Origin: Cristatella mucedo
Taxonomy: Eukaryota; Bryozoa; Phylactolaemata; Cristatellidae
DNA length: 64,000 bases
Reading direction: 5' to 3'
Assembly: GCA_009760855.2 (NCBI GenBank)
Contig: WPIO01000062.1
Location: 1,088,001 to 1,152,000, forward strand
Each line of letters opens with the position of its first letter. Positions within the stretch are counted from its first letter, which is position 1. The notes beneath the pieces were generated by a model that saw only the letters and a program-made list of their open reading frames with translations, did no database searches and had not been told where the DNA came from. The position numbers and the translations under genes were made by a program. This document shows positions 1-64,000 of this stretch, one piece after another.

Positions 1-2710
1 ACCTCAGATTTCTCAGATCTCATTTCGATTCTATGTGCAATAAATCGATCCTTCCTCGTTATGGATGACTTCAACATTCACTTTGATAACTTATCTGAGG
101 CCTTCAGCACTGCATTTTGTGCATTGAATTACTCTTGGTCTCTTGTGGCACATGTGCATGGCCCTACTCACATCAAGGGTCACACACTCGATCAAATTTT
201 CTCATACAACCACTTTTTTATCACCAATTATTACCAGATCCTGCTTATATGACACCTGTAGATCGCATTCGGTCTACAATGTGTGCCCTCCTCCACCTCA
301 TCTAAAATCACTAGTGAATCGCGAAATCTCAAGACCCTTGATATCGATGCTGTCCGTTCGAGAATATCTGCTTCGCCTCCCCTTTCTGACCCTACATCAT
401 TGGTAAATTACTACAACACAACACTAGCTGACATGCTCGACGAGCTTGCACCCCTGACTAAGCGCACTGTGCGCCATCACCCTGACGGCCTAAGGTTTAC
501 CACAGACATTAAATGAGCTAGGTCTACTACCCGAAAGTTTGAAAAAGCATACACAAGATCAGGACTGACTGTCTATCGATATGCGGACTACTGTAGATCG
601 TACCAATTGATCCATAGCAAAGGCCAAGTCTAGCTTCTATAATAGTATTGTCGAATCACAGATGAACAATCCAACAATTCTGATGTCGACGATCAACCTT
701 CTCCTCAACCGCTCTCAGGTTAGCTCCTTACCTGACAATCCCTGTGACGATCGCTTCTCTAGCTTCGTGATCTTCGCTGATCGCTTCTCTAGCTTCTTTG
801 TTAGCAAGATAGACAAGATCAGGGAGTCCATCCCTAAAATATCAGCACCCCCCTAGAATTCTGTCCCTCGATTCCTTGCAGCACCTCGATGTCTACATTC
901 AAGCAGTTCAGTAGTGACCTCGTCCTGAAGTTCATATCCAAGTCAAAGAATACAACTAATTCTTTGGACACTATTCCAACTGCCCTGCTTCTACGATGCA
1001 TTGATGTGCTGCTACCATGCATAACTTAAATCATTAATATGCCATTAGCCTCAGGTCACGTCTCAGCACCATTCAAAAACGCTGTAGTCAGGCCACTAGT
1101 GAAGAAAGCAACACTAGACCAAGAGAACTCGGGCAACTTGCCCCCAGTCGTCCTTCTACCATTCCTATCAAAGACTGTGGAGCGAGTCGTGGCGGACCAG
1201 CTTAACTGGTATATTGAAACTTCAAACCTTGCTAGTAAGTTCCAGTCTGGTTTTAGAGCTAATCAATAAACAGAGTCAGCATTACTTCGGGTGTACAGTG
1301 AGCTACATGGAAAAGCATACTTGTAGAGAGAAAGAGAGAGTATCTCTGCTTGTTTTGCTCGATCTTTTGGCAGCTTTTGATACTATCGACCATCATCATC
1401 CTTCATGAGCACTTTTCATTTCGCCTGGGCATCTCTGCTCTGCAGTGGCTCAGGTCCTATTTCTGTGGACTCCGGCGTATCGATGTGAATGGAAAAAAGA
1501 TCATCCGACGAACCTCTGAAATATGGGGTAACTCTGGGCTCCGTGCATATTCCCATTATTTTCACGGTGTATCCTCTCCCTCTTGCCGATGTGATTGCCA
1601 AGCACAATCTAGGCTTTCAATTCTATGCTGATGGCACTCAGTTGTATTTTTGCTTTGATTCCTCCTAGCCCTCCCGCACGTCAAACTCTCTCAACTCCCT
1701 TGCTGCTTGTATTGATGCCATCCACACATGGATGGTAGCAAATTTTCTTTAATTGAATGCTGATAAAACAACTTACTAGTTATGGGAAAACCAAGTGTGA
1801 TTCAGAAATTGTAAAGGCTAATTCTCAAAATTGGCTCTGCCAACACATCTCCTGTTGAATCTGCACGAAATCTAGGTATCATGTTCTAAAGTGACCTTTC
1901 GTTAGACGACCGCATCTACTCCACAATCAAGTCTGCCTACTTCCAGAAACAAAACATTGCTGAAATTCGGGCTTGTTTAGATAGGGATACCATATGTAAG
2001 TTGGTCCATGTATTTGTGACATTCCATCTTGACTTCTGTAACTCACTACTTGCTGGTGTACCAGCCTGTGCAATCAGGATCTTACAGCTAGTGCAGAAAT
2101 CCGCAGCTAGGTGTGTCTGTCGTGAGCGTCGCAGTTGCCACATCACACCACTTCTCGCCGACCGTCACTGGCTACCAGTCAAGCAACGAATCGACTTCAA
2201 AGTTCTGTCACTCACTTTTAGGTCCCTTCATTCTTTGGCTCCAGTCTACCTATTAGATCTACTGATCCACTAGGTTAAGCATCGTACCACCCGCTTTTCG
2301 GAATCTAATTGTTTACTTATACCTCGCACAAACCCCAAATCCCTTCGAGACCGTGCATTTAGTTCGTATGCTCCCAAAGCCTGGAACTCACTCCCGACTT
2401 GCGTCACGACGTCTCTTGACTTGACAACATTTAAAAAGAGACTAAAAACGCATCTATTTATCACAGCAATTAGTGGTTCCCTGCGATTTATCCTCTATGT
2501 GCTTATGCCTGCTGACACTGTGCATGCTCCCAATAACGATAATTGCACGGTGAGCTTGTGTATGTCACCCCTAACCACGTTATTCGTGTTGTTTATTGAG
2601 CATGCTACCACTAAACATTCGATCGTGCTTTCTTTGCAGCAAATGTAAATTGTCTAGAAAGAGATTGAGTTCTCTGAGGGCACTTTATCTAATGTATTAT
2701 TGTTATTAAT
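1..2710 (+). pseudogene. Decayed CR1/L2-like LINE (left block copy)
   Basis: Non-LTR retrotransposon remnant running off the left edge. It starts inside the endonuclease region, continues through a linker, then reverse transcriptase remnants (QSGFRANQ at about 1,240; LLVLLDL near 1,350; a decayed GVPQGS region near 1,530; FYADDTQLY degraded near 1,620) and the conserved C-terminal part (HITPLLADRHWLPVKQRI, 2,145-2,200). It ends with a 3' hairpin tail at about 2,640-2,700. Broken by many stops and frameshifts. Paralogous to 45,137-48,525. Confidence 0.8.
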
Positions 2711-4283
2711 ATACCACACAGAGCTGAGAGATCGATTGACTTTGTGCTACTTGACCGATCTTTCGCTTTGGAACCAATCGAGCAGTCGCCAACACAGTGT
2801 CGGCAACAGTGACATGCATTCTTGGTCAGATGGCTCTGACGTTCTTCGACTTCTTTCAGTCGATCTACTAAGTAGGTCTGAACCTGCCACCCGGGCAGTT
2901 TAATGGTTCTATCGCGATGCATTTCAAGATAGGATGCATGCTGTTGCATTCTTTTTTATAATAGCCTTTGCATAAAAGGTCGCAAGGTCGTGGTGTTCAA
3001 TGATGACTAATCCGCTTTTGTCAGCGAGGTGCTTGTAGATTATGGTATCGTATTATTCTCGGCTATGTGTTCTTTAGTTTGTTGTTTTATAGCTACGAAA
3101 TCCTACTGAAGTAAAATTCTTTCCTGGCACAAAATCTACGCTCCCGGACTTGACTGCTTCTTCCCTTTAGTATTCATTTCACGCTTTTGATCAAGTTCAA
3201 TTATTCATCTTCTCAAATATTTCTTCTTACCTCCAAGTTTTAATGCGAACTCTCTCTATTTTGCTCTTTCAAATGGAAAAATTCAAACTATGCGTATGCC
3301 GCGAATGACACAACTGCAATAATACACTAGTTCGTACCTTCACTGGCTCCCCATCTCCCCGTGCGTCGGCTTCAAGATTCTGACATTCACGTGTAGTTAC
3401 TTATATTCCCTTACTCCGCCCTCTCAATTTGGAATAACTAACTCCCCATGCCTTCCCATGACACCTTAATGGCACACTAGGTAAAGCGGTTGCTTTCACG
3501 ACCTCGGTTCCGAGGTCGTGGGTTCGATTCATCGTGGTGGACGATTCTTTATCGCCACTGCAAGCGGTGGTGATAGCCGTAAAGGCTCTTCTGTCGCTAT
3601 ACAAAAAGAGGCTGTTTAATCAGCTAGGATTTTTTTAGTCGTTTGGCTGTACATCGAATGGATCTCAAATCTTTTGGAGACTGGGCCTTCAATTCTCGAA
3701 ATCCGAAAGATTTTAATTAACTACCGACAGACATCAAGACGTATTGTAACCCGATGACACTGAAAGCTAAATTAAAAGCACATGTCCTCACAGAGAGAGC
3801 TACTTTATCACGCGATGCGTCCTTCCTCCGAGTGCTCACACTTTCGGTGATTAATGAAGCGTTTAAATGTCTCTAATCGGCTCAAATGTTTTTGTTTCAA
3901 GCCTCAGCAAACTGTCTTAAAAGATATTTGTTTTTCTTAGAGTGCTATGCAAATAGTTTATCAACGTCATTTTTTTAACAGCTAAAGCTAGGCGGCCAGA
4001 AAATCAAGCAACGCTCGCATATCGTGTGTTAATGAAGTCTACGCACGAAGATGTCTCTCGTCTCACAAAAAGGAGTTTGCCATGCAATAAGAACCGAATA
4101 CTATCAAGCTGCCGCTTTCTATTCAGTGACATCATGTGTAGTCACATCGTACTAGCTCACCGTCCAGTCAGCGTCTGCTTACCTCCAATGTTGAATGTGG
4201 CTTGAGCTAGATGTGAGATGAGCCAGAAAACCAGTCGTGCTATACACACTATATACACACGTGTTATACACACTATATACACA
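2711..4283. repeat. Left copy of the flanking duplication, no gene seen
   Basis: Matches 48,525-49,905 in the same order and orientation (for example the shared GAGCAGTCGCCAACACAG). No coding potential. It contains one SINE at 3,466-3,637 that is absent from the right copy. A 27-bp tandem repeat of ttatacacactatatacaca type sits at about 4,235-4,285. Confidence 0.6.
3466..3637 (+). mobile_element. tRNA-derived SINE, family A
   Basis: A-box-like TGGCACACTAGGT near 3,470 and B box GGTTCGATTC at 3,531-3,540, followed by a family body (GGTGATAGCCGTAAAGGCTC) and tail gaggctgtttaatcagctag plus T-run. The right block lacks it at the matching place (49,275-49,300), so it inserted after the duplication or was lost on the right. 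Confidence 0.8.
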
Positions 4284-4430
4284 CTGCCGCCTTGGTTTGG
4301 CTCTGGGGTAAGGAGCTCGCCTCTACCGACCAAGTTTTTAGGCTCATGCCGTGCTGCACCTGTAAAGCGCCTGGATAGAGGTTAAGTTCTTCTCTTATGG
4401 CGCTATACAAATAACACAGATTTTACTTAT
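4284..4430 (+). mobile_element. tRNA-like SINE, family C
   Basis: Head TGGTTTGGCTCTGGGGTAAG then CTCGCCTCTACCGACCAAG, and a 3' part AAGCGCCTGGATAGAG...CTTATGGCGCTATACAAAT that forms the same stem as the LINE tails. Paralogous copy at 49,912-50,050. Confidence 0.55.
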
Positions 4431-5194
4431 ATTTACGAAAAATGATCGATGGTGAGGTCTTCGCGGGTCGATGGCGAGCTTCACCCAGAGCACCAGCTGC
4501 AGCTCTCGCTCCAGTAAAGCTGCGCTGTCAAACCTTAACAAGTTGAATGTCGGTCAATAGCACTAAGCAGACTAGAAGAAACTCCTTTTGGTGTTTTACT
4601 TCGATCGTTGGCAGGTCGGTCGTATTCAGGGCCACGTTGTAGTTTGCAATCGATGCAGATTTACCGATGCCCACTCAAGCACCGAGCGGAGCTATAAGAG
4701 CAATGAAGAGAATTCGTCGCAGAAGTGCGCAAGCGGACATATTGAACGCTGCAAGCAACAGGAGAGCTTCGTTAAGCGTCACGCAGGTGGCGACACGAAG
4801 CTGCGTTGGTGGGTAACTAAGCCTTGCCTTTAGGCTAGTCATCAACAAACCCTAGCCGAGCGGCTAGGTGGAAAGCTGCATCTTGTGGTCTTCATGCACC
4901 GAACTAATGGAAAAGGGCGATGGATGACATCGTACACGATTAAACGAGAGCAGAATGTCCATAGTCGAGGAAGAAGGGGATGCCAATTTTCTTCGATTAG
5001 CAATCAAAGATCATACGAGTCACGCCTTCGGATTATCGCTAAAGGTATTGGACAAGAAATAATGTTTTGAAATAAAGCGTTTCTACTCCGGCGGGGCAGA
5101 AGAAAAAACTGATTTTTAAGAAGATATACACCGGCAGCGCTATTTATAGAATAGTGTATACATTTGCCAAACTCGTATTTCGGCAGTTCGGTGC
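4431..5194. repeat. Left copy of the flanking duplication, no gene seen
   Basis: Colinear with 50,050-50,820. Short open frames at 4,588-4,833 and 4,885-5,070 are not kept open in the right copy, which argues against coding. Confidence 0.5.
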
Positions 5195-5365
5195 TCCTGG
5201 GTCTCGGGTCAGTGGTAATTCGGTCGCCCTTCGTGATCCAGGTCGTTGGTTCTAGTCCTCCAGCAGGTATTTTTTATGTAGCCCTGCCAGCCACGGTAGT
5301 AGCCGCCATGGCTCTTCTGCCGCTGCATACGTGAGACTGTTGAATTATATAGCCTCAATCGTTTA
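5195..5365 (+). mobile_element. tRNA-like SINE, family D
   Basis: B-box-like GTTGGTTCTAGTCC, then a body GTAGCCGCCATGGCTCTTCTGCCGCTG and GAGACTGTTGAAT that matches the 3' part of family A. Paralogous copy at 50,825-50,990. Confidence 0.5.
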
Positions 5366-6764
5366 GTGTACCAGCGACGCCGGCATACCCTTTAGCGAGT
5401 GGCTCCAGTCAACTGAGGTCAAATTCGTAACACCATGGATCCACTTTGCTTCCGGTGAGCGTGGCCGTCGAGGAAGTCACTTTAATAAATCCAACGTAAC
5501 CCCTTTTGCAGTGCCATCATACGAACCGATATGGCTTTCGCTGTCCTGCCGCAGCTAGTTTCTTTCATTTGTCATCGGATTGACAGCCATAGTCATGTCC
5601 TAGTTTGAACCTGCCAGATGCTAACCGCCACAATTTGGCCGGCGAAGAGTTTCCGCCGGAGTAAGAGATGGATAGAAATGAATTCATAATCGCCTGGTGC
5701 TACTATCTGGGTAAACTGCGTTGCGAAAAAGTTAGCAGACGATGCAAATGTGCACAGCCCAGGCTCGTAGCCTCGAGCAAACAAAATAGCTCAGCGTGAG
5801 AAGTACCGTGCGATTTCGATCGACAGGAAAGCCTACGGAGTGAGACGTGGTAATGAGGCACTGAGTAAGCGACGGCGAGCGTTCGAAGCCACTACTCTGC
5901 AGCTACAGCTGAGTGAAACCTAGGTGAAATCTTAACGACTTGCGAACGACTTCCGCTGCCTGCAGCCGGCTACGTCTGCTTTGGAGTGCTCTGGCCGGCG
6001 GGATTAGCACCGCGGCTGACTAACCAGTTGTCGCGGAACAGAGTTGGCCGGTTGACAGAGGGCTGCAGCGTAGCTCCGGCTTCAACTCACAGGACGAACG
6101 TAGCAATGCATCCTTTCTTTGTCGAAGAAAAGCGCGTTGGGAGCTCGCTCGCACAGCACCGGCTGGTCTTTTGGTCTAGGCCTGATTACCACGCTTTCTT
6201 ACCGTGTGGTGTGAACAACCGAATGAGAAAACCGATCCCGCTAGCGCAAGCAAAATAAAAACAACTAAGCGAACAAAAACGCTCCGACGACGTGCAGCGT
6301 GCAGAGGCAAACGGCGAGGAGCGCAGTCGCAATTGGCTTTCGCCGCTACGAGCAGCTACGAGCGCGATTGCTCTAGCCCAGTTACCTGTTCCTACACGAC
6401 CTCACGGCCACTCTGAGGTCGCGCTACTAATTGCGGTCAAAGAGCGCCCGCTGGGGGACTGGCATTTGGCTGCTCCAGTGCATTTACTAGGGCACCCTAT
6501 TAATCTTAGGCAGCGGGGAAAACCGCTGCGAACGTGCACGAAGGTAACAATGCAGCCAGCACGTGCACGAACCAATGCAGCTCGTGCACGCGCCAACGAA
6601 GCAGTTGCACGTGCCACGTCCTACAGCCTAGCCGGCTGACTGGTAGCGAAGCGTCTCTCTTCCATTGTCAAAACTTCACATACTGTCGCAGTCTCATGCT
6701 CGCCTCACCGGTGACGCTTAGCGGAGCTAGTGATATCGTCGCTTTATCTGACCGACCTCCCCCT
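5366..6764. repeat. Left copy of the flanking duplication, no gene seen
   Basis: Colinear with 50,990-53,290. The right copy has gained a LINE tail (51,286-51,597) and a large GA-rich microsatellite (52,374-52,800). A run of tgcacg-type repeats at 6,535-6,620 recurs at about 53,090-53,170. Confidence 0.5.
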
Positions 6765-7035
6765 CGAGAATAATAATAATAATAACGCACTTGATAAAGC
6801 GCCCTCAGAGAACTCGATATCTTTCTAGGCGCTTTACATTTGCTGCAAACGAAGCGAGAACGAATGGTTAGTAATAGCATGCTCAATTAACAACAAGAAG
6901 GATAACGTGGTTAGGGGTGACATGCACAGGGTCAGCATGCAAGTGTGGTTAGTGGCAGCATGCTCAGTGTCAGCACGCATAAGCGCATTAAGGGCGAATC
7001 ACAGGGACCCACTAAATGCTGTGCTAAATAGGATG
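6765..7035 (-). mobile_element. CR1/L2-like LINE 3' end (reverse orientation)
   Basis: (TAA)n at 6,769-6,785, then the hairpin AAAGCGCCCTCAGAGAACTC...AGGCGCTTTACA and 3' UTR with the recurring GTCAGCATGCAAG. The corresponding right element (53,300-54,640) is much longer, so the reverse transcriptase part was deleted on the left at about 7,035. Confidence 0.75.
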
Positions 7036-7959
7036 ATGGCATGCTCTACAATCGAGAAAACTCACACATCTCTCTAGCTTGGTTGCCACGGTACACTGCA
7101 AGTATCGATCTCTTTAGTACTCATATAGAATGCCATAGAGTAAAGAGATTTATGTATCTATACAGGTGAGTATAGATCGTTAAAGTTAAAGTTATAGAAA
7201 GTTAAAGTCTCTCTAGTATCCACGCTTGGTGCGATCCAAATTTAAAGCTTCACTTACTCGAGATCGCATCGCTTCGAACGACGCTGGTGCAAAATGATTT
7301 GTCAGTAGATGCACAGTCTGAGTGTCAAAACTTCATTTCATAGCTCTGTTAGCTTCTGTGCTCTGTTAGCACCCTCACTAACTCTCATACGAATCTTCTT
7401 GTCTGGTTTTCTTGGCTTGCTCATTTATCTAAGGTGCAATTGTGACGGGCTTCTCTAGGCACCATTTTCTAAGGTTTGCCACGTGCGCGATGTTACCAGG
7501 AGAGTAATGGAAGTCTTACGGAAAGGATTCTGCTTTGGCGACATACTTCGCAGAGGAAATTTTGGGCTGCGATACAAATAATTTGGTGCAGCATCGATTT
7601 TTGTCGGTGCAGCACTGACAGATGCCGATAAAAGTGACTGGTGCGCAGCGACCGGCGAAGCCGGAAGCGCAGGAGTGTACACTAGCGGCTCGGTGCACTG
7701 GTCTAAGCCTATGTGGGCTATGCCCACTGTCTTTCAAGAATGAGCCTCAGCGGCAACGCGACGGACAGCAACAGACGGTTGACGATGATGGCGGCGCGGG
7801 TGGAGGGTGGATGGATGGGTGCCGAGAGAAAGCAGCGAGTTAGATCGATGGGTAGCTAGCCTTTTGTATTTTGAAGACTGCCTAAACATGCAAGGCTACG
7901 GTTTGTTTGACAGATGCGCAGCTACTAATATCCTTCGTCAACAGCTGCCCCTTTAGTGC
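7036..7959. repeat. Left copy of the flanking duplication, no gene seen
   Basis: Colinear with 54,660-56,260, apart from a SINE and a reverse transcriptase fragment present only on the right. Overlapping frames at 7,455-7,843 on both strands do not survive intact in the right copy. Confidence 0.5.
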
Positions 7960-8515
7960 TGCAAACATAAGGAACAGCAGTAGTACAAATGTAATGTGTA
8001 ATGTAATGTATCTCCGTCTGTAAATAAATAAATAAATAAATCCTAGCTGATTAAACAGCATCTTTTCGTATAGCGACAGAAGAGCCTTTACGGCTATCAC
8101 CACCGCTTGCAGTGGCGATAAAGAATCGCCCACCGCAGGAATCGAACCCACGACCTCGGGACCGAGGTTGTGAAAGCAACCGCCTTACCTAGTGTGCCAT
8201 CACGGCTCGTAACTCCACAAAGTCATAAAGACCATGTGGGTGTTACGCAGGAGAGTTTTGTATAGCGCACTCACAGCCTAAGCGGCTTTCGGTACGCATT
8301 CGGTAGCCAACAGACTTCGTCTCACGCAACAAAGAAAAAGTGGGAAGCATAGCAGAGTCAGGAGAGCAGTTGAGGTAGTGAGTAGCATAGAAGTAGCAGC
8401 TCTGGACCACTGAAAAGGATGTGCCATAGTCGGCAGTAGGAGAGTAGTTGTCGCTGCGTAAGAATCGTGGAAGCGAGTTCCACAGTCTAGGATCTGCAGA
8501 GCTAAGGTACAAAAT
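7960..8515 (-). mobile_element. Left-only insertion: LINE-E 3' part with nested SINE
   Basis: Absent from the right copy (junction equivalent near 56,265). On the minus strand it reads PRLWNSLPRFLRSD, the usual C-terminal end of CR1/L2-type ORF2, and ends in a tail with acattacatt repeats near 7,990-8,010. A family A SINE lies in its 3' end. Confidence 0.6.
8022..8208 (-). mobile_element. tRNA-derived SINE, family A
   Basis: Reverse orientation: (AAAT)n tail at 8,022-8,040, B box complement GAATCGAACCCA near 8,140 and A box complement ACCTAGTGTGCCA at 8,188-8,200. Confidence 0.8.
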
Positions 8516-8999
8516 ATTCCACGTCGAATGTCAGTGAACGAACACTTATAGCTCGAGATGCAGCTTGTACTCGAAGGACTTAGTAAGCCGCCAATCTCGG
8601 TGTGCGAAGACTCGCCGGTCGTAGGTAGTAGCTGTTGGCAGGTCGCGAGCGTGCGAAGTGAAGCCCCATCTCAGCCCGATTGGCGCCCGTCGGGCGGCGC
8701 CGCTCATGGTGCTGCCGACGAGCTCGAGAAAGCGGAGCCGAGCTCCGCGAGCCGGCTCGAGCGTCCACGCCCACTCCCCATTTGAGCCCTCTCCACTGAG
8801 CTCTAGCTTAATAAGCGCTCCGGCTTCGTGACTCACCGCCTCATTAAATCGAAAGGACAGCTTATTTACACCATCTAGAGTTCAAGGTTTGGCTCAAAAG
8901 CCGCAAACCCAAGCATTCAAATGGCAAATGTCGTCCTGAGTCATTTCGCAGGCAGAGAGCGCTCGGAAGGTCAGTGTTCTGATGGCCACCGCTCCAATA
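8516..8999. repeat. Left copy of the flanking duplication, GC-rich, no gene seen
   Basis: Colinear with 56,290-56,945. GC-rich open frames on both strands (8,546-8,836) are not preserved intact between copies. The shared GCCCGTCGGGCGGCGCCGCT marks the match. Confidence 0.5.
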
Positions 9000-10500
9000 A
9001 TAATTAGTAATAATAATGTCATTTGTACAGTGACCTCGGAGAACTTAATTTCTTTCTAGGCAATTTACAATTTCTGCAAACCAGGCATGATCGAATGGTT
9101 AATCGTAGCATGCTCAATGACAAAAACAAGCATAACATGGTTAGAGGTGACAAGCATAGGGTCAGCATGTACATATGGTTAGTGGCAGCATCCAGAGTAT
9201 CATAGAGCCATTCAAGCTGTCGTTACTGCCACGGAATTGGTGGCTATTAGTAATAATATTAAGACATTCACACAGCGTCCGTCAGAGAACTAAACTTCTC
9301 TCCAGGCACTTGACACGTGTCGTACAGGAACCCACAATATGCTCAGCGATAACATGCACCGTTTCGACAAGCATGAGCATACTTGGGGCAATTCACGTGG
9401 ACCCAGAAAAGACTGAGAGGAGCCGGTGCGAGTTTAGTTTCTTTTTAAATGTCGCCAAATCAGGCATGAATAAAATCAAATCCGTCAATGCCTCGACATC
9501 CTTAAGAAGTGAGATAGAATCTTCGGAAGTGTACGAGCTAAAGGTACGGTCTCCAAAGGATTTGAGCTTGACTCGAGGCATAGCTATTCGACTTGAGTCA
9601 GACGAGCGGGTGGTACGACGACTGGAAGGATTGAGAAGCAGTACGGATAGATGGACCTGATCAAAAGAATGAAGAGACTTAAATGAGAGTGACAGAATCT
9701 TGACGTCGATATGCTGCATGATGAATAGCCAATACAAGTCTTTGAGAAAAAGTTTAATGTGGCATTTGCTCAAAACAGACAAGACTGGCTGCACGATTGT
9801 GCTCCAACTGTGAGCACCGTACTGGATATGCCGGAAGACCTCCAAGTGATGAATTACAGAAGTCAAGACGAGATGTCGCAAACGCATGGAACAAATTGAA
9901 TTTAGTATCCCTGTCTAAGCAGCTCAAAATGCTCGCAATTTTACGAAGCTAAAAGTAGGCAGGCTTTGCAATGGAGACGATGTGATGATCGTCTAGTGGA
10001 AGCTTTGGTAAGAGATTCGCGAGGAGATATGCTGCAGGAGATATGCTGGCCGAGCACATGTTGAAGGATCGGTTTTCACATTTCTGAGTAACACTAGTTT
10101 TACCCCTAGCCAGAAATATGGATTCAATTTGCATATGTTGGTTGCCATCCGAGTGCGAAAGTCAACAATACATGTAGCAGGAGAATTTGAGGAATCGAGG
10201 GCAGATAGGGATTAAAGCACAGGTGCACCCGTTTGTCGTCCAAAAAGAAAGCCTGGGTTGCGCTTACCGATTCCATCGGCAAGAGGGAGAGTATAAATTT
10301 TAAAACGCAGTCAACCAAGAACAGATCCCTGGCGTATATATTATTTTAGAAGCTCCTCGGATGACTATTGCTCACTGACATCAGTGCTCTGGATTCTCCC
10401 AGCGCGGTGAGATGAAAAATTAATTTCAGGATGAAGTCACTCTAGGCAGGCTTGAACGTACAATGAGGTACTGCAAGGAATTTAAGGAGAGGTGTCCAAT
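9000..10500 (-). pseudogene. Decayed CR1/L2-like LINE, reverse orientation
   Basis: 3' tail of TAATAATAATG type at about 9,000, then antisense of the reverse transcriptase C-terminal region. The minus frame at 9,393-9,887 preserves LTSVIHHLEV, QHIDVKILSLSFKSLHSFDQ and FGDRTFSSYTSED. The match extends toward the palm region near 10,330-10,420. Paralogous to 56,945-58,480. Confidence 0.7.
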
Positions 10501-10559
10501 AGAAGTGTTACGTATGGGGAGTAGTCCTGCATGCATGTTAGTGTGGGGGTGGACTATCT

Positions 10560-12470
10560 GGTTTTATCTGAATTGCTGTCACATGAGCCAGTGAATGTAA
10601 TGTATCTCCGTCGGTAACTCCAAAAAGCCACAAAGACTATGTGGCCGTTATGCAGGAGAGTTTTTCTTATAGCGCACTCATAGCCTAAGAGGCTTTCGGT
10701 ACGCATTCGGTAGCCACCGGACTTCATCTCAAGAAACCAAGAGAAAGTGAGAAGCATTGCTGAGTCATGAGAGCACTTGAGGTAGCGTTTGACAAGGAAG
10801 TGGCAGCTCCGAAACGCTGGAAAGGATGTGCCATAGTCGGCAGTAAGAGATTAGTTGTAGCTGCGTAAGAATCGCGGAAGTGAGCTCCACAGGTCGAGGA
10901 CCTGCAGAGCAAAAGCCTCTGTCACCAGCGGTCTTTAAGGGAGGAATGGAAAAGCTAATTTTATTTTTCACACAGGACCCGAGGGCACGAGGAGGCTGAA
11001 ACTGATGCAGCAGTTCAGCTAGGCATGGGAGGAGCCGAGCAGCGGCCTTGGCCTTGTGGTTCAGCGTAAGAACTGTAGAGAAGCGATATGCTTTATCGCC
11101 ACAAGGATCACTAGGTAATGTGGGGATCTGACAGCGGTTAATAAGATGGCTGATGGTCTATGTCGTCAATTTTTGGATGGTGCATCTGCGATTAGAGCAA
11201 TGCTTCTGTAGAAGCTGGACTTGGCCTTGAGGTAAGATAGTTTGGTACGGTCTACAAGAGCCCTTGTGTGCCATTCGATAGGCAATCAGTCCTGACCTTT
11301 TTGTATGCATTCACAAGGTTTCGCATAGTAATCGTAGCTATTTTAATGTCTGCAGTACACCATAGGCCATCTGGACGAGCGCTTACAGTGTGCTTCCTCA
11401 GAGGACAAACTGTTCCAGAATGTCAGCGAATGTCGTGTTGTGGCTTTTCACGAGAGAAGACAGGTTCGATGGAAAATTGTGTAGCTTTCGAGTGATGAAG
11501 CTATTTTTGTTTGGAAAGTATTTCGGGTGATGAAGCTATTTTTTTTTGAAAAGTAAACATGTCTAGGGGGTCGAGATTTTGAAATTCGCTGATAAAACTG
11601 ACGAGGAAGAACCGAATTCGGAACCGGATTCGCAAATGAACCGAAAAGGACACTAGCTGCAGAGTGAGTGAGATCCACACGCTGTCAGATGTGCCGACTT
11701 TGGACATATTAAGTGTTTACAGCATATATTTTTTGGAGAATGTCTGATTGGTTGTGTGATATTTGTTGTAAATAGGGCCAGTAATGTGAGTCAAAAGGAA
11801 AATGAATCAGTCAGTGCATACAATTTGGCATTTAAGGGGTCAGTTGCATCGTTGAAACGAATGTTAAAATCACTCAGGACTAGGAAAGGGTGATTTCTAG
11901 CACACAAAGTCGAAATGAGATCAGAAAAATCAAATGAAGATTTCGCGCCTTGGCACGATAGGCTACTGCCACGATTTGCAACTTGCTGTAGGGGGGACTA
12001 AAAACAAGATATTTGAAAGACTATTTCGAGCGGGACCGCGGATGGCTTGAAGTTGAGGGACTAATGAGCGACACGGGTATTGGTATCCTCCACGTTGGTA
12101 CACTGGGTCCTCATCGGTACACGCGATCCTTTTCCACATTGGTACACTGGTATCCTACGCCAGATTTGATTGATCGCGATCGGGGGCGTGAAAAAAAGAA
12201 AAGCCTGTCAGGGCGGCGTCGATTATGGTCTGGCAGTTCGCAGATATCAGCGAGGTTTCTTTCAAAGCAAACAGGTCAATGGCGTCATCAAAGTTCATGT
12301 CGTGTACTACTACGGGTTTTTCCAATGTGAACCCGCCTTCAATTGGCTCGCTTGAAGATAGGCCAACTGGGTTGTAATAGGTCTGATAGCCTCTAAGTTA
12401 GAGGTATTCACAGCGGTGCTTGAGTGAGAGCTCGCCGGAGACAATGTCCGAAATATTTAACAAGCAGCCC
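10560..12470 (-). pseudogene. Decayed LINE-E, reverse orientation
   Basis: 3' end near 10,590 with acattacatt-type tail, then antisense GDRGFCSAGPR (C-terminal ORF end) at about 10,900. Sequence continues to about 12,470, where antisense endonuclease-like remnants resemble 20,690-21,000. No palm-domain motif is left. Right copy 58,985-60,240 lacks the 11,800-13,190 part. Confidence 0.5.
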
Positions 12471-13190
12471 CTACCCTTCTCTTGCTACAACGAGGCGTCC
12501 GGCGGCAGATTCCCAATTCGCAAACTCTGACAGAAGTAGAAGCAACCTGGAACGCGTTCAAAAGGCCTAAGCGAAACGATAATAGGCACGCACGATCTTA
12601 CCGAATAGTGAGGCCAGTATTATCCAGTGAAACTATAGTCAGTCAGAGCCAGCTCCGGTTTGGAGGTGAAGGCCGACCGAGCACCGGGCACGGGGCGGAG
12701 GGAAGCTGACCGACTGAGCGGCGGCGGGCCGAAGGGGGTCGCATTTAGATGTTTATAGGCACGTATTTATTTACTCACTTCGGTCAGATAGCGAACTGAT
12801 ATCAATTAAAAAGATCTTAGCTGCATCAGTTTCCGCATTTAATTCTCGTAAGAACTCCAATTTTCGGACAACTCTGCTTCGGACACGAAACGCTAGTAGT
12901 GTTTGGTGACCTCAAGCAGAAGGGTCGCCACGCAGTTGGCCAAACTGCTGCCAGCGTTTAGGACGTCACGAGACGGCTTTAGGCAGGCCTCTGCTGTACA
13001 AGACTCACGAGGCTAGCGCACGTTGCAACGCTCCTAGCGGGACAACTAGAGCTCGGCTATCTAGCTAACTCAACTACAATCCTTCATTATTACCTCCGCG
13101 ACTAATGCTTATCAGCCGAGAACGGTGCAGTTTCCTCGTTACACCGCTTCTTGTCTCACTAGCTTCCCATCAAGCAGAGTATCGACTTCA
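12471..13190. other. No recognisable gene
   Basis: Unique within the window and absent from the right block. GC-rich at 12,600-12,740, otherwise unremarkable. Confidence 0.4.
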
Positions 13191-13720
13191 AGGTCGTATC
13201 ACTCACTCTTAGGCTCCTTCGTTCTCTTGCTTCAGTGCACCTATTCGAGCTACTTTTCAATCAGGCCGAGCATTGTACCCCCTTTCTGTTGACTCAAGCC
13301 AGCTGTGCCCCCGAACCAACCTCAAATCCTTCGGAGACGACGGCTTTAGTTTCTACACTCTCAAAGCCTGGAACTCATCTCACGACTGACTTCCCCACAT
13401 CCCCTGAGTTAAAAAATAAAATAAAAATGAAGCTACAAACGCACCTGACCCTCACAGTATTTTCTGGGTGCGTGATAATTGTTCTCTGCGTGCTTTCTTT
13501 CGCATTCTTACACTGAGGACTCGTCAATAACCAATAACCAAGCGTCTCTTGACGTAAAGAATATAGAAGAAGAATATATAGTAAAGAACATAGAAAAATA
13601 TTTAGTTTTCCTCTGGTACTATGCAATCGTCTTGTTACTAATGCTATTATTTTTAGGCCGTTTAAGTAAAGACAATCCTCTGTCAAACGGCGGTTTTAAC
13701 AGATTGAGTACGGTAAAGTG
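13191..13720 (+). pseudogene. CR1/L2-like LINE C-terminal fragment
   Basis: Reads IDFKVVSLTLRLLRSLASVH and then FELLFNQAEH with the usual LPTTFKxxLKTHL end converted to ELKNKIKMKLQTHL. 3' region runs to about 13,720. Right copy at 60,265-60,360 and 60,500-60,775 is interrupted by a LINE-E tail. Confidence 0.6.
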
Positions 13721-14402
13721 CTAAACGATACAATCGAGTCTTTGCCCGACGATCATTCCTTTCTCACGATGACCCTAGATGCTGAAATGCTGGCCGCCGC
13801 TAATCAATGTATATTAAGGAAGTCATAAAATACAAGAGGCAAAAGGCTGTTATTTGAATATGACTATTATAAAGCAGATACTTCATAATCTAATGCTGAA
13901 GTCGTATTTATGCATCAATAATGTGCCGCCACTTCCCGGTCGCTCCCACACTGCTGCAGCCGCCGGTCCCGTCAGGTCTGCCCTGCAGCGGGTAGGGGGG
14001 GGGATTGATTAGCCGGCGGCCCTTTAGCCGGCGGCCATTAGCTGGCGCTCAGGATCGATCGGCCGTCGCCGGAAGCAATGCTCGGGGTCCGGGGGGGGGG
14101 TGCCCACGGTCCCCTGGGACAACTCGCTATCGCTCCAGCTAGTGCGAACCTGTGCCCTCGGCGAAATAATAATAAATAACAAAGGCTTTGCTTCGGCATC
14201 CCATGAGAACTAAATCTCTCTCCAAAGGAGGCTTTATTTTTGACCTAGGAAAACGAAATGGCACGAATCAGTCGCAGCTGCTTTCAGCGCGAAGGTCAAT
14301 ACGTCCTGAGCCAGTGCGCAAGCGCTGCACGCAAGCGAGCTACACGTCGGCAGCCGTATGCCTACTTGCCTACTGAGGCGAATGCCCATTTAGCCTTCAC
14401 TG
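13721..14402. repeat. Left copy of the flanking duplication, no gene seen
   Basis: Colinear with 60,775-61,770 and GC-rich around 13,930-14,150, with runs of G. The right copy has gained a SINE (60,828-60,985) and a LINE tail (61,365-61,560). Confidence 0.5.
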
Positions 14403-14406
14403 CCAA

Positions 14407-14558
14407 GCTGGTTTAGCCATGCGGTTAAGGTGCTCGCCCCGACCAAGGTTTGACTGAGGTCGTGGGCTCGAGCCCCGAGGCATATGTGAAGCGCCTGAAT
14501 AGTGATTAGGTTCTCTTGGGGCGCTATACAAATGAATTTTATTTATTTATTTATTTCA
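14407..14558 (+). mobile_element. tRNA-like SINE, family B
   Basis: GTTAAGGTGCTCGCCCCGAC head, B-box-like GGGCTCGAGCCCC at about 14,464, a 3' hairpin AAGCGCCTGAATAG...CTCTTGGGGCGCTATACAAAT resembling the LINE tail, and a (TTTA)n tail. Confidence 0.7.
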
Positions 14559-15917
<1,359 letters not shown>

Positions 15918-18140
15918 TATTAAACCACAAGCAAACTATTAATCACAGCATCTCCTAAAATTGGCTCAACAATAAATTGCTTAAATGAACTAACTCTTTA
16001 CAGTCCCGAATATTTAGTTGAATGCAAGCCAAAATATCGCCAAGCGATTACACTAAAATTCTCGAATCTTAAGAAATTACTCTGATAAGAGCGTGCAGAT
16101 ATGAACTTGAAATGGAAAAATAAATATTCATGCTATATCAATGTTCAATTCAGTATGGCCAACGAGTAATAATAATAATAGGCCGTTTATGTAACTCTCT
16201 AAGATAATTTGTAATGCCCTAAAAGAATTTTAATTCTATTCAAGAGTTTTATAACTCACTGCAAGACAATCGGTATCGTAAGTTTAGTGACATGTACTTT
16301 ATCAAGCATTCAAGAGCATGCAAGTATCACACTCAGGCCGGCATGCTAAAGTAAACAGGAATGCACCCATGGCCACCGGTTAGTGAGACTAGTGGCTAGT
16401 AACATGCACTGAATCATTCATGAGCACGCACGCAAAGCGCATCAGATCGAATAAAAAACAATGTCACTAGGGCAAAGGGAAAGCTGACTGGAAAAGATGC
16501 GTCCTGAATGATTAGTAATGTAGACGATATTTCTACGTAGCATTGCCGGCTTTACGACTTAAGCGCGAGGCGAGCACATTTTGTCCAGCAGCTTTGTTTT
16601 CTTTGTTGATCAGTGCAAGCGCGAGTCAAAGCGGCCAATGCTTCTCTGCTGCTATATAGAAATGAAGCTGCTAAACCACGCGACATTTAATTCACCTTTC
16701 GATTGCCACCGGGCGCCCACCGCGAGCGTATTCCTTCCTAGGCACGCTGGTAATAATAGCCCTGCCACATGACGGCCCCCGGCAGAATAATTTCGCGCAC
16801 GAGCGCGCTCGCAGAGAGCGTGCCGGGAGTATCGCGCTTCGTCGAGCGGGTTGCCCGCTAGCCTGGGACGTTGGCAGCGCCTGCATCGGCAGCGCGCGCG
16901 CGTCGTCGTCGTCGCTCGGGCTGTTTCCAATATTTTCTCCTGCGGCCGCCTTGTCGCAGCCTGCTCGCACAGAAAGTAGGTCGATGACGACGACGACGAA
17001 GAAGAAGAAGAACCTCGCGAGGTCCGCGGCCGCGGAGCGAGCGATAATTGGCCGACGAGTAGCCGGGTGAGTAGTCCAGCCGGCGGCGGCGTCCAGTGTC
17101 CAGCAAAGTCGAGCCCGTTTGCGAGGAGGGCGCCAAGTGGCACTAGCGAGAAGAGCGAGATCGTCGCACTTCTTCTACAGCAGCAGCCGCAATGGCGGCC
17201 GCGGCTGCGGCTGCGCAAGCAGACGGCGTCCTCGACGACTCAACTGCGCCAAGAGCGTCCGCTGGGAGCGAAGCGGCCAGCGGAGGAACGAGGCTACTGG
17301 CTGACATAGTAGTTGGAAAAGTTCTAGTTCCCGGTGGAGAGCGGCAGGTCGGTCGGGCAGCACGCGGTCGTCCAGATGGCGGCCGGAATGCACGGTATGC
17401 ACGAAATGCCGGTAGCACTGTTGGGACAGGGGGGGTGGTGATGACCGGCCGGTGCAGGTAGCGATTGGCTAATGTTCGGAGCACGCGGCGGTGCAAGCAG
17501 CGCTCGGCCTACTTTTCGGAGTCCCGAGTCTTGGCGCCCTTTCGCGTGAGCGCGGCGCGCGCGCTTCCGGGGGAAGGAGCGAGGTGCCAGGTCGGAGAGC
17601 CGCGCGCCGCCGCCGGGCGGGTGAGCGGCTCACCAGACGGGTACAGTTACCTCACCACCGAGGCCTCGCCTCGGCCGCTCGCTCCGCCCGCGGTCAAGGG
17701 ACCGCGAGCGAAGCGGAGCGGCGGCGGCGGAGTGACTAGAGATCCAAGTCGCGCCGCTCACCAGCCGTAGGCTCGTCGTGCTCAATTTAAAGCCGACGCA
17801 AGTACCGACTGAACTGCAGAGGGAGCCACTAGGATGAGCGAAGCCGCGACTACTTTACCAGCGAACCGCTGCTGGCCGCCATTACCTACCGAAAGCGACG
17901 ACTTGCAATGCGGTGTAAACGTGCGCTAAATTCGGTCAAGCCACCGCGGGCAGTATCATCTCAACTGACTAGGAAAGTGAATATACCTTATTCCGCCGTC
18001 TCCGAAACGCCTTTTAGCGGCAGAAGAGCCCTTACCGTAACGAAAGCCGCTTAGGCTTAGAGTGAGCTATTGAAAGCTCTCCTGTGTAACATCCATCTAG
18101 TCTCTGTGGCTTTGTGGCGTGGCAGACGGGAATATAGTAC
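15918..18140. repeat. Near-identical island of the flanking duplication (left copy)
   Basis: Matches 61,988-64,000. From about 16,260 to 16,770 the two copies are almost identical, far closer than the rest of the block. It includes an antisense LINE-like 3' UTR with (TAA)n (16,164-16,540), a CpG island (16,780-17,770) and a LINE-E tail (18,005-18,140). The right copy lacks about 210 bp (17,480-17,690). Confidence 0.7.
17192..17461 (+). other. Conserved open frame in CpG island, possible first exon
   Basis: ATG followed by an alanine run, then QADGVLDDSTAPRA. The matching right frame (63,241-63,447) keeps the same reading for about 65 codons with only in-frame length changes in the alanine run and one 6-bp insertion. 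The start loosely recalls opsin exon 1 (MAAAAAEASVELPDDS) but no transmembrane segment follows. A promoter island with chance frames is the main alternative. Confidence 0.25.
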
Positions 18141-18344
18141 ATTACATTCTCAGCTTCCAGCCCGCTGAGAGCTTATAATAAAGAAGTGACCGCTGCAAAT
18201 CTTAAAACCCTTAAGTTATATCACGAAATAGGAGCGCCTTGCTATTGGGCTAAGGCGCTGGGCCTATACTGTTCCCGATTTCACTGTTTTGAGCGGCGAG
18301 ACCCAACATTGTTCGCCTAGCGGCGAGCACGCACAGACAGGAAG

Positions 18345-19310
18345 CAGTTTTAAAATAATAACGAGACATCTGCGAAGACCCCTAGGACTACTAAATCTCT
18401 TTCTTAGCACTTCACCTTTTCTGTATAAAAAGCGTGTCTGCAGAGTTTGAGATAGCAGCCACAGGGTCAGCAGTAAGCGCACAAAGGAGAATTAATGCAA
18501 ACTCAAGCAAGTGCTGTTAAGAGCAGGTGCGCGTTTAGCTTCTTTTTGAATGTCATCACGTCAATAGGTCAGTCGCGGAGTCAGTCGGGAGAGAACTCGT
18601 GACAGGAAGAATAAGCTCGACTGAATAGAGCGAGAGAGGAGGGACCTAAAAGTGAGGGAAAAGACCTAAAAGTCGAAACGGTGCTTGATCGAAAGGCAGT
18701 GCATGTCGGTGGAAAGTGGTGCAATGCATTGCAATTTCCCAACGTTTATGAGAAGCGACCCCAGCTGCAGAGTTGCTCACCAACGCCTCAGGCGCCTTAC
18801 TGCAGAGACCAGCGAGGCTGTGGGTTGTGAGTTGCACAAATGCACAACCTGTGTGTTTTGCATATGTCCAGAGGGAATGTCAAACATACGTGGACAAACT
18901 TTGATTTGGTGTCACAGTCTAAGCAGGCCTGAATTTTGTAATGTGACTCAGCTGAAAGTAGGCATACTGAACCTTGTAGCAGATATGGTTGTCTATTGAA
19001 AGTTCTCTTTGGAGCAGGACACCCAGTTTCTTGCTGATGCCACAGGAGATGTGCTGTGGCCGAGGCCAATTAGTGCCAAGTGTTTTCCCATGTATGAGAA
19101 GTACTACTTTTGACCGTAGCAAGTGAGTTGGTTTAATTGTCATTTATTTGAGAATTTAAAGTTGTTCGCCATCCAAGTGCGAAAGTTAGCAATGCATGCT
19201 GCAAGGGAGAGAGTTTGAAACGCTGGAAGGCTGGGAGGGATCATAGCACAAGTGCAGCTGCGTGTCGTCTGCATAGAAATGAAAGCCTAGTTCCATGTGA
19301 TACTAACGGC
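18345..19310 (-). pseudogene. Decayed CR1/L2-like LINE, reverse orientation
   Basis: AATAATAA tail near 18,353, degraded hairpin, 3' UTR, then antisense C-terminal and palm-proximal sequence (complement of FHFYADD region at about 19,262-19,300, seen as gtcgtctgcatagaaatgaa). Heavily broken. Confidence 0.65.
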
Positions 19311-21110
19311 TCACTGGATGCCTGGACATGCACGCGGTCTCTAAGCTCTGAAATCTCTTACTGAGTTATGAAAAACTAATGTAGATTACCGCTAGTGATT
19401 CCCTGACGAGATAACAAGCGCTCAATACTGACTTTATAATCGATGAGAATAAAAGCCGCCAACACATCCAGCAGAAATGGCATGAGATTATACCTAAAAA
19501 TTATATCTTGCATTCGCAGCAGTTCTGATTAGTAGAGTTATAATGTTTAAAACCTTACATAAAGTGACTTGCTAGGTTTAATATTTTATAGAGTAACAGG
19601 TTTTCTGCTATGCAAGTAGTTACTGAATCTTTGATAATAACGGCAGGAGGAAAAGTGTACGGGAATTTTTTATCTTTTCAGATCTACTGTTGACTTCCTA
19701 ATTAGCAGCCTTATGACGATTACTTGTAATGATGCAGGGACAAGTACAGACTTTAAGTATATATTTATTTTATTAACTAAAAAGCAGACAATTAAGACAC
19801 CCAAAAGAAGACAGTAGGCACGGGTCGGGAGGACTCGTAGTCTTTTCCAGCTGGGAGATGAATTTAGGGATGAGGTCAGCTTGGTCAATTCTGAAAGCGC
19901 GTTTTTGGTAAACTAGAATACTGGTGGTCTCTTTAATACTGTTGTTAAAGAGTCCAATAGATCTGTACTCATAGGTCTTAGCGTTGGGTAAGTTGCTCGA
20001 ATTTCACGTATTAGGTAGTAGGTTTGAGTATTGTAGAAGCGAAATTCTTCGTTGCCCGCTTCGAGCGGAGACTCTGAGACTCTGAGGCCAGCTATATGAA
20101 TGAAGCTTTTGAATCGGACAATCTTAACTGTTTAACTTGGGGATGAGACGTCTGTTGATGTAGTGACATCGGCAAAGTTTTAGATTGTGAATCTGCCATT
20201 CAACCAGGATCTTAAAGAAGCTATACTTAACCTCGGTTAGTATGGCTTGTAAATCTTAAATACCCCGTGCATGGCAGTATCTCATTTTCGGTTTCGCTTT
20301 CAAGCTTGCGCTTGGTCACTATGGCTAGTTTAAGGCCTGCAATAATTGACGAAGTATCTATGAGAGAGCGTACATAGATAGTGGCTAGTCAGCAGAGCAA
20401 ACTCATCCGGACAAGTGTCCTGTGGATTCCACAAGTGAGGGCAGGTCGAGTGAATAATCGGACAGAAGGTGTGAAGAGTATATTTTTTAGAGGAAAGCAT
20501 CAACAACAAATGAGACAGATGATTTTTCATTCCAAAGAGGGCGGATTCTGCACAGAGATTAGAGCCGGACGTCAATACTAAGAGTTGAAAGCATACAATT
20601 TAAGGAGAATATTTGATCAAGAGTGTGACCTTTTACTTTGAGCAGGGCCACGTGCATAAGCCACGAGTAGAAATGAATAAGCCAATTTACGAAGTTTAGG
20701 ACATAAATTATCGGTTAGGTCATTAAAATAAACGCCAAAATCATCTAGTCCGGAAGGGATGATTTCTGGAACACATAATATCGAAAGGAGATAAGAAAAT
20801 CAAAGTAAAGGAAGACTTGGTGCCGAGCAAAATATTACAGCTACAATCGACAGCTTACTGTTGAAAGGACGAAATACAAATGATTAAAAAGACTGCTTAC
20901 TGAAGACTGCAAACGGCTTACAATTTGAGGGAAGAGCAAGCAATAACGGCTTACGGCCACTTTTTCTTTAACCTCTGGGTATAAAAGAAGAGCCTGTTGG
21001 TACGGTGTCGGTTATAGTATTACAGTTAGTCGATTTCAGCAACTTGATATTTATTTCGTAAAAACAGCATGGTATCGTCAACTTAAAGGCATATTAGTAC
21101 CGCGAATAGA
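19311..21110 (-). pseudogene. Probable decayed LINE 5' part (endonuclease side), reverse orientation
   Basis: Antisense sequence around 20,700-20,850 resembles the endonuclease core (a complement reading LDDFGVYFNDL) and matches the left LINE-E remnant at 11,820-12,060. No intact frame. The 19,311-20,300 part is weakly supported. Confidence 0.4.
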
Positions 21111-22339
21111 CACGATTTAGCTGCCCCTGATACAGTCCGCATTGAAATCATGGTCACACATGTCTACTTCCGCTTTGAAATACTTTTCTCACTTCAATTC
21201 CCTCTTCGTTCCCCAATGACTCGAGAATGTTGGTGTTCAGTCATATTTGTCAAATGCTCTATCCCTTGAGTTAAAAATAGCCCACTATTAGTTGCATTTA
21301 AAGTAGGTGGAACATAAATTCACCATTCAACATCCTACATATCCAGCTATGAACCAGAATGCACCAGAATACACCAGAAGCGCAAGCTCCTGCTCTGATC
21401 CTGCAGCAGCTGGTTAAAGGTTCGGAGTTTCGCGGCTGTTGCTGCCGAATGCTGCAATCTCTGTGCAGGCGCCGTCGCGCACACATTTCGAGATGCGTTC
21501 GTCCTCTAGCATGGCAGAGGGAACTATCCACACAGCCGCGCCATCGAGGGGCTCCCAATCGGCACGAACGTCCGCCATCACTAAAGCTATCAACGTTAGC
21601 CTAGTCTAGGGGGCAGGGAGCGGTGGTAACATATACTCTTCAATGGACGTAAATCAAAATATTTTCTGGTAAAGCAGCATCGTCAAGTCATCGAACTCAT
21701 TCGCTAATTACTTGCTTCTCCCTCCTAAGTTTCAATAGAGCTGCAATGAATTTCTATTTTTTTTTTAAATTAAATACTTTTAATAATTAGGTAACGTGTA
21801 CATAACTATTTGGGAAATATCTAAGACATTTGTTTTCAAAATTGTTGCATGTAGTGTTTGCCGAGTCTTCGAGTCGTCCTCTCCTCTGGCTCGAGGCTGA
21901 AGGCCAAACGGCGGCAAGGTCGCCTTTACCCAAGACAAATTACCCCGCACCGCCTCGTGCGGCCCACAATCGCATCTCTAATGCACATCTTCCGGAAGAG
22001 CTTCCGATGGCTCCCTCGTATCATTATCAAAGACGTCAGGTCATCCGAATCTTTCAAGTCTGGGTAATTTGAATTTTAACGTAACCATGTTATGGGTTAA
22101 ACTCATTTATTTCTCTGATTTCTATCCAAATGTCTTATTATTATTTTCGAATAATGTCTTATGTTTGGGAGCCCGAGCGCGAACAACCCAAGTGCCTATG
22201 GCGACGGAGACTGCGCTGTCTCTATCATCTATCTTCGGCCAGGACCGCCAAAGACACCTGCACCCGGGGGCAGCAGTTGATTTAAAATCGCCTTTTTCAG
22301 GGCTAGTCGCCAGACCCCGAACGTCGCCGCCATTCGAAA
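21111..22339. other. No recognisable gene
   Basis: Only short frames on both strands, none recognised. AT-rich between 21,720 and 21,850. It is the last stretch before the opsin CpG island. Confidence 0.4.
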
Positions 22340-23128
22340 GGGCCGCGGCGGTGACTCGTCTCTCGACCGTGGCGTTCTGCGGCTGCACTGACTCGGCTGC
22401 TCACGCTTCTTCGGTCAAAGCTCGCCTGCCTTTGAGTGCTGAGCACCGCCAGGCGCCACTGCGCCAAGAGCGTCCGCTGGGAGCGAAGCGGCCAGCGGAG
22501 GAACGAGGCTACTGGCTGACATAGTAGTTGGAAAAGTTCTAGTTCCCGGCGGAGAGCGGCAGGTCGGTCGGGCAGCACGCGGTCGTCCAGATGGCGGCCG
22601 GAATGCACGGTATGCACGAAATGCCGGTAGCACTGTTGGGACGGGGGGGGGGTGGTGATGACCGGCCGGTGCAGGTAGCGATTGGCTAATGTTCGGAGCA
22701 CGCGGCGGTGCAAGCAGCGCTCGGCCTACTTTTCGGAGTCCCGAGTCTTGGCGCCCTTTCGCGTGAGCGCGGCGCGCGCGCTTCCGGGGGAAGGAGCGAG
22801 GTGCCAGGTCGGAGAGCCGCGCGCCGCCGCCGGGCGGGTGAGCGGCTCACCAGACGGGTACAGTTACCTCACCACCGAGGCCTCGCCTCGGCCGCTCGCT
22901 CCGCCCGCGGTCAAGGAACCGCGGGCTGAGCGGAGCAGTGGCGGAGTGACTAGAGATCCAAGTCGCACAGCTCACCAGCCGTAGGCTCGTCTTGCTCTAA
23001 TTAAGGGCCGCGGCGGTGACTCGTCTCTCGACCGTGGCGTTCTGCGGCTGCACTGACTCGGCTGCTCCAGCTTCTTCGGTCAGAGCTCGCCTGCCTTTGA
23101 GCGCTGAGCACCGCCAGGCGCGAAGACG
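22340..23128 (+). promoter_or_regulatory. CpG-rich 5' region of the opsin with a nested duplication
   Basis: GC- and CpG-rich sequence immediately upstream of the opsin start. A segment of about 115 bp (22,341-22,456) containing cgtggcgttctgcggctg is repeated almost exactly at 23,006-23,120, directly before the ATG. Between the two copies lies about 545 bp (22,459-23,000) nearly identical to 17,242-17,790. No convincing TATA box is seen; a dispersed CpG-type promoter is inferred. Confidence 0.45.
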
Positions 23129-23336
23129 ATGAAGATGGCGGCCGCCGCCGCCGAAGCCTCGGTGGAGCTTCCGGACGACTCGGCGAACGATGCAGTCGTC
23201 GCGGTTGCAGCGAATCTCACAGTCCCTTTTCTCCCAGCCGCTCAGTGGCCGAGCGAGCGGAGCGATGCAGTGAGGTTCTCGTCCCGACTCAGTCCCGCCG
23301 TCAGCACCATTCTCGGATCGTACCTAACAGCCATAG
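23129..23336 (+). CDS. Opsin exon 1 (extracellular N-terminus and first half of TM1)
   Basis: 208 nt from ATG, ending in phase 1 (one base, G, of codon 70) at a donor reading gtgagc. It encodes an alanine-rich start, an NLT glycosylation site and the outer half of TM1 ending in YLTAIG. The next base pair of either exon 2 completes a glycine codon. The start sits 22 bp after an in-frame TGA. The second methionine (codon 3) is a possible alternative start with a better context. It lies in a CpG-rich island that probably contains the promoter. Confidence 0.85.
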
Positions 23337-26300
23337 GTGAGCTTCCGGCGCGCCGATGAGATTCGTTCGTCCGCTCCTTCGATTCGCCGTCTCTCGTGAC
23401 AGCTCTTGCGAAACAGCTCCCTCCAAGAGGTGCAGCAACCGGCGCGGCGCTTCCGGCTTTTTCCGAGATTAAGTTTTCTTTGGGCGCTATAGAAATTGAT
23501 TATATAAGAATTATATAACCCGTGACCAGACCGGTGCCTTACACCAGGCGTTCACCACGAGCTTCTTGGCAGCTTTCCGAGCAGCCCCTAGCAGTTGGTG
23601 ATGCATTGGGATGCATGCACGCAGGAGTCGACGGGCTGCCAACAGGCTGCAAAGACTGCGATGGCGGCGGCAGATGGCGGCTTAATTTGCGACCGCACGG
23701 GTGTAGCCTGAGAATGTGTTCCATGGGTACTGGGCCATTTGGAGGCGATAGCCATACCTCGACCTTGCCTATTCTATACGAGCCGCCGTGCGGCCGCAGT
23801 GCGTCTCTTGCACCTAGGGCGACAGGTGGTTGACTTCGGCCCGAAGACGCTCACGCTAGTTGACGCTACGAAACCTGACGAGTCAGAGTAGATGAGTCGC
23901 AGGCGCCATTCGAGCCCCCGAAGCGGCCACTCCGGATCTTCGCTTCCGGTTTTGCGACCGCTCCTCTTTCTAGGAGTTTGCAGCTTGGCAATCAACTCGC
24001 TGAGCACCTCCTCGGCGCTCGGTCGACGGCGACTCCAGCTCAAGCCCGCCGAGCACTTCGTGCTGTGGCTCAACGTCACCGACATTGGCATGGTCGTGTT
24101 CACGTTTCCGTTCGCCATCGCTTCGTTTTTCGCTCGACGGTGGCTGTTTGACGGATCCGGTTCCTCGTCGTCGCAGATCTGCTAAGCGCTGGATTGGATG
24201 CTATGGAGCTTTTGTCTCGGTAGTTTAATACCGAGAGCCCTGGACGGCTAACCTAGAGGTTATTCGATCGTTTTTTCCCACTCAAACTAAACATTTTTGG
24301 CACCCAGTTCCCAGAGCAGATGCCCTCAGATTATTCTGTCTTAAAATTAGAAACGCCTCGCTTTACCAATATCTAGTAGTTCCTTGCGGATAAAAATGAC
24401 CGCAGTATTTGGCCATAAATTCTGTGTCAAGCCAAGCTTCGTATTATTATTACGGGCTTAAAATTCGTACATTGTGGCCGGAGAGCTTTTTAAATTAAAA
24501 GCAAACCGCGACAACCGAAGACCTGGCGCATCATCCAGAAGCAGCAGGCCGTGCGTGTCCCAGCAGGCCAAGTGAGTCCCCTCAGCAGCAGGCCGCTGCG
24601 TTCCCCAGCAGGCCGCCGCCGCCGGCTTGTCCCGCGAACCGCGAGCGGCTGTGGCTACGAGGTAGTTAAGTCGTCGCAACATCTCGCTGCGTCTGCTCTA
24701 CCGTCAGTCGCCGTTAGCGACGAGCTTCACTCGTTCGCAAACTGAGCGGCTTCCCGTGGGGGAGGGAGAATTCTAGGCTTTTGGAGCATATGCACTGAAG
24801 GCACGGTTGTAAAGGATTTGAGCTTAGTTGCATGCAAAGTTAAACGACTCTTGTCAGAAGAGGTGGTAGCAGGATGTGAAACCTGGTTTAGAAGTATCTC
24901 AGATAGGTACGCCGGCACCATAGAAAGGCCTAAAAGTGACAGACAGAATCAATGCGAATAAGCCACTTGATGTTAGCCAGTGCTAGTCGGCGAGAAGAGA
25001 TGTGACGTGGCAGCTCCGACATGTACGACAACCAGCCCTAGCTGAAGAGTTTCGCACCAACTGCGTAAGCGTCTTAGTGCACAGCCGGGGGACCTGCACG
25101 GAGAATTGCCGAAGTTGAAATGCCGGTTTGTCCCAAATGCACGGACTAACTTCGCTGCGGTAATCTCATCTAAGCAGGCCGGAAGTCATTCAGTATTGCG
25201 TAGCTGAAAATGGGTACGTTCAATTGTGAAGCTGACACTGCCATCCAGCGATCACTCATTTTGCTAGCCGAATGCCCATTCCTTGCAGAGGCTACAGGGG
25301 GTGTTCTGGCCGGCCCATTTTGAGGCACAGGCATTCGACTTTCTGGGTTACTAGGATAGCATGTAATTTTATGTAATGTTGAGGCGCCGACATTTGGCTT
25401 AGGCAGCGACATCTGGCTTAGGAGCAATAAAAGTCTCGCGGTTTAAAGATGCGATCCAGAATCGAAAGTGAGGCTGGACGGGTGGGCTGGTTGGGGAGCT
25501 CATTATGCAACGCAAAGGGAATGGCACCTGGTCTGCTGCTACCGCTTACCGCTGGTTCCCATGCCGAACGATCTTCAGCCAGTGGCGTAGCCAGAACTTT
25601 CAGATAGAAGGAAAGCCCTGCCGCCAGTTATAAATACATCGAAAGTCGCTGTCTTTTATTCGACACGTGAGCCTGTGGCTACGCGTAGATTGAAACCATG
25701 CGACGACGATCTCATTGCTCGTTGCATGCTTTCTTCCTTAAACGTACAGCAGCAGACGTCGTCGAGGTAGTGCACCGCCGTCGTCGTTCCAAGGCATGTC
25801 TTGCTTGATAAGTTGTAGCGCGCTGAGCGAGCAGCTCACGTTCGACGCCATTACGCTTCCCGGAGTCACTTATCCTGCCTGGCGGTCGGCGCGCGGGTAG
25901 TCGGTGCTCAGGGGTTTGAGCGAGCAGATGCTGCCTGCACACTATCTCTCTCGCTCGCCACTTCGCCCGTCTAGCCAAAATGGCCGACGCCGAGCCTGCG
26001 GGCGCGGCGCGCGCGTGTGTGGCTCGAGCGACAGCGGCAGTCGCGCCGGTGACGGCTCGAGGCGAGGCGACGGTGCGGCCAGCCAGCGACCGCGGCTCTG
26101 CGCCTAGCGCGTCGACAGCGACGAACGACGAAAATTCAAGAGACGCGCCGCCGCCGCCGCGTCAGGTCGCCAATAGCGAGGCGGTCGATGAGTGAGCGCT
26201 TTGAGCCCGGGCCGCGAGACTGCGACCTGAAGGCGGCGAAGTGCACGGCGGTTAAATAAAGGAAGAAAGGCGCAGCGGCGGCGGCGGCGGGCGGCGGCGG

Positions 26301-26389
26301 CGGGCGACGTATCGGGCTCGTCGGTCGCTCGCCGAGACCGATTAGCCGCCGCCGCCGCAGCCGCCCCCAGTCCCTCTTTTGCCGGCGCG

Positions 26390-26424
<35 letters not shown>

Positions 26425-28235
26425 TATATGCGCATGCGCGGGTCGCAGTCATTCGACCGGATATGCGGCGTGCGACAATACTAGGTACGCTCTGCGAGCT
26501 GTTGCAATTGAATACACGTTCGTCGCCGCTCCTCGCGGCTGCCACCGCTGCTTGACGACGAGGATGACGTTTTTTGTGTAGGGATTTTCAGCTTGGCAAT
26601 CAATTCACTGAGCATCTATTCGGCGCTCGGTCGGCAAAGAATCAAGCTCAAGCCCGTCGAGCACTTCATGCTGGCACTCAACATCGCCGACATGGGCATG
26701 GTCGTGTTCACGTTCCCGTTCGCTATTTCGTCATTTTTCGCTCGACGGTGGCTGTTCGGCGAAGCTAGTACGGTGCGGCAGCGAAGCGAAGCGCTGCGCC
26801 GCGACGCGTCGCTTCGCCTTTTTTATCGCTGCCCAACGAGCGTGAAGCGCTCCGGACAGCCGAGGTTTAAACAACAGTAGAAACCTTAACCTCGGGTTCG
26901 CGGCCGGATGGGGGTCATGGGGGTCAACTTCCCGCGTTCACCGCCTGCCGGAGTGCGGCAGCCCGCTGCGGCGGCGGCAGCCAGTTTAGCAGCGATGGGG
27001 GAGGAAGGGGAGAGAGAAAGAAGGCCGCTCTTCTCAGCGCCCCCGGCGCCTCTCCTAAATAAATAAATAAGTGCTAGCTGATTTAACAGCCTCTTTTGTA
27101 TAGCGACAGAAGAGCTTTTACGGCTATCACCACATCTTGCAGTGCCGATACAGGGTCGCCCACTGCAGGATTCGAGCCCACGACCTCGGGGCCGAGGTCG
27201 TGAAAAGCAACCGCCTTACCTAGTGAGCCATTACGGCTCACCGCCTCGAGCTGCGTATCCCCCGGCGTAGTGTAGTTAGTTATGACTCACGCAGCATTGC
27301 TACCGCGGCTAGTTTGCAAGCCTGCGGAGAGAGATCATTTACTGCTTGCTCATCGTCTTATTCTTGTTCCACTGCAGTGAGCAGCCGTCTCATTCCGTTG
27401 CGCTATAAAAATATGAACGCTTTTCCGATCGAGGCACGCACCAACTAGCGCACTGGCTGACTACGCCGTATGCACACCAGCGACGCCGGCCGCTCCTGTC
27501 TTAAGCCTGATTTAGACGGTGAGTCTTGCTTCCTACCAACTAGAGTCTAACTACAGTCTTCTAGTTTGTAGGAGTTTTAGACAGTAGTCTTGCTCTAAGT
27601 CTGGCTTTCTACTCGCTCCGCCCACGGAGCGTTCTTGGGATGGCAATAGCGTTTCTCTACGGCCAGGCTTTTCTAACGGAATTACCGGTAGAATGAAACC
27701 TGTCCGCTATAGTCTTTATCGCTCGCCGCCTCAAAATCTGATTCATATACCCCGAACTCAGTGTGTCCCATAAACAGGGACTCGCTAGGAACGCACCGAC
27801 GATTTCGCTGGTAAAGTCGTCCGCCATTTCTTGCTAAGCAACGCAGTAGGCGTGGTTACCTGCTGAGTCTTGGCTGAAAAAGTAGAACCGAGTGTGGCTA
27901 CTGAGTCTTCGTCGAGTCTCCCCTTAAGTCTGAACCACCTCCCGCGCTATTGGCGACGTTTACACCGAACACTCGAGTTGGTAGAAAGCAAGACTCACCG
28001 TCTAAACCAGGCTTTAGTTAAGTGCTCGCCTCTCGCGATATCCACCCAACCTTGTACCGTAGCTACGTCTGCCACGGCATGCCGAGCTAGAGTCAAGCTA
28101 GTGCCCGAAGTTTCCCGGCGCGACGCCATGCCAAACTCGGAACCATTAGCTGCAATATACCTCGCCTGAGGTCTGGGGGCAGGGAGTGGCTCGAGACGCT
28201 GTAACTCGGTGAGTCCGACCGCAGTTCAACCTTGC

Positions 28236-28310
<75 letters not shown>

Positions 28311-31300
28311 CCTATCTCTTTCCCAGTGGTCGAAGTAACGCTGCGAAGCAACATTCGGATAAAAAATATGCATAGCTAGCAAAAGCCTTCTACGGAGCTT
28401 GCCGGGCTCGTGCTGCTGTAACGTGGGGACTCAGGTGCGGTTGACTCAGCGGCTTATGTCGATGCACATTTACACCGCGTTTACTGAGTGGAGCGCCGAG
28501 AACTGTCAAAAGATCAAGGTACCTACCGGGAAGCACTCGGTAGCTCTTGAGGGGGAAATTCAAGAAAATATCTATAACATTTATCCTACAATCGAATATG
28601 TCTTTATAGTACCTTTCGAAAGACAAATATGTTAGAACTGGGATCGGAAGTTCTGACGACTTCCGCATGAAAGAAAAATTCGTTATGCAAACCACGCCTA
28701 ACCCGGATGTAAAACGAAAGCAAAAAATCTACAAATAGAAGATTTGCCGATCTCTGCATCATATGCGACTTGTATCCCAACTTGTCGAACCTTGGTAGAT
28801 CGCTATAGATGCTTAAAGCTTGTTGAGGTGCATACTTGTGACTTTTATACAGCTTCATTTCCAAGGTTGGTAGGTGCCTTGTAAATTAAATAACAGCTAA
28901 TCTTTCACCTTTCGGAGTAAAACTTTGTATGTGAGTTCATCTCCGCTTTTTTTACCCTATTCTTTAATATTTTTGATTTCGGTTTGATACAAATGGGTCT
29001 ATGTGCCCACAATTACGGAACATAAAGCTCCAGGACGTTTGATGACGTTTGATGACGCATTTCAAATTTAATTCCGATACGTGAAATATCAGTTAAGCCC
29101 GGCTGCCGTTGTCTGGTGACTCGATAACATCACTAAAGGAAGTGTCGCGTTACCCCGAGTTCACTCCACTAGCTTTCTGCAGCTAAGCTCAAAAGTTTCC
29201 ACATCTTATTACTTGCTCTATACTGATATTCTTTGTCATCTAGTGTTTTTTTTGCAAGGCTACAGAATAACTTGCCCTGCCCCGCAAAATCATAGCCGTG
29301 GGCTGTTTCCATGAACGCCGGCACTTCTCCAGGGCGCAACCGACACCTTCTGTACAGTAGCAGATGTTTGTGCATTACGAAGTACACAGAGGGTATATGT
29401 TTGTTGTTCATTCACAGACTGGCATTTTTTTAATGGCGAGACTTTTTAGGACAGCTGCAAAACAGCCCGCTCCAGCTCTCCTCCGACATGAGCTAACTAA
29501 AGGGATGCTAAAAGCCGAGCCGAGCCAACCCAGACCACGTGTGCTTGAGCTACCGTACGCAGTTAGGATCGGCATTCCGTATTTCCTGAACTGAACTTCA
29601 TCTCGATGTAGTGGCCATCTCGGACAGTTCTGTTGGGTACCGTCCGGGCAGTATTTTGCCGTATCACCTCAATGTTTGCTTAACAAAAACTGGCGTAAAA
29701 ATTAGCGGTGTTTTTCCGAAAACTGTATGGTGTTGATGAGGAGGGATGTGCATTATTTAGTTATTTGTTTTTTGCGATTAGTGAGCTTCCATAGCACCGG
29801 CATAGCGGTATTTTTAAGTGTAGCAATCGTGATGCTACTAACTTATCAGAGGTAGTGCAGGCAAGCAGCCTGGTATAATTTCTAAGGAAATAACAGTTAC
29901 ATTTATGACCCAGTGAGTCAGAATAGCGAGCGGCAGTGGCTGCGGCGTCGGGAGCGGGCCGCCTGATTCGGAAGCCATTCAGACAGCTTGGACGGAGCAA
30001 GAGAGTGAAGCGTGCCGCGAGCGAGTGACGGGTCCTCGAAGTCGAAGCCCCCTTGCTCGCGGGGCAGCCGGTGTAAGCTACAGATTGGCAAGAAGTGGTG
30101 CAAGTCTGTGGCATCCGTGACGTTCACAGCAGACCAAACTAGCGGCCAAGTGCTGCACCAACTGTGGGGCGTCTTACTGCTGCAAAAGTGGCTGTGGGCG
30201 GCTAGGCGATAATTAAATTTTAGCGTTCTTCAAGTCAGTGACTGCTGTCACTGCAAAGAATGGTTCTGCCAGAGCAGACCTTTCTTTCGCTGACACCCGT
30301 ACCGTTGGCTTGCCATACAGCTTAGGCGATTACGTTGCGTACGCGACAGTCACATTATCGCGTCCGCGAAAGCAGCGCCGCTTGCGAACAGCCGTCACTT
30401 CTCTGTGCGCCTTTATTCAGCATCTTCTGCTGGGCCTTGAGGCCGTCGCCAGGTCTAGCGGCACCACGGCGCAGCACCACGGCGGCCTGGTAGTAATCGA
30501 GTAGCCAATCGCACGTGACGCAGCTCTGTACAGCTAAGCGTAGTTCGGAACGTGGATGATTTTTTGTCATGTCGCTCCGATACCGTCGCCGCTCATTTTG
30601 CATTTTCAAGCACGCTTCCGGCTGAGAATATCCGGGAGTCTCAACACTTGTGTGTAATTTAATACTCGACTGAGGGGGGAAGAAATGAGTTCCCAGCCCT
30701 GAGAAAGAAAGAGAGGTGCAGAGAGCTGGTGGCTGGAGGCGCGGAGATCGTGGCATCCCTCTACAGTCTGTGGAGACAACATGTCCATCACGAGGCCAGA
30801 GCGGTCAGCATGACCAGAGCTAATACCATACTTCGCTCATACCGCAGGACGGCGGCGGTGATATGTGACTTTTCGGCAGTGTTTTCCAGACCGAAACAAC
30901 GTATCAACAAATAGATAGACAGCGCCCTGTAACATTTTTTATTGTACCTGTTTCTCTCAGCCGTGACACAAGCGTCATTACTCGATAGCTTGTCCCCCCA
31001 AAAGAATTGAAAATGGCCATTACTTTACGCAAAAATTACTCTCGTGAGCAGGTCAAAGGTAAATTTGAAATTTTCCTATTGTCCAGAACTTTGCACATAT
31101 AGCTATAGCTACAAGTCTGGTGGTCAGTGGAAAAATTCCTAAATTGTAAATACATTTTTATTAGGTAATAAAAATAATAAATTATACAGTAATCAAATTC
31201 AGATGAAATAAATATAAAATGCAAAAGGGTTCTGTATTCGATGCATATGGATTCAGTATTGATCGCGAGATGAATTCATTGAGGCACGGTATACGTATAC

Positions 31301-34300
31301 AGGACCAATTATTCCATGCATGAATAATACATTACAGATATTAGCATCTTTTTAATAATACATTGCGGTAATATAGTGGCATAAATACAGGAGCCTTAAG
31401 CCAATCAGTTTAGTTTAGTTCTTGTTTAAACCGTACTTGTTTGATCTTGTTCAGTCCGTGTAGTGTGGGGGTCAGGTCTCATCCACCAGACCAGTCACCG
31501 ATGGAGTCCCTCAAGGGTCCATCCTTGGTCCGTTGCTGTTCTCCATTTATACTCAACCTCTGCGAAAAGTGATTAAGGCCCATGAAATAGGATATCGCTG
31601 TAATAGGATATCACAATGTCCAGTTGTGTCTTAAGGTTCTTTTAAAATGTCGTCAAGTAGGGATGTCATTGTGACACCAGTCGGAAGCGAGTTCCAAGGT
31701 TTGGGAGCAAACGACCCTAAAGCGAGGTCTCCAAAGGATTTGAGGTTCGAAAAAGGTATAGCTAAACGATTTGAGGCAGAAAAGCGAGTGGCACACTGCT
31801 TGGCCTGGCATGGAGTAGTTCTGAAAGAGAAGCTAGAGCCAGAGAATGAAGGGACCTAAAAATAAGCACCAAAACCTTGAAGTCGATCATCTGCTTGATT
31901 GGAGGTTAGCGAAGGTCGGAGAGAAGTGATGCTATTGACAACTGCGACGCTCACGACAGTAAGCGCCTGATTGCACAGGCCGTTCGACCATTACGCTCTG
32001 AGTTACAGAAGTCGAGATGAGCTATAAAAAAATGCGTGGACCAATTTTGATGTAGCATCTCTGTCAAAGCAAGCCAGGATTTTAGCAATGCTACGACGCC
32101 GAAAAAAGGCAGAATTGACTGTGGAGCCGACGTGGTCAACCACTTTGGAACAGGCAGCTGGAATTCGTCCAGATGGAATAAGAAATATGCTCATGACGCC
32201 GATTTTAAGCGATCTTCCCCGTTTCAGAGTCACTTGATTTGTTCTTAACAAGTGTGTTGGCTATTGGCATTTAATTTTAGACAGTTTGCTGGCATCCATT
32301 TGCAAATGTCAGTAATTTATGCAGCAAGGGAGTTTAGAGAATTCGTAGGAGAATTTGCTGGAAGGAGAGGAGGGAGCCAAGAAAAGGTACAAATGAGTGT
32401 CATCTGCATAGAAGTGAAAGCCTAGGTTGTGTTTGGCAATCAAATCGGCAAGAGGGAGAGTATAAACTGTAAAAAAACGGACCGAGCTCAGAGTCCTGAG
32501 GTACCTGGTACTTCAGTCGTTCATAGGATGACCTTTGCTCGTTCACATCAATACTCTGGAGTCCCCCACTTAGATAGCACCTGATTCATTGCAGTGCAGT
32601 GCCAGTGATGCCCAGACGAGATGAGAGGTGCTCGAGAAGGACTTGGTGATTAGTTGTATAAAACGCTGCAAAAAAGATCAAGCAAAACAGAGAGACTTGA
32701 CCCAAGACTGAATTCCTGAGAAGGTCGTTGTACACCCAAAGCGATGTTGACTCTGTGGAGTGATTAGCTCTAAACCCAGACTGGAACTTTAATGCTAAGT
32801 TTGAGAGGTCAATTTAAGAGTTCAGCTTATCCGTCACAACTCATTCAAGTTGTTTTGATAGAAGCGTTAGAAGCGAGACGGGAGGAAGCTGGTCAAGATC
32901 TCTTGGCCTAGTTTTGCTTTCTTAATTAGTGGTCTAACAGTGTCAAATCAAATCGCTTCGCTGACACGAGAGAGCTGCTCGGATAGATGTGCGTGGAAAT
33001 ACCGCTCGCTTGTCCCGTGCGGCTCGGAATCGAGTTTGTATGTGATTTCGGCTTACACGCCAGCTCATCCACGAGTCTCAAAGTCGTGCCGGTCCATATA
33101 AGGGAACGCGTTTTATTTCTTCCTCGGGCTCACTTGACGCACCTCAGTGAGTATAGAAATAAGTGACGAGACCTGACTGGGTGCCTTGTGGTATGATGCA
33201 CTCGGCTCTGCGAGGTCATTGGAGACGTCGAAACGATGACAGTGGCGGATCTTCCACCAGGTGGTTGTACCAACTTCCTCGGCGATCCCTACCTTTAGAA
33301 TAATGAGCACCTCCATGCACACGTTCACAGGCGGGACTGGCCGAAGCAGACCGACTTCGCTGTTGGGAGCCGATATTTTAATTCGAAGCTGCTGTTGGAC
33401 TCTCCGTGGATGGTGCTAATGCCAACACTGCACAGTGCAACGAATTCCCCAGGAATCTTACTGCGGAGAAAGCGTCTTCCAGTAGCTTCATCGTAGTCGA
33501 TCGCGGCTTTCTGGTTTATCAAAAGGCGGAAAAACTATATAAAGCAGATGGAAATTCCAGTGAAAAACTAGGGAATAACGGTATATTAGGTCCTTCTGAG
33601 CTCATATCCTTCATGCTGGTCTTGACAAACTTAGGGAAAAAGCGAGACTTATGCAGAAGGGCAAGGCGACAGTTGAACTATAAATCTCGAAGTATACTTC
33701 TAAATCTTGCATTATCATTTTTCTCTAATCGTATAAAGTATAGAATATACATTACTTGGTAATTATATGATGTTTTACCCGACTAAATGTGAACCAGCAA
33801 TTGTGAGTGTGTCCTTTTTTCTTTGAAAATGGGTAAATATCAAATGTATTGGTGTCCGAGCACACGACATTTGTAGTGAATGATAAAAAAAATAAATGAA
33901 ATAGTTTATTTGTATAACACTCCAAGAGAAATTAATCTCTACTCATGCGCTTCACATATGCCACAGGGCTTGAGCTCAAGACCTCGGCCAGACCTTGGTC
34001 AGGGCGAGCACCTTAACCACTGGGCCAAAACAGCTCTGCCATTTTCAATCATTCTGAGGCACAAGCTGTTGGTAGATAGTACTTTCAACTCAGAAACATT
34101 GGTGTCGATGCATAGTGTAAGGAATTTTTAGGCTATGTTTGCTTTTCAGGGGGAACATACATGCATGCTTTATAAAATAAAATGATCGACTACCAGCCGG
34201 ATTCTACCTTTTTCCCAGCCTGCGGGAGCAGTGGAAGACTCGTCATTGGTTTCGTACAGTGGCAGCCATATGAACCGCTGCAATCATCCATAAACGTGGC

Positions 34301-37300
34301 GTATACGTGCCAGCCTTTATCTAGTGTTTTTGAGACGACGGGTGAGCTGCCGAGACTCCCGTCATACTAGCATTTTAGACAGCGGAGGGAGCGCATGGCT
34401 GCGGTACCTCCCTTAGGGCTTCAGTACTCATTTTTCACGTCACACGAAGCGCCCGAGCGCCCGATGGTGTAGCCCCTTCACCACCCTTTGCAATTTTATG
34501 GCCGGCTTTTCGAGCGAAGTTACTCCTCTTAAATCGATTTAGAGAAGGCTCGAGGAGTCTTCCCAACATTATCGCCTTCTCTTTCAAAGACTGCCGCCGC
34601 TCAACTCGTGCATTCGGAGCTGAGCCACTGATAGCGATGTCCCTGCATTGTCGAGTTCTTATCTGAGCCTGTCTGAGTATGTCAACTTCCCTAGACTCCT
34701 GTTGCTGTCAGGGCGAACTGGAGTGCGGGAAGCTCACTTCCGACGATTCTCGCTCTCTTAAGGCGACTGCTTTTCGGCTGGCGAAACCCGCATTTGCTGA
34801 GACCTTGAGCAGCGAGGCGGGTCCTCCGAGATAAAAATGCAAGGCACTCGCTCCGCATCGTTCGCCCATCGGAAAGACGACCTCGACCTCGGCCGCTTTT
34901 CTTCGGCTCGAGCTTTGCACGGCGTTTGGCCGATGCAACGTGGCGCCGCCAGGTCGAAGACGCGAGCTGACCGGAGCGCCACTCCTCGCGTCCTCTCCTC
35001 TGATCTCGGTCGCGGAGCACGACGTGGCAGGAGCCAGCTTCGCAAGCGTCCACTCGCTCCGCTCTCGAAGACCTCGACGCGGTGGTCGCACGCGCCCTTC
35101 GCACGCCGCCGCCACCGAAACGAGATTACAGCTCGTTTACGGCTTGTTTTCTTTCCCAGGTTGCGCCGCAGTCGGCTTCCTGTCCTTCCTGTGGGGCATC
35201 GAGAATCTTATGATCGTGGTCATACTGGCTGCGACGCGCTTCGTCATCGTCTGCTATCCGCAGCGAGGTAAGAGATTGTCGGCCGCCGGGGCGCACCCAC
35301 CGGAAGACGACCGGCCAGGGAAGTGAGCGTCCGCCGGAGACCCGCGTTTGCCGTCCGCCGCGAGACGGCCGCTCGGCGAGAGCAGCGCCCCTGGCGTCCG
35401 CTGCGTACCCATTGGCCTAGCAGGCTCCGAATACCCAATCATCGGGTGCTCGAGCTTCTTTGAGCCGGGCAATGGCAGAGGCTCGGCAGAGACGCCGTTC
35501 GGCTCACGCGACGGCCCTCAGTGACTTCCTCAGGGTATAGCAGCAGCACTGTGCCTGATTCAAACGGCATTATGTCATATCCAGTCTCGCAGTCACTGCC
35601 TCCAGGTGTCTCCTGCCACTGCCTGCAGCCTCGTTTCTGGCCGACGGCCGTCACTGCTCCGCTGCCGCTGAAGTCGTTAGAGCTGTTGCTGGTCTGCGCC
35701 GTGAATTCTTTTGCTTGGTCATTCTCCTTTCTTCGACGCGCGTGCCCCAGTGCCAATGTAGCGTACAATTTATTCGACGTTTAGCTTCACTTACACGCAA
35801 AGCTTAGATAGCACCTGGCTCAGGCAAAGTGCCGCATCAAGTGCACCGAAGCAGCTGCTGCATCAGATGCATCGACGCAGTGCCACATCACATGCATTGA
35901 TGTGGCCGACCGAGTCCTACGCTGAGGCAGTCAAAGTGCACAGGCCACATTGCTTAGTGATGCCTGTTCATGCATGCTGTTTATCAAGCATGATATTACT
36001 CACCATTCAATCGCATTTCCTTTTGCAGCAAATGTAAATCGCCTAGAAAGATATTGAGTTCTCTGGATGGGCTTTATCAAGTGCATTATTGTTATTATGC
36101 ATACTGTGGTCCTTCGAGGAAAGTCGCTCCTTCTTGTGCAATACCCTCAGCTAACTACCGTTGGATACTTGGCTCTAGTTCGGCCACTAATTAGGAAAGA
36201 TCAACGAAATTTGAGTTACGCGCTAATTTTACAACATTTTACTAGTTTATTTCAGATTTCGGTTAGATCATTGTTGATATACATGTCTATAGTTGCTCTG
36301 AAAACCAAGCTTCTGGACGTTTGATAATATGGGCAGCAGAAAATATCTAACAATAATCTGAGCTAGCGAAATGTGGCTCGAGTAGAGCTGAAAGTGCATT
36401 TCAAATTTTACTATGATCCGTTTATTATTGGCCAGGTTATGGAATTTAAAGGGTACAAGGCTACACAGAAATGAAGTTTTTAAGAGTCACAAGCATGCAC
36501 CTCAACAGCTTCACGCATACACCTCGATTTATCAAGGTTTAGAAATTTGGCACAAGAAACGTTTATACTGCCGAGATCTCTAAATTTTTTATTGTAGATA
36601 TTTTGCTTCCAGTTACATCCGGGTTAGACATAGTTCGTTTAAACCTGTTTTCCTTTTATATGGAAGTCGTTAGAACTTCGGATCCCAAGTTCAACATGTT
36701 TGTCTTTTGAAAGCTACCTTAAACAAGTATTCATTTTTGGACCTATTTTATAAGTATTTATTTTTCTTGACATTCCGCCTTGTTGTGCGTGATTATAGGG
36801 TACTTTTCATCTATTGATAATCATCTTTTTCAGCCTGTATGCAGTGCCTAGAAAGAGATTCAGTTATCTCTTGGTTCGCTAAGTAAATGTATTATTATTA
36901 TTTTTGATCTACTCTCTCAAATCAGGGTTCCTAACAAAAAGCCCAAGGCACAGCAAGCGCCGTTACCACCCTCTACATCCGACAGCCTCTAGCTTCTATG
37001 GGCGGTGTCCTTTGCAACGCGATAGCAATCTCCGGTACGGATGGCCAGCATTACAATGACGAGCGCCAGCGGTGGGCTCGCCGGTTATATTTTGGCAATG
37101 CTGGGTGCGGTGCAGCGTTTGCTCTGCATGCGTCATGTGCTTACTGCCCATCAGGGCTCGAGAATGCAGTCCGCCGGGTTTATTGGCAGCTATGTTATCT
37201 CTGCTCTCCGGACTGCAGGGTGAGCGAGGCCTCTCCTGATTGGTCGCGTTGTTGTGGCTCCGTCTCGGTAGTTCTGCTCTCGAAGCGCCCAGACCGCTGT

Positions 37301-38922
37301 GCTATTGACTCAGTTCTCAGCCCCAAAAAGGAACAACGAGTAAAGCACCGTGCTTCTTTTTAAGATAAAGCCCGTCGGTGCGACGTATCCAGCAACAGGG
37401 CTTGTAGAACGCTTAAGTGGCTGGTGACTTCTGTTCATAGTGCATACGGTGCAGCAACATTTTCGGCGCGGCAATGGCTGCTTTGAAGAGAAAGAGATGA
37501 TAAGCTGGCGTCGCGTCCATTCTAATTTGCAGAGTCCCGCCTGAACTTACGAACGACTGTCGGCGTTACAGTAGCGTCGGTGATCTACAGTATATTATGG
37601 TCCGCCATGCCCCTGGGCATTTGGGGATCGTACGCCCCCGAACCTTACGGGACAAGTTGCACGATCGACTGGGCAAACTCGGACAACTTTTCGTACGTGC
37701 TCTCCTCTTACGTGTTCGTTTTTCTCATTCCCTTTGTCGTCATCATCGGATGCTACGCCAGCATACACCGCGTGACGGTACGATCTTCCAAATCGGCTCA
37801 CACAGCGTCTTCAGGACGGCATTTCACTCCGTCTAAACCCATAGGCGGAGCGGCTAAGGTGACGGCTCGAAAGCGACTTCCTACTGCCAAGGTAACAGTG
37901 TGAATAGCTAAAAGGTGCGCGACCGAAAGACTAGCTTTTCACAATTCCAATAGTGCGACCTAGCAAACAAACCCCCTTCCTAGTGGGTCCCTTCAAATTA
38001 GGGTTGGAGCGAGGAGTGTACCAATTGTCGTTTGATCAATCCGCAGGCTCACAGCATCGTGCGTACAGAGCTTCTGCTTTATTTTATCATCGGCGTTGCC
38101 TTGGCTGCCAGGCATCGTGATTCTTTCAACTGTATTGTTAGTGGCTGTCATAAGGTACGATTACGTCGAGTCATTCTGATACGAATAGGAAGCCAGCAAC
38201 CGAGGGGTGCACTATACATACAGGTGTGCCATAGCGGTTCCCGCTGCATCCGAAGTCTAGCGATACGGCCATTCTGCTGCCACCACAAGTAGCCAGTCCG
38301 GGAAAGGTCAAGGTTAAGCGCGTATCAATTTTGCGTTACGCCTATTCTGTATGTTTATCGTTCGTTTTTTCTTACTTGCGAGCATATTAAGGTTGCTGAC
38401 TGGTCAATGACATTATTTCCTACGGAGGACTTTAGAGCGCTTGGAGGACAGCGAATGACGCATCCCTATTATCTAGCTAAGCGAAAGGGTCGGCTCGCCC
38501 TCACTTAGTGGCACTATCTCAAGTCTCTTTCGCTACAGCTCGGCATACTGCTCAGCGCGTCGTACTTCGTCTGCTGGTTCCCGTATGCGGTCGTCAGTTT
38601 CTGGGCTGCAGTGGCAGACGCGTCGACGCTGCCGCCTATTGCCACCGCTCTGCCGGTGATGCTCGCCAAGACGTCGGTGCTGTTCAATCCCATCCTGTAC
38701 CTACTGACGAACAGACGCTTCCGTCAGAGACTGGTGCAAATCAGTTCACCCCATCGCAGCAGCTCGCTGACGGAGACGAGTCAGAGCTCAAAGTCACGAG
38801 TCAAATCTCATGGCACGGGGCAGCAAGAGCGTTCCCAACCGCTAGGAGGCTACTCCAACAACACGACGCCCCCTGGCGGTTCGTCAGATTTGCCGCCGAT
38901 CGAGCCGCCCATGAGTATCTGA
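23129..38922 (+). CDS. Opsin, neuropsin/Opn5-like (five-exon gene, 424 aa)
   Basis: Seven-transmembrane retinal-binding GPCR of the photoreceptor membrane. Five exons join in frame with GT-AG borders (phases 1, 1, 1, 0) into 425 codons including stop. In order: N-glycosylation site NLT at 29-31, TM1 about 55-78, LKPAEH intracellular loop 92-97, TM2 with D106, C133 at the top of TM3, TRF 157-159 at the (D/E)RY position, PEPYGTSC 203-210 (E204 equals bovine E181, C210 pairs with C133), TM5 about 222-245, CWFP 309-312 in TM6, retinal lysine K341 in LAKTS, NPILY 347-351, NRR 355-357, then a Ser/Thr-rich tail to 424. An in-frame TGA at 23,105-23,107 supports the ATG at 23,129. Motifs LKPAE, PEPxGTSCT.DW and PYAVVS.W are most like vertebrate Opn5; peropsin or another group-4 opsin is the alternative. 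Class call is strong, subfamily moderate. No frameshift or internal stop is seen. Confidence 0.9.
23337..23973 (+). other. Opsin intron 1
   Basis: 637 bp bounded by gtgagc and ctttctag. GC-rich in the second half. Open frames here do not resemble known proteins and are interpreted as compositional. Confidence 0.75.
23974..24159 (+). CDS. Opsin exon 2, version a (end of TM1, TM2, entry to TM3)
   Basis: 186 nt, phase 1 in and phase 1 out, with acceptor ctctttctag. It encodes the inner half of TM1, the LKPAEH loop, TM2 (LWLNVTDIGMVVFTFPF, with the conserved Asp) and RRWLF before TM3. The donor is chosen at tccg|gttcct because it matches the length of exon 2b exactly and places C133 of exon 3 in register with the opsin family. 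That donor is weak by consensus. The reading frame stays open to a stop at 24,181-24,183, so a read-through isoform would be truncated. Confidence 0.8.
24735..25435 (-). pseudogene. Decayed CR1/L2-like LINE fragment, reverse orientation
   Basis: Antisense of the C-terminal reverse transcriptase region: complements of PSKDL, SLTFRSLHS and LHWLPVKQ-like sequence can be traced in order. Lies in the intron between exons 2a and 2b. Confidence 0.6.
25980..26195 (+). other. GC-rich open frame (71 codons) in a CpG island upstream of exon 2b
   Basis: ATG in a good context (aaaATGg) after a pyrimidine-rich run (tctctctcgctcgccac). It encodes an Ala/Arg/Pro-rich peptide ending QVANSEAVDE and stop. No hydrophobic segment, so it cannot replace the TM1 half from exon 1. 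It may be a separate promoter with an unrelated short frame, or purely compositional. No homolog recognised. Confidence 0.2.
26389..26430. repeat. (TA)n microsatellite
   Basis: About 40 bp of TA repeats with one G interruption, about 150 bp before exon 2b. Confidence 0.95.
26582..26767 (+). CDS. Opsin exon 2, version b (alternative copy of exon 2a)
   Basis: 186 nt, same phases and length as exon 2a, 2,608 bp downstream, acceptor tttttgtgtag, donor gcta|gtacgg. It encodes the same segment with 44 of 62 residues identical to 2a. Its TM2 reads LALNIADMGM, closer to the usual opsin LALxxAD than 2a (LWLNVTD). No second TM1 first-half exon was found between 24,160 and 26,581, so 2b most simply splices to exon 1. 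Splicing to exon 3 keeps frame. The surrounding intron sequence does not resemble that of 2a, so the duplication is old and both frames have been kept open. Confidence 0.8.
27057..27239 (-). mobile_element. tRNA-derived SINE, family A
   Basis: Reverse orientation with (AAAT)n tail, B box complement GATTCGAGCCCA and A box complement ACCTAGTGAGCCA. Lies in the opsin intron 2b-3. Confidence 0.8.
27504..28013. mobile_element. MITE with 35-bp class terminal inverted repeats and TTA target duplication
   Basis: Left end AGCCTGATTTAGACGGTGAG and right end complementary (read inward AGCCTGGTTTAGACGGTGAG), the match extending to CTACCAAC. Flanked by TTA at 27,501-27,503 and TTA at 28,014-28,016. A degenerate subterminal copy (TTTTAGACAGTAGTCTTGCT) sits near 27,574. 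No transposase. The 3-bp TTA duplication is typical of PIF/Harbinger elements. Confidence 0.8.
28226..28306. repeat. (CT)n microsatellite
   Basis: About 80 bp of CT repeats followed by ccctccctat. Confidence 0.97.
28600..29080. repeat. Unclassified dispersed repeat, copy 1
   Basis: Part (about 28,600-28,870) matches 36,470-36,730 in inverse orientation, for example the complement of GGAAGTCGTTAGAACTTC. Another part (about 29,020-29,080) matches 36,300-36,430 in the same orientation (TCCAGGACGTTTGAT versus TTCTGGACGTTTGAT). Family unknown. Confidence 0.45.
31455..31605 (+). pseudogene. Reverse transcriptase fragment of a second LINE lineage
   Basis: In frame from 31,494: VTDGVPQGSILGPLLFSIYT, then QPLRKVIKAHEIGY. 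This is the motif B' region of a non-LTR reverse transcriptase. It differs from the local family (GVPQGSVPGPVLF) and abuts an antisense LINE from 31,610. Confidence 0.75.
31610..32945 (-). pseudogene. Decayed CR1/L2-like LINE, reverse orientation
   Basis: Antisense of the ORF C-terminus at 31,640-31,860, through the LHWLPVKQ region, the SDLSLDD region near 32,130, the YADD region near 32,400-32,420 and the motif A/B area to about 32,640, then less conserved sequence to about 32,945. No open frame of useful length. It starts directly against a sense fragment. Confidence 0.65.
33881..34035 (-). mobile_element. tRNA-like SINE, family B
   Basis: Reverse orientation: A-rich tail, tttgtataacactcc hairpin arm, B-box-like GGGCTTGAGCTCAAG and AGGGCGAGCACCTTAACC head. 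Confidence 0.65.
35160..35267 (+). CDS. Opsin exon 3 (TM3 and start of second intracellular loop)
   Basis: 108 nt, phase 1 to phase 1, acceptor ttttctttcccag and strong donor gtaagag. It encodes C133, then TM3 from GFLSFLWGIENL to TRFVIVCYPQR. Aligned without gaps to bovine rhodopsin from C110, position 113 is Val, position 121 is Gly and the ERY triplet is TRF. It lies at the 3' edge of a GC-rich stretch (34,700-35,500) where several longer open frames are byproducts of base composition. Confidence 0.9.
35935..36096 (+). mobile_element. CR1/L2-like LINE 3' tail
   Basis: 3' UTR sequence then TGTAAATCGCCTAGAAAG...GAGTTCTCTGGATGGGCTT hairpin and ATTATTGTTATTAT. Solitary tail, so severely 5'-truncated. 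Confidence 0.75.
36300..36730. repeat. Unclassified dispersed repeat, copy 2
   Basis: Partner of 28,600-29,080, with a rearranged order of segments. Located in opsin intron 3. Confidence 0.45.
36830..36905 (+). mobile_element. CR1/L2-like LINE 3' tail
   Basis: Degraded hairpin (CCTAGAAAGAGATTCAGTTA) followed by ATTATTATTATT. Confidence 0.6.
37533..37891 (+). CDS. Opsin exon 4 (TM4, extracellular loop 2, TM5, third intracellular loop)
   Basis: 359 nt, phase 1 to phase 0, acceptor tctaatttgcag, donor aag|gtaaca. It encodes TM4 (about 175-198), the loop SYAPEPYGTSCTIDW carrying E204 and C210, TM5 (about 222-245) and a long basic third loop with SSK, ARKR and PTAK. The loop motif is the best subfamily evidence, because the same PEPxGTSCT.DW pattern is typical of Opn5-type opsins. 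Read-through of the donor meets a stop after two further codons. Confidence 0.9.
37892..38508 (+). other. Opsin intron 4
   Basis: 617 bp between donor gtaaca and acceptor cacttag. No recognisable repeat. It contains a short hydrophobic open stretch near 38,050-38,157 that I do not consider an exon. Confidence 0.7.
38509..38922 (+). CDS. Opsin exon 5 (TM6, TM7 with retinal lysine, C-terminal tail)
   Basis: 414 nt including the stop. The acceptor ctcgccctcacttag is preferred for its pyrimidine tract; a second in-phase acceptor 15 bp downstream (ctcaag) would drop five residues. It encodes TM6 with CWFP, TM7 with LAKTSVLFNPILY (lysine codon at 38,668-38,670), NRRFRQRL at the helix-8 start, then a tail rich in Ser/Thr (RSSSLTETSQSSKS), a plausible kinase/arrestin target. 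The usual cysteine palmitoylation site after helix 8 is not seen. Confidence 0.92.
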   Translation, partial: WHYLKSLSLQLGILLSASYFVCWFPYAVVSFWAAVADASTLPPIATALPVMLAKTSVLFNPILYLLTNRRFRQRLVQISSPHRSSSLTETSQSSKSRVKSHGTGQQERSQPLGGYSNNTTPPGGSSDLPPIEPPMSI

Positions 38923-39136
38923 GAGGTGTAGCTGCACAAGCAGCCGCTTTTGCTCGACATCGTAACTGGGCGCTCTTGCACGACATCGCTTCCGGGCCGT
39001 GTCGCACGCCACGTAATATGTCGGCATTGCAAAGAAGACACATACCTGACGGATACCAGCGTTCCAGAGGGCTTCGAGAAATCGTACTGTGCCATCTCAC
39101 AGGAAGCTCTAAGTGTGCGATCAGACAAATGCATAA

Positions 39137-39142
39137 AATAAA
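39137..39142 (+). terminator. Candidate opsin polyadenylation signal AATAAA
   Basis: Canonical AATAAA about 215 bp past the opsin stop codon, followed by an AT-rich then GT-containing stretch. This spacing would give a short 3' UTR. Confidence 0.5.
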
Positions 39143-40441
39143 ACTGCACTTGCTGTGCTTTTACCGCTCTTTAGTTCATGACACACGATGATCATACGGG
39201 GAAACTGGAGAGCGTTACTGAAACGGCTATCGGCTGCAATGCCGACGCGATCCATTCAACGGGGCGAAATTAAACACGAATATTACTTTGCAGGACCTTT
39301 AGGTTTGGATACATTTGCTACAATTACAATAGGCGAAAGCATCCTTATGGAATGAGAGTTGACAGGCAGAGCTCGCAAGCAGATGAGCTTTTTCATTCAT
39401 CCGTAGATATCGCGAATATATGATGGGTAAGGAAACAGAAAATTCGAGATCATTTGAATTATGAACACTATTTACACCATTCATCTGCACATTTATTGCA
39501 GTGATTATATTATTCGCCAACATCTCTTCATTGGTGTACGCTTGCATTTCACAGCTAGATTTTCTCACACGCGAATTTGGATTATTTGCATAGGCAGTGT
39601 ATAATGAATGTCGATGTATAGTAAATCAAGACTAATGCCAACTTCTGCTACCGACTGCATATCTTGCTGAATTAGAGCTGCTTCTACAAGTTATTCTCCA
39701 TGCTCCAAGGCGCTTGCTATAACTGTATGGGCTATCGATTCTGTGAGGTCTGGCGTACACTATTCACGCTGTACTTGTGCTAAATACATTTATTTTAGCC
39801 TCTAAACATGCATTTTCGATAGCCTTGGTTGAGTTTACGAACTGAGGCTAGGAGAAGTACCATCCTAGTGGCCTTTTTCAATAATTTCCCCGGTAAGAAT
39901 TCTCTAAGTGTTGTTTTGGCAATTTTTGACACCTAGACGTACATGGCAAGTGCGGTAAAAAGGTAACCTATATGGCCACAAAAAGGTCGTGGCTAGGCCA
40001 TGGGCGTGACTTTTGGGTTTTCGTCAGTTCGTTAGGTTGTACTCAAATTCGCATAGCCTTATTTCAGGGTATGAGTGCCACTTTACATGCTAAAGCAACA
40101 AATTATGCAAGTTAGTTTCACAGGCAGTCCTCAGAGGAAGCTTAGCTTCTATACGGCTAAGAAGAAATGTTTATCGCCGCGTTAGTCAATTTCTGTGGGT
40201 GGCTATACGGGTTTTTAGATTATGAAGCTATTATGTAATGTCGGATCTTTTAAGGTCACTTCTATAGGCTACTAAATAAGCATTGTCTGCAGTGCTGGAA
40301 GCTCAGGAAGTCCTCACGGTATCCCAGAATTCTCAGAGAATCCAATCCAAACCGAGGTCGTTCAGCCATATCGTAGATACTGCAATAATTGGCGAGCAGC
40401 GCTACTGCTAGGATCAAGCCACGGTCACATTAGGTCAAGGT
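39143..40441. other. Intergenic, no recognisable gene
   Basis: AT-rich sequence downstream of the opsin. Short frames only, none recognised and no repeat family identified. Confidence 0.5.
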
Positions 40442-40620
40442 GAGCCGTGATGGCTCACTAGGTAAGGCGGTTGCTTTTTACGACCTCGGTCCCGAGGTCG
40501 TGGGTTCAAAATCTGTAATCGGCGATCCTTAATCGCTGCAGCAAGCGGTGGTGATAGCCGTAAAGGCTCATCTGTCGCTATATAAAAGAGGCTGTGAAAT
40601 CAGCTAGCATGTATTTATTA
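40442..40620 (+). mobile_element. tRNA-derived SINE, family A
   Basis: Starts GAGCCGTGATGGCTCACTAG (A box included), anticodon-arm-like ACCTCGGTCCCGAGGT, B box GGGTTCAAAATC, then the standard body and tail cagctagcatg. Confidence 0.85.
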
Positions 40621-40779
40621 GGAAGCCGCCAGTAACGTTGTGGCAGCAGTCTATTGAAGGCCAATTTACTACACCCAGGTGTAGTAATAACAATACAAAT
40701 ACTATTATATGCATATACCTGCTTACGCTAGGTCAGCTGCTTTCGGATGTTACCACCAAACGTTTTGTAATGCTTTATA

Positions 40780-40855
40780 TGCAGCCTCTGTAAATTGTCT
40801 ATAGAGAGATTCAGTTCTCTGATTGCGCTATACATATATATATATATATATAAAG
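40780..40855 (+). mobile_element. LINE 3' tail with (TA)n at its end
   Basis: GTAAATTGTCTATAGAGAGA then GATTGCGCTATACATATATA; the tail has become a TA repeat. A separate LINE begins immediately after, at about 40,853. Confidence 0.6.
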
Positions 40856-42400
40856 ACACTGGAACGGGTCGTGGCGGACCAGCTGGACTCACATATTGAA
40901 ACCTCACACCTTGCTAATAAGTTCCAGTCTGGCTTTAGAGTTAATCACTCCACAGAGTCAGCATAGCTTAGGGTATACAACGACCTACTTAGGAATGCAG
41001 ACATGGGTAGAGTGTCTCTGCTTGTTTTGCTCGATATTTCGGCTGCTTTTGATACCATCGATCACAAAATTCTTCTAGAGCGCCTCTCATCTCGCCTGGG
41101 CATCACTGGCACTGCTCTGCAGTGGTTCAGGTCCTATCTCAGTGGGAGACTCCAGAGTACTGACATGAATGGACAAAGATCATCTGAGGTACCTCTTAAA
41201 TATGGGGTACCTCAGGGCTCCGTGCCAGGCCCAGTTCTTTTCACGGTTTACACTCTCCCTCTTGCTGATGTGATTGCCAAGCACAATCTAGGCTTTCACT
41301 TCTATGCGGATGACACTCAGTTGTACCTTTGCTTTGATCCCTCCCACCCTTCGAGCACCTCAAATTCTCTCAACTCACTTGCTGCATGTATTGATGACAT
41401 CCGCACATGGATGGCAGAAAATTTTCTAAAACTAAACGATGATAAAGCTAACTTACTAGTTATGTGCAAACCCAGTGTGATTCAGAAATTGGAAAGGCTG
41501 ATGCTCAAGATTGGCTCTGCCAGCATATATCCAGTTGAATCAGCTCGAAATCTAGGTGTCATATTCCAAAGCGACCTCTCGTTAGACGACCATATCAGCT
41601 CCACAGTCAAATCTGCCTATTTTTTGCTTCGTAAAATTGCTAAAATTCGGGCTTGTTCAGATAAGGATACCACGTCTAAGTTGGTCCATGCATTCGTGAC
41701 ATCCCGTCTCGACTTCTGCAACTTACTGCTTACTGGCCTACCAGCATGTGCGATCACGCGATTGCTGCTTGTGCAAAACTCTGCAGGTAGACTTGTCTGT
41801 CGTGAGCGTCGCAGTTGCCACATCACACCACGTCTCGCCGACCTGCACTGGCTACCAGTCAAGCAACGGATTGACTTCAAGGTTTTGTCGCTCACTTTTA
41901 GGTCCCTTCATTCTTTGGCTCCAGCATATCTCTCAGGCGTACTCCCCCACCAGGCCAAGTATCCTACCCCCCCCCCCCCCGCTTTTTGGAATCCAAGACT
42001 CTACCAATGCCTCGTACAAACCTCAAAGCCTTTGGAGACCGTGCATTTAGTTCCTATGCTCCCAAAGCCAGGAACTCCTTCCCGACTTGCGTCAGAACAT
42101 CCCCTGACTTGACCACATTTATACAGAACTTAAAAACACACCTATTTAGGACAGCATTTATGCCCTGTGATTCGTCCTTGATGTGCTTATGCGTGCTGAC
42201 ACTGTGCATGCTCCCAATAACCACACTTGCAGGCTGACCCTGTCCATGTCACCCCTAACCATGTTATTCATGTTGTTTATCAAGAATGATATTACTCACC
42301 ATTCAATTGGGTTTCTTTTTGCAGCAGATGTAAAGCGCCTAGAAAGAGATTGAGTTCTCTGAGGGCGCTTTATCAAGTGCATTGTCATTATTATTATTAT
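40853..42400 (+). mobile_element. CR1/L2-like LINE, best-preserved copy (5'-truncated)
   Basis: Starts inside ORF2 at the LERVVADQL region and ends with the 3' hairpin (TGTAAAGCGCCTAGAAAG, GAGGGCGCTTTATC) and ATTATTATTATT. It has one in-frame TAG near 40,965 before the main open frame and a frameshift at a C-run at about 41,968-41,981. No target site duplication was identified because the 5' side abuts a TA repeat. Confidence 0.85.
41003..42112 (+). pseudogene. Reverse transcriptase ORF of the LINE (369 codons, defective)
   Basis: Copies element RNA into DNA at a nicked target in live relatives. Seen: motif A LLVLLDISAAFDTIDH (residues 5-20), motif B' GVPQGSVPGPVLF (about 68-80), catalytic motif C FYADDTQLYL (about 100-109), then thumb and C-terminal region with SDLSLDD, TSRLDFCN and LHWLPVKQRIDFKVLSLTFR. 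The palm catalytic aspartates are intact. The endonuclease is missing. A C-run shifts the frame near codon 326, so the last part of this frame is out of register and the true C-terminus continues in the frame at 41,986-42,237. Confidence 0.85.
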
Positions 42401-43049
42401 CCGGCTGCCGAACTGTCGGTACATTGGCCCACCCACCAGAGGCGCTGATGCATTATGTGGTACCGGCATAGACATATAGATGCCGATATTTTTTCTAGAG
42501 ACCGCACCGTCGACGTTTGCTCATCATGCGCGTTGCTACAGGTAACTAGCGGTAAATCCCCACGGCACGGAATCCAGTCGTACAATTAAGGGGCGCGGCT
42601 GCTAGCCAAATACACTTGACCTTGACCGCTAATTGAATCTGAGGGTGAGGCTGTAGTCGTCTATGCGAGAAAAAACGTCGCTCCGTAACCGCTATATGCA
42701 CTATGTGCGTTTGTAACAATAAGCAGTTCAGTTTAGCGTTGCTTAGCGTTTTTTTGCGTAGCCAGAATGATTGCTTTACGGAGGAGCGAACGCGGAAAGC
42801 AACAAACGCGGAAAGCAACAAATCGTACCTATAATGTGAGCTGATGCTACGCGATGGGCCATACTCGTAACAACATTCCATGTAATAGGCTCCATTAATT
42901 ACATAACTAGTCTCTTACCGCGAATCGAATGGGTGCTTTAAGTTTGCATGTTTAAGACCACCATCCATCGTACGAACGTCCGTGTTAGATCGTGAACAGA
43001 AGATACATTTAAGATGAATATCCAGACCATACTAACGCTTGCTCTACAC
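42401..43049. other. No recognisable gene
   Basis: Short frames on the minus strand only. Contains a direct 17-bp repeat (aacgcggaaagcaacaa) near 42,789-42,823. Confidence 0.4.
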
Positions 43050-43145
43050 TAGTAATAATAATAATGATAAAAATAATAATAATGCACTTGATAAAGCGCC
43101 CTCAGAGAACTCAGTCTCTTTCTAGGCGCTTTACATTTGCTAGTG
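43050..43145 (-). mobile_element. LINE 3' tail, reverse orientation
   Basis: (TAA)n-like repeat at 43,050-43,083, then GCACTTGATAAAGCGCCCTC and AGGCGCTTTACATTTGCT. Only the tail is present. Confidence 0.75.
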
Positions 43146-43524
43146 CTGCTTTATATAGATTAGAGCGATACAAAAACATGTCTGCGTATCAATCCTGCTT
43201 TGCAACATAGCTATTCCGGGAGGTCTTTTTTATATATTAGCAGTTGCTTCCTGCAATGGGTGCAAAATGCCTTTGGTCGACTAAATCTTAGCGACTGCTT
43301 TCATTCTCTCATTTGAAAACGATATCTTTAAAAGCGTTGACTTAGTACTACCAAATGAATATACTCTAGGAGCGAATAAGAGTTAGTTTGCTTGACAATA
43401 ATCAACGTGAAATTGTTTATTTTTCTAAGCCGTCGGTGGTTATCGTATTTAATGTAATTTCCAAGTATTCGGCTTCGTCATCAATTTCTTTAATCAATAC
43501 TGAGAGGCTGAGCAGTGCAATCAT

Positions 43525-43625
43525 AGGGTGTAAATAATAATAATAATAATAATAACGTACTTGATAAAGCGCCCTCAGAGAACTCAATCTCTTTAGGCGC
43601 TTTACATCTGCTGCAAAGGAAATAG
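43525..43625 (-). mobile_element. LINE 3' tail, reverse orientation
   Basis: (TAA)n at 43,532-43,553, hairpin with a small deletion (CTCTTTAGGCGCTTTACATC). Only the tail is present. Confidence 0.75.
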
Positions 43626-44870
43626 CCCAGAATAGCCGGTAGTTACTAATAAAGAAAAGTAATGGGAGCTCTTTACAACGCACCGAAGCCCACAGAGCGA
43701 TCTGGACGTTACAAGCGTTGGTTCGACGTGCGCGGGCGTTCTGTGATGCAAGAAAAACTGAATACGCAGGTTGTCCGCGATACATCTGGATTTGTGCAGC
43801 CGTAGAAACGCGCGGGAGTTTGCAGCGACAGAAAGAAAAAAGGCTGCACCGCGTTTCGTTCTGGCGAGTTAATGCCTCGACCTCGGAAACTCTGGGCTCA
43901 TACCAACTCACGCATCCTACCGATGGTGGGATGTTTGGCGGCTCAAAAAAAAAGTGGGTTCAATAAGGATTAGCGCGTATGCCTGCTTGCATTGGAGCTA
44001 CGCAGCGAACGTGCACGCGAATTTCGCTATCGAGGGGTAAGGTGCCGGTACGGTGTGGGGGCACGCGGATGAAGCGACTCAAGGGGGCCTCGGCGAAAGG
44101 AGGAGCGAGTGTCGTCGCCTTACGCTACACGCCGCGTCGAGCACTGGCGACGCGGCGGTCCGCCGGTAGAGGTACGCTACGCCTGTTCACAGCGAGGCCG
44201 CCCACCCGCCGGCATCCTCGCGAAGAAATTCCTGCGAGGCGTGCGCTGCATGCAGATGCGTTGTCGGACTCGCGCAGTGATGGCGTCAGAAGGGCGCCGT
44301 TCTTTGTACGTTGCGTCTGCGGAAATCTCCAAAGCTGCGTTGGAGCAGCGAGCGTGGCGGAAGTCACACTGTCCCACGAGTACCTAACAGCCAGCGGCTG
44401 AACTAGGAAAATTAAAAGCTCGAGCAAATCTCTAAATGTCGGAAGGATAGAGAAAAGCAGGAGAGACAAGTTGGAACAAGCGCTCTTCTGACGCGGAGTT
44501 GTACTAAACGTCTTTTTAGCATCCTTCTTCCAGTCCTGGTGATCCCCTACGTACCGCGAAGCTTTGCGTAAAGCGTACATTGTCGTTAGCCTCTCCAAAG
44601 TAAAAAATTATGTAGCTTCTTTAAAATTAGACGGCAGACTTTTTGCAAGCAACTACACTCACTCCGCTAGCCGAAGAAATGCGAACATACATGGGCTTTT
44701 GATCCCGTCTAAAACCGGATTTGTAACCCGCTTTGGTAAGGTTTGAATTCGTACATACAAAGACCGTCTAGGTACGCCTTTGAAACATTGTCAAATAGAG
44801 ACCGGTATGCGCCTTTGTAAAGCGTAAAGCAGCTCCCGAATGCTATGGAAGAGGCTTACGCAACTGGCAC
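43626..44870. other. No recognised gene; GC-rich stretch with an open frame
   Basis: An open frame of 140 codons (43,979-44,401, +) is basic and low-complexity. Its last residues, EVTLSHEYLTASG, resemble the end of opsin exon 1. No other support for coding. Confidence 0.3.
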
Positions 44871-44879
44871 ACCCTGCTC

Positions 44880-47800
44880 GCCTTGATTGAAACTTGGCTA
44901 AAATCGGTAAACTGACCGACAATTACGACGCTACCCCGGCTAGTTTCTCCTTCTTTCGCGCCCCTAGATCAATCAAAACTGAAGGTGGAGTTTCTATTAT
45001 CACACGCTCGAAATTTGACTTAGCCGTTTGCAGTAACGTCGAAGCAGTCTTTAGATCTATTATCTTGATTTTACCCGACGTAAAGCTACCGATGGTGGCA
45101 GTAGTCTATCGCCCACCGGGTACCAATTCCCCCTGTACCTCAGATTTCTCTGACGTAATTTCGATTCTGTGCACAAGAAATCGATCCTTCCTCGTTGTGG
45201 ATTATTTCAACTATTCACTTTGATAACATATCTGACGCCTTCAGCACTGAATTTCGTGCATTTAATGAATCATTGTCTCTTGTGGCACATGTGCATAACC
45301 CTACTCACATCAAGAGTCAAACACTCGATCAAATTTTCTCATACAGCCACTTTGTTATTGTATCCGAGTTCCAGGGGTCAGAGGCTAATTCCCGCCAAAC
45401 CCTGCCATACTCCGGCCACGCTGCCGCTCGCCATGCTGCCGAGCTAGGGTAAGACTGCGGCCGTCCGGGTAAACCTCTTTATGATAACGCATGCGCCAAA
45501 AACAACAGGGGAACTAAACAAGTCTACATGGAGGGTCCTATACACAGTGCACTATAGGGGCGCAAGACGACGCAGCAAGCGCGAACAAACGTGTTAGTTG
45601 GGGTCAGTCGGCTTCTGCAGTCCTGTCGTTGTATAGACTTCGAATCCAACAGTACGAGCGTACGCCGTACAAAACCCGGCTGGCTGAGTGACTGCTTGGC
45701 TAGTCCTAGTCGACAACTACCACAGTCGAGAGCTTCCACAGAAAGACGCCAACACACGGGGGGAGGTTACGAACACGCTACACGGGGAACGCGGAATATA
45801 CAAGTCTCAACAACGAGCGAGCTATCCAGCTCCGCTCGGGCCTTGGGTACTCGTTCCCTTGCGTGCGTGGAAGCATCGCCGGAGCACACCTGCAACCATC
45901 CAGGTGAATAATTCTGCGAGACCGGGAGCCTCCAGCACCACGACTTACTCGGCCAACTTCTCCTACCCAAGATCCCCGTGACCTCGCGTCACTGCACACA
46001 TCCGGCCATGCCGTAGGTCCGACCCCGGCCTACGCGGTGACCCTCATTACAGCCGTCTGGTCCCAGCCAACCGAACCTAGCCTAGGTACATTATCACCAA
46101 TTATTACCACAACCTGCTTTTATGACCACTGTGGATCTCATTCGGTCTACATTGTGTGCCCCCTCCTCCTCATCTAAAGTCACCCGAGAATCGTTAAACC
46201 TTAAGAACTTTGATATCAATGCTGTCCGTTCGAAAATATCTGCTTCGCTTCCCTTTTCTGACCCTACATCATTGGTAAATTACTAAAACACGACACTAGC
46301 TGACATGCTCGACGAGCTTGCACCCCTGACTAAGTGCACTGTGCGCGATCGCCCAGACGGCCTAAGGTTTACCACAGACATTAAATTAGCTAGGTCTACT
46401 AAGCGAAAGCTTGAAAAAGCATACACATGATCAGGACTGACTGTCTATCGATATAAGGCCTACTGTAGATCGTACCAATCGATCCAAAGCAAAGGCCAAG
46501 TCTAGCTTCTATAATAGTATTTTCGAATCACAGACGAACAATCCAAAAATTCTTATGTCGACGATCAACCTTCTCCTCAACCGCTCTCAGGTTAGCTCCT
46601 TACCTGACGATCCTTGTGACGATCGCTTCTCTAGCTTCTTTGTTAACAAGATGAACAAGATCAGAGAGTCCATCCCTAAAATATCAGCATCCCTCTAGAA
46701 TGCTGTCCCTCGATTCCTTGCAGCACCTCAATGTCTAAATTCAAGCAGGTCAGTAGTGACCTCGTCCTGAAGTTCATATCGCAGTCAAAGAATACAACGA
46801 ATCCTCTGGACCCTATTCCCACTGCCCTGCTTCTACGATGCATTGATGTGCTGCTGCCATGCATAACTTAAACCATTAATATGTCATTAGCCTCAGGTCA
46901 CGTCTCAGCACCTTTCAAAAACGCTGTGGTCAGGCCACAACTGAAGAAAGCATCACTAGACCAAGAGAACTTGGGCAACTTGCCCCCAGTCGTGCTTGTA
47001 TTGGACCTATCAAAGACTGGAACGAGTCGTGGCAGACCAGCTGTACTCATATATTGAAACTTCAAACCTTGCTTGTAAGATCCAGCCTGGTTTTAGAGCT
47101 AACCAATCAAAAGAGTCAGCGTTACTTCGGGTGTACAATGACTTACTTGGAAAAGCAGACTTAGAGAGAGTATCTCTGCTTGTTTTGCTCAATCTTATGG
47201 CAGCTTTTGATACTATCGATCACCATCATCCTTCATGAGCACTTTTCATTTCGCCTGGGCATCTCTGCTCTGCAATGGCTCAGGTCCTATCTCAGTGGGA
47301 GACTCCGGAGTATCGATGTGAATGGAAAAAGATCATCCGAGGAACCTCTGAAATATGGGGTACCTCAGTTTTCCGTGCATAGTCCCGTTCTTTTCATGGT
47401 TTATACTCTCCCTCTTGCTGATGTGATTGCCAAGCACAGTCTAGCTTTCAATTCTATGCAGATGACACTCAGCTGTATTTTTGCTTTGATCCCTCCTAGC
47501 CCTCCAGCACGTCGAACTCTCTCAATTCTCTTGCTGCATGTATTGATGACATCCGCACATGGTGGTAGCAAATTTTCTTTAATTGACCGCCGTGAAAACA
47601 ACATACTAGTTATGGGCAAACCAAGTGTGAGTCAGAAATTGGAAAGGCTAACGCTCACAATTGGCTCTGCCAACAAATCTCCTGTTGAATCTGCACGAAA
47701 TCTAGGTATCATGTTCCAAGGTGACCTTTCTTTAGACGACCGCATCAACTCCCCAATCAAGTCCGCCTACTTCCAGCTACAAAACATTGCTGAAATTGTT

Positions 47801-48525
47801 TAAATTTGGATGCCATATCTAAGTTTGTGTATTTGTGACATTCCGTCTCGTCTTCTGCAACTCACTGCTTGCAGGTCTACCAGCCTGTGCAATCAGGAGC
47901 TTACAGCTGGTGCGGAAATCCGCAGCTTTCGTGTACGTCGCAGTTGCCACATCACACCACTTCTCGCCGACCTGCACTGGCTACCAGTCAAGCAACGGAT
48001 CGACTTCAAGGTTTTGTCACTCACTTTTAGGTCCCTTCATTCTTTGACTCCAGCCTACCTACTAGATCTACTGCTCCACCAGGCCAAGCATCGTACCACC
48101 CGCTTTTCAGAATCCAACAGTCTACCAATACCTCGTACAAACCTCAAATCCTTTGGAGACCGTGCATTTAGTTCGTATGCTCTCAAAGCCTGGAACTCAC
48201 TCCCGACTGGAGTCACGACGTCTCCTGACTTGACAATATTTAAAAAGAGACTGAAGACGAAACTATTGATCAAAGCAATTAGTGGTTCCCTGTGATTCAT
48301 CCTTATGTGTTTATGCATGCTTACACTGTGCATGCTGCCACTAACCATTATTGCATGGTGATCCTGTGCATGTCTCCCCTAACTGCGTTATTCGTGTTGT
48401 TTATTGAGCGTGCTACCTCTAACCATTCGATTGTGCTTCCTTTGCAGCAAATGTAAATTGTCTAGAGAGAGATTGAGTTCTTTGAGGGCACTTTATCAAA
48501 TGTATTATTATAATTATTATTATAC
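44880..48525 (+). pseudogene. CR1/L2-like LINE (right block copy), near full length but decayed
   Basis: Retains an endonuclease remnant (44,894-45,223: GGVSIITRSKFDLAV, then VAVVYRPPGTNS and FLVVDYFNYSL), the linker, reverse transcriptase remnants (SLLVLLNLMAAFDTIDH at about 47,170; GVPQFSVHSPVLF at about 47,360; a frame-broken YADD region at 47,450) and the C-terminal part (HITPLLADLHWLPVKQRI at about 47,945). 3' hairpin tail at 48,445-48,515. Interrupted by a 732-bp solo LTR. Confidence 0.8.
45359..46090. mobile_element. Solo LTR with TTAT target duplication
   Basis: 732 bp starting TGTATCC and ending GGTACA (short inverted TGTA/TACA ends), inserted in the endonuclease region of the right LINE. 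Flanked by TTAT at 45,355-45,358 and TTAT at 46,091-46,094. The left LINE copy shows the empty site at about 216-224 (ttttttatcacc). No internal retroelement genes, so this is a recombined solo LTR. A 4-bp duplication fits Ty3/Gypsy or BEL/Pao. Confidence 0.8.
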
Positions 48526-49911
48526 CACACAAAGCTGAGAGATCGATTACCTCCGTGCTACTTGACCGATCTTTCGCTTTGGAACCAATCGAGCAGTCGC
48601 CAACACAGTGTCGGCAACAGTGACATGCATTCTTGGTCAGATGGCACTGACGTTCTTCGACTTCTTTCAATCGATCTACTAAGTTAGTCTGAACCTGCCA
48701 CCCGGGCAGTTTAACGGTTCTATGTGCAATGTTTTTCAAGATAGGATGCATGCTGTTGCATTCCTATTTGAGAATAGCCTTTGCATAAAAGGTCGCAAGG
48801 TCGTGATGTTCAATTATGACTAATCCGCTTTTGTCAGCGAGATGCTTGAAGATTATGGTATCGTATTATTCTCTGCTATGTGTCCTTCAGCTTGTTGTTT
48901 TATAGCTACGAAATCCTACTGAAATGAAATTCTTTTCTTCGTACAAAATCTACGCTCCGGACTTGACTTCTTCTTCCCTTTATTATTCATTTCGCGCTTT
49001 CTATCGCGTCCATTTATTCAGCTTCTCAAATATTTCTTCTTACCTCACAGTTTTAATGCGAACTCTCTCTATTTTGCACTTTCGAATGGACAAAATTCAA
49101 CCTAAGCGTATGCCGTGAATGACGCAACTGCAATAATACACCAGCTCGTACCTTTACTGGCTCCCCATCTCCCCGTGCGTCGGCTTCAAAATTCTGACAT
49201 TCCTGTGTAGTTACTTCTATTCCCTTACTCCGCCCTCTCTATTTGGAATGACTAACTCCCCATGCCTTCCTATGACACCATCTTCTACTCCGGTACTAGT
49301 CGTTTGGCTGTACATCGAATGAATCTCAAATCTTTCTGAGACAGGGCCTTCAATTCTCGAAATCCAAAAACCTAAAATTAACTACCGACAGAAATCAAGA
49401 CGCAGTGTGACCTGACGACACTGAAAGCTAAATTAAAAACACATGTCATCACAGAGAGAGCTACTTTTTTCACGCGATGCGTCCTTCCTTCGAGTGCTCA
49501 CACTTTTGGCGATTAATGCAGCGATTCAATGTCTCTAATAGGCTCAATTTTTTTCATTTCAAGCCTCAGCAAACTGCCTTAAAAGGTATTTGTTTTTCTT
49601 AGAGTGCTATGCAAATATATTATTAGTGTCATTTATTTCTTAGCTAAAGTTAGGCGGCCAGGCAAGCACGCAAAGCTCGCGTATCGTGTCTTCATGAAGT
49701 CTACGCAGGTAGATGTCTCTCGTCTCACAAGGCAGTTTGCCATTCAATAAGAACCGAATACTATCAAGCTGCCGCTTTCTGTTCAGTGACGTCGTGTGCA
49801 GTCAAATCGTACTGGTTCACTGTCCAGTCAGCGTCTGCTCACCTCCAATGTTGATAGTGGCTTGACTTAGATGTGAGATGAGCCAGAAAACCAGTCGTGC
49901 TAAGCACGCTG
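48526..49911. repeat. Right copy of the flanking duplication, no gene seen
   Basis: Colinear with 2,711-4,283 without the SINE of the left copy. Confidence 0.6.
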
Positions 49912-50050
49912 CCGCCGGAGGTTTGGCTCTGGGGTAAGGAGCTCGCCTCTACCGACCAAGGCTGTGGGCTCATGCCCTGATGCACCTGTAAGGCGCCTGG
50001 GCAGAGATTAAGTTCTTCTCCTATGGCGATATACAAATGGGATACATTTT
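49912..50050 (+). mobile_element. tRNA-like SINE, family C (right paralog)
   Basis: Paralog of 4,284-4,430: GGTTTGGCTCTGGGGTAAGG and the GGCGCCTGGGCAGAG hairpin arm. Shared position shows it predates the duplication. Confidence 0.55.
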
Positions 50051-51285
50051 ACTTATGTTTTCAAAAAATTACCAATGCTGACGCACTGCCTGCGTGGGTC
50101 GATGGGAGCTTCACCCAGATCACAAGCAGCTATCTCACTCCAGTGAAGCTTCGCTGGCAATCCTGTCTTCGTTGAAGGTCGGTCGGTAGCGCTAAGTAGA
50201 CTAGACAAAACTCATTTTGGTATTTTACAGTCGATCGTGTGCAGATCGATCGTATTCAGGGCGAAGTGGTGGTGTGTAATCGATGCGGATTTACTGATGC
50301 CCATTCAAGCACCGAGCGGTGCTAGAAGTGCAATGAAGAAAATTCGTCGCAGAAGTTCACGAGCTAAAAAAATTTACGCTGCAAGCAATAGGTGAGCTGC
50401 ACAAAGCGTCCCGCAGAAAGCGGTACGAAGCTACGTTGGTGGACAACTGAGCCTAGAGTTTAGGCTAATCGCCAACAAACCCTAGCCTAGCGGCTCGGTC
50501 GACCGGTGCATCTTGTGGTCGTCATGCACTGAACTAACGGAAAATGCAATGACATCGTAAGCGATTAAATGAGAGCAGAATAACTACGATCGATTAAGAA
50601 GTGGAAGCCAGTTTTCTTTGATTAGCGACCAAGGGTCAGAGCCACTCCTTCAGATGACCACTAACGATATCGGATGAGAACTAAAGTTTTGAAATAGAGC
50701 GTTTCTACTCTGGCAGGGCGGAAGAAAAAAACTGGTTTTCAAGAAGATATACACCGGCAGTGCTATAGAATACTATATACATTTGGCAAACTCATATTTT
50801 TCTTTCAGCAGTAAGGTGCTTCCGGGTCTCAGATCAGCAGTAATGTGCTCGCACTTCATGATCCTGGTCGTAGGATCTAGTCCTGCAGCAGGTCGTTCTT
50901 TATTTAGCCCTGCCAGCCATGCTGGTATCCGCCATGGCTCTTCTTCCGCTGCATAAATGAGGCTCTTGAATTGTATAACCTCAATTGTTTCGCGTACCAG
51001 CGCCGCTGGCTTACCCTTTAGCGAGTGGCTCCGGTAATCCGAGGTCGAATTCATAGTACCGTGGATCCACTGTGCTTCCGGTGAGCGTGGCGATCGAGAA
51101 GGTCACTTCAGTAAATCCAATGTGACCTCATTTACGATGGCAGCACCGGAGCCGTTATGGCTTTTTCCCGTGGTCGCTAGTTTCCTTCATTTGGCATCGG
51201 ATTGACAACCAGTCATATCCTGGTTTGGACCTGTCAGATGCTAATCACTACTATTTGGCCGGCGAAAATTTTCCGCCAGAGTCAT
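50051..51285. repeat. Right copy of the flanking duplication, with SINE family D
   Basis: Colinear with 4,431-5,690. The family D SINE is at about 50,825-50,990. No coding frame is shared with the left copy. Confidence 0.5.
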
Positions 51286-51597
51286 AACCATATATATTTG
51301 TATAGCGGCCTCAGAGAACTTAATCTTTTTCTATGAACTTTACATTTGCTGCAAAGGAAGCATGATCGAATGCTTAGTGGTAGCATTCTCAATGACAGCA
51401 AGCATAACATGGCTAGAGGTAACATGCATAGGTTCAGCATGAATATATGGTTAGTGGCAGCATGCGCAGTGTCATACGGACCCACTAGCTAGCTGCGACA
51501 AATGAGCGCGTTTTTAGATTCTTTTCAAATTTCTTCAAGTCAGGGGACGCCGTGACGCCAGGCGAAAGTGAGTTCCAGCCTTTGAGAAATGAAGAGA
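51286..51597 (-). mobile_element. CR1/L2-like LINE 3' end, right-only insertion
   Basis: Starts with atatatatttgtatagcggc hairpin arm, contains the 3' UTR and the antisense ORF end (complement of SSFLKGWNSLSPGVTASPDL). Absent at the left position (about 5,672), so inserted after duplication. Confidence 0.7.
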
Positions 51598-52370
51598 ACG
51601 AATTCCGAATCGAAGCGCCGGCGCTGCTATCAGGGTAAATAGACTGCGTTGCGAAAAACGCGAGCAGACGATGCGAGAAGAGCGCGAGGAAGAAGCTTGC
51701 AGCTGGAGAGCGAGAGGAGGTCACTGTCACACATAGGAGAGCGCGCGAGGATTCAACTGACAGTCACACTCTGCAGCAGGTCCTACGAGAAGGCTTCCAT
51801 TGCCCTGGCTCGTAGCCTCGCGTAAATGAAACAGCGTGAACGAAACTACCGAGCGATTTTGATCGACGGGACAGCTTACCGACAGAGACGCGGTAACGGC
51901 AGCAATCGTTAAAAACCGCTACTCTGTCTCGACAGGTGAGTAAAACTTAGGTGAAATGTGGAAGACTTGTTAACGACTTCTACTGCCCACAGCCGGCTGC
52001 TTCTGCTGCAGAGTGCTCGGGGGGGGGGCGAGATTAGCACCGCGGTTGGCCGGCCAGTTGATGCGGGTCAGCTGCAGGCTGACTAGAGTGCGGCAGCGTA
52101 GCTCCGGCTTCAACTCGCAGGACGAACGAGGCGATGCATCCTTTCTTTGTAGAATGAAAGCTCCTGGCTGAAGGCCTCCGTGAAGTCTAGCTCCGCTCGT
52201 CCAGCACGTCCAGCCGGTCTTTTGGTCTTATTCTCTTTCTTGGCTTTGTTACCAGCTTCAGTACCGTGCGGTGCGAACAATCGAACGAGAAAACTGATCC
52301 CGTTATCGCGGACTAAAGCAAAAAGAACGGCAGCGCGATGGCGCTGGGAAAGCAGATCAGCCATAAGAAG

Positions 52371-52373
<3 letters not shown>
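51598..52373. repeat. Right copy of the flanking duplication, no gene seen
   Basis: Colinear with 5,690-6,270. A 9-bp G-run is at about 52,019. Confidence 0.5.
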
Positions 52374-52443
<70 letters not shown>

Positions 52444-52586
52444 CAAAGAGGGAGAGAGAGAGGGAGATGGAGAGACAGACAGACAGACAGAGACAGGGAG
52501 ACAGAGACAGAGACAGGGAGAGACAGAGAGGGAGAGACCAAGAGAGAGAGAGAGACCAAGACAGAGAGACAGAGACAGAGAGAGAC

Positions 52587-52621
<35 letters not shown>

Positions 52622-52770
52622 CAGAAACAGAGAGAGACAGAGACAGAGACAGACACAGAGAGAGAGAGACTGAGACAGAGAGAGACAGCTAGAGAGACTG
52701 AGACAGAGAGGCAGAGAGACAGATAGAGAGATTGAGACAGAGAGAGGCTGAGAGAGACAAAGACAGAGAC

Positions 52771-52801
<31 letters not shown>

Positions 52802-52806
52802 AAAGA
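52374..52806. repeat. (GA)n / (GAGACA)n compound microsatellite
   Basis: About 430 bp of purine repeats, changing from GA to mixed AGAGAC and GACAGA units. The long open frames on both strands here are artefacts of the repeat. Absent from the left copy. Confidence 0.97.
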
Positions 52807-53295
52807 AAAAGTAGAATAAGAAGGCGGCGCTGAGCAGAGAAACAGGCGCTCCGACGACGTGCAGCATGAGAGGCGACCGCGGCGAAGCGCAGTCGCAATT
52901 GGCTCTCGCCGCTGCGAGCAGCTACGAGCGCGATTGCTCTATCCCAGTTACCCTTTCCCACATGACTGCGACTACTCCGAGGTCGCGCTACTAATCGCGA
53001 CCAAAGAGCACGCGCTGGGGGACCGGCATTTAGCTACTTCAGCGCGTTCGCAAGGGTACCCTATTAATCTTTGGCAGCGGGAAAACCTTTGCAACATGTG
53101 CCAATGCAGCACGTACATGTGCCAATGCAGCCAGCACGTGCACGAGCCTATGCAGCACGTCCATACCACGTCCTACCACCTAGCCGTCTGACCGGTAGCA
53201 AAGCGTCTCTCTTCCAGCGTCCGTACCTCATATACTCTCGAAATCTCACGTTCACCTAACGGGTGATGTTTAGAGGAACTAGTGATGTCGTCGCT
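52807..53295. repeat. Right copy of the flanking duplication, no gene seen
   Basis: Colinear with 6,280-6,764, including the tgcagcacg/tgtgccaatg repeat cluster. Confidence 0.5.
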
Positions 53296-54640
53296 TAATT
53301 TAATAATAATAATAATAATAATTCACTTGATAAAGCGCCCTCAGAGAACTCAATCTCTCTCTAGGCGCTTTACATTTGCTGTAAAGTGAAATGCAATTGA
53401 ATGGTAAGTAAAATCATGCTTGAAAAACAAACGAGATGAATAATATGATTAGGGGTGACATGCACAGGGTCAGCATGCAAATTTGGTTAGTGGCAGCATG
53501 CACAGTGTCACGCATAAGCACATCAAAGACGAATCACGGGGACCCACTTAATGCTATCCTAAATAGGTTTGTTTTTAGGTTCCTTTTAAATGTGGTCAGG
53601 TCAGGGGATGTTTTGACGCAGGTCGGGAGGGAGTTCCAGGCTTTGGGAGCTTATGAACTAAATGCACGGTCTCCAAAGGATTTAAGGTTTGTATGAGGTA
53701 TTTCTAGACTGTTGGATTCCGAGAAGCGGGTGGTACGATGCTTGGCCTGATGGGGTAGTATATCTGACAGATAGGCTGGAGCCATAGAATGAAGGGACCT
53801 AAAAGTGAGCGACAAAACCTTGAAGTCAATCCGTTGCTTGACTGGTAGCCAGTGCAGGTCGGCGAGAAGTGGAGTAATGTGGCAACTGCGACGCTCACGA
53901 CAGACAAGCCTACCTGCAGAGTTTTGCACAAGCTGCAATCGCCTGATCGCACATGCTAGTAGGCCAGTAAGCAGTGAGTTGCAGAAGTCGAGACGGGATG
54001 TCACGAATGCATTAACTAACTTGGACGTGGTATCCTTATCTAAACAAGCCCGAATTTTAGCAATGTTATGAAGCTGAAAATAGGCGGATTTGACTGTGGA
54101 GCTGATACGGTCGTCTAACGAGAGGTCGCTTTGGAATATGACACCTAGATTCCGAGCTGATTCGACAGGATATATGCTGGCAGAGCCAATTTTGAGCGTC
54201 AGCCTTTCCAATCTCTGGATCACACTGGGTTTTCCCATAACTAGTAAGTTAGTTTTGTCATCGTTTAGTTTTAGAAAATTTGCTGCCATCCATGTGCGGA
54301 TGTCATCAATGCATGCAGCAAGTGAGTTGAGAGAATATGAGGTGCTCGAAGGCTGGGAGGGATCAAAGCAAAGGTACAACTGAGTGTCATCCGCATAGAA
54401 GTGAAAGCCTAGATTGTGCTTGGCAATCACATCAGCAAGAGGGAGAGTTTAAACCGTGAAAAGAACCGGACCTAGCACTGAGCCCTGAGGTACTCCATAT
54501 TTCAGAGGTACTTCAGATGATCTTTGTCCATTCACGTCAACACTCTGGAGTCTCCCACTGAGATAGGACCTGAACTACTGCAGAGCAGTGCCAGTGATGC
54601 CCAGGCGAGATGAGAGGCGCTCTAGAAGAACTTTTAAAAA
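53296..54640 (-). pseudogene. CR1/L2-like LINE with 259-codon reverse transcriptase frame, reverse orientation
   Basis: (TAA)n at 53,301-53,323, 3' hairpin and UTR, then the minus frame 53,651-54,430 from AKHNLGFHFYADDTQLYL through SDLSLDDRISS and LHWLPVKQRID to FGDRAFSS. The motif B' region follows upstream but is separated by a stop (GVPQGS complement near 54,490). 5'-truncated near 54,640. Closest to the 40,853-42,400 copy. Confidence 0.85.
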
Positions 54641-54837
54641 TTTAACCGACCTCACCCTCGGGTATGATAGCATGCTATACAATCGAGAAAACTCACACAT
54701 CTCTCTCGCTTTGCTGCCACTGTACACCTTCAAGTATCGATCTCTTTAGTACTCATATAGTATGCAATGGAGTAAAGAAATTAGTATATCTATGCAGGTG
54801 AGTATAGATCGTAAAAGTCCCTCTAGTCTCCACGTAA
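54641..54837. repeat. Right copy of the flanking duplication
   Basis: Matches 7,036-7,215, including ctacaatcgagaaaactcac. Confidence 0.55.
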
Positions 54838-55008
54838 AACACTAGCTGATTTAACAGCCTCTTTTTGTATAGCGAGGGAAGAGCCTTTACGGCTATCACC
54901 ACCGCTTGCAGCGGCAATCGAGGATCGCCCACCGCAGGATTTGGACCCACGACCTCGGGGCCGAAGTCGTGAAAAGCAACCACTTCATCTAGCGTGCTAT
55001 CACGGCTC
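54838..55008 (-). mobile_element. tRNA-derived SINE, family A (right-only)
   Basis: Reverse orientation, B box complement GATTTGGACCCA and A box complement region TCTAGCGTGCTATC. Absent at the left position (about 7,215-7,450). Confidence 0.75.
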
Positions 55009-55214
55009 ACAAGGGTCTGCCGTGCGCGAGGTGTTACGAAGAGCGCAACGGAAGTCTTACGGAAAGGGTGCTGCTTTGGCGACATACTTTGCTTAATGAT
55101 TTGTGGCGGTAAATGTGTAAATGATTTGGTGCATTTGGTGCCGATTTCGTCGGTGCAGCACCGACAGATCCATGCAAAAGTGACTGGTGAGCCGCGACCC
55201 AAAGGAAAGTGCAG

Positions 55215-55990
55215 AACTGCGCAGAGACAAGTGGATCAGCTGAACTCGTATATTGAAACTTCAAACCTTGCTTGTAAGATCCAGTCTGGTTTTAGAGCTA
55301 ACCAATCAACAGAGTCAGCATTACTTCGGGTGTACAATGACTTACTTGGAAAAGCAGACTTAGAGAGAGTATCTCTGCTTGTTTTGCTCAATCTTATGGC
55401 AGCTTTTGATACTATCGATCACCATCATCCTTCATGAGCACTTTTCATTTCGCCTGGGCATCTCTGCTCTGCAGTGGCTCAGGTCCTATCTCAGTGGGAG
55501 ACTCCGGAGTATCGATGTGAATGGAAAAAAAGATTATCCGAGGAACCTCTGAAATATGGGGTACCTCAGTTTTCCGTGCATAGTCCCGTTCTTTACATGG
55601 CGTATACTCTCCCTCTTGCCGATGCGATTGCCAAGCACAATCTAGCTTTCAATTCTATGCAGATGACACTCAGCTGTATTTTTGCTTTGATCCCTCCTAG
55701 CCCTCCAGCACGTCGAACTCTCTCAACTCCCTTGCTGCATGTATTGATGACATCCGCACATGGATGGTAGCAAATTCTCTTTAATTGAACGCTGACAAAA
55801 CAGCATACTAGTTATGGGCAAACCAAGTGTGAGTCAGAAATTGGAAAGGCTAACGCTCAAAATTGGCTCTGCCAACATATCTCCTGTTGAATCTGCACGA
55901 AATCTAGGTATCATGTTCCAAGGTGACCTTTCTTTAGACGACCGCATCAACTCCACAATCAAGTCTGCCTACTTCCAGCTACAAAACATT
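55215..55990 (+). pseudogene. Internal reverse transcriptase fragment, right-only
   Basis: Nearly identical to 47,030-47,800 of the right LINE, including LERVSLLVLLNLMAAFDTID, the GVPQFSVHSP variant and the stop after HHHPS. It has neither the LINE 5' end nor the 3' hairpin tail and sits inside sequence matching left 7,620-7,700. Confidence 0.8.
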
Positions 55991-56944
55991 GCTGAAGTGG
56001 ATCGGTGCACTGATGCGACGATCAGGCTACGCTCAGTGTCTTGTAGGAATGAACCTCGCGGCAGTGGCGGCGGGCAGCAACAAACGGGTGACGGCGGCGC
56101 CGGCGTTGGTGGTGGGTGATGACGCCGAGAAAACGCTGCGAGTTAGCCAGAAGGACAGCATGCTTTTTGTATTTTGAAGACTGCCTAAACATGCAAGGAT
56201 ACGGTTTGCTTGACGGATGCGCAGCTATTAATATCATTCGTCTACAACTGTCCCTTTAGTGCTAACGAACTAGATTAACGAAGTATGTTAGTACAACAAT
56301 TTCACGTCAAATGCCAGTGAGCGAGCGCTTGCAGTTCGAGATAAAATTGTACTAGAAGGACTCATTAAACCGCTAACCTCGGAGTGCGCAGACTTGCCGG
56401 TCTTGCGTAGCTTTTGGCAAGTCGAAAGCGTGCGAAATGAAGCCCGATTTCAGCCCGATTGACGCCCGTCGGGCGGCGCCGCTCAGGGTGCTGCCGACGA
56501 GCTCGAGAAAGTGGAGCCGACCTGTGCGAGCCGGCTCGAGCGTCCACGCCTACTCCCTATCCTTACGCCTCCTTCACTGAGCTTTGGCTTAACGAGCGCT
56601 CCGGCTTCGATAGTGCTCGTGTAACAAGGTAAAGCACGCTGGACGCGGCAGCGTCGACTAGCTTCGCTCGAAACGCTGAATGAGTACACTAGCGGGTAAC
56701 TAGCCGATCCGTCTACGAGCGAGTACAGAAGAGCAGGGAAACCTTGACCTTGCATGGGAGCAGAGACGAGCGCGGCTCACCGCCTCGTTAAATCGAAAGG
56801 ACACAGCTTATTTACACCATCCAGAGCTCACGGTTTGGCCCAATAGCCACAAACCCGAGCATTCCAATGGCAAATGTCGTCCTGAGTCATTCTCAATAGG
56901 CAGAGAGCGCTAGGGAGGTCAGAGGCGCTCTGAAGGCCACCGTT
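55991..56944. repeat. Right copy of the flanking duplication, no gene seen
   Basis: Colinear with 7,690-8,999, without the left-only 7,960-8,515 insertion. Has about 130 bp extra at 56,600-56,760. Confidence 0.5.
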
Positions 56945-58480
56945 CCAATAATAATAATTAGTAAAAATAATAATAAATTTGTATAGTGACCACAGATAAC
57001 TTATACTCTTTCTAGGGAATTAAAAATTTCTGCAAACCAGGCATGATCGAATGGTTAATCGTAATGGTCGATGACAACAACAAGCATACCATGGTTAGAG
57101 GTGACATGCACAGGGTCAGCATGTAAATATGGTTAGTGGCAGCACCCACGGTGTCGTATAGCCATCCAACCTGTCTCTATTGCCGCTGAATTGGTGAATA
57201 TTAGTAATAATATTAAGACATTCGTATAGCGTCCGTCAGAGAACTAAATATTTTCCCTGGCACTTGACATATGTCGTACAGAAACCCACAATGCAGGTTC
57301 ATTGATAACATGCACCGTTTGTGCAAGCAGGAGCACACTTGGGGCAATTCACATGAACCCAGCAAAGGCTTGTATGAGCCGGTGCGAGTTTAGCTTCTTT
57401 TTAAATGTCGTAAAATCGTGGGGAGGGATGCCTTGACATCATTAAGGAGTGAGATACATTCTTCGGGAGTGTACGAGCTAAAGGCACGGTCTCCAAAGGA
57501 TTTGAGTTTGGTTCGAGGTATAGCTAAACGACTTGAGTCAGACGAGCGGGTACGACGACTGGCAGAATTAAGAAACAGTACAGGTAAATGGGCCTGATCA
57601 AACGAATGAAGGGACCTAAGCATGAGTGACAGAATCTTGACGTCGATATGCTGCGTGATGGATGGCCAATACTGGTCTTTGAGCAAAAGTCAGATGTGGC
57701 ATTTGTTCAAGACAGACAAGACTGGCTGGCTGCAGAATTCTGCTCCTACTGTAGCACCGTACTGCATAGGCTGGAAGACCTCCAAGTAGTGAATTACAGA
57801 AGTCGAGACGAGATGTCGCAAATGCGTGGACCAAATTAGATTTAGTATTCCTGTCTAATCAGCGCGACATGTTTGAAATTTTACGAAGCTGAAAGTAGGC
57901 AGACTTTGCTGTGGAGATGATGTGATCGTCTGGTGGAAGTTTTGGTAAGAGATTCGTAAGGAGGTATGCTACTGGAGGTATGCTGGCTGAACACATGTTG
58001 AGGGATCAGTTTTCACATTTCTTAGTAACACTAGTTTTTCCCCTAACTAGTAATGTGGTGCATCATCATTCAAATTTCAAAAGTTGGTTGTCATCAAATG
58101 TTGGCTGTCATTCAAAAGTCATCAATACATGCAGCAGGAGAGTTTGACAGATTGAGGGCAGGAAGGTATCAAAGCAATTAAATCAAAGCAGCCGTTGGTC
58201 GTTAAAAAAGGAAAGCCTACATTGTGCTTAGCTATTAAATCGCCAAGAGGGAGAGTATAAATTGTGAAATGCAGTGAATCATGAGCAAATCCCTGGTGTA
58301 CATCTTATTTTAGAGGCTCCTCGGATGACTATTGCTCATTGACATCAGTGCTCTGGATTCTCCCACTGAGATAGAATGTAAACCATTGTATTGCACAGTA
58401 ATGCATTGCAGTGCCGGTGAGATGCACAGGTGACATATGAGGTACTCGAAAAGAACTCGGTGAGAAATAGTGCCAACCGC
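56945..58480 (-). pseudogene. Decayed CR1/L2-like LINE, reverse orientation (right paralog)
   Basis: Paralog of 9,000-10,500. Minus frames 57,390-57,834 keep VHAFATSRLDFCNSLLGGLP and then QHIDVKILSLMLRSLHSFDQ and FGDRAFSSYTPEE. Frameshifts between them. 3' tail repeat TAATAATAATTAGT at about 56,950. Confidence 0.7.
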
Positions 58481-60000
58481 TTGCTGGCAGAGACCTAAGA
58501 CCTAAGCATTCATGAGGTCGTTATACACTTGCAGCAATGCTGAAACTGTTGAGTGGTTAGCTTTAAAACCTAACCGGTGCCTACTCTTTAGGTTTGAAGT
58601 TTTGATGTTAGAGTTTAAAGCTGGTCAGTCTTTACTCTTTATAAAAATTGTTGGCTTAACAACAACCTGATCGATAGGTGCAGGGACAAGACCCGAGGCT
58701 GAAGACATATTTATTATAAAATGCATACATGGCAACAGCAGATCTGGACATTGTAGAAGTAGAACAGTGGGACAATGGTCTAGAAAATTAGCTGCGTTCT
58801 TTGACAGCGGAATAAATTTCAGGATGAAGTCACATTCTAGGCAGGCTTGAATACGTACATTGAGGTGCTGCAAGGAATTTAAGGAGATGTCCAATAGAAG
58901 TGCTACTCGTATGTGGAGTAGTCCTGTAGCATGTTACCATGGAGATGGACCATCTGGTTTTATCTATCTTGCTGACACATGAGCCAGAGAATGTAATATA
59001 ATGTGATTCATCACCGTCTGTAACTCCACAAAGCCACAAAGACTCGAGTTTTTGTGTGGCGCACTCACAGCACAAGTGGCTTTTGGTACGCATCCGGTAG
59101 CCACCAGACTTCATCTCACTCAACCAAGAGAAAGCGAGAAGCATTGCTGAATCAGGAAAGCAGTTGAGGTAGTGGGTAGCATGGACGTAACAGCTCCAAA
59201 CGGCTGGAAAACATGTGCCATAGTCGGCAGCAGAAGAGTAGATTTCGTTTCATATGTTTTGGGGAAGTGAGTTCCACAGTCTAGGACCTGCAGACCAAAA
59301 GCTTCTGTCGCCAATGGTCTTTAAGCGGAGTAATGGAAAAGCTAATTTATCATACAGGACCTGAGGGCACGAGGAGGCTGAAACTAATGCTATGTTCAGC
59401 TAGGTATGGAGGAGCCAAGCCATGGCCTTGGCCTTGTGGGTCGACGTAAGAATTGTAGAGAAGCGATATGCTTGATCGCCTAAGAATCACTAGGTAATTA
59501 ATGGATCTGGCAGTAGTTTATAGGATTGTTTATGGTCGATGTCATCATTTTTGATACTGCATCTGCAATTCAAAAATGCCTTTGTAGAAGCTGGAGTTGG
59601 CCTTTGGCTAGGATAGTCTGGTATAGTCTACAGGACTCCCCGTGTGCCATTCGATTAGCGATCAGCCCTGATCTTCTTACATGGATTCACAAGCTTTCGC
59701 ATAGTAGTCGTAGCTATTTTAATGTCTGCAGTACACCATAGGCCACCTGGACAGCGCTTACAGTGTGCTTCGTCAGAGGAGCAAACTGTTCCAAAATGTC
59801 GGCGAATGTCGTGTCGCGGCTTTCCACGAGAGAGGGCAGGTTCGACGGAGAATCGCGGAGCTTTCGGGTAATGGAGCTACTTTTGTTTGGAAAGTAAGCA
59901 TGTCAAGGGGCTCGAAATTTCGCAATTCGCAAGTGAAGTTGACTTCCGAAGAGGACACTAGCTGCAGACTGAGTGAGATCCATACGCGGTCAGACTTTGG
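58481..60000 (-). pseudogene. Decayed LINE-E, reverse orientation (right paralog)
   Basis: Paralog of about 10,430-11,700. Tail near 58,990-59,020, antisense C-terminal end near 59,280 (complement of FGLQVLDCGTHFPK). The 58,500-58,810 part is not found on the left. Confidence 0.5.
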
Positions 60001-60004
60001 CTTG

Positions 60005-60184
60005 GTGAGCCGTAATGGCTCGAGGTAAGGCGGTTGCTTTTCACGACCTCGGCCACGAGGTCGTGGGTTCGAATTCTGCGGTGGGCGATCCTTTATCGCC
60101 ACTGCAAGCGGCGGTGATAGCCGCAAAGGCTCTTCTGTCGCTATACAAAAAGAGGCTGTTGAATCAGCTAGTATTATTATATTA
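60005..60184 (+). mobile_element. tRNA-derived SINE, family A (right-only)
   Basis: GTGAGCCGTAATGGCTCGAG, GACCTCGGCCACGAGGTC, B box GGGTTCGAATTC, body and tail gaatcagctag then TATTATTATA. The left copy lacks it near 11,700. Confidence 0.85.
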
Positions 60185-60827
60185 TATTAAGAGTTGACAG
60201 CATATAATTGTGGGAGAATGTCTGATCGGTTGTGAGTAGGGCCAGGCATGTGAGTCGAAAAGAAAATGAAAGGTTATATCACCACTCTTAGGTACCTTCG
60301 TTCTCTGGCTTCAGTGTACCTATCTGAGCAACTTTTCAATCAGGCTGAGCATCGTACCCCCTTTCACCTGACTCAAACCGGCCCCCGAATGCAATGTATC
60401 TCCGTCTGTAACTCCACAAATTCATAAAGACCGTGTGGGTGTTGCACAGGAGAGTTTTGTATAGCGCACTCACAGCCTAAGCGGCTTTCAGTACGCATTA
60501 TGGAAAAGAAACTACAAACGCACCTGATCCAAAAATTTTCTGGGTGTGTGAGCATTGTCATCTGTGTGCTTTCTTTCGCATGCTTACACCGAGGACTTAT
60601 CAATAACCAATAGCCAAGCTTTTCTTGCTGCACTAGTAAAGAATCTAGAAAAAGATTCAGTTTTCCTATGGCACTCTACGAGCGTCTTTTTACTAATGTT
60701 ATCATTATTATTAGGCCGTTTAAGTAAACGTAATCCTCTGTCAAACGAAGGTTTTAACAGATTGAGTATCGTACAGTGCTTAATGATACGATTGGGCCAT
60801 CGCCCGACGATTTTCTCACTATTGCCA
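60185..60827. repeat. Right copy of the flanking duplication with LINE remnants
   Basis: LINE C-terminal fragment (60,265-60,360) interrupted by a LINE-E tail (60,385-60,500), then continuing to about 60,775. Matches 13,190-13,780. Confidence 0.55.
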
Positions 60828-60985
60828 TATAAATATAAATAAATAAATATAATTCATTTGTATAGCGCCCTAAGAGAACTTTATCTCTATTCATGCGCTT
60901 CACATGTGCCACGGGGCTCGAGCCCACGACCTCGGCCAGACCTTGGTCGGGCGAGCACCTTAACCACTGGGCCAAACCGGCCCCT
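60828..60985 (-). mobile_element. tRNA-like SINE, family B (right-only)
   Basis: (AAAT)n tail, TTTGTATAGCGCCCTAAGAG hairpin arm, B-box-like GGGGCTCGAGCCCACGACC, head CGGGCGAGCACCTTAACC. Absent from the left copy near 13,785. Confidence 0.7.
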
Positions 60986-61364
60986 TATGCTGAAATGCTG
61001 GCCGTTGCTAATTGGTGTACATTAAGGAAGCAATACAATACGAGAAGTTAAAGGCTGTTACTGATATATGATTATTAAGAACCAGACACATTATAACCTT
61101 ACGCTGAGAATGCATTTATGCATCGCTGATGTGCCGCCGCTTCCAGATCGCTCCCACACTGCTGCAGCCGCCGGTCCCGCTAGGTCTGCCCCTCGGGCAG
61201 GGGTATTGATTAGGGCGGCCCTCAGCTGGCCCTCAGGGTCAATCGGCAGCAGTGCTCGGGGTTCAGGGGGAGGCCACGGTCCCCTGGGACACCGCACGTT
61301 CGCTCCAGATAGTGCAAGCACCTGTGCCCTCAGCGAAATAAAAATAAATAACAAGGCATTCGCT
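60986..61364. repeat. Right copy of the flanking duplication, no gene seen
   Basis: Matches about 13,780-14,190; GC-rich. Confidence 0.5.
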
Positions 61365-61560
61365 TTAATAATAATAATAATAATAATAATGCACTTGATA
61401 AAGCGCCCTCAGAGAACTCAATCTCTTTCTAGACGCTTTACATCTGCTGCAAAGGGAAACGCAATTGAATGGTAATATCATCCTTGATAAACAACATGAA
61501 TAACACGGTTAGGGGTGACATGCAGAGGGTCAGCATGCAAATGTAGTTAGTGGATTGGCA
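61365..61560 (-). mobile_element. CR1/L2-like LINE 3' tail, reverse orientation (right-only)
   Basis: (TAA)n at 61,365-61,390, hairpin CACTTGATAAAGCGCCCTCA ... TAGACGCTTTACA, then 3' UTR with GTCAGCATGCAAATG. Absent on the left near 14,195. Confidence 0.75.
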
Positions 61561-61987
61561 TCCCATGAGAACTAAATCGCTGTCCGAAGGGGGCTCTGTT
61601 TGGATGCAGGAGAGCGAAATCGCTGTAATCAGTCGCAGCTGCTTTCAGCAGCTCGCTTCCTGCGCAGGCAGGTCAACACGTCCTAAGCCAGCGGGCAAGC
61701 GCTGTGCGCAAGCGAGCTACACGTCGGCAGCCGTATGCCTACTTGCCGACTGAGGCGAACGCCCTTTGAGCCTTCACAGATGTAAGTGTGCACGTCAGGT
61801 TTACAGTGCACCTACCTAGTGCCTCTGAGCAGGCAGAAGCCGGAGCTCCTCAGTCTCCCTTCCCGAAGATCGGGGATCATAGGGCAGAGCTGCTTGAGAC
61901 GCCACTTTTCTGGTAGCGACTACAAGTCGGGCTCCATTGATCTTCTAGCTAAGCCGAAGTTCCGATGGGCCGAAATACGTGGGCCAT
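61561..61987. repeat. Right copy of the flanking duplication, no gene seen
   Basis: Matches 14,195-14,780 without the family B SINE or the GA microsatellite of the left copy. Confidence 0.5.
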
Positions 61988-64000
61988 TATTGAAGCACAA
62001 GCAAACTCTTAATCACAGCATCTACTAAAATTGGCTCAACAATAGATTGCTTACATGAACTAACTCTTTACAGTCCCGAATATTTAGTTGAATGCAAGCC
62101 AAAATATCGCCAAGCGATTACATAAAAATGCTCGAATCTTAAGAAATTACTCTGATAAGAGCGTGCAGATATGAACTTGGTATTAAATAAATAAACGTTC
62201 ATGCCAAGTCAATGTTCAATCCAGTGTGGCCAACAATTAATAATAATAATAATATTAGGCCGTTTGTGTAATGCCCTAACAGAATTTTAATTCTATTCAG
62301 GCGCTTTGTAACTCACTGCAAGACAATCGGTATCGTAAGTTTAGTGACATGTACTTTATCAAGCATTCAAGAGCATGCAAGTATCACACTCAGGCCGGCA
62401 TGCTAAAGTAAACAGGAATGCACCCATGGCCACCGGTTAGTGAGACTAGTGGCTAGTAACATGCACTGAATCATTCATGAGCACGCACGCAAAGCGCATC
62501 AGATCGAATAAAAAACAATGTCACTAGGGCAAAGGGAAAGCTGACTGGAAAAGATGCGTCCTGAATGATTAGTAATGTAGACGATATTTCTACGTAGCAT
62601 TGCCGGCTTTACGACTTAAGCGCGAGGCGAGCACATTTTGTCCAGCAGCTTTGTTTTCTTTGTTGATCAGTGCAAGCGCGAGTCAAAGCGGCCAATGCTT
62701 CTCTGCTGCTATATAGAAATGAAGCTGCTGAACCACGCGACATTTAATTCACCTTTCGATTGCCACCGGGCGCCCACCGCGAGCGTATTTACTTCCTAGG
62801 CACGCTGGCAATAATAGCCCTGCCACGTGACGGCCCCCGGCAGAATAATAGCGAGCACGAGCGCGCTCGCAGCGAGCGTGCCGGGAGTGTCGCGCTTCGT
62901 CGAGCGGCTTGCCCGCTAGCCTGGGACGTTGGCAGCGCCTGCATCGGCAGCGCGCGCGCGTCGTCGTCGTCGCTCGGGCTGTTTCCAATATTTTCTCCTG
63001 CGGCCGCCTCGTCGCAGCCTGCTCGCACAGAAAGTAGGTCGACGACGACGACGACGAAGAAGAACCTCGCGAGGTCCGCGGCCGCGGAGCGAGCGATAAC
63101 TGGCCGACGAGTAGCCGGGTGAGTAGTCCAGCCGGCGTCCAGTGTCCAGCAAAGTCGAGCCCGTTTGCGAGGAGGGCGCCCAGTGGCACTAGCGAGAAGA
63201 GCGAGACCGTTGCACTTCTTTTATAGCAGCAGCAGCCGCAATGGCGGCGGCCGCCTCGCAAGCAGACGGCGTCCTCGATGACTCAACTGCGCCAAGAGCG
63301 CTGTGGTCCGCTGGGAGAGCAGCGGCCACCGGAGGAACGTGGCTACTGGCTGACATTGTAGTTGGAAAATTTCTAGTTCCCGTGGGAGAGCGGCAGGTCG
63401 GTCGGGCAGCACGCGGTCGTCCAGATGGCGGCCGGAATCACCGGTAGCACTGTTGGGACAGGGGGGGGGGTTGATGACCGGCCGGTGCAGGTAGCGATTG
63501 GCAAACGTTCGCCAAGGGACCGCCGGCGGAGCGGCGGCGGCGGAGTGACTAGAGATATAAGTCGCGCCTCTTGCCAGCCGTTCACTGCGCGCGGCGCTGC
63601 CGTAGGCTCGTCTTTCTCTATTTAAGGCCGATGCAAGGACCGACTGGACTTTAGGTAGTCACTAGAATGAGCGAAGCCACGACTACTTTACCAGCGAACC
63701 GCTGCTGGCCGCCATTACCTACTATAAGCGACGACTTGCAATGCGGCGTAGAGATGCGGTAAATTCGGTCAAGTCACCGCGGCAGCATCGTCTCAACTGA
63801 CTAGGAAAGTAGCGACAGCTTATTACGCCCTCTCGGAAACGCCTTTTAGCGGCAGAAGAGCCCTTACCGTACCGAAAGCCGCTTATGTAATGTATCTCCG
63901 TCAGTAACTCCACAAAGTCAAAAAGACCAAAGGCTTTGAGTGAGCTATTGAAAACTCTCCTGTGAAACACCCAATTAGTCTTTGTGGCTTTGTGGCGTGG
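61988..64000. repeat. Near-identical island of the flanking duplication (right copy)
   Basis: Matches 15,918-18,140. It contains the same LINE-like 3' UTR (62,236-62,560), CpG island (62,800-63,600), conserved open frame from ATG at 63,241 and a LINE-E tail piece at 63,890-63,990. The right edge of the window falls just where left sequence becomes unique. Confidence 0.7.

Follow-up and report, generated by a model that had tools for sequence, protein, structure and literature searches.

Probable Fusion of Tandem Genes behind the Two Copies of Exon 2 in an Opsin Gene of Cristatella mucedo

An opsin gene of the bryozoan Cristatella mucedo, here called gene B, carries two homologous copies of its second exon, 2a and 2b. 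The reading we favor is that gene B is a chimeric opsin formed at the junction of a tandem segmental duplication and that 2a is mostly skipped. The two parts of this reading differ in strength. From the layout of the locus, a fusion origin of the gene is highly probable. Granted the fusion, skipping of 2a is likely, and 2a looks more like a leftover exon than a second working choice. The gene lies within a 64,000-nt stretch of contig WPIO01000062.1 (positions 1,088,001 to 1,152,000), referred to below as the window, and its parts are listed in Table 1.

If 2a is a relic, gene B would be a clear and recent case of a fusion between tandem genes that yields an apparent alternative exon pair. It would also caution against reading alternative use from matching length, matching phase and an intact frame alone. 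Should 2a be in use, the pair would have been born in a single step, and gene B would to our knowledge be the first opsin with TM1-TM2 swapped by splicing. A neighboring gene with a single exon 2, gene A, provides a built-in control within the array.

Table 1. Parts of gene B in the window, including the zone in which the fusion breakpoint is placed.
Feature	Position	Strand	Description
Exon 1B	23129..23336	+	Start codon, extracellular N-terminus, first half of TM1; ends in phase 1, donor tag/GTGAGC. Basis: open frame, in-frame stop 5′ of the ATG, strong donor. Second copy at C581:1158083 (gene C)
Exon 2a	23974..24159	+	Second half of TM1, TM2, loop before TM3; donor ccg/GTTCCT, very weak. Putative relic of another opsin gene. 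Second copy at C581:1159445 (gene C)
Probable fusion-breakpoint zone	24149..24186	+	2a–2b alignment ends at 24,148; homology to the gene A intron from 24,186
Intron 2a–2b	24186..26581	+	Predicted to derive from intron 1 of an A-type gene
Exon 2b	26582..26767	+	Exon 2 common to genes A, B and C; donor cta/GTACGG (in A, cag/GTACGG)
Exon 3	35160..35267	+	Conserved Cys133, TM3; phase 1 to 1
Exon 4	37533..37891	+	TM4, extracellular loop 2, TM5, cytoplasmic loop 3
Exon 5	38539..38922	+	TM6, TM7 with the retinal lysine K331, C-terminal tail, stop

The Exon Pair and the Identity of the Gene

An earlier note, made from the sequence of the window, had described two copies of exon 2, each 186 nt long, phase 1 to 1 and open throughout, and re-measurement bears out all of this. 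The two copies are identical at 152 of the 186 nucleotides, and each has AG before it and GT after it. The note put their agreement at 44 of 62 residues; the count is 45 of 62 with the shared junction glycine and 44 of 61 without it. It was also right that either copy links exons 1 and 3 in frame, with a spliced model of 414 aa each, that using both together keeps the frame (476 aa), and that Cys133 is in register, as it is in both forms. The glycine of the WLFG motif is present in 16 of the 17 other exon copies, and an aspartate stands in its place in both copies of 2a.

Genome searches with 2b and with 2a both place the five exons of the array on top, at E 4.4e-23 or lower, followed by the next relatives at E 1.3e-8 and 2.4e-6, respectively. 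Chance similarity of 2a and 2b is ruled out by the strength of these matches. It is also ruled out that the window holds another complete opsin gene, no further copy of exons 1, 3, 4 or 5 being found there at E below 0.3.

The gene is solidly predicted to be an opsin, a seven-transmembrane receptor of the rhodopsin type. Pfam 7tm_1 (PF00001) scores 129.7 bits for the 2b form and 122.9 for the 2a form, and the best PDB matches, at E 4.3e-33 and 7.7e-31 respectively, are opsins. K331 aligns with the retinal lysine of Kumopsin1 and bovine rhodopsin, and we take this lysine in TM7 to be the retinal-binding residue. Cys133 (in both forms) and Cys210 align with the disulphide cysteines of Kumopsin1 at the top of TM3 and in loop 2. 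The matches to jumping-spider Kumopsin1, bovine rhodopsin and squid rhodopsin score alike, at 115–118 bits, and single out no opsin class. The relatives from beyond this genome are all PDB chains; a protein database search with the 1-2b protein scored 8000 candidates and gave none at E ≤ 1e-5.

A Tandem Array of Three Opsin Genes

The genome (572 Mb) holds three tandem copies of the gene: A on the left, B in the window and C on the right. Gene A has a different exon 1 (1A), a single exon 2 of the 2b type, and exons 3–5. Genes B and C both have exons 1B, 2a, 2b, 3, 4 and 5. Since both carry the pair with open frames, the pair is older than the duplication that separated B and C.

The alignment of A with B begins at window position 24,186, which is 27 nt 3′ of 2a, and that of A with C begins 24 nt 3′ of C's 2a. 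Upstream of those points, the DNA that A has in common with B and C consists of repeats only. The homology of A thus ends sharply at the inferred junction, as tested for parent A. Downstream, intron 2a–2b matches gene A in several blocks of about 77–95% identity, with a main block of 1,869 nt at 95.2%. The exons of A and B differ at 7 of 186 nt in 2b, 6 of 108 in exon 3 and 27 of 359 in exon 4, and the first 69 residues of exon 5 are the same in A, B and C. Exons 1A and 1B, with 44% protein identity, give only a weak match (E 0.47) and none by DNA. Blast pieces shorter than 60 nt were left out of the A/B alignment, as were those shorter than 150 nt from the array-wide comparison.

The spacer between A and B matches the spacer between B and C over 16,556 of 21,501 nt; of the 22,001 nt to the left of A, only 376 and 234 match the two spacers. 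To the right of C, the spacer resumes and then runs into a truncated and broken opsin exon-5 tail. Of the parents expected to flank the array, the left one is therefore present whole as gene A, and the right side has only this tail, a candidate for the remains of a second parent, gene X. In genome searches, B and C were the only genes with exons 1B and 2a, and gene X was not found whole, which counts against a fusion.

The order of events that we infer from the three gene copies, the homology breakpoint and the weak donors is as follows. Two opsins, A (1A-2b-3-4-5) and X (1B-2a and onward), would have been tandem neighbors. A duplication with one end in intron 1 of A and the other shortly past exon 2 of X would then have placed exons 1B-2a of X before exons 2b-3-4-5 of A at its junction. 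The fused unit would have been copied again to give B and C, leaving A intact on the left and X to decay on the right. With a breakpoint at the end of 2a or very close to it, that exon would have been left without a good donor, and the spliceosome would mostly skip it and join 1B to 2b. The product would be one working opsin, with its N-terminus from X and its body from A.

Splice Sites

The 2a donor ranks at the 51st percentile among all GT sites of the window, scored with approximate consensus weights. On the same weights, the two copies of this donor are the two weakest of 28 compared, that of B being the weakest and that of C the second weakest; both have T at +3 and C at +4. We also considered a U12-type donor for 2a, rejected by eye against the consensus, and an alternative in-frame donor behind 2a, rejected by eye on finding only poor GT sites. 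The acceptors keep their AG and are identical in all copies that have the exon, with a tract of 76% pyrimidine for 2a and 53% for 2b. Fourteen further exon-2 loci of the family were read, with L006 and L008 not counted apart from L034 and L035, which they overlap. Each has an acceptor and a donor in phase 1, and the donor outscores that of 2a.

The end of 2a is unusual in other ways. The DNA alignment with 2b stops 11 nt short of the 2a donor; 6 of these last 11 nucleotides differ, compared to 28 of 175 elsewhere (0.006 by resampling, a post hoc value since the 11-nt window was picked after seeing where the alignment ends). C's 2a and A's 2b differ at 5 of the last 11. The intron starts behind 2a are unlike in B and C (GTTCCTCGTCGTCGCAG versus GTTCGCGGTCGCAG), and the first 20 nt behind 2b are the same in the two genes. 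In B and C alike, 2a is followed by a GT exactly where the family has its donor; this speaks against a fusion, under which it would be luck of about 1 in 16 by our estimate.

The earlier note treated 2a and 2b as an interchangeable set. The very weak 2a donor and the unlike intron starts behind it argue against this, and gene fusion explains the pair better. The intact frame of 2a is accounted for by its probable origin as the exon 2 of another gene, and given that origin, an open frame is no evidence for present alternative use. It is nevertheless an observation against skipping that this frame was kept in both B and C.

Divergence and Selection

The dS between 2a and 2b is 0.36–0.50, compared to 0.048 between A and B (exons 2b–5) and 0.036 between B and C (exons 1 and 2b–5); therefore, 2a and 2b split long before the array formed. 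Exons 1A and 1B show a dS of 1.1 over 18 synonymous sites, more than the roughly 0.4 of exon 2. A single fusion predicts equal ages for the two, so the fusion model has to invoke gene conversion or sampling error. The introns beside 2a and 2b cannot be aligned with each other although the exon dS is only about 0.4, and this too is an observation against a fusion.

A single omega over all exon-2 branches is 0.33, and omega 1 is rejected (2ΔlnL 11.4). A stem omega of 0.55, about that of one free copy, is not rejected (2ΔlnL 1.45). The 2a tips of B and C carry four nonsynonymous and three synonymous changes. Omega 1 is not rejected for the 2a tips (2ΔlnL 1.3) and narrowly escapes rejection for the 2b tips (3.6); these tests have little power.

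Alternative Readings of the Pair

Genes B and C could instead make both 1-2a-3-4-5 and 1-2b-3-4-5 from mutually exclusive exons, whether the pair came from fusion or from exon duplication. We regard this as a minority possibility, as we do the corollary that the two forms would differ in TM1, TM2 and the loop before TM3. The equal length and phase of the exons, their homology, the open frames in both genes and the scoring of both forms as 7tm_1 are all as expected of such exons. The constraint over the exon-2 branches fits as well, but constraint on the stem is also expected of two exons in separate genes, the one-free-copy value is not rejected for that stem, and the 2a tips are compatible with omega 1 at little power. 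The donors likewise point both ways. The 2b donor is weak in B and C, where 2a stands beside it, and strong in gene A with its single exon 2, as if a choice were being balanced; on the other side are the T at +3 and C at +4 of the 2a donor and the dissimilar intron starts behind it. A combination of the two readings, doubtful in our judgment, is that one fusion step gave birth to mutually exclusive TM1-TM2 exons, so that the opsin is tuned by splicing segments of two former genes. As part of this, the loss of strength of the 2b donor, confined to B and C, would be a trace of the new balance, which is equally doubtful. A different course of events, and an improbable one, is that the exon pair is old within one gene, and that A is derived, having lost 1B and 2a and taken 1A from another opsin. 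This would likewise give an old 2a–2b divergence and would require recombination where the fusion model places it, but it also requires an extra exon duplication, and no second exon 2 was found beside the 14 other family loci (matches to E 1). In addition, A has a unique left flank, and the repeat starts inside intron 1 of A, as for the left parent of a tandem duplication.

Two further readings seem very unlikely. If 2a were included and its weak donor read through, the frame would reach a stop at 24,183–24,185 in B, with the matching place in C, ending the protein after 139 residues (138 in C), and 2a would lower expression, acting as a poison or terminal exon. The usual consequence of a weak donor, however, is skipping of the exon. 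Alternatively, B and C might be alleles set in tandem by an assembly error or by unmerged haplotypes. Allelic divergence in some marine animals spans a dS of 0.036, the value between B and C, and false exon duplications have been taken for alternative exons in another assembly, according to the part of that report consulted (PMC11659978). Against this, alignment of the units is piecemeal and interrupted by many insertions and deletions, the three copies sit inside one 2.5-Mb contig, and the presence of 2a plus 2b inside one copy is left without explanation.

Relation to Known Systems

Among the matches listed in the literature searched, as seen in titles and the starts of abstracts and with few subscription papers included, there was no opsin with mutually exclusive exons. 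None is described in the parts covered of PMC7570057, PMC12853126, PMC5572281, PMC4244043, PMC3449122, PMC11993263, PMC6361134 or PMC11659978. The words opsin, rhodopsin and GPCR are absent from the text of PMC9741552, as are the terms sought from the part covered of PMC6191289. In the portion seen, PMC11993263 only suggests that opsin isoforms could come from alternative splicing.

Hybrid red/green opsin genes of primates arise by unequal crossing over. These hybrids keep one copy of each exon, whereas in gene B the junction would be out of register and leave two copies of exon 2. As in the array here, the primate red and green genes are tandem opsin duplicates that exchange parts, and gene conversion between them is described in the covered part of PMC3449122. 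The same source, as far as covered, describes chimeric duplicates from duplications that ignore gene boundaries, which, as proposed for gene B, are built from parts of two sources. Here both parents would be opsins, and the fusion would duplicate an exon rather than bring in a foreign one. Tandem duplicated exons used in turn are homologous and keep the frame, as here (PMC9741552, in part), but they arise within one gene, while the copies here seem to come from two. A seven-transmembrane receptor in PMC5572281, as covered in part, also has two alternative exons for membrane segments. Those are 3′ exons spanning TM4 to the C-terminus, and both isoforms tested functional; in gene B the pair is internal, covers TM1-TM2, and the use of 2a is putative.

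Structure of Gene B

Gene B, the opsin gene of the window, does carry the two copies of exon 2 described in the earlier note. Each is 186 nt long and open in its phase-1 frame, with AG before it and GT after it. The two versions, 2a and 2b, agree at 152 of 186 nucleotides and at 45 of 62 residues counting the junction Gly (44 of 61 when it is left out). Joining 1-2a-3-4-5 or 1-2b-3-4-5 gives 414 aa in either case, and the six-exon join with both versions included gives 476 aa with the frame intact. The predicted product is an opsin: it matches Pfam 7tm_1, its top PDB matches are opsins, and Cys133, Cys210 and Lys331 are at the expected places. The 2b form outscores the 2a form both in the PDB comparison and in Pfam (129.7 versus 122.9 bits). 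At the end of TM3, the DRY-like motif is TRF in B and in C, the copy to the right, and MRF in A, the copy to the left; both are unusual for an opsin. Directly 5' of exon 1, a 119-nt stretch occurs twice at 96.6% identity, perhaps through duplication of a promoter or 5' leader.

Coordinates of the opsin exons and associated features (C581 is the contig containing the window; C441, C453 and C77 are other contigs of the genome)
Feature	Coordinates	Remark
119-nt stretch	window 22,338-22,456; 23,003-23,121	
Exon 1	window 23,129-23,336	placed by splice sites and homology
Exon 2a	window 23,974-24,159	
Sequence read past 2a donor	window 24,160-24,185	
Start of A-B alignment	window 24,186	
Exon 2b	window 26,582-26,767	
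Exon 3, with DRY-like motif	window 35,160-35,267	placed by splice sites and homology
Exon 4	window 37,533-37,891	placed by splice sites and homology
Exon 5, including stop	window 38,539-38,922	placed by splice sites and homology
TM6-TM7 identical in A, B and C	window 38,539-38,745; C581 1,082,011; 1,172,422	
Reverse-transcriptase-like frames	window 40,967-42,109; 53,654-54,448	
2a-like exon matches	C581 1,111,979; 1,159,450	first in window
2b-like exon matches	C581 1,064,483; 1,114,584; 1,163,036	second in window
Weak exon 1B match	C581 1,057,267	44%, E 0.47
Exon 5 of C	C581 1,172,422-1,172,808	
Related opsin family	C441 2,609,647-2,960,524; C453 2,885,718-2,979,442; C77 5,214,850-5,218,574	mostly tandem

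Copies of the Gene and the Wider Opsin Family

The 572 Mb genome was searched, and C581 1,020,001-1,200,000 was also examined outside the window. There are three gene copies: A has exons 2b, 3, 4 and 5, and B and C each have 1, 2a, 2b, 3, 4 and 5. Exon 1B, the exon 1 of B and C, matched these two genes and, weakly, a site seven kb upstream of the 2b of A. We take that site to be gene A's own exon 1, 1A, because its frame ends in FASRLSVTVNSVLASYLTAVG at GTGAGT. Neither exon 1B nor 2a turned up a third time in the genome search.

A large related opsin family lies on three other contigs, with ten exon-2 loci on C441, three on C453 and one on C77; all 14 read have a phase-1 acceptor and donor. 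Exon-2 and exon-5 matches (E <= 1) were matched up by eye on strand and position, and at 13 of the 14 loci an exon 5 follows before the next exon 2. Among these matches, the exon 2 at C441 2,870,302 has no exon 5 after it on the same strand, and no exon 2 was found for the exons 5 at C441 2,702,727 and 2,722,083; a more diverged second exon 2 may have escaped this E cut-off.

Splice Sites and Flanks of 2a and 2b

Donors in the window were scored by donor weights and ranked as a percentile of all window GT. The donors of exons 1, 3 and 4 are at the 98th percentile or higher, that of 2b (cta/GTACGG) at the 85th, and that of 2a (ccg/GTTCCT) at the 51st. When the 14 donors from A, B and C were compared with those of exon 2 at the 14 other family loci, the weakest two of the 28 were 2a in B and in C and the next two were 2b in B and in C, while the 2b donor of A ranks with the strong ones. 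The final base of 2b is G in A and at 13 of the 14 other loci, and A in B and C. On the 5' side, the 20 nt before 2a are identical between B and C, and the 20 nt before 2b among A, B and C. If the 2a donor is unused, the frame meets a stop 8 codons on (7 in C), which would yield a truncated protein of 139 residues (138 in C).

Local alignment against shuffles found no similarity between the flanks of 2a and 2b within 400 nt on either side (upstream 15 versus a shuffle mean of 14.5, downstream 10 versus 12.1); the 40 nt directly downstream score 9 versus 6.9, a value reached by 26 of 200 shuffles. Of the 34 differences between 2a and 2b in gene B, 6 lie in the final 11 nt (resampling gives 0.006, for a stretch picked after the alignment was seen to end there), and two other 2a-2b pairings give 6/36 and 5/34. 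The motif WLFG reads WLFD in both 2a, and its Gly is kept in 16 of the 17 other exon copies.

Origin of the Exon Pair

A aligns to B in the 2a-2b intron, in 2b and onward. The alignment starts 27 nt past the end of 2a (24 nt in C), and 5' of this breakpoint the DNA of A has only repeats in common with that of B and C. The A-B spacer matches the B-C spacer over 16,556 of 21,501 nt, whereas of the 22 kb to the left of A only 376 and 234 nt match these spacers. To the right of C, the spacer match resumes with internal gaps and is followed by a piece of opsin exon 5 (about NPILY to the tail); the stretch before this piece also matches repeats of the spacers. This arrangement is the one expected of a tandem duplication joining intron 1 of A to X, a putative neighbouring opsin gene. 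Its left end would lie in intron 1 of A and its right end just behind exon 2 of X, so that the resulting junction would be 1B-2a/2b-3-4-5, with A staying whole at one end of the array and X at the other. We infer that the exon 5 piece is the remains of X; as the genome search showed no third 1B or 2a, the first exons of X must then have been lost. A recent fusion of tandem opsins accounts at once for the weak 2a donor, for the presence of two exons 2, for the foreign exon 1 and for the breakpoint just past 2a; the main product is expected to be 1B-2b-3-4-5. The window has two reverse-transcriptase-like open frames, which we presume to be of the non-LTR retrotransposon type; repeat pieces related to them, judged by eye, adjoin the exon-5 remnant right of C.

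The earlier note had 2a and 2b as interchangeable, mutually exclusive exons. A regulated splicing choice between them is possible, but it is not the best supported reading. The GT behind 2a stands at the exact family donor position, for which the odds would be about 1 in 16 were the end of 2a random sequence. In addition, 2b has changed its last base from G to A, weakening the sole good competitor only in the genes that own 2a; this is the best argument for regulation. However, the 2a donors hold the bottom ranks among the 28, and the intron start behind 2a differs between B (GTTCCTCGTCGTCGCAG) and C (GTTCGCGGTCGCAG), whereas the 20 nt behind 2b are identical. Among the matches listed, no title or abstract opening presents an opsin whose exons are mutually exclusive; the closest parallel found among receptors is that of exons 4A and 4B in the ecdysis triggering hormone receptor (PMC5572281, in excerpt). 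In an early psyllid assembly, according to an excerpt of PMC11659978, falsely duplicated exons were taken for alternative exons, a caution for reading exon pairs in that way.

Divergence and Selection

The dS between 2a and 2b is 0.36-0.50, far above that of A-B (0.048, exons 2b-5) and B-C (0.036, exons 1 and 2b-5), which makes the two exon-2 types roughly ten times as old as the array. Between exons 1A and 1B, dS is higher still at 1.1 (21 codons, 18 synonymous sites). A single age does not fit, and either sampling error or gene conversion within exon 2 has to be invoked for the excess in exon 1.

For exon 2, omega is 0.33 over all branches (2 delta lnL 11.4 against 1) and 0.33 on the 2a-2b stem (6.6 against 1; 1.45 against 0.55, roughly the value expected if one side of the stem were free); because the stem includes time in separate genes, it is silent on the function of 2a since the fusion. 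An omega of 1 is not rejected on the 2a tips (1.3) and not quite rejected on the 2b branches (3.6). Since the B-C split, 2a has taken 4 nonsynonymous and 3 synonymous changes, and 2b 3 and 3. With 2a left out, the B-C comparison of the gene gives 25 and 11 (omega 0.79), and the A-B omega is 1.22, so there is little constraint across the whole array at this depth. In simulation, 7 neutral changes leave an exon of 2a make-up stop-free in 75% of runs, so the intact 2a frame is not very informative.

A, B and C share all 69 residues of TM6-TM7. Between A and B a single nucleotide differs in the first 210 nt of exon 5, whereas their intron blocks are only ~77-95% identical; the invariance of TM6-TM7 may be read as very strong constraint or as the result of gene conversion in the recent past. 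In C, exon 5 contains an in-frame stop downstream of TM7, within the C-terminal tail.
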